NCBI GenBank assembly: GCA_003558065.1
Contig: PWMU01000026.1
Location: 1-64,000, forward strand
Length of the DNA: 64,000 nt
Direction: 5' to 3'
DNA from: Opitutia bacterium
GTDB lineage: Bacteria > Verrucomicrobiota > Verrucomicrobiia > Opitutales > T3Sed10-336
Of this stretch, positions 1-64,000 are shown in pieces; the stretch's first letter is position 1; the number at the start of each line of letters is the position of its first letter. Under the pieces are notes generated by a model. The model had not been told where the DNA came from. It saw only the letters and a program-made list of their open reading frames with translations, and did no database searches. The translations under genes and the position numbers were made by a program.

Positions 1-2
1 TT

Positions 3-857
3 CAGCCACTCATAGGCACAGACGAGGAACCCGCCGGTCCCCACCCGCTCGACCTCGACGAGGACGAAAACTCCGGCGAGAAGAAGAAAAAGAAAGCCGA
101 AGACCGGCCGCCCATGACCGAGGAGGATCGCCGGGCTCTCGATGAGACGGACTGGGACGCCCTTAAAAAGGAAATTGAGGCCGCCCGCAGCCGTATCCAC
201 TCCATGGGCCCCGTCAACCTGGTGGCCATCGAGGAATACGTCGAACTTAAAGAACGTCATGAATTTCTCAACACCCAGCACTCGGACCTCGTCCAATCCC
301 GCGACGAACTCCTGCAGGCCATCGACGACATCAATCACCGCTCGACCACCCAGTTCAAAGAGATCTTCGAACAGATTAAGAAGAATTTCGCCTACACCTT
401 TGAGAAACTCTTTGCCGGGGGTAAAGCCAATCTCGAATTGCTCGAAGCCGACGACCCGCTGGAAGCCGGAATCGACATCATCGCCCAGCCTCCCGGCACC
501 AAGCTGAAAGGAATCGTTCTTCTCTCCGGCGGCCAGAAAACTATGACCGCCGTGGCGCTCCTTTTCGCCATTTACATGGTCAAGCCCAGCCCTTTCTGTG
601 TCCTCGATGAACTCGACGCACCGCTCGACGAGGCCAATATCGGGCGATTTACCGATATGTTGAAAGAATTCACGCGCGAGTCACAATTTCTCATCATCAC
701 CCATAATAAGCGCACCATCTCCGAAGCCCAGGCTATTTTCGGGGTCACCATGGAGGAAAAGGGGGTCTCGAAGGTGGTTTCCATGCGCTTTAACAGGGAG
801 AAGCACCGCGTGGATACGGAGAGAAAAGAAGTTTCGGTTTCAGCTGCATCCGGGTAG
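3..857 (+). CDS. smc: Chromosome segregation protein SMC, C-terminal part (5' truncated by window edge)
   Basis: This is the C-terminal 284 codons of an SMC ATPase, which binds and compacts chromosomal DNA as a dimer with ScpAB. The frame is open from base 3, so the gene starts upstream of the window. The fragment begins with an acidic/lysine-rich stretch from the coiled-coil region. The ABC signature LSGGQK lies at about fragment residues 174-179. The Walker B/D-loop segment FCVLDELDAPLDEAN follows near residue 198, then a conserved ITHNKRT switch region. Most SMCs have LSGGEK, so Gln for Glu in the signature is a small variation. Family assignment is firm; length and N-terminal Walker A cannot be checked here. 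A strong hairpin starts at the stop codon. Confidence 0.96.
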   Translation, partial: QPLIGTDEEPAGPHPLDLDEDENSGEKKKKKAEDRPPMTEEDRRALDETDWDALKKEIEAARSRIHSMGPVNLVAIEEYVELKERHEFLNTQHSDLVQSRDELLQAIDDINHRSTTQFKEIFEQIKKNFAYTFEKLFAGGKANLELLEADDPLEAGIDIIAQPPGTKLKGIVLLSGGQKTMTAVALLFAIYMVKPSPFCVLDELDAPLDEANIGRFTDMLKEFTRESQFLIITHNKRTISEAQAIFGVTMEEKGVSKVVSMRFNREKHRVDTERKEVSVSAASG

Positions 858-889
858 CGGTCCTCCAAGGATGGAGGTGTCGTTACCGC
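857..889 (+). terminator. Compound hairpin directly after smc, no T-tract
   Basis: An inner perfect 6-bp stem (cctcca 862-867 / tggagg 872-877) sits inside an outer pair gcggt (857-861) / accgc (885-889). The structure begins at the last base of the smc stop codon. There is no U-run, so it is either a weak or Rho-assisted 3' end or an mRNA-stabilising hairpin. Confidence 0.35.
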
Positions 890-957
890 GGAGAATGAGG
901 CGCGGCGCCCGAGAACCCGCTTGACCGAGCGGCATTCGGACCAGGCGCCTGTGCAAT

Positions 958-999
958 CCGCTTTCGGGAACGCGGCGGGAGAGCGTCTCCCGAAAGCGG
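958..999. repeat. Perfect 12-bp inverted repeat between smc and pgl
   Basis: The arm ccgctttcggga (958-969) is exactly complementary to tcccgaaagcgg (988-999). The stem continues inward with acgc (970-973) / gcgt (983-986). There is no T-tract. It lies about 150 bp upstream of the 6-phosphogluconolactonase start, so it could be an operator, attenuator or transcript-end element. Confidence 0.6.
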
Positions 1000-1149
1000 C
1001 ATTGACCTGTATCACTGAGTCGTTCAGACTCTGTTCGTCGCAATATTCCCGGGAGGGAATTCGGCTGAGTTGAAAAACCGGCAAGCTCGAAAAGCGCTGT
1101 TTGCCGTCGATCCAAACGACGATCAAGTGAGAAAACTGGAACACTCCCC

Positions 1150-1884
1150 ATGAAGACGCAAAACACGTATTACGGCACGGTGATGATTGGCGAGCCTGAC
1201 GAGCTTTTCGGGAAAGCGGTCGAGCTTGCGGAGGAGCACCGTACGAGAAACGAAATACCCAAGCCGAGTTGGGCCATGGCGGGCGGGTCGACGCCCAAAG
1301 CGTTTTTCAAATACTGTGTCGCTAACGACGCGATCCCGAAGTATTTTATCGAGCACGGCACCTGGTTCACCAGTGACGAGCGGATGGTTCCGACCAACAA
1401 CGAAGAAAGCAATTTCGGCAATCTGGATCGGCTGCTTCTCAAGCACTACGATATTGATGAATATGACAAGTATCCCTGGCCGACGGACATGAATCCCCTC
1501 GAGGCGGCGCACGTCTTTAATGATCTCTGGAACAAACGACGAGGACCGGCGGAGTGTTTTGATATTTGCTTTCTCGGAGTTGGCGACGATTGCCACACAG
1601 CGTCGCTTTTTCCGCACAGCCCTCTCATCAGGCAACCGGTCAACGCAAACTTCGCGTCGGTGGAAGTGCCGACCAAGGGGTACAGACTGACGGTTACCCC
1701 GCACGGGCTTTCCCGGTGCGGGATCATCGTCGTGATGGCGATGGGCAAGGAGAAAGCGGTGCCTCTCGTGAGTATTTTCGAAAGCATCATCCAGCCAGAC
1801 CAGCGTCCGGCACAGCTACTGAGTCATTATAAAGACAAAGTGTATTGGCTGCTGGATACCGAAGCAGCCGGGAAGCTCAACTGA
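1150..1884 (+). CDS. pgl: 6-phosphogluconolactonase (DevB/NagB-like fold)
   Basis: Predicted to hydrolyse 6-phosphogluconolactone to 6-phosphogluconate in the oxidative pentose phosphate pathway, in the cytoplasm. The 244-aa length is normal for the family. Visible motifs are AGGSTPK near residue 43 (phosphate-binding loop), FTSDERMVP with EESNFGNL near 73-88, and LGVGDDCHTASLFPHSP near 142-158, matching the family's GxGxDGHTASLFP with Cys for Gly. The related glucosamine-6-phosphate deaminases share the fold, but the HTASLFP block favours lactonase. The stop codon overlaps the start of the aldo/keto reductase by one base (TGATG), so the two are probably co-translated. No glucose-6-phosphate dehydrogenase gene is seen here. 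Confidence 0.85.
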   Translation: MKTQNTYYGTVMIGEPDELFGKAVELAEEHRTRNEIPKPSWAMAGGSTPKAFFKYCVANDAIPKYFIEHGTWFTSDERMVPTNNEESNFGNLDRLLLKHYDIDEYDKYPWPTDMNPLEAAHVFNDLWNKRRGPAECFDICFLGVGDDCHTASLFPHSPLIRQPVNANFASVEVPTKGYRLTVTPHGLSRCGIIVVMAMGKEKAVPLVSIFESIIQPDQRPAQLLSHYKDKVYWLLDTEAAGKLN

Positions 1885-2870
1885 TGCGATACAGGAGAAT
1901 ACCGGGTACGGATTTGGATGTTTCCGAGATCAGCCTCGGGTGCTGGACGATGGGCGGCCTGAACTGGGTCGATGGCGTTCCCAATGGCTGGGCTGACGTG
2001 GATGAAGAAGAGGTAACCCGGGCGATTCGGCACGCGGTGGAGGCGGGAGTCAACCATTTCGACAACGCCGATGTTTACGGGAACGGCCGGGCGGAAAGGA
2101 TGCTGGCCCGCGTGTTTCGTCGTCTCGGGCTGCGGTCCGAGGATTATCTCATCAGTTCAAAGGTGGGGCATTTCCGCGGCACGGCGGCCCATGCCTTCGA
2201 ACCCTCCCACATCCGGAACCAGTGCGAGCAGTCACTCATCAATTTGGAACGGGATCATCTGGATATCTATTATTTTCATCACGGCGATTTTGGTGAAAAC
2301 AACCGGTATTTGGAAACTGCCGCTGAGACTCTCGACGCACTGGTCAAGGAGGGGAAGGTCAGGGTGAAAGGGCAGTCGGCCTATTCAGCCGAGGATTTTG
2401 AGAATGCGGTTCCCGTTGTGCGGCCGCGAATTTTGCAGAGCTGGGCGCATGCCCTGGACGACCAATTTATCCGGCCGGGCTATCCTCTTACGCGTCTGAT
2501 GGAGAAGCACGATCTCGGGTTTGTCGCATTCAGTCCTCTGGCTCAGGGGCGGCTTCTGGATAAGTATGACCCGGAGAGACCGCCGGTATTCGAGCCGGGG
2601 GACCACCGGCGCAACAAGCCCGGTTTCAGTGCGGATGAGCTGGAGAAACTCAGGCCGAAACTGCGGAAAATCAAATCCCGTTTCGGCGGTTCCGTGGAGG
2701 ACCTGGCAGCAGTGGCGCTCAACTACGTCCTTTGGCATCCCCGGGTTGTCTGCGTGATCCCCGGATTCCGCAATGAACGCCAGGTTGCCTGCAACCTCGC
2801 TGCGGACGGCCGCGAGCTCGGCGAGGAAGACATTGCGTTTATCCGCGAGGTTTTGAGTTCAGGGAGTTGA
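1884..2870 (+). CDS. Aldo/keto reductase
   Basis: A 328-aa NAD(P)H-dependent reductase of the AKR superfamily, a TIM barrel acting on carbonyl substrates in the cytoplasm. The expected catalytic tetrad is visible: Asp60 and Tyr65 in NHFDNADVYGNGRAE, Lys93 in ISSKVG, and His132 in YYFHHGD. The C-terminal cofactor region VCVIPGFRNERQVACNLAA matches the family's 2'-phosphate/adenine-binding segment. The ATG at 1884 is chosen because the family's N-terminus (MRYRRIPGTDLDVSEISLG) begins there and it overlaps the pgl stop; an in-frame start upstream would add residues unlike the family. The substrate cannot be predicted. Context beside pgl weakly suggests sugar metabolism. Confidence 0.9.
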   Translation: MRYRRIPGTDLDVSEISLGCWTMGGLNWVDGVPNGWADVDEEEVTRAIRHAVEAGVNHFDNADVYGNGRAERMLARVFRRLGLRSEDYLISSKVGHFRGTAAHAFEPSHIRNQCEQSLINLERDHLDIYYFHHGDFGENNRYLETAAETLDALVKEGKVRVKGQSAYSAEDFENAVPVVRPRILQSWAHALDDQFIRPGYPLTRLMEKHDLGFVAFSPLAQGRLLDKYDPERPPVFEPGDHRRNKPGFSADELEKLRPKLRKIKSRFGGSVEDLAAVALNYVLWHPRVVCVIPGFRNERQVACNLAADGRELGEEDIAFIREVLSSGS

Positions 2871-3127
2871 TCAAGCGGAACTGCAGGGAAGAAACCGCCC
2901 GTTCCCCGTCCTCATGGGGCGGATGGCCGCGGTAAATTCGCAGGGGGTGATTCCGGCGCTGTTAAAGGGGCGCGGGACGTATGGAAAATTTGATGGAAGA
3001 GAATCCCCGGTTGGTGCGTCCTAATAGCTTAACGGAGTCGCGCCGCGATTTTGGCCAAAATGGTTCGGGTCGTTGCGGTGACGGTTTGGTGGCACTAGGG
3101 TTTCCTTTGTTTCGCATCGATTGATTT

Positions 3128-5086
3128 ATGATTTTGGCGTTTTTATTGAACTTGTACCGAAAGGGGCTTTGCAGGTTGAACCGTGTTTCGATCCAGGGTT
3201 TCCCTGCCTTCTCTTCCGGACGCAGGCACCTGCGTGTGGCGACTCTTGCGGTGTTCGCCGTGGGGGTGGCCATGCAGGCGGATCGGTTGGGGGCGGACGA
3301 GCCGGTTCGGGCGGAGCTTCTGGCGGATGCCGTCCAGGTAGCCCCCGGAGAGGTTCTCCGGGTCGGGGTCCGGTTGGAGATCGACGACGGCTGGTATATT
3401 TACGGCAAGGATCCCGGGGTGACCGGTCTGCCGACGGAGGTGGATTGGGAGCTGCCTGAGGATGTTGAAATTGGCGATCTCGAGTACCCGGAGCCGGAGC
3501 GGTTTGAATTCGAGGGAGAGCCGGCGCTGGGCTACTCCGGCGAGGTATTGCTGACGGCGACCCTGAAGCTTCCGGAAGAGTTTGAAGGAGACCTTGCGCT
3601 TGGAGCAGCCGTGTCGTGGCTGGCGTGTTCGGCTGTTTGTATTCCTGGAGAGGAGCGGGTGGGGCTGACTGTTTCGGTCGGTGGCGAGACGGTGCTGTCC
3701 GAGGTGAATCGCGACCTTTTCGGGGCGCGTGAGGAGGTGGCGGCGGCTGTTGAGACGGATGAGGCTGAAGGGGACGTCCTTCCGGGAGGGGCTCGTTTTT
3801 CTTTTGGAGCCCTGGGGCTGTACCTGATATTCGGGTTTCTTGGCGGTCTGCTTCTTAATTTCATGCCGTGCGTCCTGCCGGTGATCGGCGTCAAGATCAT
3901 GTCGGTAGTCAAGAGTGCGGGAGACCAGCCGAGGGCGATCCTTCTTCAGGGATGGATGTACACTGCCGGGATCGTGGTCTCGTTCTGGATTCTGGCCGCG
4001 GTGGTGATCGTGTTGCAGGCGGCGGGGCAGGCACTCGGCCAGGGTTTTCAATTCCAGCACCTTCCGTTTCTGGTCTTTGTGACCGCATTGATTTTTGGCC
4101 TCGCCCTGAGTATGCTCGGTGTTTTTTCAGTCAATCTGACCTCGGGAAGTTATCAGAAGGCGAGTGAACTGAGCGGGAGAAAGGGTCTGACCGGGGCGTT
4201 TTTCACCGGCTTTGTGGTGACCGCGGTTGCCACTCCATGCACCGCTCCGTTCCTGGGGGCGGCGATGGGGTTCGCGTTCGTGCAGCCGGCGCTGGTGACG
4301 GTGGCGGTGTTCACCGCGGTGGGGCTGGGATTGGCGTTTCCGTTCACGGTATTGGCCCACAAGCCGGAGTGGCTTCGGTTTTTGCCCAAGCCGGGCATGT
4401 GGATGGAGTATTTCAAGCAGGCAATGGGTTTCCTGATGCTCGGAGCGGTAGTATGGTTGCTCTGGGTGATCAATCTGTCTCAGGGGGGCGATGCGGTGGT
4501 CTGGACGACAGCGTTCCTTTTTGTGCTGGCCCTGGCGGCGTGGGTGTACGGGACGTTCGGTAATCCGGCCAAATCCCGGCCTGTCCGCCGCTGGGCGCAT
4601 GCGGCGGTTCTGGTGCTGTTGGCGGCGGGAGTGGCGGGGATCCTGGAGGGGCAAATGAATTGGCGGGCAGCGGTTCCGCAAACTGGGTCTGCTTCGGGCG
4701 AAGCGCCGGCCGGGGAAGGGGATCTCGGCTGGGTTGATTTTACTCCCGATAAGCTTGAGGAGCTGTTGGAGACGGACCAGCCGGTATTTGTCAATTTCAC
4801 GGCCGCCTGGTGCTTGTCGTGCAAGGCAAACGAGCGCACTTCAATTGAAATCGACCGTACACGCGGGGTCAAGAAAGACACCGACGCAATATTCGTGTAC
4901 GGGGATTGGACAAACCAGAATCCTGAGATCGCCTCGTTTCTGCGGAAACACAATCGGGCGGGGGTGCCGCTGTATCTGGTTTACGGAAAGGATCGGGAGA
5001 ATCCGCAGATTTTGCCGGAGATTCTCACTCCGGGTATTATGGAGCGCGCGTTGAGGCAAGCCGCGGAATCGTTTGAAGGGGAATGA
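3128..5086 (+). CDS. DsbD-like thiol:disulfide interchange protein
   Basis: A 652-aa membrane reductase predicted to carry electrons from cytoplasmic thioredoxin to periplasmic substrates. The three DsbD parts are in order. An N-terminal export segment (hydrophobic run about 36-50) is followed by an immunoglobulin-like alpha domain with the redox pair Cys167/Cys171 (WLACSAVCIPG). A polytopic CcdA-type domain (about 225-500) carries Cys248 in NFMPCVLPVIGVK and a second Cys in ATPCTAPFLG. A C-terminal thioredoxin domain has the CLSC motif, Cys562/Cys565. The start is uncertain: about 35 residues precede the signal-like segment, and TTG near 3176 is an alternative. The family also includes ScsB-like copper-resistance reductases, so the substrate is open. 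Confidence 0.9.
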   Translation: MILAFLLNLYRKGLCRLNRVSIQGFPAFSSGRRHLRVATLAVFAVGVAMQADRLGADEPVRAELLADAVQVAPGEVLRVGVRLEIDDGWYIYGKDPGVTGLPTEVDWELPEDVEIGDLEYPEPERFEFEGEPALGYSGEVLLTATLKLPEEFEGDLALGAAVSWLACSAVCIPGEERVGLTVSVGGETVLSEVNRDLFGAREEVAAAVETDEAEGDVLPGGARFSFGALGLYLIFGFLGGLLLNFMPCVLPVIGVKIMSVVKSAGDQPRAILLQGWMYTAGIVVSFWILAAVVIVLQAAGQALGQGFQFQHLPFLVFVTALIFGLALSMLGVFSVNLTSGSYQKASELSGRKGLTGAFFTGFVVTAVATPCTAPFLGAAMGFAFVQPALVTVAVFTAVGLGLAFPFTVLAHKPEWLRFLPKPGMWMEYFKQAMGFLMLGAVVWLLWVINLSQGGDAVVWTTAFLFVLALAAWVYGTFGNPAKSRPVRRWAHAAVLVLLAAGVAGILEGQMNWRAAVPQTGSASGEAPAGEGDLGWVDFTPDKLEELLETDQPVFVNFTAAWCLSCKANERTSIEIDRTRGVKKDTDAIFVYGDWTNQNPEIASFLRKHNRAGVPLYLVYGKDRENPQILPEILTPGIMERALRQAAESFEGE

Positions 5087-5258
5087 GCCGGATTGGCGAC
5101 CCGTGCTCTTTGCTTCTCGGGAAAAACTCCCGGAAACATTAGGAAATCGCTTGCTGATTCCTTCGGCCCGCGTGGATCGGCTTGTGGTCCTTGAAGCCGT
5201 GGCGATCGAAGTAATAGGACTCGTCATTTTCCGCCTCGAGATTCAGAAAGGAAGGGTT

Positions 5259-5705
5259 ATGGATATGGAACTCAAACCCAAAGGATACCTGGCGCTGCTC
5301 AAGGTGGCTTATTTGGCCGATTGGCTGGCCAATGCCCATGCCGAGAGCCCGTCCGGTGAGGATAAGGAGATTGTGCGGATGTGCCGCAGGATCTATTCGC
5401 AGGCGGAGACTTTCGGGTTCGGCGACCTGGTGCCCTTTGAGCCTGCACGCGAAGACTATATTCCTTCCAGGGAGTTTGTGGAGGAAATCGAGTCGGCGTT
5501 CATTGCCGACCACGTGGATCGTGTCTTCTGGCGCGAACTGGCGGCGCGGCTGACCGACCGTGTCATGGATGAGAAGTTTGGCGCGGAGATGGACGGATGG
5601 AGCGACGAGCACTACCGGAAGCGGCGCGAACCCATTGAGAAGAAGGTGGAGAATGAACTTCGGGAGAACGGAATGAAGAACCTGTTCCTGTTGGGCGAGT
5701 TTTAG
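5259..5705 (+). CDS. Conserved-looking hypothetical protein
   Basis: A 148-aa soluble, charged, mostly helical protein that I do not recognise. It has no signal peptide or membrane segment. Aromatic/acidic blocks include LVPFEPAREDYIPSREF and DHVDRVFWRELAARL, and it ends in MKNLFLLGEF. The ATG at 5259 is chosen because AGGAAGGG lies just upstream; the longer in-frame extension to 5073 overlaps the dsbD-like gene and reads as low-quality sequence. It follows the DsbD-like gene by about 170 bp and ends ahead of two strong hairpins, so it may be the last gene of that transcript. Codon usage looks native. Function unknown. Confidence 0.75.
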   Translation: MDMELKPKGYLALLKVAYLADWLANAHAESPSGEDKEIVRMCRRIYSQAETFGFGDLVPFEPAREDYIPSREFVEEIESAFIADHVDRVFWRELAARLTDRVMDEKFGAEMDGWSDEHYRKRREPIEKKVENELRENGMKNLFLLGEF

Positions 5706-5759
5706 GCCTCATGGCCGCACCCGTCCGGAAAGAGTGTGGAGAGGGACGGGGCGATGGAA

Positions 5760-5830
5760 GGGGCCCGGGGATAACCCTCAACCCCGGGCCCCTGGGCAAC
5801 TTTCTTCCGCCCGGCGGAAGGAAGTTGCCC
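5760..5830. repeat. Two tandem hairpins in a convergent intergenic region (5706-6074)
   Basis: The first is a perfect 11-bp inverted repeat, ggggcccgggg (5760-5770) / ccccgggcccc (5782-5792), with an 11-nt loop. The second starts two bases later: a 16-bp arm gggcaactttcttccg (5794-5809) pairs with 5815-5830 with one mismatch (a possible G-U pair) around a 5-nt loop. Neither is followed by a T-run. They lie between convergent genes, so a bidirectional transcript end is likely. Nothing else was recognised in the rest of this 370-bp gap. Confidence 0.7.
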
Positions 5831-6074
5831 GGTTCACCTCACTATGTTGCCCAAAACCCCGTTCGAGCGGGGGATCGGTCGTCGGTTCTCCCAGCAGCCG
5901 CTGTGCCAGTTCAGGCAGGGTGCCTGGTTGGCCTTGAAGTGTCATTTATTTACCCCGGTGGCTAGGGGACTGTGCCTTATTGAGCATCTCCGGTGACAGG
6001 CTGACGCCTTTTAGTCGTCTCAAGTCGCAAAATGTGGCGGCAATTTGAATACGTAATGGAACCGGCCGACCGGG

Positions 6075-6488
6075 TCAGGAGCCCATCCTGACGATCCGCT
6101 CGTATTCCTTGCGGGTCAGCGGCATGACGGAGAGGCGGCTCTGTCGGATCAAGGCGATGTCGGCCAGGGCGGGATCCTGTTTGATCGCGTCTAGGGAGAC
6201 CGGGTTTTTGAGCGACCGGACCGGTTTGAGCTCGACGGAGACCCAGCGGTCATCGTCGGCGGTCGGGTCGGGGAAGGCTTCGCGGACGACCTCGGCCGTC
6301 CCGACGACCTTTCTGGGACCGACGCTGTGATAAAAAAGGACCGGATCGCCGGCGGCCATTTTTCTAAGGTTATTGCGGGCCTGGTAATTGCGTACGCCGT
6401 CCCAGACAACTTTTCCGTCTTTGAGGAGGTCGTCCCACGAATACGCTTCGGGCTCCTGTTTCACAAGCCAGTGGTTTTTCGATGCCAT
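6075..6488 (-). CDS. EVE domain-containing protein
   Basis: A 137-aa single-domain EVE protein of the PUA-like fold. These bind modified nucleobases in RNA or DNA and are often found near RNA or restriction genes. The N-terminus NHWLVKQEPEAYSWDDL matches the family's opening W-L-x-K-x-E-P block. VWDGVRNYQARNNLRKM and DPVLFYHSVGPRKVVGTAEV follow, as expected for the binding cage and central strand. The length is typical. It is transcribed alone on the minus strand, convergent with the gene ending at 5705. The native ligand of stand-alone bacterial EVE proteins is generally unknown, so the biochemical role stays open although the family call is firm. Confidence 0.92.
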   Translation of the reverse strand: MASKNHWLVKQEPEAYSWDDLLKDGKVVWDGVRNYQARNNLRKMAAGDPVLFYHSVGPRKVVGTAEVVREAFPDPTADDDRWVSVELKPVRSLKNPVSLDAIKQDPALADIALIRQSRLSVMPLTRKEYERIVRMGS

Positions 6489-6605
6489 ATTCTGATTATG
6501 GCCAAGCCTGACGGGGGATACAGAAAATTATTCCGGGGGGAAGTTTATTGCCGCAACGTTCTTTTTTCAGGAGTACAGCGACAGGCTGCTAATGGAGGAA
6601 ATATC

Positions 6606-6749
6606 ATGACAAGAGAGTGGAATAGGGGCGGAAAAACTTTTGAAAGCGTATACAAAGCCCTGTTTAGGCTCGAATCTCGTTCATTTTTGCCCAAATTTCT
6701 GGTTTTTCTTCAAACTAGCCCTGCTTTTTGTCATGGTCTTGCCTTTTAG
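6606..6749 (+). CDS. Small ORF (47 aa) with strong RBS and downstream terminator
   Basis: A 47-codon ORF beginning MTREWNRGGKTFESVYKALF and ending with a Cys/aromatic-rich tail. It has a near-ideal Shine-Dalgarno GGAGGAA at 6594-6600, five bases before the ATG, and a stem-loop with a short T-run starting two bases after the stop codon. The product is basic, with a hydrophobic C-terminal third. I know of no family. The boundary signals on both sides argue for an expressed unit, either a small protein or an RNA with an incidental ORF. Sequence similarity to known proteins could not be tested. Confidence 0.5.
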   Translation: MTREWNRGGKTFESVYKALFRLESRSFLPKFLVFLQTSPAFCHGLAF

Positions 6750-6750
6750 G

Positions 6751-6779
6751 AGTCTGTCGGCGAAACCCGACAGACTTTT
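6751..6779 (+). terminator. Rho-independent terminator after small ORF
   Basis: A perfect 10-bp stem, agtctgtcgg (6751-6760) / ccgacagact (6767-6776), with a 6-nt loop is followed by a short T-run. This is one of the few classical terminators in the window. It separates the 47-aa ORF from the next transcription unit. Confidence 0.75.
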
Positions 6780-6809
6780 GGACGACATGCAATTGAGGTG
6801 AAGTGACCT

Positions 6810-6914
6810 ATGGACGATGACGAGGAAAAGGCAAGGAAGGTGGTGGTGGTGCTTTATGTGCTCATGGCGCTTGGGATTGCGTTGCCGGTGATCCTGTTTT
6901 TTCTTATCCGCTGA
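6810..6914 (+). CDS. Small single-pass membrane protein (34 aa)
   Basis: A 34-residue ORF with an acidic start (MDDDEEKARK) followed by one continuous hydrophobic segment (VVVVLYVLMALGIALPVILF) and a C-terminal FLIR. This is the layout of a small inner-membrane protein. A GAGGTGAAG ribosome-binding site precedes the ATG. It ends 12 bp before the PIN/TRAM membrane protein and is very likely co-transcribed with it. I know no named family. A small transmembrane partner of the PIN/TRAM protein is a reasonable guess, but nothing in the sequence proves interaction. Confidence 0.6.
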   Translation: MDDDEEKARKVVVVLYVLMALGIALPVILFFLIR

Positions 6915-6926
6915 CCGGACTTATCG

Positions 6927-7934
6927 ATGAACAAAACCTTACTCATTCTGCGAATATTTTTCATTCTGCTCTGCGGCGCAGGGAGCTGGTTGATCTGGTA
7001 CGCAACGCCCGAATGGCAGGAACATCAGGTGCTGGCGGTCGTGATCGGGCTCCTGATTGGAGCACTGGTCATTCTGGTGGACCTGATGCTGAAGGGATTT
7101 TCCCTGCGGGGGCTGAGTGCGCTGACCTTCGGGCTGGCGGTGGGGTCGGTGGTCGCTTTTTTCATATCCTCGTCACCCCTGTTTGAGCACGGGGACGAGC
7201 AGATTGTTTTTCTGAGCCGGATGGCCCTGTTTGTCATCTGTATGTACCTGGGGGCCGTGATTGCCCTGCGCGGGAAAGACGAATTTAATCTGGTGATTCC
7301 CTACGTGCGGTTCGTCCCGCACAACGTGGACGTGCCGCTCGTGGTGGTGGATACGAGTGCCTTGATCGACGGGCGCCTCGTAAAGGTGTGTGAGACGCAC
7401 TTCCTGAGCTCGGCCCTGGTGATTCCGACTTTCGTGCTGGATGAACTGAGGCGGGTCGCGGATTCCTCGGATCCGATCCGCAAGGCCAAGGGGCGCCGGG
7501 GGGTCGAAACGCTCAATCGCCTGAAGCAGATCGAGCATCTGGACCTGCGGATTCAGGAGAGCGAGGTGGGCAAGGGGAAAAACGTGGACGCGAAGTTGAT
7601 TTTTCTGGCTAATTCCTTGAAGGGGAAGTTGTTGACGACAGATTACAACCTGGCCCAGATGGCGGAGTTCCACGGAATCATCTGGTTGAATCTGAATGCG
7701 TTGAGCAAAGCATTGATTGCGGATATCTCGGTCGGCGAGGTATTCGAAGTCGAGCTGGTGAAGGCGGGCAAGGAGAAGGATCAGGCGATCGGGTACCTCG
7801 AGGACGGGTCCATGGTCGTGGTCAATGGCGGGAGGGCGAGTCTTGGCGAAACGGTTCCGGTCGAAGTAATCAGCGTGCTCCCGTCATCCGGAGGGAAAAT
7901 GGTGTTTGGGCGGATCCTGAAAGAGGATTTGTAG
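6927..7934 (+). CDS. Membrane PIN/TRAM-domain protein (YacL-like)
   Basis: A 335-aa protein with about four N-terminal membrane helices (residues 5-115), a PIN nuclease domain from about 139 (VVVDTSALIDGR, with later acidic residues in FVLDELRRVAD and LLTTDYNLAQMA), and a C-terminal TRAM RNA-binding domain (about 270-335). This is the architecture of the YacL family, a presumed membrane-bound ribonuclease. The acidic PIN residues expected for metal binding appear intact. Length and domain order are as usual. It is preceded by a 34-aa membrane ORF and followed 41 bp later by a CPBP protease, suggesting one operon. The physiological target is not established for the family. Confidence 0.93.
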   Translation: MNKTLLILRIFFILLCGAGSWLIWYATPEWQEHQVLAVVIGLLIGALVILVDLMLKGFSLRGLSALTFGLAVGSVVAFFISSSPLFEHGDEQIVFLSRMALFVICMYLGAVIALRGKDEFNLVIPYVRFVPHNVDVPLVVVDTSALIDGRLVKVCETHFLSSALVIPTFVLDELRRVADSSDPIRKAKGRRGVETLNRLKQIEHLDLRIQESEVGKGKNVDAKLIFLANSLKGKLLTTDYNLAQMAEFHGIIWLNLNALSKALIADISVGEVFEVELVKAGKEKDQAIGYLEDGSMVVVNGGRASLGETVPVEVISVLPSSGGKMVFGRILKEDL

Positions 7935-7975
7935 CCGCCTTTCCGGCCGGAGTTCGCCAGTCTTACGCGAGGACC

Positions 7976-8554
7976 ATGGTCGGTGTCATCGTAATCTTTT
8001 ACTTTTTTCTCAGCCTGATCGGCCTGGGTTTGATGGCGTGGCGCCTGGATGAGGACAGCGCCTTCAATCCACTGGGTATGGGAGGCGAGGGGTGGGCGCT
8101 TTACCTGGCGGTGAGTCTGGGGATTGTTGGCGCGGTGCATCTCGGGTCGGTTTGGGCGGCGCGTCACTGGCCGTCACTGGCGCGGGGTGTTGCGGAAATG
8201 GGTCAATGGCTCGGCGGACTCTCCCGGGCGGAGGTGTTTGCCGTGGCGCTTGCCAGCGGGGTGGCCGAGGAGATTTTTTTCCGGGGCTGGTTGCTGAACG
8301 AGGCGGGGTTGTTGTTTTCATCCCTGGTCTTCGGGCTGGTTCATGTGCCGCCGACGCGCAACTGGCTTTACTGGCCGATTTTTGCATTCGTTATGGGCCT
8401 CGGCCTGGGGGGACTCTGTCTTTGGACGAATTCATTGATTTACGCGATCCTCGTACACGTCGGGATTAACTTCATCAATATCCTGCGCCTGCCTTCGATT
8501 CTGCCGGAGTCGGGAGCCGGGACCGGGGTGAGTCGGGATCGGACCGAATCATGA
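7976..8554 (+). CDS. CPBP family intramembrane metalloprotease (CAAX protease-like)
   Basis: A 192-aa polytopic membrane protein of the CPBP/Abi family, glutamate-type intramembrane proteases. The EExxxR motif is present as EEIFFRG (Glu98-Glu99), followed by LVFGLVHVPPTRNWLYW, which supplies the second-motif His. A late HVGINFINI segment supplies the third. About five hydrophobic helices are seen. It lies 41 bp downstream of the PIN/TRAM gene, likely in the same transcript. In other bacteria such proteins process peptides or confer immunity to bacteriocins. No bacteriocin-like gene is recognised nearby, except that several very small ORFs flank this operon. Confidence 0.88.
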   Translation: MVGVIVIFYFFLSLIGLGLMAWRLDEDSAFNPLGMGGEGWALYLAVSLGIVGAVHLGSVWAARHWPSLARGVAEMGQWLGGLSRAEVFAVALASGVAEEIFFRGWLLNEAGLLFSSLVFGLVHVPPTRNWLYWPIFAFVMGLGLGGLCLWTNSLIYAILVHVGINFINILRLPSILPESGAGTGVSRDRTES

Positions 8555-8643
8555 ACGGAACGCGGCTTGCCTTTTTCCCGCGTTCGAGTTGTTATGCGGG
8601 GCGCCATTCGAGGAGGAGATTCAAGGTGATACGAGCGGGTGTT

Positions 8644-8760
8644 ATGGATTATGAAGAACAAGCGATAGAGTTCTGGAAGAGCCGGTACTATCGCTTCGCC
8701 GGGCCGCCCGCCTTTATTCTCGGATTATATCGCCGCCGAATTATGATTGAGGACAGGTAA
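8644..8760 (+). CDS. Possible small ORF (38 aa) before the DUF432-like gene
   Basis: A 38-codon ORF, MDYEEQAIEFWKSRYYRF onward, stops two bases before the next gene's ATG. It has aromatic residues and a basic C-terminus. The ribosome-binding site is weak. Its tight spacing to 8763 suggests a coupled leader peptide or a small protein, but chance cannot be excluded. Confidence 0.3.
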   Translation: MDYEEQAIEFWKSRYYRFAGPPAFILGLYRRRIMIEDR

Positions 8761-8762
8761 TC

Positions 8763-9572
8763 ATGCACAATCCGGGCGAAATTCAAAAGGAAGCGGCCTT
8801 CTGGGGGCGGCGAAAACTCGAAAGGGGAGCTTCAGTATGCTGGAAACTGGGCCCCCTTTCTTTGTGGGTGCGCCGGAGGCACCATGAGTGGTGGGTTTAT
8901 GCAAAACGGGATGGCCCGGAAGAAGAAGTTTGTGAAGTTATCGAAGGACAGCAGCCCGAGGAAAGCGTCGCCTGGAATCGCTGGGCGTTCACCGAGGAGA
9001 AAACGGACGTAAGCCTGCTCCCGGCCGCGCCGGACCGTTCCGTCGTGGCCAGGCCGGACACGCCGTTGCGCATCCCTCCCGGGAATGAGGTGCTTTTCTT
9101 CGTCAGCGTTCCCCTCTGGGTTCGCGTTTCGGCAGGGGATGGGCAGCATCCCGTGCTCCTGACGGAGGAGCCGACCCGTGTGCTTTCCAATACCTGGTTC
9201 GGAGAGCCCACCGAGGGGGAACTCTGTTATGGGTTGAAGACCGGGGCTTCGGTGGAACTGGAAGGGGTTAAGCGCGGAAGTAACCGGTTTGTTTGCCCCC
9301 TGCTGGTGAAGAACCACAGCCCGGAGGAATTGAGTTTCCGGAAGGTGTGTTTGCCGGTTCCGTACGTTCAGCTTTATCGCGGCGGGAAACGTTTATGGAG
9401 CAACCGGATCTCGTTGTCCTACCTGGGGAAGAGCCAGTTCAGTTCGGTGGCGTTTGACAGTGACGCGCCCGAATACGAAAACGGGCTCGAGAGGGTGGGA
9501 GAACCGCGTTTGAAAGAAAGAAGGGGTTTCTTTCGACGGAGTTTCGACACGCTTCGTTCATTCGGGGGGTGA
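8763..9572 (+). CDS. DUF432-like protein paired with MscS
   Basis: A 269-aa soluble protein without signal peptide or membrane helix. I tentatively assign it to DUF432, a family of unknown function that, from general knowledge, is often encoded beside mechanosensitive channels. Visible features are a tryptophan-rich start (CWKLGPLSLWVRRRHHEWW), a central beta-rich block (PGNEVLFFVSVPLWVRV, TWFGEPTEGELCYGL) and a basic tail (RRGFFRRSFDTLRSF). GAGGACAGG precedes the ATG. It ends three bases before the MscS start, so the two are almost certainly co-translated. A cytoplasmic accessory or regulator of the channel is the plain inference. The family call is from memory and the function is unproven. 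Confidence 0.55.
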   Translation: MHNPGEIQKEAAFWGRRKLERGASVCWKLGPLSLWVRRRHHEWWVYAKRDGPEEEVCEVIEGQQPEESVAWNRWAFTEEKTDVSLLPAAPDRSVVARPDTPLRIPPGNEVLFFVSVPLWVRVSAGDGQHPVLLTEEPTRVLSNTWFGEPTEGELCYGLKTGASVELEGVKRGSNRFVCPLLVKNHSPEELSFRKVCLPVPYVQLYRGGKRLWSNRISLSYLGKSQFSSVAFDSDAPEYENGLERVGEPRLKERRGFFRRSFDTLRSFGG

Positions 9573-9575
9573 CTC

Positions 9576-10454
9576 ATGAGCGGAAGCATTATTATGGGGA
9601 TTCTTTTTAGTTCGATCGATTTGGGCGCCTTGATCACCGAAGAGCACCTGGCACGGCTCTTCAGGTTGCTTTTTCTGGTGCTGGTTGGCCTGCCGCTCCT
9701 TTATGTCGTGACCCGTTTGGCGACACGCTTTGCCGGGAAACGCCTGTCCGTACACAGCAGCTTTTTGATAGGGAAAGGGCTGTTTTATTTCGGCGTGGTG
9801 ATGATCGCCCTGATGGTGCTCTCCGATCTTGGTTTTAAACTGACCGCCGTGCTCGGGGCCGCGGGTATTGCGGGGGTTGCGATCGGGTTCGCCAGTCAGA
9901 CGAGCCTGTCGAACATTATCAGCGGGATCTTTCTGGTCTGGGAGAAGCCGTTCGGGGTCGGCGATGCCATCAAAGTCGGCGAGCATGTGGGGGCGGTTTT
10001 TTCGATCGACCTGATGTCCGTGAAGCTTCGGACCTTTGACAACCGCTTTGTCCGGATTCCCAACGAGCAGATCGTCAAGGGACAGATGATCAACATCACC
10101 CGCTTCCCGATCCGGCGCCTGGACATTCAACTGGGCGTTGCGTATAAGGAGGATATCGGGAAAGTGATGGAGATTCTTCACGAAATTGCCGACCGGAATC
10201 CGCACTGCCTCGATGAACCCGAACCGGTTATCATTTTTCAGGAGTTCGGAAACTCGTCGCTCGATTTTCTTTTCGGGGTCTGGTTCGCCAAAGCCGACCT
10301 GCTGCTCCTGCGCAACAGCATCATGCGCGAGATCAAGGAGCGTTTCGACGCGGAGGGGATCGAGATTCCGTTTCCGCACCGCACCCTTTATGCGGGCGCC
10401 GCCACGGCGCCGTTCCCTGTCAAGATCGTGGATGACGAGACCGCCGGGAAGTAG
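9576..10454 (+). CDS. MscS-family mechanosensitive ion channel
   Basis: A 292-aa inner-membrane channel expected to release solutes on hypo-osmotic shock. Two or three N-terminal membrane helices (about 20-100) lead into the pore helix, seen as the Ala/Gly-rich AAGIAGVAIGFASQTSLSN. The beta domain follows with KPFGVGDAIKVGEHVG and VRIPNEQIV, the standard MscS signature. A C-terminal alpha/beta vestibule domain runs from about 185 to 275. The length is close to E. coli MscS (286 aa). It is preceded at 3 bp by the DUF432-like gene. The next gene starts 110 bp downstream and begins the secreted carbohydrate block. Confidence 0.94.
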   Translation: MSGSIIMGILFSSIDLGALITEEHLARLFRLLFLVLVGLPLLYVVTRLATRFAGKRLSVHSSFLIGKGLFYFGVVMIALMVLSDLGFKLTAVLGAAGIAGVAIGFASQTSLSNIISGIFLVWEKPFGVGDAIKVGEHVGAVFSIDLMSVKLRTFDNRFVRIPNEQIVKGQMINITRFPIRRLDIQLGVAYKEDIGKVMEILHEIADRNPHCLDEPEPVIIFQEFGNSSLDFLFGVWFAKADLLLLRNSIMREIKERFDAEGIEIPFPHRTLYAGAATAPFPVKIVDDETAGK

Positions 10455-10565
10455 GGCCGGATCCGGAACCATTTCCGCATTTGGGGTCTCTAAGGTTCCT
10501 GCGGGGCCAAGCCGGGTTGCTTCGTTGCCGAAAAGCCAAAGTTCAACGCGAGAGCGAGTTATGTT

Positions 10566-13547
10566 ATGACATTGAAAAGCCATCTGCCTCTACCGGGACC
10601 GATCCCTGTGTTGCTTGCCGGTCTGCTCGCCGCGTCCGTGCTCCCGGGCGAAAGCGCGGAGCCGGCACCGTACTTTGCGGATGACGGTGCGTCGAATGCG
10701 GTCCACGATCTCATCCAGCCGCAGGCCGCCTATTTCAGCGGACGAACGTTTGTGGTGTATCAGGGAAAGGATTACCACCCGTACATCACCTATTACGATC
10801 ACCGGAAGGAGGCATGGGCCGCCGAAACCGTGAAGGTCGGGGAGAATCCCCTGGCCGAGATCGCCTATGGCGACGACCACGGCGCGCCCGCCATCGCGGT
10901 CGACGCGAAGGGGTATCTCCACGTTTTCTATGGATCGCACATCACTCCCCAGAAATACGCGCGATCGGCGCGTCCGGCCGACATGACCGACTGGGAGGAG
11001 ATGGATCCGCCCATCGAAAGCGCCACCTACCCGATGCCCATGAAGCTGGCCGACGGAACCCTGGCGCTGTTCCTGCGAAAGGGCGGGTGGCCGAATCCGT
11101 GGCTGATGATGACCTCCGAAGACCGGGGCGAGAGCTGGAGTGATCCGGAGACGATTGTGGATTTTCTGCCGATGGGCGTTTATGTCACCTTTGTTCCGGG
11201 GCTGGAGGGAAAGTCCGTGCACGCCGCCTTTGTTCACCAGAATGTGGAGCGCCGGCCGGAGTGGGAGAACCGTCGCCATACCTTCTACATGCGGCGGGAC
11301 GAGGACGGTGTCTGGCGTAACGCCGAAGGAGAATCCCTGACGCTGCCGGTTACCGAGGAGAAGGCGTTTGATCAATGCCTGGTCTGGCGTACCGACGAAC
11401 CCCGCCATTCGAATGCTCCCGGTGTCGGGTACGATGAGTTTGACCGTCCCTATCTCCTCATTATCGACGGCCACGACAACGAGTTCAAACACCGCCTCGC
11501 CCGCTGGAGCGAGGACGACGAGTGGGTGGTGACCGCGATTACCGAAACCGATCACTTTTTCGACAACACGGGCGCGATCGATCCGACAATCCGTGGAAGT
11601 GTCGTTGTGTATTTAATCTCCGAGGGCTCGGAGCAAACCGCCAACAAACGCGGCGGGAATGTGCAGAAGTGGCGAAAAACGGATTTCGGAGGTTCCTGGA
11701 AAAAGGAGCAAGACCTCAAGACCTATGAAGAAACCGGCGATCTTCATTACGCTCCGCGCCTGGTGCGAAATGCCCATCCGCACGCCCGGCTTCTGTTTGG
11801 CACCTATCCTGCGGAGAGTCCCCGTGACGAGGGGGATTTTTCCCAAAAGTTGTACCTGTACGGGGACCGCGGCTTTGTCAAAGCGCCTTCGACGGTGCCT
11901 TCGCCAGCGGACGGCCCTTTTTTCACTTCGCTGGGAGAGGACTTCGATCTCACGCTCAACCACATGTGGCGGGTTTTCGGAGCGGTGAACGACGGCACGG
12001 ACACGGTGAACCGCTTCGGCAATGAGCCCGCCTGGTTCGAATGGATGCCGCGCAAACTGATTTGGAGCAACGAATACGAATACCGGTCCGGTGTGTACAA
12101 TCGCCTGGTGCGGTTCCCCATATCGGACAATGGCTACGTGTGGTCGTGGGGTTCACGCCCGGACTGGCCGACTGAGCCGGGCGCCTACCATCAGGAGAAC
12201 AACGCCAAGTACATTCTCGGGGCCTACCGTCATCTCATGTGGACCCGGGACGAAAGGTTTCTGGAGGTCAGGCACTCTTCGAGGGTGCGGCACGAGGAAC
12301 GGGACGTATCCGCGGATCACACCATGCTTGAGAAGGTGCGTATGGCAATGCGCTATCAGCTGCACGAACTCGGGGGCGGGAACGGACTCCTGGTGATCGA
12401 CAACGACCACAATACCGGACTGCCCGACGGGGCGCCGACCAATTACTGGGACAACTTCCCGTTCGGCTACATGGACGGGTACACCAATATCTATTTTTAC
12501 GCCTCGGTTCGGGCGATGGCCGAAATCGAAGAATGGGCGGGCGACCGGGAAGCGGCCGTGTTTTACGAAGAGCTGGCCGAAAAGATCGAAAAACGCTATC
12601 GGCAAACGTTCTGGGATGATACAAAAGGGCGATTTATCGGCAACATCGACATCGAAGGCGCCAAAATCGATCTCGGCTTCACTTTTCTTAATCTGGAGGC
12701 CCTCGCTTACGGACTGGGCGGCGAGGAAGAGGCGGAGTCCGTGTTTGCGTGGCTGGACGGTGACCGTATCCTGGATGGGGATACATCTCAGGGCGAGGAT
12801 ATTTATCACTTCGGTTTCGCGCCCCGGGCCACGACGGTCGACGTGGTGGAAACGGGCGAGCCCTACTGGTGGAAGAGCGTGGTGATCGACGGTGTTCCGC
12901 GGATCACCGTCGAACCCGGCGGGACGGCCACCTTCGGCGAGCATCTGGAGAACGGGGGAGCGATCTTTTACGTGTCCCATTACGACCTGATGGCGCGGGC
13001 GATTTACCTCGGGGCCGACAATGCCTGGGGGCGGTTTTCAGCGATCATGGACGAGTTCCGGAAGGATGACCTGCGGCGCAACCCGGTCAACGACGTCGGC
13101 GCCGGCTGGAAGGTCGGGGTTACCGGGGTTTTCCCTGAGTCGGGGCTGGTCCCGGCCACCTTTCTTTATGCTTTTCTCGGAATCGAGGCCGATTTGAGGG
13201 GGTTGAATATCCGTCCCAATCTTCCCTCGGACCTGGAGTACGCCGGGGTGCGCGACCTGAGCTACGGCGGCGGTCTTTACACGGTAAGAGTTCGCTCGGA
13301 CCGGGTGACGATCCTGCCGCAGAAAGAGACGGGCGAGCGATTGGACGGCGTGATCGGGAACCTGGAACCCGACACCTGCTACCTGAGGCTGATTGTTGAC
13401 AGTGACGGGGAAACACGCGCCGCGGAGCGCGTCCGAAGCGACGATCGAGGCGAGTTGACCTTTGACCTCGAACCCGAATACGGAACGGAGATCCGGTTTT
13501 TCCCGTGCGATGAAGAGCCGGTGAACGAGGGTGGGGATGATTACTAG
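10566..13547 (+). CDS. Secreted BNR_4-like / six-hairpin glycosidase-like fusion enzyme
   Basis: A 993-aa exported protein with an N-terminal signal peptide (hydrophobic run about 13-27, cleavage near ESAEP). Residues about 35-430 form a beta-propeller-like region with repeated Asp/Trp-rich blades, including MMTSEDRGESWSDPETI, a classical Asp-box. This resembles BNR_4-type propellers, known in some ulvan-type polysaccharide lyases. Residues about 440-900 look like an (alpha/alpha)6 six-hairpin glycosidase region: YHQENNAKYILGAYRHLMW, TNYWDNFPFGYMDGYTNIY, a long helical segment, and a closing beta domain (LSYGGGLYTVRV). Fusion of the two folds is unusual. The likely role is extracellular breakdown of a complex, perhaps marine, polysaccharide. 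Lyase versus hydrolase, and the substrate, cannot be told from sequence alone. Confidence 0.7.
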   Translation: MTLKSHLPLPGPIPVLLAGLLAASVLPGESAEPAPYFADDGASNAVHDLIQPQAAYFSGRTFVVYQGKDYHPYITYYDHRKEAWAAETVKVGENPLAEIAYGDDHGAPAIAVDAKGYLHVFYGSHITPQKYARSARPADMTDWEEMDPPIESATYPMPMKLADGTLALFLRKGGWPNPWLMMTSEDRGESWSDPETIVDFLPMGVYVTFVPGLEGKSVHAAFVHQNVERRPEWENRRHTFYMRRDEDGVWRNAEGESLTLPVTEEKAFDQCLVWRTDEPRHSNAPGVGYDEFDRPYLLIIDGHDNEFKHRLARWSEDDEWVVTAITETDHFFDNTGAIDPTIRGSVVVYLISEGSEQTANKRGGNVQKWRKTDFGGSWKKEQDLKTYEETGDLHYAPRLVRNAHPHARLLFGTYPAESPRDEGDFSQKLYLYGDRGFVKAPSTVPSPADGPFFTSLGEDFDLTLNHMWRVFGAVNDGTDTVNRFGNEPAWFEWMPRKLIWSNEYEYRSGVYNRLVRFPISDNGYVWSWGSRPDWPTEPGAYHQENNAKYILGAYRHLMWTRDERFLEVRHSSRVRHEERDVSADHTMLEKVRMAMRYQLHELGGGNGLLVIDNDHNTGLPDGAPTNYWDNFPFGYMDGYTNIYFYASVRAMAEIEEWAGDREAAVFYEELAEKIEKRYRQTFWDDTKGRFIGNIDIEGAKIDLGFTFLNLEALAYGLGGEEEAESVFAWLDGDRILDGDTSQGEDIYHFGFAPRATTVDVVETGEPYWWKSVVIDGVPRITVEPGGTATFGEHLENGGAIFYVSHYDLMARAIYLGADNAWGRFSAIMDEFRKDDLRRNPVNDVGAGWKVGVTGVFPESGLVPATFLYAFLGIEADLRGLNIRPNLPSDLEYAGVRDLSYGGGLYTVRVRSDRVTILPQKETGERLDGVIGNLEPDTCYLRLIVDSDGETRAAERVRSDDRGELTFDLEPEYGTEIRFFPCDEEPVNEGGDDY

Positions 13548-13588
13548 CCTCGGAATGGTAGGAATGCGAAAACAACCGTGCGGGAACT

Positions 13589-15394
13589 ATGATTAAAATG
13601 AAGCTGAATATTCCGTTGCTCTTCCTGGCCGGAGTTTCTTGGCTGGGAAGCGGGCTCATGGCGAACGACAGGCAGAAGTGGGACACGTATCCGGATACCT
13701 GGGTCGCAACGGACGGGTTGGGGCGCGAGCTGCCGGGGTATTCCGAGGTGGGTCCGCCGCGGGAGGACCGGTTTGTCGGGATATTTTATTTTCTGTGGCT
13801 GGGGCAACACGGGACGGGCGGCCCGTACAATATCACGGAGATTTTGCGTCGGCATCCCGACGCGATGGAAACGCCCGCCAGTCCGCCCTGGGGCGAACTC
13901 GGCGAGTATCATCACTGGCACAAGCCGCTGTTCGGCTACTACCTGTCCGATGACCGGTGGGTGATCCGCAGGCATGCCCAGATGCTGGCCGATGCGGGGG
14001 TGGACACGCTGATTTTTGATGTGACCAACAACTTTCCCTACACCGAAAACTACCTGACCCTTCTGGAGGTATTCGACGAAGTTCGCAGGGACGGGGGAGA
14101 TACGCCCCAGGTGACCTTTCTGACCCCGTTCGCCGCACCCGGGAAATTGGTCGAGCGGCTTTACGAGGACCTGTATGGGCCCGGGCGTTACGAGGACCTC
14201 TGGTTTCACTGGGAGGGGAAACCGCTGCTGATGGCCGATCCCGAGGGGGTCGACCCGGGCCTCCGCGATTTTTTCACTTTCCGGAAGCCGGAACCCTCTT
14301 ACTTCGAAGGACCGACCGGCCCGGACATGTGGAGCTGGCTGGAAGTGTACCCGCAGCATGTCTTCAGGAACCGGGCCGGCGAGGCCGAGCAGATGGCGGT
14401 TGGAGTCGGGCAGAACGCGGTGGGCGACCGGCTCGCGGCTTTCAGTGAGGCGGGAGCCCGCGGACGCAGCTACAGTTATTACGAGGGGCATCCCGGGGAC
14501 ATGCGGCACACGGCCTTCGGCATCAATTTCGCCGAGCAGTTTGATCGGGCCCTGGAGCACGATCCCCGGTTCATCTTCATCACCGGTTGGAATGAATGGG
14601 TGTCAATGCGCCACGACGAGTTCAACAACGTTGAAAACCCGGTCATGTTCGTCGACGTATTCGACGAGGAATACACCCGTGACATCGAGCCCGTGGACAG
14701 CTTCACCCGCGATTTTTACTACTCCCAGCTCGTCGATTTCATCAGGCGGTACAAGGGCGTGCGCAAGCCGCCGTTTGCCGGGGCCCCGAAAACCCTGCCG
14801 GTTCATGCCGACTTTTCGCAATGGGAGGATGTCGACCCGGAGTTTCGGGACGATGCCGGAGACACGACCCATCGCGATCATCCCGGCTGGGGGGAGGCCG
14901 GGCCGTACCGGGACGACAGCGGGCGCAACGATTTCGTGCTGATGAAGGTCGCGCACGATGAGGACACGGTTTATTTTTACGCCCGAACCCGCGAGGCGAT
15001 CACCGGCTCGACCGACCCGAATTGGATGTGGCTGTTGATCAATACCGACGGCGATTCCGTAAGCGGGTGGGAAGGGTATAATTTCATCGTGAATCGCAGT
15101 GTGGCGGACACGGAAACCACCTGGCTGGAAGTCAGTTCAGGCGGATGGAAATGGCACCCGGTGGTGAAGGTGGATTACCGCGTGGAGGGCAACGAGATGC
15201 AGCTCGCCATTCCCCGGAAGGCGCTCGGTCTGCCGGCGGTCGACGGGCCGCTTCGGTTCGATTTCAAGTGGGCGGACAACCTTCAGCGGGAAGGGGATGT
15301 CATTGATTTTCTGATCAGCGGCGATGTTGCCCCGAACGGCCGTTTTAATTACCGGTACGCGGAAGAGGCGGCCGGGTGGGATCCGAAGAGGTGA
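13589..15394 (+). CDS. Secreted GH99/GH71-like protein with C-terminal CBM9-like domain
   Basis: A 601-aa exported protein with a signal peptide at 1-25. The main domain (about 45-385) resembles the GH99-like TIM barrel. Blocks are VGIFYFLWLGQHG, GEYHHWHKPLFGYY, WVIRRHAQMLADAGVDTLIFDVTN and the late FIFITGWNEWVSM, which carries the conserved W-N-E-W. A C-terminal domain (about 400-595) with DFSQWEDVDPEF, VYFYARTREAI and FKWADN resembles CBM9/DOMON-like sugar-binding modules. It starts 41 bp after the BNR/six-hairpin gene, so the two are probably co-expressed and act on the same glycan. Such proteins are frequent in verrucomicrobial polysaccharide loci. The exact bond cleaved is unknown. Confidence 0.75.
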   Translation: MIKMKLNIPLLFLAGVSWLGSGLMANDRQKWDTYPDTWVATDGLGRELPGYSEVGPPREDRFVGIFYFLWLGQHGTGGPYNITEILRRHPDAMETPASPPWGELGEYHHWHKPLFGYYLSDDRWVIRRHAQMLADAGVDTLIFDVTNNFPYTENYLTLLEVFDEVRRDGGDTPQVTFLTPFAAPGKLVERLYEDLYGPGRYEDLWFHWEGKPLLMADPEGVDPGLRDFFTFRKPEPSYFEGPTGPDMWSWLEVYPQHVFRNRAGEAEQMAVGVGQNAVGDRLAAFSEAGARGRSYSYYEGHPGDMRHTAFGINFAEQFDRALEHDPRFIFITGWNEWVSMRHDEFNNVENPVMFVDVFDEEYTRDIEPVDSFTRDFYYSQLVDFIRRYKGVRKPPFAGAPKTLPVHADFSQWEDVDPEFRDDAGDTTHRDHPGWGEAGPYRDDSGRNDFVLMKVAHDEDTVYFYARTREAITGSTDPNWMWLLINTDGDSVSGWEGYNFIVNRSVADTETTWLEVSSGGWKWHPVVKVDYRVEGNEMQLAIPRKALGLPAVDGPLRFDFKWADNLQREGDVIDFLISGDVAPNGRFNYRYAEEAAGWDPKR

Positions 15395-15738
15395 TAAGTC
15401 GGATCCGTTCAATAATATAAGCGAATCATTCAAGACGCCGGTGGCTCCCTGTGTTAGTATTTCTCCTGTTGTGAGTGCTTGTGAAATGAAAGCCCGGACG
15501 CCAGGCGGTTTATTTTCCTTGAATGCCTTCTGTGGGCGGTCTGCATCACGATGCGGCAAGGGTTTCGGCTCTCGACAATGAGCCTGGCAGGGCGTTTTTC
15601 GGGTCAATCGGATTGCAAACGGGTTGTCGGATGATAGACTTTACAGAGGTGGTCACTTCACGCGACAGGGATGAGTATCGCGGCGCAAGACGGAATTATT
15701 CAAGGAAGGTAAGCACAATACGCCAACCGTAAAATCCT
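15395..15738. other. 344-bp intergenic region, no gene recognised
   Basis: The sequence between the GH99-like gene and the prepilin-like gene is lower in GC than its surroundings, especially near 15,400-15,480 and 15,690-15,738. It probably holds the promoter of the prepilin-like gene. I see no convincing -35/-10 pair, RNA gene or terminator. Confidence 0.4.
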
Positions 15739-16488
15739 ATGAAATCGACGCTACGAGAACTGCCGGGACGGAAGGAGTCCGTTGTGACCAGGCGGGAGAA
15801 GAGTGCCCCCGCGTTCACGTTGATCGAGCTTTTGACCGTGATTGCGATAATCGGGATTCTTGCCGCAATCCTGATACCGACCGTAAGCGCGGTTCGCGAA
15901 TCGGCGAATCGCACCAAGTGCGGGTCGAATGTGCGACAGCTGGTTCAGGCGTGTCATTTGTTCGCGGAAGAAAACGGCAACTTTCCCCATGCCGAGGGGA
16001 TATTTGAGGTTCAGGAGGGCCGTGTCACCCGCGAGCGTCAGATGAACTGGCTGATGATGCTCGCCAGCGGCGGGTATGCCGAGCAGTTGGTGGCCGGAGG
16101 TGAAGTCGACACCTTGTTCTTCTGTCCGACCGCGGTGCGGTATCGGAGTGTTCCGGAAGGCAATGCTTCTTCCTACGGCATCAACGCGAAAGTATCGGGC
16201 GGAGATTTGGGGGGCGGTACTCCCAATGTGAGGAACATGGAGCAGGCGCGCGACGCCAGCATGACGGCCATGATTATGGACGGCCATTGGAACGGTTCGA
16301 GATACACGACCCGGGTTCAACGGGCGGACGGAGGTATCACGGCACCGGATTACGTTCATCCTCCGCGCAGTGCGAATACAGACGGCGCGGGCGTCAACGT
16401 GGGGTTTGTCGACGGCCACATCGAATTCCTGAGCAAGCGGGAGATCGACGAGAAAGAGGAAGACGACGTCTTCTGGACCGGGATCTGA
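15739..16488 (+). CDS. Prepilin-like protein (type II/IV pseudopilin class, H-X9-DG type)
   Basis: A 249-aa protein with a class III signal: basic leader, then predicted cleavage Ala25|Phe26 before FTLIELLTVIAIIGILAAIL with Glu at +5. The usual Gly at -1 is Ala here. The C-terminal part carries VGFVDGHIEFLSKREID, the ending typical of the large verrucomicrobial/planctomycetal prepilin-like family. These families are numerous and mostly of unknown function, and many sit next to polysaccharide genes. It follows the two carbohydrate enzymes by 344 bp, so it may be separately transcribed. Processing would require a PilD-type peptidase, not present in this window. GTG at 15784 is a possible shorter start. 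Confidence 0.88.
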   Translation: MKSTLRELPGRKESVVTRREKSAPAFTLIELLTVIAIIGILAAILIPTVSAVRESANRTKCGSNVRQLVQACHLFAEENGNFPHAEGIFEVQEGRVTRERQMNWLMMLASGGYAEQLVAGGEVDTLFFCPTAVRYRSVPEGNASSYGINAKVSGGDLGGGTPNVRNMEQARDASMTAMIMDGHWNGSRYTTRVQRADGGITAPDYVHPPRSANTDGAGVNVGFVDGHIEFLSKREIDEKEEDDVFWTGI

Positions 16489-16726
16489 GCGCCCTTTTAC
16501 CCTGGTTCGGTGGGTGACAGCCTGGACCGGTTGGTGCGCCTGAAGGAGAACGGTGGCGGCTCCCTTTGGGCGCGGAGTGTGAGGCGGCTTCGCTTTTTTG
16601 TTTTTACTGACCGGGCCGGACCTCGTGTACGCGATTCTCGTGGCGAGAGCGGCCGCAATTACGGCATGCTTTAATCCGGACGGAGCTTAAGCGAGCCCGC
16701 CGGATTCCTGTTCCCGGCCCCTAAGG

Positions 16727-17401
16727 TCAAGCGGGCTGAGGGTCTATCGGCGTCTCGTCCCGGGCATTAGCGTCACCGTTCGCCTCTCCGTTTCGGAATT
16801 GAATCAGCTTCCAGTACCCGCCGAGGTTGACGGGGAGGATGCCCTCGACCTCGATGGTGGTCATCTCGAGAAAATGGGGCAGGGAAAAATCCGGCTTGAA
16901 CCCGAGCCGCTTCGAGAAGGGGGAGAAAAATCGTTCGATGTTGCAGAGGAAGCCCTTCGAGGAGGCGAAGTGATTGAGGACCAGCACGGTCCCGCCGGGT
17001 ACGCACACGCGTGACATTTCCTGCATCATCTTCATCGGATCCGGCACCACCGAGGCCACGTACATGGCCATGACCGCATCGAAGGAGTTGTCCGGAAAAT
17101 CGAGCTCCTGCGCGTCCATTTCCAGGAACCCCTCGACTTGCGGGTATTTGTCCTGCGGGAATCGCTTCCTGGCAACCTTCAGCATTTCCGGGCTGATATC
17201 GATGCCCATCACCCGGACGTCCCTGTTGTACAGAGGAATCGAGTAGCCGGTGCCGACCCCGGCTTCGAGGATGCGACTCCCCGGAGTCTGATCGATTTTC
17301 TCAACGGCTTTTTTTCTGCCGTGGTTGACCCACGAGCCGAAAATGAGATCGTAGAACGGCGCGTAAAAGCCGTAGGCTTTGAGAATTGAATTCTTATCCA
17401 T
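16727..17401 (-). CDS. Class I SAM-dependent methyltransferase (UbiE/Pmt-like)
   Basis: A 224-aa Rossmann-fold methyltransferase. Motif I is seen as ILEAGVGTGYSIPLY (SAM-binding glycine loop), motif II as VMGIDISPEMLKVA, and the post-I acidic/aromatic block as DNSFDAVMAMYVASVVPDP. The C-terminal half, LVLNHFASSKGFLCNIERFF, resembles phosphatidylethanolamine N-methyltransferases of the PmtA type, so a lipid substrate is possible. The ATG at 17401 is preferred over a TTG further upstream because the longer form would run into tRNA-Pro. It lies 24 bp downstream of the tRNA on the same strand, so it may be co-transcribed with it. The substrate is unproven. Confidence 0.85.
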   Translation of the reverse strand: MDKNSILKAYGFYAPFYDLIFGSWVNHGRKKAVEKIDQTPGSRILEAGVGTGYSIPLYNRDVRVMGIDISPEMLKVARKRFPQDKYPQVEGFLEMDAQELDFPDNSFDAVMAMYVASVVPDPMKMMQEMSRVCVPGGTVLVLNHFASSKGFLCNIERFFSPFSKRLGFKPDFSLPHFLEMTTIEVEGILPVNLGGYWKLIQFRNGEANGDANARDETPIDPQPA

Positions 17402-17425
17402 GGTTCCGGAAAGGTTTGGCTCGGA

Positions 17426-17499
<74 letters not shown>

Positions 17500-17638
17500 A
17501 GTCAACGGAATCCTCCAACTCTCCGCTTCCGTGCGGTTTTGTCAATGATTTCGTCCACTATCCGCCGGACGGAAGCCGGGCATTCCGGCTCGTTTCTGGA
17601 TTGCACCTCGGGCGCCGTGCCTTTAGAGATCAACAGGA

Positions 17639-18250
17639 ATGATAACGAACGGGATTAAGGCGGCATTGACCCTGGCATTGCTCGCTTTGTGCGCGGGAGG
17701 CGTCGCCTTGTTTTACTCCCACCTCGCCAGGACCGAGGCTGAGGAGTCGAAGGAGGAACTCCGCGAACTGGAGCGGCTGAGCGAATTTGCCGAGAGGATC
17801 CGTGATTTTGAAGGGGATCTTCGCGAAGTGGCGGGGGATGCCGGGGAGTTTTTCGACATGCTCGACAACATTGTCGGCCAGACCGAGGATGGTTTCCGGC
17901 GGGTAGCCGAGCAGCGACGGCGGATGAACGAGAATCTCGAGAGGCTGGCCGACACCGTTCGGAGTCTGGAACAGCGGCTGGCGCATCTGGAAGAGACCAC
18001 GCCGTTGCCCGGGAATAATCAGCCGGAGGCCCCCGAAGCCCGGGCGCGTCCGGACGAGGAGGAAAGTGAACCCGAAGGACCGGCCGGGGAAAGGGATGAG
18101 GACGGGCCGCGCACCTATCAGGTCCAGACCGGGGATACCTTGTCCGGAATCGCCCGCGACCACGGAGTTGCGCTGAGCGCTCTCCAGGAGGCCAACTCCG
18201 ACGTCGACCCGCTTCGCCTCCAGGTCGGCCAGGAGATTGTCATTCCGTAG
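17639..18250 (+). CDS. Membrane-anchored coiled-coil protein with C-terminal LysM domain
   Basis: A 203-aa envelope protein. An N-terminal membrane anchor (about 7-27) is followed by a long charged coiled coil (about 33-120, ELRELERLSEFAERI to SLEQRLAHLEE), a disordered acidic/proline linker (about 121-155), and a single LysM domain (about 158-203: TYQVQTGDTLSGIARDHG ... LQVGQEIVIP). LysM binds peptidoglycan, so the protein probably tethers the membrane to the cell wall or scaffolds a wall enzyme. No catalytic domain is present. It is transcribed away from the tRNA and sits 21 bp upstream of the NUDIX gene, suggesting a two-gene unit. Confidence 0.87.
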   Translation: MITNGIKAALTLALLALCAGGVALFYSHLARTEAEESKEELRELERLSEFAERIRDFEGDLREVAGDAGEFFDMLDNIVGQTEDGFRRVAEQRRRMNENLERLADTVRSLEQRLAHLEETTPLPGNNQPEAPEARARPDEEESEPEGPAGERDEDGPRTYQVQTGDTLSGIARDHGVALSALQEANSDVDPLRLQVGQEIVIP

Positions 18251-18271
18251 AATTTTGTCTTTGAGGGAAAG

Positions 18272-18853
18272 ATGGGTAACGGGAATCGATCTTTGTCGCG
18301 GTGGGAGGTGCTGAAACGCGACTATTGCCTCGATTGCCGGGTCTTCTCGGTAATGCGGAAGCGCTTCCGGCATCCGGTGCGTCGGCAGGAATCGGATTTT
18401 TTCGTCCTTGATGCCCCCGCATGGGTGAACGTGATCGCCGTGACCGGGGACCTGCGGCTGGTCCTTGTCCGGCAATTCCGTTACGGAACGGAGGATTTTT
18501 CGCTGGAGATTCCGGGGGGGATGGCGGATTCGGGGGAAGATCCGGTGAAAGCCGGCATGCGGGAACTGCGCGAGGAAACCGGCTACGTCGGGCGTACGGC
18601 GACGGAGATCGGGGTCGTCCACCCGAACCCGGCCATCCAGAACAACCGCTGTCACCTGGTCCTGATCGAGGGGGCCCGGAAGGAGAAAGAGATCGATTGG
18701 GACAGTCATGAAGAACTGGAGACGGTGATTCTGGACGTGGAGGAAGCCTTTTCGCTCGCGCGCGAGGGCGGGATAACGCACTCGCTGGTGATCGACGCGT
18801 TTTTCTTTTTCCTGCCGCACTGGGAGCGGATTCGTGACGGTGACGGGGGATAG
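18272..18853 (+). CDS. NUDIX hydrolase (ADP-ribose pyrophosphatase-like)
   Basis: A 193-aa hydrolase acting on nucleoside diphosphates linked to another moiety. The Nudix box is complete: GGMADSGEDPVKAGMREL followed by REETGY, giving the GX5EX7REUXEEXGU pattern. Upstream, VNVIAVTGDLRLVLVRQFRYGTEDFSLEIPGG is characteristic of the ADP-ribose/GDP-mannose pyrophosphatase branch rather than the MutT branch. The length is typical of that branch. It follows the LysM gene by 21 bp and precedes serC by 79 bp. The substrate choice between ADP-ribose and sugar nucleotides is not decided by sequence. Confidence 0.9.
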   Translation: MGNGNRSLSRWEVLKRDYCLDCRVFSVMRKRFRHPVRRQESDFFVLDAPAWVNVIAVTGDLRLVLVRQFRYGTEDFSLEIPGGMADSGEDPVKAGMRELREETGYVGRTATEIGVVHPNPAIQNNRCHLVLIEGARKEKEIDWDSHEELETVILDVEEAFSLAREGGITHSLVIDAFFFFLPHWERIRDGDGG

Positions 18854-18932
18854 GGGATCCCTTGCGCACGACTCGGGCCCCTTCCCGGAAAATACCTTGT
18901 CCCGGCAAAGAGGAACTCCGTACACTGGGAGA

Positions 18933-20033
18933 ATGAGCACAACACGATCCCAAGCGCATCGTTCGCACAACTTCAGCGCCGGTCCGGCGGTTCTGCCGTT
19001 GGAGGTGCTGGAGAAAGCCCGTGAGGAGCTGCCCGACTACCGGGGGACCGGTTCCTCGATCATGGAGCTGAGTCACCGGGGCCCCGAATACATGGAGGTC
19101 GACGCGCGGGCGAGAAGCCGCCTGGTGGAATTGCTGGGGCTGGGCGACGACTTCGAGGTCATGTTCCTCCAGGGCGGCGCCAGCACCCAGTTTATGATGG
19201 CGCCGATGAATTTCCTGAGCGGGGACCGGACCGCCGACTATCTGAATACGGGGGCCTGGGCGAAAAAGGCGATCAAGGAGGCCCGGATTATCGGCGACGT
19301 CCACGAGGCCTTCAGCTCGGAGGAAGGCAATTACAACCGGGTGCCCCGCGACGAGGAACTCCGGATGTCCGGCAACCCGGTCTACCTGCACTTTACCTCC
19401 AACAACACGATTTTCGGCACCCAGCATCCCGAAGAGCCGGAGTCCGGAGGGGTGCCGCTGATCTGCGACGCCTCGTCGGATTTCCTGTCCCGCCCGCTCG
19501 ACGTGAAACGTTACGGGCTCATTTACGCCGGCGCCCAGAAAAACGCCGGTCCTTCCGGGGTGACCCTCGTGCTGGTGCGCAAGGACTTCCTGGAGGGCGC
19601 GCGGACCGATGGAATCCCGTCGATGCTTCAGTACAAGACCCACGCCGGCACGATGTTCAATACCCCGCCCACCTTCGGGGTCTACCTGGTGAACCTGGTG
19701 CTCGGGTGGCTGCAGGAATGCGGCGGTCTGGCCGGGATCGAGCGCCGGAACCGCGAGAAGGCGCGGTTGATTTACGACGAGATCGACCGCGACGCGTTTT
19801 ACCGGACCCCCGTCGAAAAGGAATCGCGCTCGTTGATGAACGTGGTTTTCCGGCTGCCGAGCAAGGAGTTGGAAAAGACGTTTCTGAAGGAAGCGGAGGC
19901 GCGCGACATGCACGGGCTGAAGGGCCACCGCAGCGTGGGCGGGCTCCGGGCGAGCATCTACAATGCGTGCCCGCGCGAGAGTGTCGAAGCGCTTGCCGGT
20001 TTCATGGCCGAATTCCGCCAAAAACACGGATGA
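18933..20033 (+). CDS. serC: Phosphoserine aminotransferase
   Basis: A 366-aa PLP enzyme converting 3-phosphohydroxypyruvate and glutamate to phosphoserine; in many bacteria it also acts in pyridoxine synthesis. The family's opening HNFSAGPAVLP is present near residue 10. SIMELSHRGPEY supplies substrate-binding His-Arg, and FLQGGASTQF binds phosphate. The PLP lysine lies in YAGAQKNAGPSG near residue 202, and GLKGHRSVGGLRASIYNA near the end supplies phosphate-binding His/Arg. The ATG at 18933 is chosen because family similarity begins there. The stop overlaps the hisA start by four bases (ATGA), so serine and histidine biosynthesis genes are coupled in one transcript here. Confidence 0.97.
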   Translation: MSTTRSQAHRSHNFSAGPAVLPLEVLEKAREELPDYRGTGSSIMELSHRGPEYMEVDARARSRLVELLGLGDDFEVMFLQGGASTQFMMAPMNFLSGDRTADYLNTGAWAKKAIKEARIIGDVHEAFSSEEGNYNRVPRDEELRMSGNPVYLHFTSNNTIFGTQHPEEPESGGVPLICDASSDFLSRPLDVKRYGLIYAGAQKNAGPSGVTLVLVRKDFLEGARTDGIPSMLQYKTHAGTMFNTPPTFGVYLVNLVLGWLQECGGLAGIERRNREKARLIYDEIDRDAFYRTPVEKESRSLMNVVFRLPSKELEKTFLKEAEARDMHGLKGHRSVGGLRASIYNACPRESVEALAGFMAEFRQKHG

Positions 20034-20767
20034 CGGACAAGATGAGGATTTATCCTGCGATCGACATACGCGGAGGCCGCTGCGTGCGCCTTCACCAGGG
20101 CGACAAGAACCGGGAGACCGTTTACTACGACGATCCGGCGGAGCCCGCCGGCCTCTGGAAAAAGGCCGGCTCGGAGTGGGTGCACGTGGTGGACCTGGAC
20201 GGGGCCTTCGACGGCGTCCCGAAGAACGGCGAGGCGGTGCGGCGCATCGCCGCGACCGGGCTGAAGGTCGAGCTCGGCGGCGGTATCCGTAGCTCCGATA
20301 CGGTCGCCGCCGCGCTGGCGGCGGGCGCCTCCCGCGTGGTGATCGGCACCCGGGCGTGCGAAAGCGAGGAGTTTGTCAAAAATCTGGTCCTCGAGCACGG
20401 CGACCGGATCGCGGTGGGGATCGACGCCCGCGAAGGCAAGGTGGCGGTCAAGGGGTGGGTCGACACGACCGGAACCTCCGCCGTCGAACTGGCCCGGCGC
20501 ATGGCGGAACTCGGGGTCGCCACCCTGATCTACACCGATATCGCCACCGACGGCACCCTGACCGGTCCCAATTTCGCGGCCCAGCAGGAAATGCTGGAAA
20601 CCGTTTCCGCACGGGTGATCGCTTCCGGGGGAGTCGCCCGGCGTGAGGACGTGGCGCGTTTTGCGGAGATGGCACGGAAGCACCCGAACCTGGAAGGCGT
20701 CATCGTCGGGAAGGCCCTTTACGACGGAAAGGTCGACCTGGCCGACCTGATCGCGCTCGCGGGCTGA
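20030..20767 (+). CDS. hisA: HisA, phosphoribosylformimino-AICAR phosphate isomerase
   Basis: A 245-aa (beta/alpha)8 isomerase of histidine biosynthesis, converting ProFAR to PRFAR. The hallmark start IYPAIDIRGGRCVRLHQGD carries the first catalytic Asp. VELGGGIRS and VIASGGVARREDV are the two phosphate-binding glycine loops. VGIDAREGKVAVKGW supplies the second catalytic Asp region, and YTDIATDGTLTGPN is typical. A start at 20030 (MTDKMRIYPAIDI) is favoured by the ATGA overlap with serC; ATG at 20042 is nearly as good. The related HisF would have different sequence around the first loop. No other his gene is in the window, so the pathway is dispersed. Confidence 0.96.
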   Translation: MTDKMRIYPAIDIRGGRCVRLHQGDKNRETVYYDDPAEPAGLWKKAGSEWVHVVDLDGAFDGVPKNGEAVRRIAATGLKVELGGGIRSSDTVAAALAAGASRVVIGTRACESEEFVKNLVLEHGDRIAVGIDAREGKVAVKGWVDTTGTSAVELARRMAELGVATLIYTDIATDGTLTGPNFAAQQEMLETVSARVIASGGVARREDVARFAEMARKHPNLEGVIVGKALYDGKVDLADLIALAG

Positions 20768-20782
20768 GGAGGCACGGGCGCC

Positions 20783-22177
20783 TCAGACGCCCAATGCCTC
20801 AACGATGTCCTCGAGCGGATAGGTGATGATTTCCGAGAGGGTCGGATGATACCAGGGGGCTTTCAGGAGGTCTTTTGCGGTTGCGTTGAGCGCGATGGCG
20901 GTGGAGAGGGCATGGATCAGTTCGCCCGCGTCCTTGCCGGCGATTTCCGCGCCGAGGATTCTCCCGTCTTTCCGCGAGGCGACGACCTTGACGTAACCGT
21001 ACTTGGCTTCCATGAGGATCGATTTTCCGTGGTCGTCGAAGGGGAAGGACGCGCTCGCCACATCCTCCCCGGCCTCCCGGAGGACCGCTTCGCTTCGCCC
21101 GGCCAGCGCGACCTGGGGATCGGTGAACAGGACCATCAGCAACAGGCGGTAATCCACGGGGGAAACCTCCCGCCCGAACGCGTGCTGCGCGGCGACCTCG
21201 CCCTGCTGGATGGCGATATGGACGATTTCGTAGGGACCGGAGCAGTCGCCCGCGGCGTAGATGTCCGGGTTGCTGGATTGCTGGTGCGGACCGGTCTCGA
21301 CCTGACCGTTGTCCCTGGTTTTGACGCCCGCGGCTTCCAGGTTGAGCGTATTCGTGTTGGCGATACGACCCAGGGCGTTGAATCCGTGGGCGGCCCGCCG
21401 GGTCACTTCCTTGCCCCCGTGCTCGAAAACCACCTCTACGCCGTTTCCGGATTCCCGAATCTCCCGAATCTCCCGGATGTGGGTCCCGGTAAACAGTTCG
21501 ATCCCCTCGTCGCGGAAAGCCGTTTCGATCACACGCGCCGCCCCTTCGGGAAAATCCTTCAGGATCCGGGGGCTGCGCTGGATCTGGATGACCTCGCTGC
21601 CGATGCGGCGCAGGTACTGCGCCAGCTCGCAGGCGACGATGCCGCCGCCGAGCACGATCACCGATTCCGGCACGAAGTCGAGTTCGAGTACGTCGTCGCT
21701 CGTCCACAGCGGCACCCGGGCGAGTCCGGGAACGGGGGGACGCGCGACGACGGAACCGGTGGAGACGAGGAATTTTTTCCCATGGAGGACGGTTCCGTCG
21801 TCGAGCTCGACGGATTTCCCGTCACGAAACCGCGCGTGGCGCCGGTAGAGATCGAATTTTCCGGACTTCAAACCCTGCTGCCGGTACGAGGCGAAATCGG
21901 CGATAATCTCGCGTTTGCGCGCGGCCACCCGTTTCATGTCGGGCTCGGCCCGGGGAATGTCGAGCCCGAACCGGTCGCCGTGGCGGGCGTGATGGAGGAT
22001 CTCGGCTGCATAAATGAGGGTTTTCGAGGGCATGCAGCCGCGCAGGATGCACAGCCCGCCCAGGGGATCGGCGCCGTCGACGACAGCCACGCTTTTCGTG
22101 AATTCCAGGGCCTTTTGCGCCGCGTTGTAGCCGGCGCTGCCGCCGCCAATGACAATGAAATCGTACTGTTTGGACAT
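20783..22177 (-). CDS. Class I pyridine nucleotide-disulfide oxidoreductase (dihydrolipoyl dehydrogenase/MerA-like)
   Basis: A 464-aa flavoprotein disulfide reductase. The FAD-binding DFIVIGGGSAGYNAAQKA opens the protein at residue 6. The redox disulfide is Cys43/Cys48 in GGLCILRGCMPSK, a variant of the usual GGTCxNxGCxPSK. The NAD(P) loop is VIVLGGGIVACELAQYLR, the second FAD motif is NPDIYAAGDCSG, and the dimer-partner active-site His is in WYHPTLSE near the end. The Thr-to-Leu and Asn-to-Leu changes before the redox pair place it outside the classical E3 enzymes. No 2-oxoacid dehydrogenase subunits or mer genes are nearby, so the substrate is unknown. It is convergent with hisA and monocistronic. 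Confidence 0.88.
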   Translation of the reverse strand: MSKQYDFIVIGGGSAGYNAAQKALEFTKSVAVVDGADPLGGLCILRGCMPSKTLIYAAEILHHARHGDRFGLDIPRAEPDMKRVAARKREIIADFASYRQQGLKSGKFDLYRRHARFRDGKSVELDDGTVLHGKKFLVSTGSVVARPPVPGLARVPLWTSDDVLELDFVPESVIVLGGGIVACELAQYLRRIGSEVIQIQRSPRILKDFPEGAARVIETAFRDEGIELFTGTHIREIREIRESGNGVEVVFEHGGKEVTRRAAHGFNALGRIANTNTLNLEAAGVKTRDNGQVETGPHQQSSNPDIYAAGDCSGPYEIVHIAIQQGEVAAQHAFGREVSPVDYRLLLMVLFTDPQVALAGRSEAVLREAGEDVASASFPFDDHGKSILMEAKYGYVKVVASRKDGRILGAEIAGKDAGELIHALSTAIALNATAKDLLKAPWYHPTLSEIITYPLEDIVEALGV

Positions 22178-22336
22178 GGAGGCCGATTGTAGGCGGGGGA
22201 GGCCCATTTGAACAGACCGAAACAAGGGTCACCGGCCCGGTCCGTTACCGGGTGCGGGACCCTTTTTCCTGAAACGCGCCCGCGGGGGATATTTGGCGCT
22301 GACTCCCCCCCGGGACTCCTGCTACATTCCGCTTTC

Positions 22337-23221
22337 ATGATCATCGACAGCCATGTTCACCTTTACGCGCCCGAGGTGGCGGCGGATCCGCGCGGCTGGG
22401 CGGAGGCCCGGGGCGAAGAGCGCTGGGCGAACCTGGCCGCGCCGGTTTCGGGGCCGCGGCTGCAGGGGTGGTCGGATATCGACACGCTCCTGTCGGATAT
22501 GGACGCCGCCGGTGTGGAAAAAGCGGTCCTTCTCGGTTGGTACTGGGATCATCTGGAAACCTGTGTCGAGCAGAACAACTGGTACCTCGGGTGGATCAAA
22601 CAGCATCCCGACCGGCTGATGGCCTTCGCCACCGTCCAGCCGCGGGCGGGGGCCGAGGCCGAAGATGAAGTGAAACGGGCTGTCGACGCCGGTCTGTGCG
22701 GGATAGGGGAGCTCTCGCACACCTCACAGGGCTTTTCCATGGAGCATCCCGGGTGGATCCGGATCCTCGAACTCGCTGTGGAACGGGGGCTCCCGATCAA
22801 CCTGCACGTCAACGAACCGGTCGGCCGCCGGCATCCCGGTCGCCTGCAGGATGCCCTCGACGATTACGTTTGGCTGGCCGATCGTTTTCCCGATTTGAAA
22901 CTGATCCTCGCCCATTGGGGCGGCCTTCTGCCGTTTTTCGAAATCAACAAGTGGGTCGGCAGCCGGATGAGCAACGTCTATTACGACACCGCGGCCAGCC
23001 CGCTGCTGTACGATCCAAGGATTTTCCGTACGGTCGTGGACGCGATCTGACCCGAACGCGTCCTTTACGGCTCCGACTACCCGCTCCGCCTATACCCGAA
23101 AAAGCAGCAATTCCCCGATTTTCGTCCCTTCCTTGAGGAGATACGGAACGCGGACCTGAGCGAAGCCGAACAGAGACCCATTCTCGGCGGGAACGCCCGG
23201 GACCTGTTCGGAAAGGATTGA
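22337..23221 (+). pseudogene. Amidohydrolase-family gene interrupted by an in-frame TGA at codon 238
   Basis: The frame from ATG 22337 encodes a metal-dependent amidohydrolase (amidohydrolase_2/ACMSD-like TIM barrel). It starts MIIDSHVHLYAPE, continues with INLHVNEPVGRRHP, LKLILAHWGG and NVYYDTAASPLLYD, and ends at a TGA (23048-23050). Translation resumed past that codon gives PERVLYGSDYPLRLYPKK, the family's C-terminal metal/substrate block, then a plausible end ILGGNARDLFGKD before TGA at 23219. A complete product would be 294 aa. The TGA stands where relatives usually have Gly (GGA to TGA, one base). All flanking genes use TGA as stop, so recoding of the genome is excluded. It is either a recent pseudogene, a sequencing error, or rare readthrough. 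If truncated, the product lacks the catalytic Asp of GSDYP. Confidence 0.85.
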
Positions 23222-23351
23222 CGGGGTCCCGCAGACATTCTTGGCTTGGCTGTCTCGAATGGCGTGGGGGAAAAAAACGCGCATTGAAGTTTCGGAAAAC
23301 GCTTATATCGAGGGGCGCGATCCATAAATCTCCACCAAACCCGTTGTTATT

Positions 23352-24647
23352 ATGAAGAAATCCGGACCGAAATTAACAGCAACCTGCCTGATCGCAGGCT
23401 CCCTGGCGATGGCGACACTGGCCGACGCCCACATTCGCGAACTGGAGCCCTCGACCGAGCCGATTCATGTTCGGGTGCTCTTCGAATCCAATCCCGCGAA
23501 CGAGGCGGTGGTTGCGTGGACCACGACGGCTGAGGGCGAATCGCATCGGGTGTATGTCTGTACCGAGCCTCGCCAAGGCGACCTCGACGCCTACTCCCTG
23601 GATCTGCAAAGCGACCACAGCCAGCCGTACACCCTCCGCACCGAAGAGGAGGAAGTCGGCATGAACGGCTTTACTCACAATGTGTTTCTCGGCGATCTGG
23701 AGCCCGCCACAAGGTATTACCTGACCGTTGTTTCCGATGGTGAAGCCTCCGAGGAGTACTATTTCAAGACCGCGCCGGACGATGACCGCCAGGTCCGCGT
23801 CGTCGGGGTCGGGGACTCGCGAACACCGAGAGCGGGTCGCACCCACGAAGAGAATGAACGCAGGCAGGTGAACGCCCTGATGCGGCGGCTTGTCGAGGAG
23901 CACTCGGACATCGTCGCCATGATTCACGGGGCGGATTACACGAACCGGGCGTATTGGGCCGAGCTTTACTGGTGGTTGAAGGACCACGCTGAAATGACGA
24001 CCGCCTCCGACAATCGCCTGCTGCCCATCATTCCCTCGCGCGGCAATCATGACCGGGACATCGGGTTCGAGGAAATGTTCTGGTGGCCGGACCGGGAGAA
24101 CGACTACTATTACACGACCCACCTCAATTCAGAGGCCGCGGTCATCACCCTGAACACGGAAATCAGCCGCGGAGGCGACCAGCGGGCCTGGCTGGAATCG
24201 GAGCTCGCCGAGCTCCGGCCTTCGAAGCGATGGTTGCTGGCAATGTACCACCGTCCCGCCTACCCCAGTGTCCGCGATTACGGGACCGGTTCGAGCCAGC
24301 GCAGCGCCTGGGTTCCCCTCTTTGAAGAGTATGGACTGGATCTGGCCTACGAGTCCCACGATCACGCCCTGAAGCGCAGCCATCCCATCTTCGACGGAGA
24401 GATCGACGAGGAGCGCGGGGTCGTTTACTTCGGCGACGGCGGGGCCGGGGTTCCCCAGCGCCAGCCGGATCCGGACCGTTGGTATCTGAAAATGACCGGG
24501 CGTTATCACCATACGCATTTGGTGACCTTCAACGACGATCACGTCGACGTGAAGGCGATCAACATTGATGACGAGATCGTGGACGAATTCAGCCTGACCC
24601 ATGACCGCAGACTGGTCGTCGAGGGAGAGCCGGCGGGTGGCGAATGA
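23352..24647 (+). CDS. Exported purple acid phosphatase-like metallophosphoesterase
   Basis: A 431-aa secreted protein. Its signal peptide is at 1-26 (hydrophobic LTATCLIAGSLAMATLADA). Residues about 35-140 form a fibronectin-III-like domain as in purple acid phosphatases (VRVLFESNPANEAVVAWTT, LGDLEPATRYYLTV). The calcineurin-like domain follows with VVGVGDSR, IHGADYT, SRGNHDRD, MYHRPAY and SHDHALKRS. GNHD, the His of MYHRP and the final HDH are conserved. The GDxxY and GHxH positions are altered (GADYT, SHDH), so metal coordination may be unusual. It likely releases phosphate in the periplasm or outside. It overlaps the next membrane-protein gene and heads a three-gene cluster. Confidence 0.85.
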   Translation: MKKSGPKLTATCLIAGSLAMATLADAHIRELEPSTEPIHVRVLFESNPANEAVVAWTTTAEGESHRVYVCTEPRQGDLDAYSLDLQSDHSQPYTLRTEEEEVGMNGFTHNVFLGDLEPATRYYLTVVSDGEASEEYYFKTAPDDDRQVRVVGVGDSRTPRAGRTHEENERRQVNALMRRLVEEHSDIVAMIHGADYTNRAYWAELYWWLKDHAEMTTASDNRLLPIIPSRGNHDRDIGFEEMFWWPDRENDYYYTTHLNSEAAVITLNTEISRGGDQRAWLESELAELRPSKRWLLAMYHRPAYPSVRDYGTGSSQRSAWVPLFEEYGLDLAYESHDHALKRSHPIFDGEIDEERGVVYFGDGGAGVPQRQPDPDRWYLKMTGRYHHTHLVTFNDDHVDVKAINIDDEIVDEFSLTHDRRLVVEGEPAGGE

Positions 24648-25653
24648 AGCGGCTGTTTCCGGAGCCGTTCCGGCGTCCGATGGGCGTCGCGAGGGGCGTC
24701 GGTTCGGTCCTGTTGATGCCGGATCCTGGCTGATTCGTGTCGCCGTGTTGCTTCACGCGCTGGCGTTGTTCGCCATCGTGTTTTCGACCCGGCAGACGCA
24801 GTTTGGCAACGTTCTCTTCCTCAAGTGGTTCATCGACCTGGAGGATCCCTACGCCGCGGCGATTCTCGTCGAAAAGATTACCGTTTCCCTGTACCTGCTG
24901 GCCGGGCTGATCGTGCTGTTCCGCCCGTACTGGCCGCTCCTCCTGCTGATGGCCGCTTACGCCTTCATGGAGGCGGCCTCGGGCACCTTCAATGCCGGTT
25001 ATCGGTTCAGCGAGTGGACCATCCCCGCGCACGCCCTCCGGTACGGGTTGCCTCTGGTGCTTCTCACCCTGGTGGTCCTGCCGAAAATCGCGAGCCTTAG
25101 GAACTGGACGGTTCCGGTGGCCGCGGGGCTGTTGCGCGTGCTGGTGGCCGTGGTTTTCGTCACCCACGGCTATCAGGCGCTGATGGAGGATCCGCGTTTT
25201 ATCGACCTGATTATCGGCAGTTTCGGAAACCTTTTCAATGTGTCCGTGGGCGAGTCAACGGCGGTTGCTGTTTTGAAGGTGATTGCCGTGATCGATTTCT
25301 GCGTGGCGCTCGCAGCCCTGATCTATCCCAGGCCATTGTTGGTGCCGCATCGATTCTGGGCTTCCCCCTGCCGGGATTGCGCCATTCGCAGGGTGATCGT
25401 TCCCGGACTGATGATCTGGCTGGCGTTCTGGGGGTTGATCACCGCGCTTTCGAGGATGACGGCGATGAGGCCCTCCGAGGCCCTCTCGGAATACCCGGAG
25501 CTGCTCGTTCGCGTTCCCCACGTATTGGGGCCCCTGGCGCTGTGGTGCCTGTTTGCCGCAACTTATCGAACGCGGACCTGTCGTTCCGGGGAGGAGGCCG
25601 AACCGGCGGGCGCTTCCCGCGAAGTCGACCCGTCCCGGCCGGCGTGGAGGTGA
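24601..25653 (+). CDS. Polytopic membrane protein, DoxX-like second half
   Basis: A protein of up to 350 aa with about seven or eight membrane helices between residues 43 and 320. I do not recognise a full-length family. The segment around residues 175-235 (LLRVLVAVVFVTHGYQALMEDP) resembles the first helix of DoxX-like proteins (a hydrophobic helix ending in F-x-x-H-G). The C-terminal 30 residues are charged and disordered. The ATG at 24601 overlaps the phosphoesterase by 47 bp; GTG at 24637, preceded by GGAGAG, is an equally good start. The coding overlap points to co-translation. The gene after it begins about 160 bp downstream. Function unknown. Confidence 0.75.
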   Translation: MTADWSSRESRRVANEAAVSGAVPASDGRREGRRFGPVDAGSWLIRVAVLLHALALFAIVFSTRQTQFGNVLFLKWFIDLEDPYAAAILVEKITVSLYLLAGLIVLFRPYWPLLLLMAAYAFMEAASGTFNAGYRFSEWTIPAHALRYGLPLVLLTLVVLPKIASLRNWTVPVAAGLLRVLVAVVFVTHGYQALMEDPRFIDLIIGSFGNLFNVSVGESTAVAVLKVIAVIDFCVALAALIYPRPLLVPHRFWASPCRDCAIRRVIVPGLMIWLAFWGLITALSRMTAMRPSEALSEYPELLVRVPHVLGPLALWCLFAATYRTRTCRSGEEAEPAGASREVDPSRPAWR

Positions 25654-25815
25654 GTGCTCCGTTGCTCCCTCGCGGGGTGTGGAGTCGGAGTGGGGAGAAG
25701 GCGGAATCCCGCGGCGGGCGTGTGCGCCGGGGCTTCCACGGAAAGCGCGGGGAGTGCCGGGACCGGACACGTTGCTTCTCCATTGGGGAGACACACAAGC
25801 GATTATGAGATCGAT

Positions 25816-27669
25816 ATGGGCAGTGTAGAGGAATTCGGAAACCGATTAGGCCAACGCCTGGGACGCATTGCGGCGTGCCTGGCCTCAGGGGTGTGTCTCT
25901 GGGGCGCGGCCGTCGACGTGCGGGCTCATCCAATCTCGCTCACCTCCAGCCTCATCAATGTCGGAGAGGAAATCATCACGGTGGAACTGGAGATAATGGT
26001 CGAGGACCTTCTCTTTTACCACGAATTGGAACACGACCGGGAGTTCGTTTTTCCGGTCGATGGAATCCGGGAAAAGGCCCGGGATCATCGGGCCTTTCTC
26101 CTCAGTTACTTCCAGCTTCGCGACGGCGAGGGATACCGGTTGGAGGGAACGGTCGACGAGATCGATTTTTCGGATCTGGACGAAGTCGCCGGCGTTCATT
26201 TCGACGAACTCATGGCTTATTCCGTCGTTTATACCCTGGAATATTCCCTCGACGCCCAACCGGACTTTCTGACCGTGACCCAGACCTTCGGCGGAACCGA
26301 TCCGGTCGTGCCCGCCGAGATGGACCTGTCGCTCTTCCACCGCGGCGTGCACATCGAATCCGTCGGAGGGCTGAGCCACCGTTCCGCGCATACGTTTGCC
26401 CTGGACTGGGACATGGAATTCGACGAGGCCGAGGCGGGCGACGTCGAGTCGGCGCGTGAACGACGGCGGGCACGCGAGGCGGACCAGCTTGGCATCACCA
26501 GCTACAGCGCCGTCTACAGCTACGTCTATATCACCGATACGGAAATCCGGCATGAAATGCTGATTCCCCTGCTGACGCTGGAGGACTGGGTGCCGCTGGA
26601 GCGCGCGGATCCCGATTTTATGAGCGTGGAGGAGCAGGAGTCCGCCGTCCCGTTGATATTCGAGTTTCTCGATTCGCAGCAGAGAATGAAAATCAACGGG
26701 AACCGGGTGGAGCCCCGTCTTGAACGCGCGGATTTCTTCGGCCCGGAATATCGGGATTTCGCCAGTGAAACCCCGCGGAGCGAGGTGAGCGTCCACAACG
26801 CCCGCGTCGGAGTCATTCTTTCGTTCCCCGCCCCGGAAATCCCCCGGCAAATGACGTTTGAATGGGACCATTTCGACGAGCGAATCCCCCTGTTGCGGCC
26901 CCGGATCTACGCCTTCGAAGAGGAAAGCGACGATGTGTTGATCACCACTTTCGATCCGCGGTATGAATGGGAAACCGATCGCGAACGGGAATTATCCGGG
27001 CTCACCGAGATCGCGCCGCCCGAAGCACCACCCCGGCTGGACCTTCCGGTCCTCTCCCTAATCGCCGGGAGCGGAGCGCTCGTTTTTGCCGGACTCGGCC
27101 TGCGGCCGCGTCGAGCGCGGCGAGGGGGGTTTCTCGTCATGGCGGGCGTTCTGGCAGCCACTTCGGTTGCGGTCGCTCCCTACGGTCACGCGACCGTCCC
27201 TCATCCTTTTGAGGAGCGGCGGGCGTTGAGTGACGAGGACTCCCTCCGGATCTTTCAAGCCTTGCACGAAAACGTCTATCGGGCATTCGAGCGACGGGGA
27301 GAGGAGGAAATCTATGAGGTCCTCCGGCAGAGCGTTGCCGGCCGGCTCCTCGAGGATATGTATCTCGAAATCCTTGCCGGTATCCGGATGCGGGAGCAGG
27401 GAGGCGCCGTGTCCCGGGTCAATGAAATCGAGATTCTGGATGGGACCAAGCGTCCCGTCAGCGGCTCCCCGTCGGCGTTCCAGGCTTTCGAGTATCGATG
27501 TTCGTGGACCGTGACCGGGACCGTCGAACATTGGGGGCATATTCACACCCGCACCAATTTGTACGAAGCCGTCTTCACCGTGGAGGGAACCGCCGACGGC
27601 TGGAGGTTCACCGGCTTTGAACCCATCCGGGAAGAGCGTCAGGAAATGCGAACGCGCCTGCGAAATTGA
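25816..27669 (+). CDS. Large exported protein of unknown function with HupE-like N-terminal AHP motif and one internal TM
   Basis: A 617-aa protein with a signal peptide ending in VDVRAHPIS. The mature N-terminus (AHPISLTSSLINVGEEIITVELEIMVEDL) recalls the periplasmic start of HupE/UreJ-like proteins, AHPxxxS followed by beta strands and a D-L. A long beta-rich, acidic region follows to about residue 410. A hydrophobic segment (about 425-480, LPVLSLIAGSGALVFAGLGL and FLVMAGVLAATSVAVAPYG) then leads to a C-terminal soluble domain (EERRALSDEDSLRIFQALHENVYRAF to residue 617). The frame is open upstream to 25654, but sequence before 25816 is compositionally poor and the ATG at 25816 gives a clean signal peptide. 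No function is inferred beyond the envelope. Confidence 0.7.
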   Translation: MGSVEEFGNRLGQRLGRIAACLASGVCLWGAAVDVRAHPISLTSSLINVGEEIITVELEIMVEDLLFYHELEHDREFVFPVDGIREKARDHRAFLLSYFQLRDGEGYRLEGTVDEIDFSDLDEVAGVHFDELMAYSVVYTLEYSLDAQPDFLTVTQTFGGTDPVVPAEMDLSLFHRGVHIESVGGLSHRSAHTFALDWDMEFDEAEAGDVESARERRRAREADQLGITSYSAVYSYVYITDTEIRHEMLIPLLTLEDWVPLERADPDFMSVEEQESAVPLIFEFLDSQQRMKINGNRVEPRLERADFFGPEYRDFASETPRSEVSVHNARVGVILSFPAPEIPRQMTFEWDHFDERIPLLRPRIYAFEEESDDVLITTFDPRYEWETDRERELSGLTEIAPPEAPPRLDLPVLSLIAGSGALVFAGLGLRPRRARRGGFLVMAGVLAATSVAVAPYGHATVPHPFEERRALSDEDSLRIFQALHENVYRAFERRGEEEIYEVLRQSVAGRLLEDMYLEILAGIRMREQGGAVSRVNEIEILDGTKRPVSGSPSAFQAFEYRCSWTVTGTVEHWGHIHTRTNLYEAVFTVEGTADGWRFTGFEPIREERQEMRTRLRN

Positions 27670-27791
27670 AGTGTGCGGAATAAAGAATGGCGCACTCGTT
27701 CTCCTGGACGGAAGCCGCAATCAAACCGGCCCAATGCGAAAGACCCTGCAGGAGGTGACGAACCGATCTTTGTCATCGGGCTCCAGGCGGC

Positions 27792-28160
27792 TCAAAACGG
27801 AACCTCGTCCTCCTGGCTGTAGTCGGTCGTATCTTCGGGAACGGGGTCCTTGGCTTTCCCGCGGCTTTCGGTGTTCGCCGGGTCGGCTTTTCCATCCCCG
27901 GGTTCCAGGCGCCAGGCGTTGAGATTCACGAAATAGCGGCCGTTGTATTCCCGGCCGGTGATGTCGAAGCGGACTTTGACCGCCTGTCCCTCCGCGACCT
28001 CCTCGAGCAGGGAGGCCTTTTCCTTGAGGCATTCCAGTTTGATGTCCTGGGGAAACTTGCCGTCTTCGGTTGTCACGACGAACTCGCGTTTGGAGAAGCC
28101 GCTGGGGAAAGTCTGGGTGTCGAAGATCTTTTTGATGGTGCCGGAGATTTCGTAAGCCAT
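27792..28160 (-). CDS. DUF3127 (OB-fold-like) protein with SSB-like C-terminal tip
   Basis: A 122-aa protein matching DUF3127. It opens [29 protein letters not shown] and continues [13 protein letters not shown] and [24 protein letters not shown], the order of strands of this OB-fold family. A disordered acidic tail of about 30 residues ends in DEVPF. That tip resembles the acidic-x-Pro-Phe end of bacterial SSB, which docks DNA-repair partners. The family is presumed nucleic-acid-binding but uncharacterised. The ATG at 28160 is chosen over an upstream one at 28172 because family sequence begins at AYEISG. It is transcribed alone, convergent with the gene ending at 27669. Confidence 0.87.
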
Positions 28161-28267
28161 TCCCTCAATCAAAGCATGCGTGCGACGATGTCCATCCCGG
28201 AATCCGTGTCCGCGGCAGGTTTCTCGGGTGCGTGTTTTACTTTGAACTTAACCGAGTGGGATTCGGG

Positions 28268-29086
28268 CTAAGGGTACAGCACGGGTGTCAGGGGGGCGTC
28301 GATTATCTCGCCGGCCTCGACCTCCGGACACCAGGCTTCCCAGTCTCGCCGCTGAGCGTCATTCCTGGGTTCGACGAGTTTCATGTCGCGATCCATGTAG
28401 ATGATAGTCATGACCTCGCGGGGCTTCTCGGTGGTGTTGGGTCCGGCGCGGTGGAAGGTAAAGCCGTAGTGGAAGCTGACCTCCCCCAGGTCGAAAGGCG
28501 AGCGGTCGATCGGGAGATTGGAAAGCTTCAGGTAGCGGTCGATCTCGCGTTCGCTCTCGTCGCTGATCGCGAATTCGCGTCCGAACTTGATCTTCTGGCT
28601 GCCGACCGAGAATTCCAGGGGTCCCATTTCGAGAGGAACCGGGTGAAGGGGGATCCAGGCGGTGACCGTCTTTTCGCTGCTCAGCGGCCAGTACTGCTGG
28701 TCGACGTGCCAGGGGGTGAAGCCGCCTGCGGGTTCCTTGTAAAGGGCCTGGTCGTGGTACATCCGCACCCCCCGGGTGCCCAGAAGTTCGGTGGCAATCC
28801 GTCCGAGCCGTTTGCTGTGGACGAACTCCCGGATCAGGTCGCTCTTTTGCCAGAGGTTGGTGACCTGAAGGAAGGCCTTGTGATACGTGTCGCGCTCCTC
28901 CACGGGGCGGGTTTCGCGATTCAATTCCGTGACCCTGGCCGTGATTTCCGGGCCGTAGTAAGCGAGCGTTTCCGGCGAGAGAACGTCCTTGAGCTTGACG
29001 TAGCCGTTCTTGCGGAAGGAGTCGATCCGGTCTTCCGTGAGCGTGTACGGCGTGTCGATGTCGGGACGGGAAAGGGGGGCTGTCAT
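28268..29086 (-). CDS. Phytanoyl-CoA dioxygenase (PhyH) family protein
   Basis: A 272-aa Fe(II)/2-oxoglutarate-dependent oxygenase. The metal-binding His-x-Asp lies in GGFTPWHVDQQYWPLSS. The distal His is in VSFHYGFTFHRAGPNTTEKPR, with the downstream Arg (PREVMTIIYMD) expected to bind 2-oxoglutarate. The start DRIDSFRKNGYVKLKDVLSPETL is the standard PhyH opening. The length fits the family. The ATG at 29086 is chosen; a longer form begins at 29122. The family hydroxylates diverse small molecules, such as ectoine and lipids, and no biosynthetic cluster surrounds it, so the substrate is unknown. It is divergent from the exbD pair. Confidence 0.9.
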   Translation of the reverse strand: MTAPLSRPDIDTPYTLTEDRIDSFRKNGYVKLKDVLSPETLAYYGPEITARVTELNRETRPVEERDTYHKAFLQVTNLWQKSDLIREFVHSKRLGRIATELLGTRGVRMYHDQALYKEPAGGFTPWHVDQQYWPLSSEKTVTAWIPLHPVPLEMGPLEFSVGSQKIKFGREFAISDESEREIDRYLKLSNLPIDRSPFDLGEVSFHYGFTFHRAGPNTTEKPREVMTIIYMDRDMKLVEPRNDAQRRDWEAWCPEVEAGEIIDAPLTPVLYP

Positions 29087-29202
29087 GAGGAAAACGATGG
29101 GGCGACGACACGGAGGAATCAATCCTGTTCTCGTCTTGAGATGCCGGTTCCGCCTCTCGCTGGGAACCCGCTTCCGACGGCGGGCGACAGTGAAAATTTT
29201 AG

Positions 29203-29229
29203 TTGAAATATAAGGAAAACCCCTATTAT
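29203..29229 (+). promoter_or_regulatory. Candidate promoter upstream of the exbD pair
   Basis: TTGAAA (29203-29208) and TATTAT (29224-29229) are separated by 15 bp, slightly short of optimal. The sequence is AT-rich against a GC-rich background. The exbD ATG at 29238 lies only nine bases past the -10, so the transcript would have almost no leader. Confidence 0.45.
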
Positions 29230-29237
29230 CTGGGAGG

Positions 29238-29651
29238 ATGCGTTTACCCCGGAAAGAGCGTGCGGCGGAGGATTTTCAAATGGCCCCGATGATCGACATG
29301 GTCTTCCTGCTCCTGGTGTTTTTCATGTGTGTCAGCTCTCTGGCCCGGGCCGACCGGCTGCGAGTGGAATTGGACCTGCCGGAATCGACCGAGAGCACGG
29401 TGCCCGACGACTTGTCGGGAAGAGGGACGGTGTCGGTTACCGGGGACGGGACCCTCCACACTTCCCGCGGTGAAACGACGCTCGAAGAGATGCAGGAGGA
29501 AATCCGCGAGACGCTGCGCGAGGAACCGGATCTGAGGATTCAGGTCCGGGCGGACCGGGAGACGCCGTTCAAGGAAATCCGGCGAGTGCTTTCGGCCTGC
29601 GCCGAGGCGGGGGCGCTCGAGGTGATTTATTCGACGTACCAGGCGGATTGA
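29238..29651 (+). CDS. exbD: ExbD/TolR-family biopolymer transport protein (first copy)
   Basis: A 137-aa inner-membrane protein, the energy-transducing partner of ExbB/TolQ-type motors that power TonB or Tol. A short basic N-terminus precedes one membrane helix, FQMAPMIDMVFLLLVFFM, whose Asp is the proton-carrying residue. A periplasmic domain follows (LRVELDLPESTEST to VRADRETPFKEIRRVLSACAEAGALEV). The start at 29238 retains the cytoplasmic residues that the family needs before the helix; GGAGG is directly adjacent to the ATG. The second copy begins seven bases after its stop. No exbB or tonB is adjacent. Confidence 0.93.
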   Translation: MRLPRKERAAEDFQMAPMIDMVFLLLVFFMCVSSLARADRLRVELDLPESTESTVPDDLSGRGTVSVTGDGTLHTSRGETTLEEMQEEIRETLREEPDLRIQVRADRETPFKEIRRVLSACAEAGALEVIYSTYQAD

Positions 29652-29658
29652 GGGTCTC

Positions 29659-30108
29659 ATGGCGGTGGTGCTGAAACGAAAAGCGGCTCCCGGGACGCAG
29701 ATGCAGATTGCGCCGATGATCGACGTTGTTTTCCTCATGCTGATTTACTTCATGGTGAGCTCGACGCTCGAGAAACAGGAGGCGGATGTTTCTTTCGAGT
29801 TGCCGGGGACCGTTGAGCAGGCTTCGCCTCTGGAGCTGCCCGACGAGCAGGTCGTGGAGATTCGGGCCGACGGGCGGGTGGTCGTCAACGAGTACGCCTA
29901 CGACGTGCCGGAGGCCGGGCGGTTCGTGGAGCTGGCGGGAATGCTCTCCCGGTTTCGGGAGACGAGCGAGGCCGGCCGTATCGACGCGGTTGTCGTGCTG
30001 GCCCCGGAAGACGGGGCTTCGCACCAGACTGTGGTGCGGGTTCTCGACGCCTGTTCGGCGGCGGGGATCGAAGCGGTCAATTTTGCCCTCGGCGAGGACG
30101 GGTTCTGA
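29659..30108 (+). CDS. exbD: ExbD/TolR-family biopolymer transport protein (second copy)
   Basis: A 149-aa paralogue of the preceding gene. Basic residues MAVVLKRKAAPGTQMQIA lead into a helix with the conserved Asp (PMIDVVFLMLIYFM), then a periplasmic domain ending DGASHQTVVRVLDACSAAGIEAVNF. The spacing of seven bases from the first copy shows a two-gene operon. Tandem exbD genes occur in Verrucomicrobiota, Planctomycetota and Bacteroidota, usually with an exbB just upstream. Here the upstream gene is a divergent PhyH-like dioxygenase, so an ExbB must come from elsewhere in the genome. The partner and cargo are unknown. Confidence 0.93.
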   Translation: MAVVLKRKAAPGTQMQIAPMIDVVFLMLIYFMVSSTLEKQEADVSFELPGTVEQASPLELPDEQVVEIRADGRVVVNEYAYDVPEAGRFVELAGMLSRFRETSEAGRIDAVVVLAPEDGASHQTVVRVLDACSAAGIEAVNFALGEDGF

Positions 30109-30458
30109 GACGATTTCGCAACCGGTTGAAGTTCCATGCTCCAGCCTGCCCCCGGGGCGGCACGAGAGGCGGCCGGGGCCACGCCTGAAGGCGAGGAAAG
30201 AGGACTTCCAACAGCTGACAACCGGGGTTGATTCAAAAAAAAGCTGCGCAACTTCAAGGCCCGAAAGGTGACTCAAGGGACCAAGGGGTCGAGGTTTCCG
30301 GCCAATATCTGCACAGTTTCTTGACTTTACCGGGGATTGTTTCAGTAAATAACAGTTTACTACGAGAAAGCCCCGGGAAGACGGGGAGCTGCCTGGTTAG
30401 GTGTGGAAACAGGAAAGAATCCGTTAACGTCTTCCGGGCCCAAGGTTCAACTTACAGC
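30109..30458. promoter_or_regulatory. 350-bp region upstream of korA with a candidate promoter and small palindrome
   Basis: No gene is recognised. TTGACT (30321-30326) and TAAATA (30346-30351) form a possible promoter with a wide 19-bp spacer. Within and just after the -10, agtaaa and tttact (about 30344-30361) form a 6-bp inverted repeat with a 6-nt gap, a candidate operator. The GC-rich first third may hold the 3' end of the exbD transcript. Confidence 0.35.
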
Positions 30459-32312
30459 ATGTCCAAAGAGAAGATTCAGTTTAAAACGAACGTGGTGATT
30501 CGTTTCGCGGGGGATTCCGGCGACGGTATTCAGTTGACCGGAACCCAGTTCACGACGTCAACCGCCCTGGCGGGCAACGATTTGGCGACCTACCCGGATT
30601 ACCCGGCCGAAATCCGTGCGCCGGCGGGTACGATCGCCGGTGTTTCAGGGTTTCAGCTCCATTTCGGCAGTGATGAGGTTCATACCTCGGGGGATTACTC
30701 CGATGTTCTGGTGGTCATGAACGCGGCGGCGCTCAAGGCGAACCTGAGCCACCTGAAGAAGGGGGGAATCATCATCGCCAACGAGGACGGTTTCGACGAA
30801 AAGAACCTCCGGCTGGCGAAGTACCCGGAGGGGGAGAATCCGATCCGGGACGATTCGCTGGAAGAGTACCAGGTCCACATTGTGCCCGTGACCAAGCTGA
30901 CGAGGGAATGTCTCAAGGATACCGGCCTGGGTGTTCGTGATATGGACCGCTCCAAGAACATGTTCGTTCTGGGGCTGCTCTATTACATGTACAACCGGTC
31001 GATGGACCCGACCATCCAGTTCCTGGAGAGCAAGTTCGCGAAGAAACCGGAAGTCGCCGAGGCGAACGTCAAGGCGATGAAGGCCGGGTACTCGTTTGCG
31101 GATACGACGGAGATCCAGCACGGCCGTTTTGAAGTGAAGGCCGCGCCGATGGTGAAGGGCACCTACCGCAGTATCATGGGCAACCAGGCCACCGCCTTCG
31201 GATTGATCGCGGCGTCGCGCCGGGCCAATCTCCCCATCTACTACGCGACCTATCCGATCACTCCCGCCTCGGACATCCTGCACGAACTCTCGCGGCACAA
31301 GAATTTCGGGGTAGTGACCGTGCAGGCGGAGGACGAAATTTCCGCGGTCGCCTCCGCTATCGGGGCGTCGTTCGGGGGGAGTCTGGCGGTCACCGCCTCG
31401 GCCGGGCCGGGAATTTCCCTCAAAACGGAAGCGATCTCCCTGGCGACCATTTACGAGATACCGCTGGTGGTCTGTGACATCCAGCGCGCGGGTCCCTCGA
31501 CCGGGCTCCCGACGAAGATGGAGCAGGCCGACCTGATGCAGGCGATTTACGGACGTCCCGGCGAGGCTCCCCTGCCGGTTGTCGCGGCCACCAGTCCGGC
31601 GGACTGTTTCGACGCGGTTTTCGAAGCCTGCCGCATCGCGCTGGAATTCATGACGCCGGTTTTCTTCCTGAGCGACGGCTACCTGGCGAACGGGGCCGAG
31701 CCCTGGCGATTCCCGTCGAGTTCGGACCTGAAGGAGATCCGGGTTGGCTTCGCGACGGAGGCCGACAAGGAGAATGGCGTCTACCACCCCTACAAGCGGG
31801 ATGAACGCCTGGTTCGCAAGTGGGCGCGCCCGGGCACGCCCGGCCTTGAGCACCGCATCGGCGGCCTGGAGAAGGAGGATGTGACCGGCAACGTGTCCTA
31901 CGATCCCGACAACCATGAGACGATGGTGAAGATTCGCCAGCAGAAGGTGGATAACATCGCCGACCACATTCCTCTCCAGGAGCTTGATTCCGGTCCGGAA
32001 AAAGGCGAGTTGCTGGTGATCGGCTGGGGTTCGACCTACGGCACTATCAAGGCGGCGCTCAAACAACTGCGCGAGGAAGGGGTCGATGTGGCTCACGCCC
32101 ACCTGCGCTACCTCAACCCGTTTCCCAAGAACCTGGGCGAACTCATAAAAAACTACGACAGGATCCTCGTGCCGGAAGTCAACAACGGCCAATTGGTTCG
32201 TCTCCTGCGTGACCAGTTCCTGGCGCCCGCCATCCCGTACAATAAGATCAAAGGCCAGCCGTTCGCGGTCGCCGAGATCAAAAACCGGATTTGGGAACTG
32301 CTCAATCGCTAA
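30459..32312 (+). CDS. korA: 2-oxoacid:ferredoxin oxidoreductase, fused gamma-alpha subunit (KorA type)
   Basis: A 617-aa subunit that, with KorB, oxidatively decarboxylates 2-oxoglutarate (or a related 2-oxoacid) and reduces ferredoxin. Residues about 8-195 form the gamma domain (VVIRFAGDSGDGIQLTGTQF, YPAEIRAPAGTIAGVSGFQ). From about 230 the alpha domain follows (MGNQATAFGLIAASRRANL, YYATYPITPASDILHELS, TVQAEDEISAVASAIGAS). Fusion of gamma and alpha is normal in this two-subunit class. The ATG at 30459 is chosen because the family start MSKEKIQFKTNVVIRF is there; upstream in-frame sequence is unlike any protein. korB follows 23 bp later. The enzyme may run a ferredoxin-linked TCA step. Confidence 0.94.
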   Translation: MSKEKIQFKTNVVIRFAGDSGDGIQLTGTQFTTSTALAGNDLATYPDYPAEIRAPAGTIAGVSGFQLHFGSDEVHTSGDYSDVLVVMNAAALKANLSHLKKGGIIIANEDGFDEKNLRLAKYPEGENPIRDDSLEEYQVHIVPVTKLTRECLKDTGLGVRDMDRSKNMFVLGLLYYMYNRSMDPTIQFLESKFAKKPEVAEANVKAMKAGYSFADTTEIQHGRFEVKAAPMVKGTYRSIMGNQATAFGLIAASRRANLPIYYATYPITPASDILHELSRHKNFGVVTVQAEDEISAVASAIGASFGGSLAVTASAGPGISLKTEAISLATIYEIPLVVCDIQRAGPSTGLPTKMEQADLMQAIYGRPGEAPLPVVAATSPADCFDAVFEACRIALEFMTPVFFLSDGYLANGAEPWRFPSSSDLKEIRVGFATEADKENGVYHPYKRDERLVRKWARPGTPGLEHRIGGLEKEDVTGNVSYDPDNHETMVKIRQQKVDNIADHIPLQELDSGPEKGELLVIGWGSTYGTIKAALKQLREEGVDVAHAHLRYLNPFPKNLGELIKNYDRILVPEVNNGQLVRLLRDQFLAPAIPYNKIKGQPFAVAEIKNRIWELLNR

Positions 32313-32335
32313 TCCCTTCCAGTAAACGATATACC

Positions 32336-33385
32336 ATGGCATCGACACAAACAACGGAAAAAACCTCCAATTTCACCAGCAAAGATCTGGTTTCCGACCA
32401 GGATATCCGCTGGTGCCCGGGGTGCGGGGACTATTCGATCCTCAAGCAGGTACAGAAGGTCCTTCCGGAGCTGGGGCTGAAGAAAGAAAACATCGTTTTC
32501 GTTTCCGGGATCGGCTGTTCGTCGCGCTTCCCGTATTACATGAACACCTACGGGATGCACACGATTCACGGCAGGGCCGCTTCCATTGCCACGGGCCTGA
32601 AGGTGAGCCGGCCGGAGCTGAGCGTCTGGGTTGTGACCGGCGACGGGGATTCCCTCTCCATTGGCGGCAACCACTTCATTCACACGCTTCGAAAGAATCC
32701 CAACCTGAATATTCTCCTGTTTAACAATGAGATCTACGGCCTGACCAAGGGACAGTTCTCGCCCACCTCTCCCGAGGGAAAGGTCACGAAGTCCAGCCCG
32801 ATGGGATCGGTGGAGCATCCCTTCAACCCTTTGGCCCTCGCCCTCGGAGCCGACGCCACGTTCGTGGCCCGGTCGATGGACCGGGATCCGAAGCACCTGC
32901 AGGCTATGATTCGCCGCTCGGCGGAGCACAAGGGAACTTCCCTCCTCGAGATCTACCAGAATTGCAACGTGTTTAATGACGGCGCCTTTTTCGAATTCAC
33001 CGATCGCGCCACCAAGACCGACCGCGCCCTGTTCCTCGAACACGGGAAACCGCTGACCTTCGGAGCTGAAAACAGGAAAGGGATTCGTCTTCGCGACGGC
33101 TGTCAACCCGAGATCGTCGACCTCGAAAAAGGCGGTCTTTCCGAAAGCGATCTTTGGATCCACGACGAGAAGGATTCGCTCAAGGCAGGCCTGCTGGCCC
33201 GCCTCCCGGAAAACGCGGGCAACGGCCAGGGAGAGTTTCCGAGCGCCTTCGGGGTGTTTTATGCGATCGAACGCTACTGCCTGGAGGAGGCGGTCAACGC
33301 ACAGATTAAAAAAGCCCGCGAACGCATGGGGGACGGTGAGCTGGATGCGCTTATTCGCGGGGATCACGTGTGGGAGATCAAGTAG
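32336..33385 (+). CDS. korB: 2-oxoacid:ferredoxin oxidoreductase beta subunit (KorB type)
   Basis: A 349-aa thiamine-diphosphate-binding subunit. IRWCPGCGDYSILKQVQ opens the family domain with its Cys-x-x-Cys pair. GIGCSSRFPYYMNTYGMHTIHGRA is the substrate-pocket region. WVVTGDGDSLSIGGNHFIH with LLFNNEIYGLTKGQFSPTS is the ThDP/Mg-binding block (GDG...N). The short N-terminal extension before IRWCPGC is ordinary. No extra ferredoxin-like domain or delta subunit gene is present, so electrons go to a separate ferredoxin. The C-terminal tail of about 60 residues (ARERMGDGELDALIRGDHVWEIK) is slightly long. It forms an operon with korA. Confidence 0.95.
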   Translation: MASTQTTEKTSNFTSKDLVSDQDIRWCPGCGDYSILKQVQKVLPELGLKKENIVFVSGIGCSSRFPYYMNTYGMHTIHGRAASIATGLKVSRPELSVWVVTGDGDSLSIGGNHFIHTLRKNPNLNILLFNNEIYGLTKGQFSPTSPEGKVTKSSPMGSVEHPFNPLALALGADATFVARSMDRDPKHLQAMIRRSAEHKGTSLLEIYQNCNVFNDGAFFEFTDRATKTDRALFLEHGKPLTFGAENRKGIRLRDGCQPEIVDLEKGGLSESDLWIHDEKDSLKAGLLARLPENAGNGQGEFPSAFGVFYAIERYCLEEAVNAQIKKARERMGDGELDALIRGDHVWEIK

Positions 33386-33499
33386 GGAATCGAATCCGCT
33401 GGCGCGGCTGCGTGGGAGGCGAGCCTTATCCATCTTCATAGCTCAAGGGCCAGGCAGCAGGAGCGTGTCGAGCAGCAACTTCCGGGAAGATCCGGTCCA

Positions 33500-34822
33500 A
33501 TGGTTTCCGCCAACCCACCAGTCAAACGGGCCTCGGTGCATACGCTCGGGTGCCGTCTGAACCAGTCGGAGAGTGTTCTGCTCAGGGAAAAGCTCGAGGC
33601 GGACGGTTACCGGATCGTGCCTTTCGGGGAGGAGGCGGAACTGGGGATCATTAATACCTGCACGGTCACCAACCTGGCCGACGCGAAGTGCCGGAACGCG
33701 ATCCGTTCTTTCATAAGGAAGAATCCGCGCGCGTTCACCGCGGTGGTCGGGTGTTATTCCCAGATGGGCCACAAGGCAATCGCGGAAATTCCCGGGGTGG
33801 ATCTGGTTATCGGAAACCAGGACAAGCTCAGTGTACTCGACCATGTCGGCTTCGGCAAGAACGAGACCCCCGTCATCGTGCGCGACCGTATCGACAAGAC
33901 GGATTTCACGATCCGGTTCGCCGGGGAACTGCCTTTCAAAAAGCGGGCGAATCTCAAAGTGCAGGACGGGTGCGACTTTATGTGCTCCTTCTGCATCATT
34001 CCCTTTGCCCGTGGAAGGGCGCGGGCGCGGGATTTCGCCAACCTTGTGGACGAGGCCCGGTCGCTGGCGGAGCGCGGGGTTCGGGAACTGGTGCTGACCG
34101 GCGTCAACATCGGTACCTACGACCACGGGGGGAGGGGAATTCTCGAGGTGGTCGACGCGCTCAACGGGGTTCCGGGAATCGATCGGCTCCGGATCAGCAG
34201 CATCGAGCCGACCACGATTCCCGAAGAGCTTTTCTGCAGAATGCGCGACCCGGAACACGCGCTGCTCCCGTTTTTTCATATTCCGCTTCAATCCGGCTGC
34301 GACCGGATACTGGGCGAAATGCGGCGCAAGTATTCAGTTTCCGAATACTTGGACTTCATTCACCTGGCCCGCGACAGCGTGTCCGATCTCTGTATCGGCA
34401 CCGACATTATGGTCGGGTTTCCGGGCGAGACCGCCGGGGAATTCGACGAAACCTGCCGGGTGTTCCGGGAGAACCCCTTTGCCTACTGTCACGTATTCAC
34501 CTTTTCCGAGCGGGAAGGCACTCCGGCTGAACGGATGGACGGGGCGGTGCCCGTCCCGGAACGCGCCCGCCGCAGCGCCTTCCTCCGGCGCCTGAGCGCC
34601 GGGCGGCGTCACGATTACTACGAGCAGCACCTCGGCCGGACGATGCGGGTGCTGTTCGAAGACCCGAAACCGGGACTCTGGACCGGGTATACGGACAACT
34701 ACATAAGGGTGGTGGTGGACGCCGAAAGCGTGCCGGCGGGGACGGGGAACCTGACCAATCGGACGGCCGAGGTTCGCCTGGAAAAAATCAGCGCGGATTT
34801 TGTGGAAGGGCGGCTGGAGTGA
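33500..34822 (+). CDS. mtaB: tRNA t6A37 methylthiotransferase
   Basis: A 440-aa radical-SAM methylthiotransferase that converts t6A37 to ms2t6A37 in tRNAs. The N-terminal UPF0004 domain carries three cluster cysteines (HTLGCRLNQSES, IINTCTVTNLAD, AVVGCYSQMG). The radical-SAM motif is Cys158/Cys162/Cys165 in CDFMCSFCIIPFARGRAR. PLQSGCDRILGEMRRKYS and DIMVGFPGETAGEFDET are the family's later barrel motifs, and a TRAM-like domain ends the protein. TLGCRLNQSE with GRARAR favours MtaB over MiaB (which has YGCQMN) and RimO. It follows korB by 114 bp and converges closely with the phosphodiesterase gene. Confidence 0.93.
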   Translation: MVSANPPVKRASVHTLGCRLNQSESVLLREKLEADGYRIVPFGEEAELGIINTCTVTNLADAKCRNAIRSFIRKNPRAFTAVVGCYSQMGHKAIAEIPGVDLVIGNQDKLSVLDHVGFGKNETPVIVRDRIDKTDFTIRFAGELPFKKRANLKVQDGCDFMCSFCIIPFARGRARARDFANLVDEARSLAERGVRELVLTGVNIGTYDHGGRGILEVVDALNGVPGIDRLRISSIEPTTIPEELFCRMRDPEHALLPFFHIPLQSGCDRILGEMRRKYSVSEYLDFIHLARDSVSDLCIGTDIMVGFPGETAGEFDETCRVFRENPFAYCHVFTFSEREGTPAERMDGAVPVPERARRSAFLRRLSAGRRHDYYEQHLGRTMRVLFEDPKPGLWTGYTDNYIRVVVDAESVPAGTGNLTNRTAEVRLEKISADFVEGRLE

Positions 34823-34837
34823 AGCGCGCCGGGCGCT

Positions 34838-36223
34838 TCAATTTGCCGGTTTCGTCCCGGCAGCCCCTTCCGGTTCCAACGCGATGGGCGACGCGTCGGC
34901 CCCTTCGGCGGGAGAGATGTTCAGAAGGCGGGCGACAGTGGGGTGAAGCTGGAGGGAATGGACCGGTCCGAGATCCGCTCCGCCCAGGGGATGCGGGTGG
35001 CGGTTGAAAAGGGCGACGGTGTTCATGTTCGGGTCTTCGCCCGGGGGATAGCCGTGCATCCCGAAGGGACCGTCACCTTTTTCCGCGCTCAGGGTGACGG
35101 CGTCCGGTTTGCCGCTGAAGGTGTAACCTGGGTCCAGAACGACGATCAGGTCGCCGGTTCGGGACGGGTGGTCGTAACCCCAGTCATCGGGCAGTTCCCC
35201 GCGGAGATACGCGCGGGCGAAATCGAAGTCCTCCAGGCGCTCGAGGGTTTCCCGTAAAAGGCGCTCCCGGTCCTGAGGCAACATCCCCGGGTCCAAGTAG
35301 GCGTGTCCGACCGGACCGCCTCCGATGAGCGTAACCTCCTCGCGGTCCTGCAAACCGGTCAGGCGCTCCCCGTTAACGAGTGTGTGCACCTCGCTCATGC
35401 CGTGATCCGAGGTGACGATGAAATAGAAGGCGTCCTCCGGTTCCCGGCGCTCGTCCCAGAGTTCGACGATTTCCTCGTAATGGCGGCCGAGGATGTCATC
35501 GATCTCCTCGATGGCGGCGATAACTTCGTCGGATTCCGGGCCGTGCCGGTGGCCGGGGCTGTCCGGACCCACCGCGTAGCCCATCATGAGCCGAAGCGGT
35601 TCGTCGGCGCCCTCGTCGGTCTTCCAGAGATTGAGCAGCCGGGCGAGGCGTTCCTCGTTGGCCAGCCCGCGCTGGTACTCGGGGTCAAAAAACTCCGATG
35701 CGTGATCCCCCGTCTGGTGATGCGCGAGCACCCAGTCCAGCGACGCCACCCGCAGGCCCTGCCGCGCGGCGGTATTCCAGATGGGCTCGGCCTCGAGCAG
35801 GCGCGAGTCGCTCGGGTAATGGTGGACGTCGCCGGTTTCGAGATCGAAAAAGCGGTTGTGGGGAATGCCGTGGTCCCGGACGCGGACCCCGGTGGCCTGG
35901 GAGACGTGGCTTGGGAAGGTGACCGAAGGAAACACCGGTTCGTGCTCCAGGCTGTAGGCGCCCTCGGCGAGAAGACGGTCGAAGAACGGGGTTTCGGCGC
36001 GTTCGAGCATGTCGGGCCGCAGACCGTCGATGCTGATCCAGTAGACCGCGGTGACCGGCTCGGCCGCCACAGCCTCCGCGCGTGCGTGGCGGCCGGCTTC
36101 GGAGGGCGTGATGTATTCCTCTTCCACGCCGGGAGGGACGCGACGTTGAATGAGCATCAGGGCGATCCCGCCCACCAGGACGGCTGCGAGAATACCGAGG
36201 ACGATAAGGTCGTTTTTTTTCAT
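34838..36223 (-). CDS. Membrane-anchored alkaline phosphatase-superfamily phosphodiesterase (NPP-like)
   Basis: A 461-aa protein of the type I phosphodiesterase/nucleotide pyrophosphatase family. An N-terminal membrane anchor (about 6-25) is followed by the catalytic domain. Metal ligand Asp66 lies in VYWISIDGLRPDML and the nucleophile is Thr102 in VFPSVTFPSHVSQATG. Further ligands appear in GYAVGPDSPGHRHG and FIVTSDHGMSEV, and a final His in GMHGYPPGEDPNMN. All expected two-metal residues seem present. It should hydrolyse phosphodiester or pyrophosphate bonds of nucleotides or lipids outside the inner membrane. The ATG at 36223 is chosen because MKKNDLIVLG starts a clean anchor. It is divergent from the alpha/beta hydrolase. 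Confidence 0.9.
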   Translation of the reverse strand: MKKNDLIVLGILAAVLVGGIALMLIQRRVPPGVEEEYITPSEAGRHARAEAVAAEPVTAVYWISIDGLRPDMLERAETPFFDRLLAEGAYSLEHEPVFPSVTFPSHVSQATGVRVRDHGIPHNRFFDLETGDVHHYPSDSRLLEAEPIWNTAARQGLRVASLDWVLAHHQTGDHASEFFDPEYQRGLANEERLARLLNLWKTDEGADEPLRLMMGYAVGPDSPGHRHGPESDEVIAAIEEIDDILGRHYEEIVELWDERREPEDAFYFIVTSDHGMSEVHTLVNGERLTGLQDREEVTLIGGGPVGHAYLDPGMLPQDRERLLRETLERLEDFDFARAYLRGELPDDWGYDHPSRTGDLIVVLDPGYTFSGKPDAVTLSAEKGDGPFGMHGYPPGEDPNMNTVALFNRHPHPLGGADLGPVHSLQLHPTVARLLNISPAEGADASPIALEPEGAAGTKPAN

Positions 36224-36328
36224 GGTCGGTCGGAAAGAAAGCGTAGGGAAAGTTTTGGCGTAACCAAGCACGATCTTTTCCCGGAAAACTCTGGCGTTTC
36301 AGTCGCCGCGATGATTAGTTGCGGCCTC

Positions 36329-37171
36329 ATGAGCGAAAGAAAATCCGTGTTTCGTTCACCCGTTTTCCGCGTCATCCGATTTGTCGTCCTGGTTTACGTG
36401 GGGCTGGTGATTCTGATGGGGGTGTTTCAGCGGATGTATATCTACTATCCGGCGACAGGCGAACCGTCCGATCTTGAGGCCGAGGCGGAGGAACTGGGTT
36501 TGACGGCCTGGCGTTTGTCCGGGGGAGAGTTCACTGGCTGGAAAGAGGAGCGGGGGAATGCGGCCAACCGGCTCGTCGTGTTTCACGGGAATGCGGGCCA
36601 TGCGCTGCACCGGGAGTATTATTCTCATCTTTTCGGGACCGTGGACGCGGGCGGTCCCTGGGAGGTTTACCTGTTCGAATATCCCGGCTATGGCGGACGC
36701 GAGGGTCGTCCCTCGGAGAAGGTCTTTGCCGAAAGCGCGTCCGCCGCTCTGGATGAGCTTCTGGAAGAGAGCGAACGGCCGGTGTACCTCCTGGGCGAAT
36801 CGCTTGGCGGGGGCGTGGCGGGCCGGTTGGCGGGGGAGCGTTCCGAGGCCGTTGAAGGGCTGGTACTGTTGACCCCTTTTACTCGACTGAGCGATGTCGG
36901 TGCCGCCCATTTCCCCTTCCTGCCCGTGCGCCTGTTGCTCCGGGATCACTACGACAACGAGCGTCATCTGGCCGATTATCCGGGTCCGGTCGCCATGATC
37001 CTGGCCGAGCACGACGAGGTTGTTCCGGCGCGTTTCGGCCGCGAACTCCATGAGGGCTTTGCGGGACGGAAGCAACTCTGGGTAATCGAAGGTGCCGACC
37101 ACAACACGTTGATTGACCGGGTGGGAGGCGAGATCTGGGAAGAAATGGCGGCGTTTCTGGTGGAAGACTGA
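36329..37171 (+). CDS. Membrane-anchored alpha/beta hydrolase (BEM46/ABHD13-like)
   Basis: A 280-aa hydrolase with one N-terminal membrane helix (about 14-34) followed by the motif QRMYIYYPATGE typical of BEM46-like hydrolases. The oxyanion loop is VVFHGNAGHALH. The nucleophile is Ser158 in LLGESLGGGVAG, and the acid and base are probably Asp229 (LAEHDEVVP) and His258 (EGADHNTLI). The frame is open far upstream, but that portion is antisense to the phosphodiesterase gene; ATG 36329 gives the usual family start (36311 is possible). Esterase, lipase or thioesterase activity is likely, with unknown substrate. It is divergent from the phosphodiesterase, with about 105 bp between starts. Confidence 0.87.
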   Translation: MSERKSVFRSPVFRVIRFVVLVYVGLVILMGVFQRMYIYYPATGEPSDLEAEAEELGLTAWRLSGGEFTGWKEERGNAANRLVVFHGNAGHALHREYYSHLFGTVDAGGPWEVYLFEYPGYGGREGRPSEKVFAESASAALDELLEESERPVYLLGESLGGGVAGRLAGERSEAVEGLVLLTPFTRLSDVGAAHFPFLPVRLLLRDHYDNERHLADYPGPVAMILAEHDEVVPARFGRELHEGFAGRKQLWVIEGADHNTLIDRVGGEIWEEMAAFLVED

Positions 37172-37338
37172 GCCGCCCGGTCTCCGCGGAGGGGACGCGG
37201 TGTGTTCGGGATACAGCGGAGCCATTCTCTCTATCAGTCCATGATTGGACTTTCGGGAACCATCTATTCGACATCAGTCCCTTCAAGGGTGACAGTGACA
37301 ACAGGCGCATCCCCGCCACCGGGGAAGGAGGAGGCGGG

Positions 37339-37367
37339 TCCCGGCCGCGCCGGGAGAGGCTTTTTTT
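37339..37367 (+). terminator. Rho-independent terminator between convergent genes
   Basis: The 6-bp GC-rich stem tcccgg (37339-37344) / ccggga (37350-37355) with a 5-nt loop is followed by GAGGC and seven T's (37361-37367). It lies about 170 bp after the alpha/beta hydrolase stop and just before the end of the convergent kinase gene. Confidence 0.6.
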
Positions 37368-37374
37368 GGCTCTT

Positions 37375-38253
37375 TCAAGCCAGTAGCCACTCGTCCGGAT
37401 CGTAGGCTGGGACGGCGCCGTCGCGGGTGGCTATAAATTCTCCGAAGCGGCAGGCGTTTTCCAGGACCCGTTGCGGCGGGTGGCTGCCCCCGAGGCTATT
37501 GGCGAGGAAGACGGCGAGAAAACCGTCGCCCGCGCCCACGGTGTCGCGAACCCCGACTTGCCGGCCCTCGGCGGCAAACCACTCCCCTTCGGCGAGATAA
37601 ACGGCGCCTTTTTCGGCGCGTGTCACGCAGATTCGGGGGACCCCCGTCGTGTCGGACAGTCTTCGGGTTGCCGGTTCGAGGGGCGTGCTTTGCCTGTCCC
37701 GCGGGAGGAGGCGATACAGCTCCTCTTCATTCAGCTTGAGCAAATCAGCGGAACGGGCGAGTTCCGCGACCAGCTCCAGGTCGTCGTAGGGCGGGCGGAG
37801 ATTGACGTCGTAGACCTTGAAAGGACGCTCCAGCGCGAGGAGGGCGCGGATCTGGCCGCGGTTGAAGTCCCCGCGCTGGGCGAGGGTGCCGTAGACGACC
37901 GCATCGGCCGTTTCGGCGCGGGCGGTCACCCGCTCGTCGACCGGGATCCGGTCCCAGGCGACCGGTTCAAGAATCTCGTAGTCGGCGTTCCCGCGGGAGT
38001 CGAGCTTCACCTTGACCGCGCCGGTGCGCAGGGAGTCATGCTCGTGGACGAGGTCGAGGGGAAGGCCGGAGCGTTCCATCCGCTCCCGCGCTTCCTCGCC
38101 CAGGAAATCGTTGCCGACGCAGGTTACCGGGACCGCGTTTTTCGCGAGTTGGGCGAGGTGGCGGGCGACGTTGACGGGCGCCCCGCCGAAAAAAAGGCCT
38201 TCCGGCAGGCAATCCCAGAGCGCTTCACCGTAGCAGATGATGGAGTCGGGCAT
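37375..38253 (-). CDS. PfkB-family carbohydrate kinase (fructokinase-like)
   Basis: A 292-aa ribokinase-fold sugar kinase. The start IICYGEALWDCLPEGLFFGGAPVNVARHLAQLA matches fructokinases of this family (GEALxDxxP, GGAPxNVA). The ATP/anion-hole motif is VRDTVGAGDGFLAVFL near residue 238 with the catalytic Asp. VYDVNLRPPYDDLEL contains the conserved N-x-R-P. The length is typical. The ATG at 38253 is chosen; the upstream extension overlaps the coaE leader. Fructose is the probable substrate, by resemblance only. It is divergent from coaE across a 156-bp region with an inverted repeat. Confidence 0.88.
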   Translation of the reverse strand: MPDSIICYGEALWDCLPEGLFFGGAPVNVARHLAQLAKNAVPVTCVGNDFLGEEARERMERSGLPLDLVHEHDSLRTGAVKVKLDSRGNADYEILEPVAWDRIPVDERVTARAETADAVVYGTLAQRGDFNRGQIRALLALERPFKVYDVNLRPPYDDLELVAELARSADLLKLNEEELYRLLPRDRQSTPLEPATRRLSDTTGVPRICVTRAEKGAVYLAEGEWFAAEGRQVGVRDTVGAGDGFLAVFLANSLGGSHPPQRVLENACRFGEFIATRDGAVPAYDPDEWLLA

Positions 38254-38379
38254 GGTTGTTAAAGAAACAGGAGTCGTGTCTTGAAAAGGTTTCCGCGGAT
38301 CCGGTTGCGAACGGAACGGTGCGGTTTCCGAAAGGTCAAGGGCATTTTCCGGAAGGGGGCAATTGCGATTGCATCTGCG

Positions 38380-38406
38380 GAATACAGGCATCTAACTGCT
38401 GTATTC
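38380..38406. promoter_or_regulatory. 8-bp inverted repeat just before the coaE start
   Basis: The arms gaatacag (38380-38387) and ctgtattc (38399-38406) are perfectly complementary with an 11-nt gap. The second arm ends three bases before the coaE ATG (38410). In the divergent region between a sugar kinase and coaE it could be a repressor site or an RNA hairpin covering the ribosome-binding site. Confidence 0.45.
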
Positions 38407-38409
38407 ACC

Positions 38410-38991
38410 ATGATTGTCGGATTGACGGGAGGGATGGCGTGCGGGAAGTCGACGGCGGCGGAGATCTTCCGGGAGGAAGGTTTTGAAACCGTCGATTGTG
38501 ACGACCTGGTCCGGGAGCTTCTGGCCGGGAACCGGGAAGTACAGGGGGCGGTCCGAGAGCGCTTCGGGGAATCGGTTATGGATCCGTCGGGCGGCGTGGA
38601 TCGTCGCGCCCTGGCCCGAATCGTATTCGCCTCGCCGCCGGATCTCGAGTGGCTGGAGGGCCTGCTCCACCCGAAGGTCAACCGGTCGTGGCAGGAGTTG
38701 ACGGAGTCGCGGCCGGGAATAAGGTGGGTGGTGCAGATTCCGTTGCTTTTTGAGAAAAAACTTGAAAAGCTGGTTGACTTGACCGTTTGTGTAGCCTGTA
38801 GCCCGCAGGTTCAGGGGGATAGGCTTCGGCGGCGCGGATTGACCGAGAATCAGGCCGGGGCGAGACTCTCCAGGCAGCTGCCGCTCGAGACGAAAATGGA
38901 GTTTTCGGACTATGTGATACTGAACGACGGGTCCGCCCGATTTCTTCGGGATCAGGTTCTTGATTTGATCCGTTGTATCGCATCTGAATGA
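38410..38991 (+). CDS. coaE: Dephospho-CoA kinase
   Basis: A 193-aa P-loop kinase phosphorylating dephospho-CoA in the last step of CoA synthesis. The ATP loop is VGLTGGMACGKSTAAEIF (residues 3-20). DCDDLVRELL supplies catalytic Asp residues, LHPKVNRSWQEL is the CoA-domain helix, and VVQIPLLFEKKLEKLVDLTVCV is the family's P-L-L-F-E block. RLRRRGLTENQAGARLSRQ is the lid segment with conserved Arg. The length is normal. The ATG at 38410 is used because the family begins MIVGLTGG there. rho follows about 135 bp downstream. Confidence 0.95.
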   Translation: MIVGLTGGMACGKSTAAEIFREEGFETVDCDDLVRELLAGNREVQGAVRERFGESVMDPSGGVDRRALARIVFASPPDLEWLEGLLHPKVNRSWQELTESRPGIRWVVQIPLLFEKKLEKLVDLTVCVACSPQVQGDRLRRRGLTENQAGARLSRQLPLETKMEFSDYVILNDGSARFLRDQVLDLIRCIASE

Positions 38992-39125
38992 TGCGGGAGC
39001 CCGCTCTTTGGGAATTCCGGGCGGAAATCGGCCGGAGCCGAGCAATGGATTGAGGAATCACGGGGCGGACAGCCGCGCTCCGATAAGTGGAGGGCTGCGT
39101 TGCATCACAGGGAGGAGTTTATCGA

Positions 39126-40943
39126 ATGACGGAGAGGAATCAGGAATGGAGTCCGGCCGCGACAGCGGCTGACAAGCCGGAGGCGGACGCACCGGTGAAG
39201 CCCGGGCCTTCGGGAGTACCCGGCTCCCGCGGCAAGCGGCAGCACGAGTCCGTGCCGGCGACGGCGGACAAATCGCGCCGGGTGCCCGCACGGGAGCCGG
39301 GGGAACCCGAACGGGCGGGATCCTCCCCGGAGCAATCGGGGGACCGGGACCAGGGAGTTTCCGGCGGGTCGGCGGCCGGGGAGAATGAACAACAACAACG
39401 CGGTGAAGCCCGTGGCAGGCGCGGCGGGGGTCAACCTGTCCGGAAAGACAAGTCCGGACGGCGTGAGAAGCCGGACAGGAAAGGGGGCGGCGGTTCCCGG
39501 AAGAGCCGCAAGCCCGAAGGAAAACAGAAGGAACGTTCCCATTACCCGGGCTCCGGAGGCAGGCCGGCTGCCAGGTCGACCAGGCCTTCCCTCGCGTCCG
39601 GCCCCGGGCTTCCCGCCGCCGCCGGCTTTGAGGATCCGGAAGAGCTGGCCCGCCGCGCCGCCGAGGCCGGTCGGGGCGAGCCGCTGGAAGTGGCGCCGTT
39701 CCACGACCTGGCGCTCAATGACTTGATGGCGCAGGCCGAGACCCTGGGGGTCCGGCTCAATTCGGCCCCGGCTAGACGGCTTCTCACCGAGAAGATGATC
39801 CTGGCTGCCTCAGAGGCCGGCCGGCCGGTTGTGGACGAGGGCATCCTTTTCGTGGCGGACGAAGGCCACGGCTTCATCGTGCGGCACCAGAACAATTATC
39901 AGCTTCAGCCGGAGGATCCCTACGTGGCCCCGTCATTCATACGTCGGTACGGATTGAAGCCGGGGCACCATCTGAGGGTCCAGTTGCGACCTCCGGTCGA
40001 GGGGGAGCGCTGTCCGGCGGTTCTGAAGCTCTTCCAGGTGATGGGAGACGACCCGGAGCGCGTTTCGCGGCTCCCGCCTTTCGAGGACCTGATCCCGTAT
40101 TATCCCCTGGAACGAATACTTCTCGAAGCTCCCGATTCCGAAGGGAAGAAAGACGTGTCGATGCGGGCGGTCGACGTGCTGACACCGGTCGGCTTCGGCC
40201 AGCGGGGCCTCATCGTGGCCGCCCCGAGAACCGGGAAAACCCTCCTGCTCCAAGGGTTTTCGAATTCGATCGCCAGAAACAAACCCGAATCCAGGCTGAT
40301 CATCCTTCTCGTGGATGAGCGCCCCGAGGAGGTGACTGATTTCCGGCGGCGGGCCCAGGGGGAAGTGATCAGTTCCACATTCGACGAAGGTCCGGAACAC
40401 CACGTTCACGCCGCCGAAATGGTCCTCGAAAAGGCGCGTCGCCTGGTGGAGGCGGGTGAGGACGTGGTCATTCTCCTGGATTCGATCACCCGGTTGGCGC
40501 GGGCCTACAACGCGCTGATGCCCAGCGGCGGAAAGATGCTCTCCGGCGGCGTGGAAGCCACGGCCCTTCAGAAGCCGAAAAGGTTCTTCGGAAGCGCCCG
40601 CAACATCGAGGAGGGCGGCAGTCTCACCATCCTGGCCACCGCACTGGTCGAAACCGGCAGCCGGATGGATGAGGTGATATTTGAAGAGTTCAAGGGGACC
40701 GGAAATATGGAATTGCACCTGGACAGGAGCCTGGTGGAGAAACGGATCTTTCCCGCGATCAACATTGAAAAAAGCGGCACGCGGAAAGAAGAACTGTTAT
40801 ATCATCCCGATGAAATGGAGAGAATTTATTCGTTGCGCAGGGCCATGCAAGGTGTTCCAATCGTCGAATCGATGGAGATGTTTATCCAGCGTCTCAAGAA
40901 TACCGAAACCAACGCCGAGTTCCTGATGACGATGAACCGGTAG
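39126..40943 (+). CDS. rho: Transcription termination factor Rho with long disordered N-terminal extension
   Basis: A 605-aa hexameric RNA helicase that terminates transcription. The core (about 195-605) is complete: the RNA-binding cold-shock domain includes [32 protein letters not shown], Walker A is AAPRTGKT near residue 365, Walker [14 protein letters not shown] follows, and the Q-loop/R-loop are near [27 protein letters not shown]. Before the core lies an unusual region of about 170 residues rich in Gly, Arg, Lys, Pro, Glu and Gln ([20 protein letters not shown]). It is basic and disordered, as in some GC-rich phyla. The ATG at 39126 is preceded by GGGAGGAG; an in-frame ATG at 39087 is less likely. 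Confidence 0.95.
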
Positions 40944-40976
40944 CCCTCTTCACACTTCACAGCTTATTCCGTTACC

Positions 40977-42707
40977 GTGACCACCGCCGATGATTTCATA
41001 ATCCAATTGCTAGTCGATAAGGGGCTGGTGTCCTCCGAAACGGTGGAATCCACCCGCGAAATCCTGCAGGAGGAGACCGAGGTCGATATGATCCCCCGCA
41101 GCGTTCTCGACCGGTTGATCGAGGACGGCGTGGTGGACAGCCGGCAGGTCACCGAAATCGTTGCCGATGAATTCGGTATGCCCATGGTGGATTCCGGGGC
41201 GCTCAAACCCGAGAAGGAGGCGCTGGCCGCCGTTTCCAAAGAGTTGGTGCTGCGGTACAAAGTGTTTCCGATGCACCTTGAGGGGAACACCCTGAAGGTG
41301 GCGATCAGCGATCCCCTCGACGTCGATTCCATCGACAACCTGAGCCATGTGCTCCAGTTGTCCGTCGAACCCGTCGTGGCCGCCCGCAAGGACATCGACG
41401 ACGCGATCCAGAAGCACTACCTGGAGGAGACCGTGGAGAGCCAGCTTAGCGAGCTGGGGGAGGAGATGAAGGGCGAGGCGGCGGTCAATCTCGCCGAAGG
41501 CCTTCCGGGAGTCGACGACGACACGGTGACCGAGGATGACGCGCCGATTATTCGACTGGTGTACATGATCATCACCGAGGCCATCAAGCGCCGGGCCTCG
41601 GACATCCACCTCGAACCGCTGGAAAAACGTTTCCGTGTCCGCTACCGGATCGACGGCGTGCTGCATGAAGTGGAGAACCCGCCCAAACGTCTTCAGTTGG
41701 CGATCATTTCGCGCCTCAAGATCATGGCGCAGATCAGTATCGCGGAAAAGAGAATTCCCCAGGACGGGCGTATTCAGGTCAAACTGACCGACCGTGAGCT
41801 GGACCTTCGGGTCTCGTCTCTGCCGACCGAGCACGGCGAGAGCATCGTCATGCGTATCCTCGACAAAGAGGGGCTCAAGCTCGGGCTGCCGGAACTCGGA
41901 TTCTTGAGCGATGACCAGGCGACCTTTGAGCGCATCATCTCGATGCCCGACGGGATTTTCCTGGTGACCGGACCGACCGGGTCCGGCAAGACCACCACGC
42001 TTTACGCCTGCCTCAATTACATCAACCGTCCCGACCGCAAGATCATCACGGTCGAGGATCCCGTCGAATATCAGCTCGGCGGAATCAACCAGGTCCAGGT
42101 CAGGACCGAGGTCAAAATGACCTTTTCTGCCGCCCTGCGCGCCATGTTGCGGCAGGCACCGAATATTATCATGATCGGGGAGATCCGAGATCCGGAAACC
42201 GCTCACATCGGGATCAACGCCTCGTTGACCGGCCACATGGTGTTCAGCACGCTTCACACGAACGATGCTCCGAGCGCGGTGACGCGCTTGATCGATATCG
42301 GGGTCAAGCCGTTCCTGGTGTCCGCTTCCCTGCGTGCGACGATGGCCCAGCGGCTCGTCCGCCGTATCTGCCCGAAATGCAAGGAGTCCTATAAGGCTTC
42401 GGATCGTGAGCTTCGTTCGCTCAATATCACCGATGAAGAGGCCAAGTCGGCGACGTTTATGCGTGGACAGGGGTGCGATTATTGCAGCGGCACCGGCTTT
42501 CGCGGACGTATGGGGATCTTCGAGATATTTGTGTTGACCGAAGAGATCGAGAGCATGATTTACGACAACGTCTCGACCCAGAAACTCCGGGCAAAAGCCC
42601 GCGAAATCGGAATGCGCTCCATGAGGGAGGATGGCGTCCGGAAAGTGACGGGCGGTTCGACCACGTTTGAAGAAGTGCTTAAGGTGACGCTCGGTGACAC
42701 TTATTAA
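40977..42707 (+). CDS. pilB: Type IV pilus/type II secretion assembly ATPase PilB/GspE, first copy
   Basis: A 576-aa secretion ATPase with a GTG start. The N-terminal MshEN-like domain covers about 10-150 ([28 protein letters not shown]). An N2 linker domain includes [23 protein letters not shown]. Walker A is [16 protein letters not shown] near residue 330, the Asp box is [10 protein letters not shown], Walker B is [16 protein letters not shown], and the His box is [16 protein letters not shown]. The zinc-binding tetracysteine (CPKC near 465, CDYC near 501) is intact. The gene starts 33 bp after rho, with pilT, a second pilB-like gene and pilC following at 19-33-bp gaps. It drives pilus extension or pseudopilus assembly. 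Confidence 0.94.
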
Positions 42708-42740
42708 TTGGAATACCATTAACTCCCTGCTCTTAGAATT

Positions 42741-43823
42741 ATGAGTTACGACATGAATGATCTTTTGCACCTGACGGTCGACGAAGGTGCTTCGGATTTG
42801 CATCTCCAGGTGGGCCAGGCCCCGACCTTGCGTGTGTCCGGGGGGCTGACGCCGGTGGAGGGGGATGCCTTGAAGCCCGAAGATACCGAGCAGTTGATGG
42901 AGTCGATCACGCCGGAGGTTCACCAGCAACAGGTGAAAACCCAGGGCGGCGCCGACTTCGGGTTCGCGTTTCTCGATAAAGCACGCTTCCGGGTCAGTAT
43001 CCTGAAAGCGAAGGGCCATTACGGGCTGGTCTTGCGACAGATTCCGAACGATATGTTCGGTATCCGCCAGATCGGGCTGCCCGACAGTATACGGGATCTC
43101 CTGTACCTTCCCCGGGGGCTCATCCTGGTTACGGGCCCGACCGGTTCGGGGAAGACGACGACCCTGGCCTCGATGCTCAATTACATCAATGAGAACCGGG
43201 ACTGCCACGTGATCACGATCGAGGACCCGATCGAGTACTACCACGAACACAAGAAATCGATCCTGACTCAGCGGGAACTGGGGACCGATGTGCCGAGTTT
43301 CGAGGAAGCCATCCGGCGGGCCCTCCGTCAGGACCCCGATGTGATTCTCGTGGGGGAAATGCGCGACCTGGCGACGATCGAGGCGGCCGTGACCGCCGCG
43401 GAAACGGGGCACCTGGTTTTTGCCACGCTGCATACCACCGGTGCGGCGCGCACCGTCGACCGTGTCGTCGACGCGTTTCCGGCCAACGCCAAGGACATGA
43501 TCCGGACGCAGTTGGCCTCGTCGATCGTGGCGGTGATTTCCCAGGTTCTTTGCAAGAAGGTCGGCGGCGGACGCATCGCCGGTTTCGAGTTGATGATCAC
43601 CACCAATTCGATTCGTGCTCTGATTCGCGACAACAAAACCTACCGGATTGCCTCGGATATTCAGACAGGGGCCAATATCGGGATGATCACGTTGGATGCT
43701 CACCTCCTCAGTCTCTACAACAAGGGCCTGATTTCTCCGGATGAGTGCCTGGACAAGGCTCAGGACACACAGGGGATGAAAGAGAAACTTGTGGCGCTCG
43801 GCGCCGAACTCACCTCCCGCTGA
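42741..43823 (+). CDS. pilT: Type IV pilus retraction ATPase PilT
   Basis: A 360-aa hexameric ATPase that retracts type IV pili for twitching motility. It starts [28 protein letters not shown], the standard PilT opening. Walker A is [17 protein letters not shown] near residue 130, the Asp box [13 protein letters not shown], Walker [17 protein letters not shown], and the His box [16 protein letters not shown]. The AIRALIR-type C-terminal motif is seen as [14 protein letters not shown], which favours PilT over PilB. There is no zinc tetracysteine, as expected. It sits between two pilB-like genes in one co-directional operon. Confidence 0.95.
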
Positions 43824-43847
43824 TTCATTCGAGGACTGTTTTCCCCT

Positions 43848-45536
43848 ATGTACGAAGCGCACGACCAGGCCGTTTACGAGGTTTTCAAGGAGAGCGATTT
43901 TCTGACAAAAAGTCAGCTTGAGGACGTCTTTGCGGAACACGAACGAACGGCCAAACCCCTGGCCGATGCCATTCTCGATTCGGAGTTGATTTCCAGGGAG
44001 GAGTTTTTCCGCGCCGTGGCCGATCACCTGGGGTTGGAGTGCATGGACAAACTGCCCGACTCGATTCCGGCGGACACGGTGAAGGGCCTGCAGGCGACGA
44101 TGGCCCGGATGTACGGGGTGATGCCGATACGGGTTGAGAGCCAAATGCTGCACCTTCTGGTCGTCGATCCTTTCAATTCGCAGATTGTCGACGACCTGAC
44201 GTTTGCCCTGGGCAAGGACGTGAACCTCTACGTGGCGGATCCGGACAAGATTCGGGAGCTCATCCGGACTCATTACGGGGAAGAAGAGGATTCGGTGGAG
44301 GACCTGCTCGGTGAAATGGAGGGAACCGAGTACGACGTGAGCGAGGAGGCTTCCGAATCGGACCTGGAGGAGGTTGCCAGCCAGACCCCCATTATTCGCT
44401 TTGTCAATCTGGTGCTCAATCAGGCCATCAAGGACAAGGCGTCCGATATCCACTTCGAACCGTTCGAGGATGAATTCAAGATCCGTTACCGGATCGACGG
44501 CGCCCTTTACGAGATGGCCCCGCCGCCCAAAAGCCTGGCGATTCCGGTGACCTCGAGGGTGAAGGTTATCGCCAACCTGAACATTTCCGAGCGGCGGATT
44601 CCCCAGGACGGAAGGATCAAGATGACCATTGCCGGCCACCCGGTCGATTTGCGTGTCTCCACGCTCCCGACCCAGTTCGGGGAAAGCGTGGTTTTGCGTG
44701 TGCTCGACAAGTCGGTGGTCAATCTCGATCTGGACACGCTGGGGATGCCCGAAGACGTCTTCGAAGCTGTCAACGAGACCATCCACCTCCCGAACGGCAT
44801 TTTCATCGCGACCGGCCCGACCGGAAGCGGCAAGACCACGACGCTCTACAGCGGCCTGCGTGAGGTCAACAAGGTCGAGAGTAAGATCCTGACGGCGGAA
44901 GACCCGGTGGAGTACGAGATCGAGGGCATCATGCAGGTTCCTGTCAACGCCGCTGTCGGCCTCACTTTCGCCAAGGCGCTTCGGTCCTTCCTGCGGCAGG
45001 ATCCCGACATCATCATGGTCGGGGAGATCCGCGACCTCGAAACGGCGCAGATTTCCATTCAGGCTTCACTGACCGGACACTTGGTCTTCAGCACGCTCCA
45101 TACCAATGATTCGGCCGGAGCGGTGACGCGTCTTGTGGATATGGGCGTGGAGCCCTACCTGATTTCCGCGGCGCTGGAGGCCGTCGTTGCCCAGCGGCTG
45201 GTTCGTCGCATCTGCAGACACTGCGTCGCCTCCTACGAGCCCAGTCAGACTTTGATCTCGAACCTTGAAATCGACCCTGTGGATATCGGCGACAAGCAGT
45301 TCTTCTACGGAAAGGGTTGCGAGGAATGCAATCACAGCGGTTACCGGGGGCGGTTGGGGCTGTTTGAGATGCTGCGCATCTCCGACGCGGTCCGCGATCT
45401 GGTGACGGATCGCGCTCCCGCCCTGGTCATCCGCCAGAAAGCCCTTGAACAGGGGATGCGTACCTTGCGCGACGACGGATTGCGGTGCATTTTTGACGGT
45501 GCAACCTCCATCGAAGAGGTGCTAAAATATACCTAG
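43848..45536 (+). CDS. pilB: Type IV pilus/type II secretion assembly ATPase PilB/GspE, second copy
   Basis: A 562-aa paralogue of the ATPase at 40977. An N-terminal MshEN-like domain ([26 protein letters not shown]), an acidic linker ([28 protein letters not shown]) and a full C-terminal motor are present. [19 protein letters not shown] opens the N2 region, Walker A is [16 protein letters not shown] near residue 322, Walker B is [16 protein letters not shown], and the zinc cysteines are CRHC near 456 and CEEC near 491. It is closely followed (19 bp) by pilC, so it is probably the cognate ATPase of that platform. Whether the two copies work in one machine or two is not decided by sequence. 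Confidence 0.94.
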
Positions 45537-45555
45537 TCTTCAGCCCCTTCTTCCC

Positions 45556-46839
45556 ATGCCAACGTATTACTACACTGCAATAGATTCGAGCGGAAAGCAG
45601 AAAACCGGCACGATCGAAGCCGCGAGCGAGAATGTCGCGACCAGTCAGATCAAGGAGCAGCGGCTCTTTGTCACGAGTATTTCCACGTCCAAAGGCGGCG
45701 GGAAAACCACGAAGAAAACTGCCAAGAAAAAAGGGACCGGCTTCTTTTCCCTGACTCCCCCGGAGGGCACGAAGAAGAAGCCTTTTGTCATTGGCAAGGT
45801 GGTCAATGCCAAAGGCTTGACCATCTTTACCCGCCAGTTGGCGACCCTGATTCAGGCGGGGCTTCCGCTGCTGCGCAGCCTCGAGGTGCTCGGGCGGCAG
45901 GAGAAGAATCCGGCTTTCAAGTACGTGATCGAGCAGTTGAGCGAGAATGTTCGCTCCGGTAATACGTTTTCCGACGGGCTGGCCCAGCACCCGAAGATCT
46001 TCGACCGCTTGTACGTCAACATGATCCGAGCCGGAGAGGCGGGCGGGGTGCTCGACGTCGTCCTGAACCGGCTGTCCCGGTTCATGGAGAAGTCCCTCGC
46101 CATCAAGAACAAAATCAAGTCGGCGATGGTTTATCCGATCATCGTCCTCTTTGTCGCCTTCGCCATTCTCACCGGACTTCTGATTTTCGTTGTTCCCCAG
46201 TTCGAAGAGATCTTCGAGGATATGCTCGATGGAGCCGAGCTCCCGGCGCTCACCCAGTGGGTCCTGAACACGAGTGACTTTGTGAAGAACAACTTTCTCC
46301 TGACACTCGGGATTTTTGTGGCCGCGTTCATCGCGTTCAAGATCGTGAAAAAGACCGAAATGGGAGGACGGGTGCTGGACTTGATGCTGCTCCATGTTCC
46401 CCCCGTGGGCGACCTTTTCAAGAAGGCGGCGATCGCCCGCTTTACACGGACTTTCGGGACCCTGCTCTCCAGCGGTGTGCCGATCCTTCAATGCCTGATC
46501 ATCACCCGCCAGACCATCGGGAACGCCATCCTCCAGGATGCGATCGACAAGGTCCACGACCGGGTGAAGGAAGGGGATTCGGTGGCGGCGCCGCTGGAGC
46601 AAACCAAGGTGTTTCCCACCATGGTGACCAGTATGATCGATGTGGGTGAGGAGACCGGGGAGCTTCCCGAGATGCTCAACCGCATCGCCGATACCTACGA
46701 CGAAGAGGTGGACAACGCGGTCGCGGCACTCACCTCGGTCATTGAGCCGATCATGATCGTCATCCTCGCGGTGATTGTCGGGATTATCGTTATCGCTCTC
46801 TTCCTCCCGATTATCCGCATCATCGAGGAACTCTCGTAG
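45556..46839 (+). CDS. pilC: Type IV pilus/type II secretion inner-membrane platform PilC/GspF
   Basis: A 427-aa polytopic platform protein on which the PilB ATPase acts. The N-terminal strand segment ([19 protein letters not shown]) is followed by a lysine-rich linker containing [16 protein letters not shown], then two GspF repeats. The first has [22 protein letters not shown] and the second [21 protein letters not shown]. Each is followed by helical hairpins and membrane helices; the last ([20 protein letters not shown]) is near the C-terminus. The length is normal. It ends the pil operon; no pilA, pilD, pilM-Q or pilin cluster follows, so the rest of the machine is encoded elsewhere. Confidence 0.94.
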
Positions 46840-46963
46840 CGTTTCCCCGGGAAGGGATTCTCAGAGCGGTCGCCGGTTCGCGACTGCGGGTTGAGAGGGC
46901 CGGCAGGGACCGGACCCTCGACTTTCGGGATGTCCCGCCCGCCGCCGGAAAAAAAGCGGTTCT

Positions 46964-47980
46964 TTACTGTGCCGGTTCCCCGCCTGAGGCTTGTGCGGGC
47001 GGGGTGATCAGCAGGGGCGCTTTCAGTCCCGGAATGTAGTCGGAAAACTCCTCGCTGTCGGGGGTTTCCCTCAATGCCTGGCGGACCATACCCATCCGGG
47101 CGTCGAGGTTGTCGATCATGGAGACGAACACCGCTTCCGGGGTGGCCGCCATGGCCGCCGCTCCCCATTCCAGTTCCCCCTGATGACTGAGGATGATGTG
47201 CTCAAGCCGTTCCAGCAGGTCCGGGGCGAGCTTGGCCTTCATGCCCGCCTTGCGTACCAGGCGGTACCCCAGCACGACGTGACCCTGGAGAATTCCGGTC
47301 CGACCCCGTTGAGCCGCGAGTTGACCTTCGTATTCAACCGTCTTGCCAATGTCGTGGAGCAGCAGCCCGCTCAGGGCCAGATCGGGATCGACCACCGGGT
47401 AGAGCGGAAGCAGGGCCCGGCAGCAGCGGGCCATGTGCACGGTGTGTTCGAGCAGGCCGCCCCGATAGGCGTGGTGCATCGAAACGGCGGCCGGCGTCGT
47501 CTTGAAGGCCGGGGAGATCTCCCCGAAAACCGACTCCACCGTAGCGCGCAGGCCATCATTGCGGATCTCAGCTATGAACCCGAACAGTTCCTCCATCAGC
47601 GCCTCCGGATCTTCGGAGGTTGCGGCCACCAGATTATCCAGAACGCCTTCCCGTCCGAGCTCCTCTTCGTTCAAAACCTCGAGCTCGACAATGCGTGGCG
47701 AAAACCGGTTCTGGTAGTACTCGACCTGTCCCTTCAGGCGCACCGGAGAGCCCGCGGCCGTGCCTTTCAGGGTCTCGAAGACCGGGTTGTCGCTGAAGCA
47801 GGTAAAGTGGAATGAGCCGGAACGGTCGCCCACTTCGGCCAGGAGAAAGAGGTTATTGTTCTTGGCGGTCCGCGTGCTGACCTTCCGGACCAGAAGCACC
47901 GCACCGAAAGGTTCGCCCGCGGCGCGTGCCGAAGACTTGAGGTCGGAGACGGTCAGGTTTTCTCGAGTACGGTCGCTCAT
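46964..47980 (-). CDS. HD-domain 3'-5' exoribonuclease, YhaM-like
   Basis: A 338-aa protein with an N-terminal OB-fold (FGAVLLVRKVSTRTAKNNNLFLLAEVGDRSG, FSPRIVELEVLNEE) and a C-terminal HD domain. The HD metal residues appear as AYRGGLLEHTVHMARC, LSGLLLHDIGKTVEY (His-Asp) and LEHIILSHQGELEWG. This OB-HD order is that of YhaM/CBF1-type exoribonucleases that trim RNA and single-stranded DNA 3' ends. The start ATG (47980) overlaps the stop of the upstream isochorismatase-family gene by four bases, so the two are translationally coupled. It is convergent with pilC across about 125 bp. Confidence 0.87.
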   Translation of the reverse strand: MSDRTRENLTVSDLKSSARAAGEPFGAVLLVRKVSTRTAKNNNLFLLAEVGDRSGSFHFTCFSDNPVFETLKGTAAGSPVRLKGQVEYYQNRFSPRIVELEVLNEEELGREGVLDNLVAATSEDPEALMEELFGFIAEIRNDGLRATVESVFGEISPAFKTTPAAVSMHHAYRGGLLEHTVHMARCCRALLPLYPVVDPDLALSGLLLHDIGKTVEYEGQLAAQRGRTGILQGHVVLGYRLVRKAGMKAKLAPDLLERLEHIILSHQGELEWGAAAMAATPEAVFVSMIDNLDARMGMVRQALRETPDSEEFSDYIPGLKAPLLITPPAQASGGEPAQ

Positions 47981-48546
47981 GCATTCTTGACCAGCGAGGT
48001 TATTTCCCGGAAACAACGGTGGTCGGTGTCTCCCAAAATGCTGTAAATCACCGTTTCCGCGGGCAGGACATGGGCCCCGGCGCCGGCAAGGGCGCGCAGG
48101 ACCACGCTGGCGTCCTCTTCCCGGCGCGCGCCGACGCAGTCGCTCAACAGCGTCACTTCATACCCGTGGTCGATGGCGTCAATGACACTCTGGTAGACGC
48201 AGATTGGCGTCTCCAGTCCGGCAATGAGAAGGTGGTGAATATCTTTTTCCTTAAGCAAGGCATCCAGCCCCTCCGCGCCGAAACAGGAAAAACGCTGCTT
48301 GGCAAAGACCGTGGGAGAACCGGCCGCCGCAAGCAGGTTCTCCAGGGTGTGCCCCAGTTTTTCCGGGACCTGTTCGGTGAAAATCACCGGGATTTCCAGA
48401 TTCTGCGCCGCCTTCACCGCAAGGGTGCAGCGGCTCACGAATTCTTCTCCGCGGGGAAACGCACGAACAAAGGGCTCTTGAATATCGAGGGCGATCAACG
48501 CGAGCCCGGAAAGGTCCGGACTCTCATCCTTGTTTTCATCCATCAT
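47977..48546 (-). CDS. Isochorismatase-family cysteine hydrolase
   Basis: A 189-aa cysteine hydrolase of the isochorismatase-like fold. The catalytic triad is visible: Asp21 in LIALDIQEPF, Lys83 in TVFAKQRFSCF, and Cys116 in GLETPICVYQSVIDA, with a cis-peptide region just before the Cys. This places it among nicotinamidase-like amidohydrolases such as YcaC, rather than true isochorismatases, but the substrate is unknown. It is the first gene of a minus-strand pair with the YhaM-like exonuclease, overlapping by four bases. The pairing is odd, and no metabolic link is evident. Confidence 0.9.
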   Translation of the reverse strand: MMDENKDESPDLSGLALIALDIQEPFVRAFPRGEEFVSRCTLAVKAAQNLEIPVIFTEQVPEKLGHTLENLLAAAGSPTVFAKQRFSCFGAEGLDALLKEKDIHHLLIAGLETPICVYQSVIDAIDHGYEVTLLSDCVGARREEDASVVLRALAGAGAHVLPAETVIYSILGDTDHRCFREITSLVKNA

Positions 48547-48665
48547 AGGGCACCATGATACGAGCGCCGGCGGGTGGCGAAAGCCTTAAATTCCGCGTCC
48601 GGTTCCGTTCGGGGGACAGTCCGCCGATTATTTCAACCTTTAAACAGAATCGGCTTGGAACCGGT

Positions 48666-48691
48666 GCCTGTCACAAAATAGGGTGACAGGC
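48666..48691. promoter_or_regulatory. Perfect 9-bp inverted repeat just before the start of the 48694 gene
   Basis: gcctgtcac (48666-48674) and gtgacaggc (48683-48691) are perfectly complementary with an 8-nt gap (aaaatagg). The element ends two bases before the ATG at 48694 and covers the place of the ribosome-binding site. It fits either a dimeric repressor operator or an RNA hairpin that masks translation. A flanking ccgatt/aatcgg pair lies further upstream. Confidence 0.6.
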
Positions 48692-48693
48692 GA

Positions 48694-49194
48694 ATGATGA
48701 ATTGGCAAATCAAGCCCTTCTCGCATCGCTGCTGCATCACCGGAGACGTCTTTGAGGACGGAGCCCGTTACGTCAGCTACCTCGTCGTCGAGGAGGGCCA
48801 ACAGGAGTTGTCACGCTTCGACGTGGCCGAGTCGGCGGAGGCCCGCTTCGAGCCTCCGGGCGAGGTGCTCTGTCGCTGGTCGCGGGTTTATAAGGAAAAG
48901 CCGGAACGTGAGAACCCTTCCAGAAGGCAAAAGGAAAGTGCCGAATCCATGTTCTTCTCGCTTTTCGAATCCGAAGACGACGGGGATGGGGAGGATCGTG
49001 AAACCATGAAACAGGTCCTGGCCGTTTTTCTCGAGCGGAAAAAAATACTCAAAGACCGCGGGTTTGCCAATCAAGGCGCTGTCCAGGTGATGGAGCACCG
49101 CAAAAGCGGCAATGTTTTCCTCGTTCCCACCGGCAGGATGACCCCGGAGGCCCTGCTGCGCATCCAGGAGGAACTCGGGGAGTGGATCGGTTAA
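48694..49194 (+). CDS. Hypothetical protein, possibly cysteine-based metal site
   Basis: A 166-aa soluble protein I do not recognise. The start has a Cys-rich block, HRCCITGDVFEDGARYVSYLV, followed by VLCRWSRVYKEKP, which together could bind a metal (C-C...C). The middle is charged and includes an acidic run (SEDDGDGEDRETM). The C-terminal third (VLAVFLERKKILKDRGF, MTPEALLRIQEELGEWIG) is helical. The length and composition look native. It ends overlapping the rpoN 3' end by four bases (convergent). The start is either ATG 48694 or ATG 48697; a strong palindrome precedes it. Function unknown. Confidence 0.72.
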   Translation: MMNWQIKPFSHRCCITGDVFEDGARYVSYLVVEEGQQELSRFDVAESAEARFEPPGEVLCRWSRVYKEKPERENPSRRQKESAESMFFSLFESEDDGDGEDRETMKQVLAVFLERKKILKDRGFANQGAVQVMEHRKSGNVFLVPTGRMTPEALLRIQEELGEWIG

Positions 49195-50645
49195 AATCTC
49201 CTGCGCAGTTTGGCCGGCAGGATGCCCAGGCTTTCCCGGTACTTGGCGACGGTGCGGCGGGCTATGTTGATGTTCTTTTCCTTGAGGATATTGGCGATTT
49301 CCTGGTCGCTCAAGGGTTTGCGCGGCGACTCCTCTTCAATCAGGTGGGCGATTTTGTCCTTGATCGTTGTGTTGGATACCGAGCTGCCGTCCTCGGACTG
49401 GTAACCCGGCGTAAAGAAGTATTTGAACTCGAAGGTTCCGTGGGGAGTCTTGATGTACTTGTTGGCGATTGCCCTGCTGACGGTGGTTTCGTGCACGCCC
49501 ACCGCCTGCGCGATCTCGGTCATTGTCAGAGGGCGCAACTTTGAAAGGCCCTCCCTGAAAAAGTCCTTCTGGACCTTGATGATTTCCTTTGAGATTCGCT
49601 CGATCGTCTGTTGCCGCTGCTCGATGGAACTGATGAGGAATTTGCCGTTGCGCAGCTTTTCCCGGATGTATTCCTTCTCTTTACGGCTCAAATGGCCGCT
49701 GGCAATCAGGTTTTTGTAAGTATTGGATATACGAATACGCGGGATGTAGTCGTTGTTCATCTCGACGGTGAAATCATCCCCGTCGCGATGGACAATCACA
49801 TCGGGAACGACAACCCGGTTGGTGTCCTCCGCGAACCTGCGTCCGGGGGAGGGATCCAGGCCCGCGATTTCCTGCAGGGCATCCTGGGCGGCGGTTACGC
49901 TTACAGACGCTTTTCGGGCGATTTCCGGAATCCGCCTGCGCATCAACAGGTCGAAGTGGTCCCGGATGATCGACGCTGCGAGCGAATCCCCGCGCCCCTG
50001 CAGCTTCAATTGCTGGAGCAGGCACTCCCGGAGATCCCTGCAGCCGATTCCTGGCGGATCGAAGGACTTGAGAAGCTCGGAGGCATTCTGCAGGTCCTCC
50101 AGGGAGATGTCGGAATAGGCCGCAAGGTCTTCGGGCGAAACGGTCAGGAATCCGCGGTCGTCCAGGCTGCCGATCAGGTACTGCATGGCCGCCATCTCCC
50201 CCCCTGAGCAATCGGAGAGTTTTGCCTGCTCCATCAGGTACTCCTGGAGTGAAGTTTCACTGACCAGTGAATCGAAGAAGTGCTGCCGTCTCTGGGCGTC
50301 CTCCGAGGTGTGGGGGCCCGTTGCCGATTGGTTGTAATACGAGTCGCGGGAGTCCTCCGTCAACTCTCTGAGCATGGCGAGATCCGGCTCGAGCTCGCCG
50401 TTTCCGCTGCCTCCTGCGTCGGTATCCCCGCCCGGCTCGTCCGCGTTTCCGTTGTTGTCGAGATTCTCGGTTTTCATGGGCAGCTCTTCGAGCAACGGAT
50501 TGTTCTGGAGCTCCTCGCGAATGGTTGTTTGAAGGTCCAGCGCCGGCACCTGGAGAATCTTCAGGGATTGGCGCAGCTGAGGCGCCAGTACCTGCTGCTG
50601 GGTCTGCTTTTGTACCTGTTGTAAGCCTTGCCATCGTTCGGGCAT
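49191..50645 (-). CDS. rpoN: RNA polymerase sigma-54 factor
   Basis: A 484-aa sigma-54 that needs an AAA+ activator to open -24/-12 promoters. Region I is Gln/Leu-rich (QVQKQTQQQVLAPQLRQSLKILQVPALDL), region II is the acidic linker (DNNGNADEPGGDTDAGGSG), and the core-binding domain includes LLKSFDPPGIGCRDLRECLLQQL. The HTH (PLTMTEIAQAVGVHETTVSRAIANKYIKTP) and the RpoN box (INIARRTVAKYRESLGI) are intact. The C-terminus ends in KLRRRF. The ATG at 50645 (MPERWQGLQ) is chosen because region I starts there; the upstream extension overlaps the kinase gene. No bEBP activator is visible in the window. Confidence 0.96.
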   Translation of the reverse strand: MPERWQGLQQVQKQTQQQVLAPQLRQSLKILQVPALDLQTTIREELQNNPLLEELPMKTENLDNNGNADEPGGDTDAGGSGNGELEPDLAMLRELTEDSRDSYYNQSATGPHTSEDAQRRQHFFDSLVSETSLQEYLMEQAKLSDCSGGEMAAMQYLIGSLDDRGFLTVSPEDLAAYSDISLEDLQNASELLKSFDPPGIGCRDLRECLLQQLKLQGRGDSLAASIIRDHFDLLMRRRIPEIARKASVSVTAAQDALQEIAGLDPSPGRRFAEDTNRVVVPDVIVHRDGDDFTVEMNNDYIPRIRISNTYKNLIASGHLSRKEKEYIREKLRNGKFLISSIEQRQQTIERISKEIIKVQKDFFREGLSKLRPLTMTEIAQAVGVHETTVSRAIANKYIKTPHGTFEFKYFFTPGYQSEDGSSVSNTTIKDKIAHLIEEESPRKPLSDQEIANILKEKNINIARRTVAKYRESLGILPAKLRRRF

Positions 50646-50692
50646 AGTTGTGAATTCTGAAATGGAAGGGCTGCCGGGCCCAGGGTGTGCGT

Positions 50693-51655
50693 TCAATCCC
50701 TGTCCGTCCGTGCTCCTTGAAGGTTGGCTGCGAAAATTTTCCCGATGTAGGCGGCGAGCTGTTCGTTGGTTGGCCCGAAGCCTTCGCTGTAGAGGTACAT
50801 TTCCAGGTCGTAGAGCATTTCGATCGCGGAGGTGTAGCGGTTCTCCCGTCTGCGATTCAGCGCTTTGGCGAGCAGGTCGTTCAGTGGCTTGTCGATTTCC
50901 TTTCGTGCTGAAGGAAAGTGGGGCAGGGGGAGGTTCCGGATGTTGTTCCAGGTCGCGTTGCAGTCATCCGCCAGAAAAATGTTCCGGCCGAGCAGGATTT
51001 CGCTCATAACCACCCCCAGGGAAAAGAGGTCCGCACGGCCGTCGGTGCATTCGTAGTTGGCCTGTTCCGGAGAGGTGTATTCGGGTTTTCCCGGGATGAT
51101 GTGCCCTTCTCCGTCGTGCATCAGGTCCATTGCCTTGGCGATGCCGAAGTCGGTGAGCTTAACGTCGCCCGAAACGGAAAGCATGATGTTCTTCGGGTTG
51201 ACGTCCCGGTGCACGATGTTGAGGGGGCGTTCATCCGCCCTTCGCTTGCGATGGGCGTAAGCCAGGGCGCGGCAGACTCGCGAGATGATGAAGGTCGCGA
51301 GACCGACCGGGACCGCGATCCCGCGCTCAACATGGGTCTGCACGAATTGTTCCAGGGTCACGCCGTCCACGTACTCCATGACAATGAAGTACTGACCGGA
51401 GATCTCCCCGAGATTGTAGATCTGTACTATGTTGGTGTGGATCAGGTCGGCGGCCAGGCGCGCTTCGCCGATGAAATTGGTGCGAAACTCTTCGATTTCG
51501 GAGTACTCCTCCCTGATCAATTTGATAGCGACCTTCTTTTCGAAACCGCTGGCTCCCCGCTGCCGCGCCTCATAGACGATGCCCATGCCGCCTTCGGCGA
51601 TACGTCGAACGAGCTCGAAGTGGATTTCATTAAAAATATGACGTATTTTCGGCAT
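50693..51655 (-). CDS. Hanks-type serine/threonine protein kinase
   Basis: A 320-aa soluble eukaryotic-like kinase. The P-loop is IAEGGMGIVYEARQR (residues about 19-33), the ATP-binding Lys45 is in VAIKLI, and Glu lies in the following helix (GEARLAADLIHTN). The catalytic loop is HRDVNPKNIML near residue 150 and DFG is in KLTDFGIAKAMD. The activation segment has GKPEYTSPEQANYECTDGRADLFSLGVV, with the usual P-E-Q. There is no membrane helix or sensor domain. The C-terminus is short (EQLAAYIGKIFAANLQGA). It lies upstream of rpoN on the same strand with a 47-bp gap, so it may be co-transcribed; a functional link to sigma-54 is speculative. Confidence 0.93.
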   Translation of the reverse strand: MPKIRHIFNEIHFELVRRIAEGGMGIVYEARQRGASGFEKKVAIKLIREEYSEIEEFRTNFIGEARLAADLIHTNIVQIYNLGEISGQYFIVMEYVDGVTLEQFVQTHVERGIAVPVGLATFIISRVCRALAYAHRKRRADERPLNIVHRDVNPKNIMLSVSGDVKLTDFGIAKAMDLMHDGEGHIIPGKPEYTSPEQANYECTDGRADLFSLGVVMSEILLGRNIFLADDCNATWNNIRNLPLPHFPSARKEIDKPLNDLLAKALNRRRENRYTSAIEMLYDLEMYLYSEGFGPTNEQLAAYIGKIFAANLQGARTDRD

Positions 51656-51773
51656 TGGCTATCCCGCGGCATCGAAAGAATCTTAGTAGCACAAACGATG
51701 CCGAAAATCCACCTAAAACTCGTCCTCCGGGTTTTTGCGAAAGGGGTCTCCCGCTGAAAATCCGGTAGCCTCA

Positions 51774-51802
51774 TTGACAGAGCGGGGCGGGCGGCTTAAT
51801 TA
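51774..51802 (+). promoter_or_regulatory. Candidate promoter of the IscA-type gene, near-leaderless
   Basis: A perfect -35 TTGACA (51774-51779) is 17 bp from TAATTA (51797-51802). The ATG at 51809 sits about seven bases past the -10, where transcription would start, and no Shine-Dalgarno is present. This predicts a leaderless transcript. Confidence 0.55.
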
Positions 51803-51808
51803 GACTAC

Positions 51809-52126
51809 ATGATTAGCCTTTCGGAAGCCGCCGCAAGCAAACTTAAGACGATGAAAAAGGAGGTCGGGGATGACTCGAAGCTCCTGAGGGTTTTCGTTGA
51901 GACGGGAGGTTGTTCCGGCTTTCAGTACGGAATGTCGTTTGACGTCCCGAAGGACAACGATGTCCACCTGGAAAGCGAGGGGGTGCCGATGGTAATGGAT
52001 CCGGCCAGTTACGAGTACCTTAAGGACGTCCGTATCGAATTCGACGACGGGTTGAAAGGGAAAGGGTTCGAGATAATCAACCCGGGCGCGACCAGTACCT
52101 GCGGGTGCGGGAAGTCTTTTAGCTAG
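51809..52126 (+). CDS. A-type iron-sulfur cluster carrier (IscA/ErpA family)
   Basis: A 105-aa Fe-S carrier that delivers clusters to apoproteins. The three conserved cysteines are Cys35 in ETGGCSGFQYGM and Cys98/Cys100 in GATSTCGCGKSF. The middle region (VPMVMDPASYEYLKDVRIEFDDGLKGKGFEIINP) is the family's standard. The length is normal for the SUFB/IscA/ErpA group; the exact name cannot be fixed without genome context. It is monocistronic, divergent from the kinase, and about 418 bp upstream of nusA. No isc or suf genes are near. Confidence 0.93.
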   Translation: MISLSEAAASKLKTMKKEVGDDSKLLRVFVETGGCSGFQYGMSFDVPKDNDVHLESEGVPMVMDPASYEYLKDVRIEFDDGLKGKGFEIINPGATSTCGCGKSFS

Positions 52127-52451
52127 AGAGGCTGCGGGGCGGACCCGGCCGGTCGGCTGTCCGTACCCGGCAGCGGCTTCCCGGGACGGATGGGGGTGAT
52201 TCCGCTTTGTCCGGCGAGACCGGAAAGCTCTCCGCTTCTCCGCTTGCAGCCCGGGGATGATCCCGGAAGCCCGCTGCGGCCGCCGAGAGCTTCGAAATAG
52301 CGACAATTTCAGGGGGGAGCAGCCCGGGGGACGGCCGGTCCGGCCGGGCCGGGGTTTCGGTGATTCTAACTCAGTGATGGTAAGAGGGAACACAGCCTTC
52401 CGACAGGGGGCCTCGTTCCGCAAGGGGGCTTTGACACCGGCAGATGCTGTC
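52127..52451. other. Long gene-free leader between iscA-type gene and nusA
   Basis: No convincing gene. GC-rich self-complementary runs occur, including cggccggtccggccg near 52,333-52,347, which could terminate or fold the iscA transcript. RimP is commonly encoded immediately before nusA; no rimP is seen here. A promoter follows at 52452. Confidence 0.4.
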
Positions 52452-52480
52452 TTGACATGAATTTCAGCCACCTTTACTGT
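52452..52480 (+). promoter_or_regulatory. Candidate promoter of the nusA-infB-rbfA operon
   Basis: A perfect -35 TTGACA (52452-52457) is followed after 17 bp by TACTGT (52475-52480), a weak -10. The predicted leader is about 60 nt to the nusA ATG at 52545. Confidence 0.5.
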
Positions 52481-52544
52481 TGATCGCTTAAAACCGTAAT
52501 TTCAGAGCCGGTTCAAGCAGCGGCACTACTTTTATAAGCAACTA

Positions 52545-53804
52545 ATGAGCAGCGATATACTTTCAGTCCTGGAGCACATGGAAAAGGAGAAGGGGATCCG
52601 TCGTGACGACATGATCTCCGCCATTGCCGGTGCCATCAAAAATGCGGCTCAACGGGGGGTGAATGCCGGCCAGGAACTGCGTGTCGAGATCAATCCGCGG
52701 AACGGAGCGCTGAAAGCGTGGGCCCAGTACCGCGTGGTTGACTCGGTTAGTGATCCCAACTGCGAGATTCATATAGAAAAAGCTTCCGCGATCCAGCCCG
52801 GAATCAGCCTGGGGGACACTCTCGAAAAGGAGATTGACCCCTCGTTCCTGGGGCGGATCGCCGCACAGTCTGCCCGCCAGGCGATCATGCAGCGTCTGCG
52901 GCAGTTTGAGAAGGATCGGATCTACGACGATTACAAGGACAGCGTGGGTACGATTGTCTCCGGGGTGGTGCGCCGCCGGGAGCGGGGTGATCTTGTCGTC
53001 GACCTCGGCCGGGCCGAGGCGATCCTGCCTCCCAAGGAACGCGTTCCGGGGGAGGATTATTCTCCGGGCGAACGGATCCGCTGCCTTTTGCTCAATATCG
53101 AGTCGACCAATCGCGGGCCCGAGCTCATTCTTTCACGGGCTCACCCGAATTTCATCCGGCGACTGTTCGAGCTTGAGGTCACGGAGATCGCCGACGGCAC
53201 CGTCCGGATCGAGGCCCTGGCGAGGGAGCCCGGGTACCGGACAAAGATCGCGGTCTCCAGCTCCGATTCGAAGGTGGATCCCGTGGGGGCCTGCGTCGGC
53301 GCGCGCGGAGCCCGCGTCAAGAGCATTGTCCGCGAACTGGCCGGCGAAAAGATCGACATTGTACGCTACTTCAAGGAACCCACCGAAATGCTGGTGGAGA
53401 CCCTCAAGCCGGCTATCCCGAAGAACATCAGCATCGACGAGAAGAGCCGCAAAATCTACTTCGAGGTTTCCGAAGACGACCTGGCTGTCGCCATCGGGCG
53501 TCGCGGCCAGAACGCCCGCCTGACTTCGCGGTTGCTGGGCTGGAAACTGGATGTGGCCAAGGAAAAGCCGCAGAAACTCGACTTCGAGGACAAGAAACGA
53601 CTCGCTGCCGAAGGGTTGAATCAGATTCGGGGGATCGAAGGCGAGTTGGCCGAACGGCTCGTGGCCAAAGGGTTCGTCAGCCCGGAAGCTTTTGTCGGGG
53701 TGGAGAAGGAGGATTTAATCGACGCCGGGTTCGAGCCGGAAGAGGCTGATGACATCCTTCGGAAAGTTTCGGCCCATTTCAACCCTGAGAACGTCACTCA
53801 ATAA
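52545..53804 (+). CDS. nusA: Transcription termination/antitermination protein NusA
   Basis: A 419-aa RNA polymerase-binding factor modulating pausing, termination and antitermination. The N-terminal domain (1-125) with [24 protein letters not shown] binds polymerase. The S1 domain runs about 130-200 ([29 protein letters not shown]), KH1 includes [25 protein letters not shown], and KH2 includes [23 protein letters not shown] helix-hairpin-helix-like C-terminus ends the protein ([38 protein letters not shown]). It leads the operon; infB follows 72 bp later. rimP, often upstream, is absent. Confidence 0.97.
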
Positions 53805-53876
53805 GGGCGTGTTTGGCGATGGGAAGCGGCGGCGCTTTCCGCCCATCCCGTACCAAAGGATATAGATTAGCAACTG

Positions 53877-56288
53877 ATGAGCGTAAGAATACATCAAATT
53901 TCCAAGAAAACCGGCATTGCGAATAAAGAACTGATTGCTCTCTTGAAAACCCGGGGCTTCAACGTCACCAGTCCGTCCAGCTCCATTGACAATATTTCAG
54001 CCGAATCACTGGTCGAAGAGTTGATGAAATCCGGCGGGGCGTCCGGGGCCGATACGGCCGAAGAGCCTGTTTCAGGCGGGGAAACCGAGACGGACGATAC
54101 CCAGGAAGTTATGGAAAAAACGGAAGAGCGCGAGGCGCCTCCTTCGACGCCCGGCGGTCTTCCTCCGGGCGTATTTGTCAAATCGGCTGAAGATGTCCGG
54201 CGTGAACGCGCCAAGATTGAAGAAGCCAGGAAAGCGTCCAGGCAGCAACCGGCGGCTTCCACGTCACCGCCGCCGGAACCGCCGAAACCGTCCGCTCCGC
54301 CGTCACCCCCGGCAAAGCCGGCGCCGGCGTCCAAGGCCCCGCCGCCGCCGCGTCCGGGAGGAAGCCCTCCGGCTCCCCCCGCGTTTCCCGGCGTGAAGCC
54401 TCACGCGCCCCCCTCCAAGGAGTCCCCTTCCCCGGGAGGCGATCCCTCCGAAAAGGAAAAAGAAGCCGCCTCCGCGGAAGGGGCGCCGGCCGAGTCCGAG
54501 GAGGAACTGCGCGTCCTTCAGGTCAAGCCGCCCATCGTGGTCCGCGATTTTGCCCAGCAGCTGGGAATCAAGCCGTTTCGCCTCATCTCGGAACTCATGG
54601 AGATGAATATCTTCGCCTCCATGAATCAGGTCATCGACGAGAATGTCGCCCTGGATGTGGCGGAGAAGCACGGTTACCTGCTTGAGGTCAAGCACCGCAA
54701 AGCGGCGGCGGGCACCCCGGAAAAAGAGGAGGTGGAGGAGAAGAAACAGATTGATGACAGCAAGTTTCTCGAGCCCCGTCCGCCGGTGGTTTGCATACTC
54801 GGACACGTCGACCACGGCAAGACCACTCTGCTGGATTATATCCGCAAGGAAAATGTTGCCGGGGGCGAAGAGGGCGGCATTACCCAGCATATCGGCGCCT
54901 ATCAGATCGAAATAAACGGGCAGCAAATTACTTTTCTGGATACACCCGGCCACGCCGCGTTTACCAAAATGCGCAAACGGGGCGCCGGTGTCACCGACAT
55001 CGCCGTTCTCGTGGTTGCCGCGGACGACGGGTTTATGCCGCAGACCGATGAGGCACTGAAGCATGCCCAGGCAGCCGCGGTTCCCGTGGTGGTCGCCGTC
55101 AACAAGATGGACGTCAAGGGAGCCGATCTCGACCGTGTGAAGAGGCAGATGCAGGAGCGCGGCATTTCCCCTGAGGATTTGGGCGGTGAAACGATCGTGG
55201 TTCCCATTTCCGCGATCAAGGGCGAAGGGGTCGACAGCCTTCTCGAAATGCTCCTCCTGCAATCGGAGATCCTTGAACTGAAGGCGAATCCCCAGCGCCG
55301 GGCCGAAGGCATCATTATCGAGTCCGAGATCGAGGTGGGTCGCGGACCGTCGGCAACGGTGATCGTCCAGCACGGAACCCTCAAATCCGGCGAGGCGATT
55401 GTCTGCGGCTCGAGTTACGCGAAGGTTCGGGCCATGTTCGACGACAAGGGGAAAACCCTCAAGAAGGCGCCTCCCTCGACTCCCGTTCGCGTTATCGGCT
55501 GGACTGAGGCGCCGGAGGTCGGCGCGAAATTCAGGGCTGTCAAGACCGAACGTGAAGCGCGACGGCTCGTGGAGGATGAGCAGATCGAGGAGAAACGCCG
55601 TAGCGCTGCTGAAGAAGTGGCCGTGGGCCAGCCCAAAACCCTGGAAAACCTGTTTGAGGCGATCGAGAGCACCAAGAAAAAGACCTTCAGGGTCGTGGTC
55701 CGGTGCGATGTCCAGGGATCCGTGGAGGCGGTAACCGGGCTGCTCGAATCCATCGAGAGCGACAAGGTCGATTTGGAGATTCTCCAGGCGGATGTCGGGC
55801 TGGTTACCCGCAAGGATGTCCTTATGGCCAGCGCCGCCGAGGCCGCCATTATCGGGTTCAACGTGAAACTCGAGCCCGGTGTTCCCAAGTTTGCCAAGCA
55901 CCACAACGTACCGATTTACCAGTTCGGGGTCATCTACCAGCTCGTCGACCAGGTGAAGGAGATTCTGACGGGCATGCTCGATCCCGATTACATCGAGAAC
56001 AAGATCGGGGCGGCGGAAGTGCGCCAGGTGTTCCCGGTGGCAAAGAATCTGATTGCCGGTTGTCTCGTGACCGAGGGCAAGATCATTCGCGATGGACGTG
56101 CCCGGCTTCTGCGCAAGGGTGAGGTGATCGGGGAAACCCGTATCAGGACGCTCAAGCGTTTCAAGGACGATGCAACCGAAGTCCGAGCAGGTTTTGAATG
56201 CGGCGTTGGACTCGACAAGTCCAAGCGCTTCGAAGAGGGCGATGTCATCGAATGCTTCGAAGTGCAGGAAAAACGGCCTTCTCTTTAA
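53877..56288 (+). CDS. infB: Translation initiation factor IF-2
   Basis: An 803-aa GTPase that places initiator fMet-tRNA on the ribosome. It begins with an IF2N helix-turn domain (VRIHQISKKTGIANKELIALLKTRGF), then a long proline-rich disordered linker (about 85-205, rich in PPEPPKPSAPPSPPAKPAP-like runs). A second IF2N-like block follows (VVRDFAQQLGIKPFRLISELMEMNIF, about 222-275). The G domain has GHVDHGKTTL at about 309, DTPGHAAF at about 356 and NKMD at about 409. Domains II-IV follow, ending with GFECGVGLDKSKRFEEGDVIECFE. rbfA starts 30 bp later. The Pro/Ala-rich linker is common in GC-rich phyla. Confidence 0.97.
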   Translation: MSVRIHQISKKTGIANKELIALLKTRGFNVTSPSSSIDNISAESLVEELMKSGGASGADTAEEPVSGGETETDDTQEVMEKTEEREAPPSTPGGLPPGVFVKSAEDVRRERAKIEEARKASRQQPAASTSPPPEPPKPSAPPSPPAKPAPASKAPPPPRPGGSPPAPPAFPGVKPHAPPSKESPSPGGDPSEKEKEAASAEGAPAESEEELRVLQVKPPIVVRDFAQQLGIKPFRLISELMEMNIFASMNQVIDENVALDVAEKHGYLLEVKHRKAAAGTPEKEEVEEKKQIDDSKFLEPRPPVVCILGHVDHGKTTLLDYIRKENVAGGEEGGITQHIGAYQIEINGQQITFLDTPGHAAFTKMRKRGAGVTDIAVLVVAADDGFMPQTDEALKHAQAAAVPVVVAVNKMDVKGADLDRVKRQMQERGISPEDLGGETIVVPISAIKGEGVDSLLEMLLLQSEILELKANPQRRAEGIIIESEIEVGRGPSATVIVQHGTLKSGEAIVCGSSYAKVRAMFDDKGKTLKKAPPSTPVRVIGWTEAPEVGAKFRAVKTEREARRLVEDEQIEEKRRSAAEEVAVGQPKTLENLFEAIESTKKKTFRVVVRCDVQGSVEAVTGLLESIESDKVDLEILQADVGLVTRKDVLMASAAEAAIIGFNVKLEPGVPKFAKHHNVPIYQFGVIYQLVDQVKEILTGMLDPDYIENKIGAAEVRQVFPVAKNLIAGCLVTEGKIIRDGRARLLRKGEVIGETRIRTLKRFKDDATEVRAGFECGVGLDKSKRFEEGDVIECFEVQEKRPSL

Positions 56289-56318
56289 GGGATGCTGAGG
56301 GATTGCAGCCGGAATGAC

Positions 56319-56675
56319 ATGAGTCAGCGCACCGTCAGAGTAAACGAATTGATCAAGCGGGAGGTCAGTGATATTCTGCACACCCGCTTCCGGAGCGAAT
56401 CGGTGTACATCACTATTACCGATGTCGAGGTCGCTCCGGACCTTCGACGCGCGCGTGTCTTTTACTCGGTCATCGGAGACGAGGCCCGGGTTCGGGAGTC
56501 CCAGGTGTGGCTGGACGGCAGCCGCGAGGAGATACGCCGTTTTCTCGGCCGGCGAATTGTTCTGAAGTTTCTGCCCCACCTGAGCTTTCACAACGATCCG
56601 TCAATTGAACGGGGCATGAACCTGATCAACCTCCTCGACGAACTCGAGGAAAACGAGGGCGGTCCGGACAAATAG
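56319..56675 (+). CDS. rbfA: 30S ribosome-binding factor A
   Basis: A 118-aa KH-like assembly factor binding 16S rRNA precursor during small-subunit maturation. The family opening RTVRVNELIKREVSDILHTRF is complete, as are the central VYITITDVEVAPDLRRARVFYSV and the C-terminal RRIVLKFLPHLSFHNDPSIERG. The start at 56319 is preferred (MSQRTVRVN); ATG 56292 would add nine residues unlike the family. It lies 30 bp after infB and seven bases before the DHH phosphoesterase, in the standard nusA-infB-rbfA order. Confidence 0.95.
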   Translation: MSQRTVRVNELIKREVSDILHTRFRSESVYITITDVEVAPDLRRARVFYSVIGDEARVRESQVWLDGSREEIRRFLGRRIVLKFLPHLSFHNDPSIERGMNLINLLDELEENEGGPDK

Positions 56676-56681
56676 GATCCC

Positions 56682-57701
56682 ATGTACTTCGAGCAGCTTT
56701 CACCCGCTTTCGGGACTTTCGTCGACTCTGTGCGGGAAAAGAAAGTGGTGGTGGTGGGCCATGCCCGGCCGGACGGCGACTGCATCGGGTGCCAGGTGGC
56801 CCTCGGCAGGGTGTTGCGCGCGATGGGAGCGGAGTCCGTGTGCCTCAACCAGGACCCGGTGCCCCGCCGGCTTGATTTTCTCTGCCCGGAGGAGTTTTTC
56901 GTGAAGCCCGGCGAGTGGAAACCGGAGGGACACGTAGCGGTGGCCGTCGATTGCGCCGATCCCGACCGGCCGGGAGTTGCGGTGAGGGACCTCTTGGCCG
57001 GGTTCGACGCCAACATCGATCACCATATTTCCAACACGGGGTACGCCGGGCTCAACCTCGTCGACAGTACGTCCGCAGCAACCGCCGAGATCCTGGCGGG
57101 ACTGTTCCTCGACAACGGTTACCCGATCGATCCAATCACCGCCCTGGGCCTGTACGTCGGGATCGCAACGGACACCGGGCAGTTTCGTTTTCCCTCCACG
57201 ACACCGCGGGTCTTCGAGATTTCCGGCCGCCTGCTGCACCTGGGTGCCGATCCCGCCCGGGCTTCACGGTGCCTGTATGAGCGAGAGTCCCTGGAGAAAA
57301 TGAAACTGCTCGAGGCCTACCTTTCCAGTCTGAGGCTCGAGTGCGGGAACCGGGTTTGCCTGGGGGTGCTGCCGCAGGATGTTTTCCGGAAAACCGGCGC
57401 CGGACCCGACGATACCGAGGGACTCGTCGATTACGCGCGCTCTATCGACGGCGTCGATATCGGGGTCATTCTGGAAGACAGGGGCGTTGAGATTAAAGGG
57501 AGCTTCCGGGCGAAGGACCCGCGCTACCGGGTGTGCGATCTTGCCCGGCACTTCGGCGGCGGCGGTCACGATTGCGCCGCCGGATTTACGGTTGAAATGC
57601 CTTTCGACAGCTTTTACCCGAACTTGCTTAAGGTTCTCCTGGAGCACTTCCGGGAGGTCGATTCAGGCGGCGACAAACAGGAAACTGACGGTGGAAAATA
57701 A
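56682..57701 (+). CDS. nrnA: DHH/DHHA1 phosphoesterase, NrnA-like oligoribonuclease/pAp phosphatase
   Basis: A 339-aa phosphoesterase that degrades nanoRNA and dephosphorylates pAp in relatives. Metal motifs are in order: VVVVGHARPDGDCIGCQVAL (the first His/Asp set), AVDCADPDRPGVA, NIDHHISNTGYAGLNLVD (DHH), and DTGQFRFPSTTPRVFEI. The DHHA1 substrate-binding domain ends with the glycine-rich FGGGGHDCAAGFTVE. The length is typical. It sits between rbfA and truB, overlapping truB by 11 bp, the usual position in many bacteria. Substrate preference between nanoRNA and pAp cannot be read from sequence. Confidence 0.94.
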   Translation: MYFEQLSPAFGTFVDSVREKKVVVVGHARPDGDCIGCQVALGRVLRAMGAESVCLNQDPVPRRLDFLCPEEFFVKPGEWKPEGHVAVAVDCADPDRPGVAVRDLLAGFDANIDHHISNTGYAGLNLVDSTSAATAEILAGLFLDNGYPIDPITALGLYVGIATDTGQFRFPSTTPRVFEISGRLLHLGADPARASRCLYERESLEKMKLLEAYLSSLRLECGNRVCLGVLPQDVFRKTGAGPDDTEGLVDYARSIDGVDIGVILEDRGVEIKGSFRAKDPRYRVCDLARHFGGGGHDCAAGFTVEMPFDSFYPNLLKVLLEHFREVDSGGDKQETDGGK

Positions 57702-58410
57702 GGATTTCGAGGGCATTCTGCTGATTGACAAACCGAAGGGCGTCACTTCGCACGATGTGGTGTCGCGTCTGCGGCGGAAGTTGAAAATGAAGCGTATCGG
57801 CCATGCCGGCACACTTGATCCGATGGCGACGGGACTGCTGCTGATGCTCATCGGAAAAGCAACGAAGGCGTCCCAGTTTTTGATCAGCCTGGATAAGGAG
57901 TACGAGGGAGCGGTTCGTCTCGGTCAGACCACCAACACCCAGGATGCGGAGGGGGAGATCATGGTCGAGTCTCCGGTCCCGGAACTGACCGAAGAGGACA
58001 TTCGCCGGCAAATGGAATCCTTTGTCGGCGACCAGTACCAGGTGCCGCCCATGCATTCGGCCATCAAAGTGGACGGCGTTCCCTTGTACAAGATGGCGCG
58101 AAAGGGAAAGGAAATTGTTCGCGAACCCCGGTTTATTCGCGTCTCCCTCTTCGAGCTTCTGGCCGTCAATTTACCCGATATGGAGTTTCGTGTCGCCGCG
58201 TCAAAGGGGTTTTACGTGCGCACGCTGGCGCACGATTTCGGCGCCCGGATCGGGTGCGGCGGTCACCTCGTCCGGTTGCGTCGCACCACCGTCGGGACGT
58301 TTTCCCTCGCCGAGGCTCTTCCGCTGGAGGAGGTCGAAGCGCTCGCCCCTTCCGGGATTGAGAAGCGGTTGCTTCCCGTCAGCCGGGTTGTTCCCAGTCA
58401 TGCCTTATGA
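57691..58410 (+). CDS. truB: tRNA pseudouridine(55) synthase TruB
   Basis: A 239-aa enzyme that makes Psi55 in the T-loop of tRNAs. Motifs are GILLIDKPKGVTSHDVVSRLRR, the catalytic-Asp block RIGHAGTLDPMATGLLLMLIG, KEYEGAVRLGQTTNTQDAEG, QVPPMHSAIKVDGVPLYKMAR and FYVRTLAHDFGARIGCGGHL. All family blocks are present. It starts at GTG 57691, inside the 3' end of the nrnA gene (11-bp overlap), and its stop overlaps the ribF start (ATGA). The C-terminal PUA-like domain of longer TruBs is absent, giving the shorter form. Confidence 0.95.
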   Translation: MENKDFEGILLIDKPKGVTSHDVVSRLRRKLKMKRIGHAGTLDPMATGLLLMLIGKATKASQFLISLDKEYEGAVRLGQTTNTQDAEGEIMVESPVPELTEEDIRRQMESFVGDQYQVPPMHSAIKVDGVPLYKMARKGKEIVREPRFIRVSLFELLAVNLPDMEFRVAASKGFYVRTLAHDFGARIGCGGHLVRLRRTTVGTFSLAEALPLEEVEALAPSGIEKRLLPVSRVVPSHAL

Positions 58411-59399
58411 AGTTTCCCGTGAAAGTTCGATCCCTGGATGGAATTGACCTTGAAGGCCGGCCGCTTCACCTCGCGATTGGAATGTTCGATGGCGTACACC
58501 TGGGGCACCAGAGCGTGATCGAGGCGGCGGTCCAGTCGGCACGGCGCGAGACCGGTATCGCCGGCGTTCTCACTTTCCAACCCCATCCCAGCGTCCTGTT
58601 CCGTCCCGAAAATCCGACCCGGCTCATCATGAACGCCGCCTGCAAGGCACGGCTTTTTCACGCGCTGGGAGCCGATATCGTGATCGAGCAGCGCTTCGAT
58701 CCGGCCTTTGCTTCGATTTCTCCGGAGGAATTCATTCCCTATCTCGTCGAGCGCCTGCCGACATTGAAATCGATTTATGTAGGCGAGAACTGGCGGTTCG
58801 GAAAGGGGCGCGCGGGCGATGTCTCCCTGCTGGTCAAAGAGGCGCTGCGCCGCTCTATCAACGTGGTGAGTATTCCCCGCCTTTACTGCAACGGCAAGGC
58901 GATCAGCAGCAGTCGCATCCGCGAGTGCCTGGCTTGCGGGCATCTTGAGGAAGCGAATTCATTGCTTGGATACAGCTATTTCAGCGAAGGCCAGGTGCGC
59001 GAGGGCCGGCAGTTGGGCAGGAAGTTGGGCTTTCCGACTCTCAACCTTGAATGGGCGGGCGATCTGCGGCCGCGTTTCGGCGTTTATGCGGTGCGCATTG
59101 CCGCCGCCGATGCCGTGGAGGCCCACGGTATTCCGGCATCGGGCTTGTCATGCCCGAGGGTTCCCGCAGTGGCGAATTTCGGTATCCGGCCGACCGTGAC
59201 GAACGAGAGTGAGGCCGAACCTGTTCTGGAAGTGCATCTGCTCGGGGACTCCTGCCCTTTCGGCCCGGGCGACCGGGTGTTTGTCGAATGGCTCTCTTTT
59301 CTGCGCCCCGAAAATAAATTTGAGAGCACCGATGCCCTCAAGCGACAAATCGCTCGGGATTGCGAGGACGCCCGTCGCTGTCTCAATGAAGGAGATTGA
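58407..59399 (+). CDS. ribF: Bifunctional riboflavin kinase/FAD synthetase
   Basis: A 330-aa enzyme that phosphorylates riboflavin to FMN and adenylates FMN to FAD. The N-terminal nucleotidyltransferase domain has AIGMFDGVHLGHQSVI and the later SSSRIRECLACGHLEEANSLLGY. The C-terminal riboflavin kinase domain has GRQLGRKLGFPTLNLEW and PAVANFGIRPTVTNES with LEVHLLG near residue 275. The length and domain order are normal. It is the last gene of the nusA operon; its start overlaps truB by four bases. Thirty-nine bases separate it from the convergent response regulator. Confidence 0.96.
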   Translation: MKFPVKVRSLDGIDLEGRPLHLAIGMFDGVHLGHQSVIEAAVQSARRETGIAGVLTFQPHPSVLFRPENPTRLIMNAACKARLFHALGADIVIEQRFDPAFASISPEEFIPYLVERLPTLKSIYVGENWRFGKGRAGDVSLLVKEALRRSINVVSIPRLYCNGKAISSSRIRECLACGHLEEANSLLGYSYFSEGQVREGRQLGRKLGFPTLNLEWAGDLRPRFGVYAVRIAAADAVEAHGIPASGLSCPRVPAVANFGIRPTVTNESEAEPVLEVHLLGDSCPFGPGDRVFVEWLSFLRPENKFESTDALKRQIARDCEDARRCLNEGD

Positions 59400-59438
59400 A
59401 CTGGCGGGGCCGGGACGGCCGCGTTGACAAAACGGCTC

Positions 59439-59936
59439 CTACACCGGTCCCTTGACCTTCTGGTGCACCGGCCTGAGATTGAATGATTCCCGGTGGCTTA
59501 ACTCTGACTCTGAAGCAACCGGACTCTGCTCCTGGCTCGCCCGCTCAATCAGGCTTTCCACCCTCTGGGAAAATGTCCCGAAAGCAAAAGGCTTTCTGAG
59601 GAAATCCGACCGTTCGTCCAGCCCCCGCTCGATACTTCCCATCGAAGGCGAGTAACCGGAAATGAAAAGGATGGGCAACTGCGAGTCGGTGGCCCGGACA
59701 TGCCGTGCCAACTCCATTCCGTCCATTCCGGGCATCCGAATGTCCGTGATCATCACCTCGAAGCGGGCGTGCCCTTCGCGTTCAAGGACCTCAAGGGCTT
59801 CATAGCCGTTCTGCGCAACAGTGGCTTCAAATCCCATCTGCTTGAGCAACACGCAAAGCAGCCCCCGCAGGGCCGCGTCATCATCGACCAGCAACGCGTG
59901 TCTTGGGTGGCCGGTATCTCCGTCGTACGTCCTCAT
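59439..59936 (-). CDS. Stand-alone receiver-domain response regulator
   Basis: A 165-aa CheY-like receiver without an output domain. The acidic pocket is DDD (18-20), the phospho-acceptor Asp65 lies in VMITDIRMPGMDGMEL, Ser93 is in ILFISGYSP, and the invariant Lys115 is in FLRKPFAFG. A C-terminal tail of about 40 residues (EQSPVASESELSHRESF) is polar and disordered. Receiver plus FISGY pattern resembles receivers of hybrid-kinase origin. No histidine kinase is adjacent, so its partner is encoded elsewhere. It is convergent with ribF and separated by 100 bp from the Kdo-transferase gene on the same strand. Confidence 0.92.
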   Translation of the reverse strand: MRTYDGDTGHPRHALLVDDDAALRGLLCVLLKQMGFEATVAQNGYEALEVLEREGHARFEVMITDIRMPGMDGMELARHVRATDSQLPILFISGYSPSMGSIERGLDERSDFLRKPFAFGTFSQRVESLIERASQEQSPVASESELSHRESFNLRPVHQKVKGPV

Positions 59937-60036
59937 TCTCTAACGAGGTTATCATTTTTTACGAGCGGAAACAATAGGGGGCGGCCCTATCCGGACGTAA
60001 GAGAAACACGTCTTCAGGGTGTGGGGTCTACACGTA

Positions 60037-61362
60037 TTAGTCCGGATTTTTCAATACTTCGCGGATCGCCTCGAGGGTCTTTCCGACCGCACCCCGGTTG
60101 GCGGCGTGCCAGTTGCGCGCGTTTGCGGCGATCTCGCGCCGCCGGTCCGGGTCCTTCAGCAAGCGCAACGCCTGTTCGGCGAGATCGACGTCGTCGCCGA
60201 CCACCACCGCGGCGTCGGAATCGACCAATTGGCGGGCGAGGGTGCGGAAATTCGTCATGTAGGGGCCGTAGAGCAATGCCTTGCCGAAGGCGGCTGCCTC
60301 GATCGGGGTCTGTCCTCCATCTCGTTGATGCCGCGGGGACAGGGACTTTCCGATGAACGCGACGTCCGCGAGTTGAGTGAACAGCAGAAGTTCTCCCGTG
60401 GTGTCGGCGACGGCGACCTCAACCGGCTGTTCCGCCGGGCCGGCCGTCCGGAAATGGGAGCGATAGGAGAACTCCCCGAGCGTTTTCCGGATTTCCTCGC
60501 GGCGTTCCATGTGGCGGGGAACGATGAGAAGCTGGCACTCGAAACCGGCTTCATGCGCTTTCTGAAGGAGCCGTAGCAGCGCCGCTTCTTCTCCCGGCCA
60601 GGTGGAGGAGCCCAGAATCAGGGGCGGAAACGTCTCCTCTCTCCCAGGACCGGTGGTGTACAAGCCGATTTCCCGGCGCAATTGGCGGATTTGTTCGTCG
60701 TTCAGGACGGGCTCCAGGTTGACGTCGAGCTTGATGTTTCCGGAGGTTTCGACCTTCGACGGCTCTGCGCCGAGCTCGATGAATCGATCGGCGTCGGCAT
60801 CGGAGGCGGCCAGGACGCGAGTGAATTTCCCAAGAAGCCGTGCCGTGAGGAAGGAAAGGGCCGAGAGGCGTCCGAACGAGCGGTCGGAAACGCGGGCGTT
60901 GATCAGGATGAACGGGACACCGCGCGAAGCCGCCTGGTGAAGGTGTTCGGGCCACAGCTCCGATTCCATCAGGAGGCAGAGGTCCGGCCGGACACGATTC
61001 CAGGCCCGCCGGCTGAAGGGCCAGAAATCCAGGGGAAAATAGGCCAGGCCGACGAGCCGGTTGCGGTAGCGTTCCCGCGCCAGCGCATACCCGGTGCTGG
61101 TGGTGGTGGTGAGAAAAACCTCCGTTCCGGGATCTTTGTTCAATTCTTTAAGAAGGGGAGCGGCGGCGAACACTTCCCCCACGCTGACCGCCTGCAGCCA
61201 GACACGGCGTACGCCCTCTTTCTTCGGGGGCAGATCCTGAAGAGCTCCGAAACGCGTACCGAAGCCTTCCCGGTAACCTCCCCGCCGCTTCATGCGCAGC
61301 GCGTAACGCGGAAGCAGGATCGCCAGCAGGGGAAGGAAGAGAATGCGGTAGGCCCATATCAT
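60037..61362 (-). CDS. waaA: 3-deoxy-D-manno-octulosonic acid (Kdo) transferase
   Basis: A 441-aa inner-membrane GT30 glycosyltransferase that adds Kdo to lipid A. An N-terminal membrane anchor (about 3-18) precedes VWLQAVSVGEVFAAAPLL, the family's acceptor motif with its catalytic Glu. LTTTTSTGYALARE, DLCLLMESELWPEHLHQAASRGVPFILINARVS and TSGNIKLDV follow. The donor-binding block, usually GGHNPLEP in relatives, is here SPRHQRDGGQTPIEAAAFGKALLYGP, a visibly different spacing and sequence. It establishes that the organism makes LPS with Kdo. It lies downstream of the HIT gene on the minus strand, with a 94-bp gap. Confidence 0.92.
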   Translation of the reverse strand: MIWAYRILFLPLLAILLPRYALRMKRRGGYREGFGTRFGALQDLPPKKEGVRRVWLQAVSVGEVFAAAPLLKELNKDPGTEVFLTTTTSTGYALARERYRNRLVGLAYFPLDFWPFSRRAWNRVRPDLCLLMESELWPEHLHQAASRGVPFILINARVSDRSFGRLSALSFLTARLLGKFTRVLAASDADADRFIELGAEPSKVETSGNIKLDVNLEPVLNDEQIRQLRREIGLYTTGPGREETFPPLILGSSTWPGEEAALLRLLQKAHEAGFECQLLIVPRHMERREEIRKTLGEFSYRSHFRTAGPAEQPVEVAVADTTGELLLFTQLADVAFIGKSLSPRHQRDGGQTPIEAAAFGKALLYGPYMTNFRTLARQLVDSDAAVVVGDDVDLAEQALRLLKDPDRRREIAANARNWHAANRGAVGKTLEAIREVLKNPD

Positions 61363-61456
61363 GATAACAGGAGTACGGTAATGACAATCGCGGCCGGGCT
61401 TAAAGCCTGTTTTCGAGGGAAATCGGGACTCCGCTGTTCGAGTGTTCAGCTCCGCT

Positions 61457-61801
61457 TCAGCCCGGCGGCCACGACAGCCGACGGCCGGCCAGCATGTGGA
61501 TATGCAGGTGGGGAATGTCTTCGCCGGCGTTCTTCCCGTTGTTGACCACGAGACGAAAGCCGTCGGCGAGCTGCAGTTTGTTTGCCAGTTCTCCTGCCGT
61601 CAGAAACAGGTGGCCGAGGAGGTCCCGGTCGTCGGCCGAAGCCTCGCCCATCCTGGGAATGGGCTTCTTCGGAATGATCAGCAGGTGGACCGGCGCCTGG
61701 GGGTTGATGTCGTGAATGGCGATACAGCGATCATCTTCATGCTCGATCCGGGACGGGATTTCCCGGTCGATGATTTTGCTGAAAAGGGTCTTCTCGTTCA
61801 T
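61457..61801 (-). CDS. HIT-family protein (HINT-like)
   Basis: A 114-aa histidine-triad nucleotide hydrolase/transferase. The triad His98-x-His100-x-His102 lies in GEDIPHLHIHMLAGR. The N-terminal block TLFSKIIDREIPSRIEHEDDRCIAIHDINPQAPVHLLIIPKKPI is the HINT-type nucleotide-binding pattern. The length is typical of bacterial HinT. The ATG at 61801 gives MNEKTLFSKII, the usual start. It is divergent from the PPi-PFK gene and upstream of the Kdo transferase on the same strand. Phosphoramidase activity is expected from the family. Confidence 0.94.
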   Translation of the reverse strand: MNEKTLFSKIIDREIPSRIEHEDDRCIAIHDINPQAPVHLLIIPKKPIPRMGEASADDRDLLGHLFLTAGELANKLQLADGFRLVVNNGKNAGEDIPHLHIHMLAGRRLSWPPG

Positions 61802-62001
61802 GCGGGAGATACTAAAGTTGAATGGGGGAACGGGCAAGCACCGGATAGGATCCGGGGTCAGCCCGCGTGCCTCATTCGATTAACTCAACGATTATGAATG
61901 ATTTGTAACTGTTCAGTGCAGGTGAAATAAAGTTTGCCAATCAACGGGGATTTCCCTTTTCGTAATGCAGGCTACAAATTTGAACGTATAGACCGTATTT
62001 T

Positions 62002-63264
62002 ATGGCAGAGTTAACAGGAAATTGCTTGGTCGCCCAGTCCGGGGGGCCTACCTGCGTGATTAATTCGAGCCTCGCCGGGGCCGTCTCGGAAGCGCTCAAT
62101 TATGAGTGCATCGAGGAAATCTACGGAGGGTTGAGCGGGGTTTTGGGAATCCTCAACGAGGAGTTCGTGGATCTTGCCGCCGAATCCCAGCAGACAATTC
62201 GCGGTTTGCGTTACACGCCGGGCGCGGCCCTGGGGACCTGCCGCTACAAGTTGAAGAAGCAACAGGATTTTGACCGGATTCTTCAGGTTTTTGAAGCGCA
62301 CAATATCCGCTACTTCTTTTACGCGGGCGGCAACGACTCCCAGGATTCGGCGGATAAGATTTCGAAACTGGCCGACCAGCGCGGCTACGATCTGCGCGTG
62401 ATCGGGATTCCCAAGACGATCGACAACGACCTGGTGCACACCGACCACTGTCCGGGATACGGAAGCGTGATCAAGCACATCTGCACCACCGTTCGAGAGA
62501 CGGCCTGCGACAACGCGGCGATGGGGCAGGGGGATTTTGTGTCCATCCTTGAAGTGATGGGGCGCAGTTCCGGCTGGATCGCCGCCGGCGCGGCCCTGGC
62601 CAAGGGGAGGGACCAGCCGCACGATCCGCCCCACCTGATCTACCTGCCCGAAGTGGCGTTCTCGCCGGAAAAATTCGTCGAAGACGTGCAGCGGGTGCTG
62701 CGGAGGGAGAAGTATTGCCTGATCGTGGTCGGCGAAGGCCTCGTCGATAAGGACGGGAACTACGTTTCGACCACGTCCGCCGGGACGGACAGCTTCGGGC
62801 ACGCTGCGTTGGGCGGCGCCGGCGATTACCTGAGGAATCTTCTCGAAGAGAACGTTTCGGGGATAAAAGCGCGTGCCGCCAGGCTCGGTTATATCCAGCG
62901 CGCCGCCGCCAGCCATCTTTCCAAGACCGACAGCGACGAGGCTTTTCTCGTCGGCCAGGCCGCCGTTCGCGCGGCCATCAACGGCGAGACCGATAAAATG
63001 GTCACCCTGCTCCGCGGCGATTCGGAACAGTACACCTGCGAAACCGGTTTGGCACCGCTGGCCGAGGTGGCCAACGGGGTCAAGGAACTGCCCAGGGACT
63101 GGGTGCATGAGGATGGGGTGAGTATGAACCACCAGTTCTATAAATACGCCCTGCCCCTGATTCAGGGCGAGGTCCCTATCCCCTATGAAAACGGGCTGCC
63201 CCAGTTCGTTAAGCTCAAGAAGGAACGAGTGAAGAAGCGCTTGGAAGCGTATTCGGTCGAGTAG
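62002..63264 (+). CDS. 6-phosphofructokinase, pyrophosphate-dependent type
   Basis: A 420-aa phosphofructokinase of glycolysis/gluconeogenesis. It starts NCLVAQSGGPTCVINSSLAG. The phosphoryl-donor site reads AGGNDSQDSA (Asn111-Asp112), where ATP enzymes have GGDGS, and the catalytic loop is GIPKTIDNDLVHTDHCPGYGS with Lys138 in the PKTIDND form. Asp in the second donor position together with the Lys is the established PPi-type signature; Asn111 replaces the Asp of the common GGDDS. MGRSSGWIAAGAAL and the later fructose-6-P-binding VVGEGLVDKDG are present. A PPi-dependent, reversible enzyme is predicted. The gene stands alone, divergent from hit. Confidence 0.88.
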   Translation: MAELTGNCLVAQSGGPTCVINSSLAGAVSEALNYECIEEIYGGLSGVLGILNEEFVDLAAESQQTIRGLRYTPGAALGTCRYKLKKQQDFDRILQVFEAHNIRYFFYAGGNDSQDSADKISKLADQRGYDLRVIGIPKTIDNDLVHTDHCPGYGSVIKHICTTVRETACDNAAMGQGDFVSILEVMGRSSGWIAAGAALAKGRDQPHDPPHLIYLPEVAFSPEKFVEDVQRVLRREKYCLIVVGEGLVDKDGNYVSTTSAGTDSFGHAALGGAGDYLRNLLEENVSGIKARAARLGYIQRAAASHLSKTDSDEAFLVGQAAVRAAINGETDKMVTLLRGDSEQYTCETGLAPLAEVANGVKELPRDWVHEDGVSMNHQFYKYALPLIQGEVPIPYENGLPQFVKLKKERVKKRLEAYSVE

Positions 63265-63482
63265 TGCAGGTGGCCGCTTCCCGCCGGCCTGTCGGCCGGT
63301 GATGAAGTCGTATTCCGCCTCCCCGGATTAACCGGTCCGGTTGAAGGACTTGCGGGTGAGCGACTCGCAGCGCGGGCGCAGTCCTACTGAAGTCGATGAT
63401 TTCATCAAATTGATGAGTCACTCATCGCGTCTTCTCCGTCGATCTCGAGCTATCCCGCGGCCGCGGGAGCGTCGACGCTCCG

Positions 63483-64000
63483 TCACGCCAGCGCCTCGTG
63501 CAGGGTGACGATGCTTCCGGTCATGGAGCGGGCGCGTACCTCGCGAAATCCGGCGGATTCGATTTCCGCGGTGATTCGCGCCGCCGGAGGAAAGCCTTCA
63601 ATGGAGGTGTTGAGGTAGCGGTATGCGGCTACGTCGCCGCTGATCCAGCCGGCCAGGCACGGCAGGACATGCCGGAGGTAGGGAAAATAGAAAGGCCGGA
63701 TCCAGCGGGCGGGCTGGGTGAACTCCAGTACGAACAGGCGGCCGGTGTCCGGTTTGAGGCAACGGCGCATTTCTCGAAGTCCCTTTGCCCGGTTGGCCAG
63801 GTTGCGCAGACCGAATGAGATCGTTACGGCGTCGGCTGAACCGTCGTCCAGAGGCAACTCCAGGATGTCGCCGAAGGCGAAGTTCAAATTCGGACAGGAG
63901 GCGCGGCGCTGTTTTTTCTTTTCGGCTTCCTCGAGCATCGGCCGGCAGAAGTCGAGTCCGACGATCTCGACTTCATCGGTCAGAGCCCGGCGGAGCGCGA
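63483..64000 (-). CDS. UbiE/MenG-type quinone methyltransferase, C-terminal part (5' truncated by window edge)
   Basis: The minus-strand frame is open from 64000 to the stop at 63483, giving about 172 codons of a class I methyltransferase. It includes VGLDFCRPMLEEAEKKK (motif II region), FAFGDILELPLDDGSADAVTISFGLRNLANRAKGLREM, LFVLEFTQPARWIRPFYFPYLRHVLPCLAGWISGD and YRYLNTSIEGFP. The last two blocks are diagnostic of the UbiE/COQ5/MenG family, which methylates demethylmenaquinone or a ubiquinone precursor. Motif I lies upstream beyond the window. Menaquinone is likely in this lineage. It converges with the PFK gene. Confidence 0.92.
   Translation of the reverse strand, partial: ALRRALTDEVEIVGLDFCRPMLEEAEKKKQRRASCPNLNFAFGDILELPLDDGSADAVTISFGLRNLANRAKGLREMRRCLKPDTGRLFVLEFTQPARWIRPFYFPYLRHVLPCLAGWISGDVAAYRYLNTSIEGFPPAARITAEIESAGFREVRARSMTGSIVTLHEALA

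Follow-up and report, generated by a model that had tools for sequence, protein, structure and literature searches.

The question raised by this locus is how a lone in-frame TGA should be read in an otherwise well-preserved amidohydrolase gene; namely, whether it is a real nonsense allele or an error of the assembled consensus, or whether the codon is recoded and the full-length enzyme is still made. Taken together, the two readings that need no recoding are very probable. The window referred to below is the whole 64,000-nucleotide stretch of DNA that was analysed, and its features at this locus are given in Table 1.

An amidohydrolase gene interrupted once

When codon 238 is read through, the Amidohydro_2 profile (PF04909) matches residues 3–292 of the protein over profile positions 1–288 of 289 (E = 1.7e-40), with a score of 140 bits against a curated cut-off of 26.4. 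Because this match spans the read-through protein from end to end, both flanks of the TGA belong to one domain, and the first-pass annotation was right to follow the frame past the TGA at 23048-23050 into a C-terminal block with a natural stop at 23219. The start ATG, the inner TGA, the PERVLYGSDYPLR downstream of it and the final TGA were all confirmed in the letters at their tabulated coordinates. The metal-site set of HxH, two further histidines and a late Asp is complete in the read-through frame as His6, His8, His157, His193 and Asp247, the last of which lies downstream of the TGA. No ATG, GTG or TTG occurs in frame within 23051..23218; the C-terminal part therefore has no start of its own at a common start codon, and a separate start for it was rejected on these grounds. 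No second disabling change was found within the gene.

Table 1 Features of the interrupted amidohydrolase gene (window coordinates).
Feature	Position	Strand	Remarks
Amidohydro_2 (PF04909) gene	22337..23221	+	With codon 238 read through, 294 codons and a stop; relatives share the start and align over the full length
Part before the stop, 237 codons	22337..23047	+	Carries metal-site His6, His8, His157 and His193
Lone in-frame TGA, codon 238	23048..23050	+	Sense codon, mostly GGN (Gly), in compared homologues
C-terminal part, 56 codons	23051..23218	+	Contains GSDYP with invariant Asp247
Natural stop, TGA	23219..23221	+	Read from sequence

A homology search found one copy of the gene in the genome, and the locus occupies its ancestral place, because the flanking DNA is collinear with that of a genome of the same genus. 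The gene is chromosomal and single-copy, and from sequence its product is predicted to be a metal-dependent hydrolase or decarboxylase of the Amidohydro_2 family, from an uncultured Opitutales-type bacterium. The family includes ACMSD, 2,3-dihydroxybenzoate and salicylate decarboxylases, 5-carboxyvanillate decarboxylase and related hydrolases, and the solved structures matched by sequence, weakly but significantly, include ACMSD and several aromatic-acid decarboxylases. The gene resembles known members in its whole-length match, N-terminal HxH, two more histidines and late Asp; it differs from them in that its frame is broken by a stop ahead of that Asp, and its solved relatives are distant.

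Homologues keep the codon open

Homologues of the amidohydrolase are present in 39 of the 53 genomes of the same order, the nearest being 80–81% identical within the genus and 72–76% identical within the family. The comparison with close relatives that had been proposed at first pass gave a uniform answer: site 238 is a sense codon in every close homologue, and the same-genus and same-family copies, with their loci taken on the coding strand, contain no inner stop. Apparent inner stops at two loci (L007 and L011) proved to be natural gene ends. A scan of viral contigs found no copies of the site. One distant homologue, from a Gemmatimonadetes bin (L097, 26% identity), also has one stop inside its aligned part.

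The interrupted codon had been described as a conserved Gly. That residue is indeed usual, occurring at position 238 in 30 of the 37 nearest homologues (at least 38% identity), but it is not invariant, the rest having Pro (4), Ser (1), Ala (1) or Leu (1). Across a wider set of 109 homologous loci, in which a few near genomes are counted twice from two collections, Gly is found in 87 and Cys in none. Asp247, in this family the late metal-site or catalytic Asp, is shared by all 108 homologues that cover the position, and His6, His8, His157 and His193 are near-invariant. The earlier statement that the truncated 237-residue product lacks the catalytic Asp is borne out; with Asp247 lost along with the C-terminal part, this product would be expected to be inactive. 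A stop that is absent from the orthologues and removes an essential part is the pattern of a nonsense allele.

Selenocysteine and reassignment of UGA

Insertion of selenocysteine at codon 238 is one way in which the UGA could be decoded. The gene is like selenoprotein genes in that homologous sequence flanks a single in-frame UGA, but it is unlike them in lacking Cys homologues and a SECIS-like hairpin directly after the UGA, where the downstream sequence folds more weakly than its shuffles (z = 1.89), and in residing in a genome without the Sec machinery. The search for this machinery had been proposed in the first-pass annotation. In the genome, which is 97% complete, SelA was not found; the top SelB match reached 182.6 bits against the 242 required and is elongation-factor-like, and the top tRNA-Sec match, at 43.4 bits against 47, is a Leu-TAA tRNA. 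Two genomes of the same order (G009 and G011), which carry SelA, SelB and tRNA-Sec, served as positive controls for these searches. A selenoprotein was rejected on machinery, on Cys or Sec at the site and on the SECIS hairpin, and selenocysteine is effectively excluded, within the limits of a genome that is 97% complete. With all three factors in two of its genomes, G011 and G009 (L031, L032, L039 and L040), and not in this one, the order is patchy for the Sec trait.

Nothing besides codon 238 itself favours the idea that this lineage has reassigned UGA to an amino acid. Against it, RF2 is present in the genome (509 bits), a CTT-TGA-C frameshift site lies near the start of the RF2 gene, and in a 464 kb sample of the genome TGA closes 136 of the 247 long frames whose end was seen; none of the 36 tRNAs found, which form an incomplete set, has a UCA anticodon. 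RF2 loss, a UCA-anticodon tRNA and many in-frame UGA codons would each mark a reassigned code, none of the three was found in this material, and reassignment is excluded. That the genetic code is unchanged had already been concluded at first pass, with the argument that all neighbouring genes end at TGA. The conclusion holds and the argument needs correction: 25 plus-strand frames checked in the window end in TGA (12), TAG (8) and TAA (5), with TGA as the commonest normal stop. Within prfB (L163:240-420, contig C179 of genome G000), the TATCTTTGAC site is about 25 codons in; on our reading, it is the usual RF2 autoregulatory frameshift signal and gives this genome an ordinary example of UGA recoding.

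The 464 kb sample was also scanned for other interrupted genes. In this sample, some 11% of the genome, the focal TGA was the sole isolated in-frame stop found inside a real gene; the scan relied on codon usage and could miss weak cases elsewhere. The remaining candidates (L168, L171, L174, L178, L182 and window position 43821) proved to be either spurious frames antisense to those of the opposite strand or genes in tandem, among the latter what we read as NuoG/NuoH-like and PilT/PilB-like pairs. A genome-wide habit of in-frame TGA was rejected, as the other candidates in the 464 kb were not isolated stops.

Readthrough of the UGA

Low-level near-cognate readthrough, for example by tRNA-Trp, could sustain some full-length enzyme and some selection on the gene. 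We consider this improbable, and the locus nevertheless has several features that would suit it. The stop is followed by C, a UGA-C context that is inefficient for termination in bacteria (PMC5289835), and C follows only 1 of the 12 normal TGA stops among the window frames that were checked. Several residues are tolerated at site 238. A perfect 7-bp inverted repeat (GGACGCG/CGCGTCC, window 23038-23063) surrounds the TGA, which would place it in the loop of a possible hairpin, and tRNA-Trp has what we read as a G-U pair topping its anticodon stem. However, with one such gene in 464 kb, a general habit of readthrough is not indicated, and by our reading tRNA-Trp is otherwise ordinary, with a 5-bp anticodon stem, A9 and G24. 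The tRNA-Trp forms that have been tied to UGA readthrough (PMC13092985) differ from the one in this genome. Its G-U pair is formed by positions 27-43 of the anticodon stem (L137:1498-1573).

The comparison with close relatives also speaks against readthrough as a maintained mechanism. None of them has a stop at this site, and the 7-bp hairpin is not kept in them; a conserved hairpin at the stop was rejected, being present here and absent there. With neither the stop nor a stimulatory hairpin conserved among close relatives, a readthrough programme is not supported, and basal near-cognate readthrough is possible. A species-specific version, in which the leaky UGA-C in the hairpin loop would give a small, perhaps regulated, share of full-length protein and keep the gene under selection, seems more improbable still. 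The first-pass annotation had left three options, a recent pseudogene, an assembly error and programmed readthrough. The first two stand, the pseudogene as a recent nonsense allele, and the third is nearly struck off, because selenocysteine is effectively excluded and the other readthrough signals are unconserved.

A recent nonsense allele or a consensus error

The gene around the stop is undecayed. Of the codons whose amino acid the four nearest relatives share, 4 of 144 upstream of the stop and none of 28 downstream of it are changed here, a lower count than in any of the other four genes compared, and amino-acid divergence downstream of the stop is no greater than that between intact relatives. 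The time spent without constraint would be below about 3–5% of the branch dating back to the divergence from the nearest relative (rough 95% bound), or below about 0.024 as a synonymous distance, in a rough neutral calculation that gives an order of magnitude only, as synonymous sites are near saturation. Because conservation elsewhere in the frame matches that of intact relatives, the change to a stop is probably either very recent or an assembly artefact. The lack of decay would be equally expected if leaky readthrough still yielded full-length protein.

A real allele in the population, either a recent pseudogene or a polymorphism, is our preferred reading and somewhat better than an even bet. 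It would have arisen very recently, when codon 238 of the single-copy Amidohydro_2 gene became a stop; RF2 would terminate at the UGA, leaving a 237-residue protein without the domain end and the catalytic Asp, and the allele would be inactive. The locus is like the recent nonsense pseudogenes and null alleles of bacterial chromosomes in its single stop, intact relatives, absence of other decay, single copy and ancestral place. In the assembled consensus we saw no difference from them.

A base error or a minority variant in that consensus, with the organism's own gene intact, is a possible if doubtful account. The genome is a draft of 197 contigs that, like the closest named genomes, seems to be a metagenome bin; the gene shows no other decay, and a single base substitution from a Gly codon is enough to give TGA. 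The absence of any further isolated in-frame stop in the 464 kb argues against an assembly that is generally rich in errors, but one error would still be compatible with it.

The gene should be annotated as interrupted, with the proviso that a single-base consensus error would look identical to a real nonsense allele. The locus is also instructive as a negative example: where a genome lacks the Sec factors and has RF2, a lone in-frame TGA does not count as evidence of recoding, even if the homology downstream is perfect. A single-stop nonsense allele or base error is of an ordinary kind and has little importance outside annotation. Among named genomes, the closest are sediment-sample bins assigned to Opitutales or Verrucomicrobia; bins of this kind have been described from soda lakes (PMC6146748), a link suggested by the isolate names.
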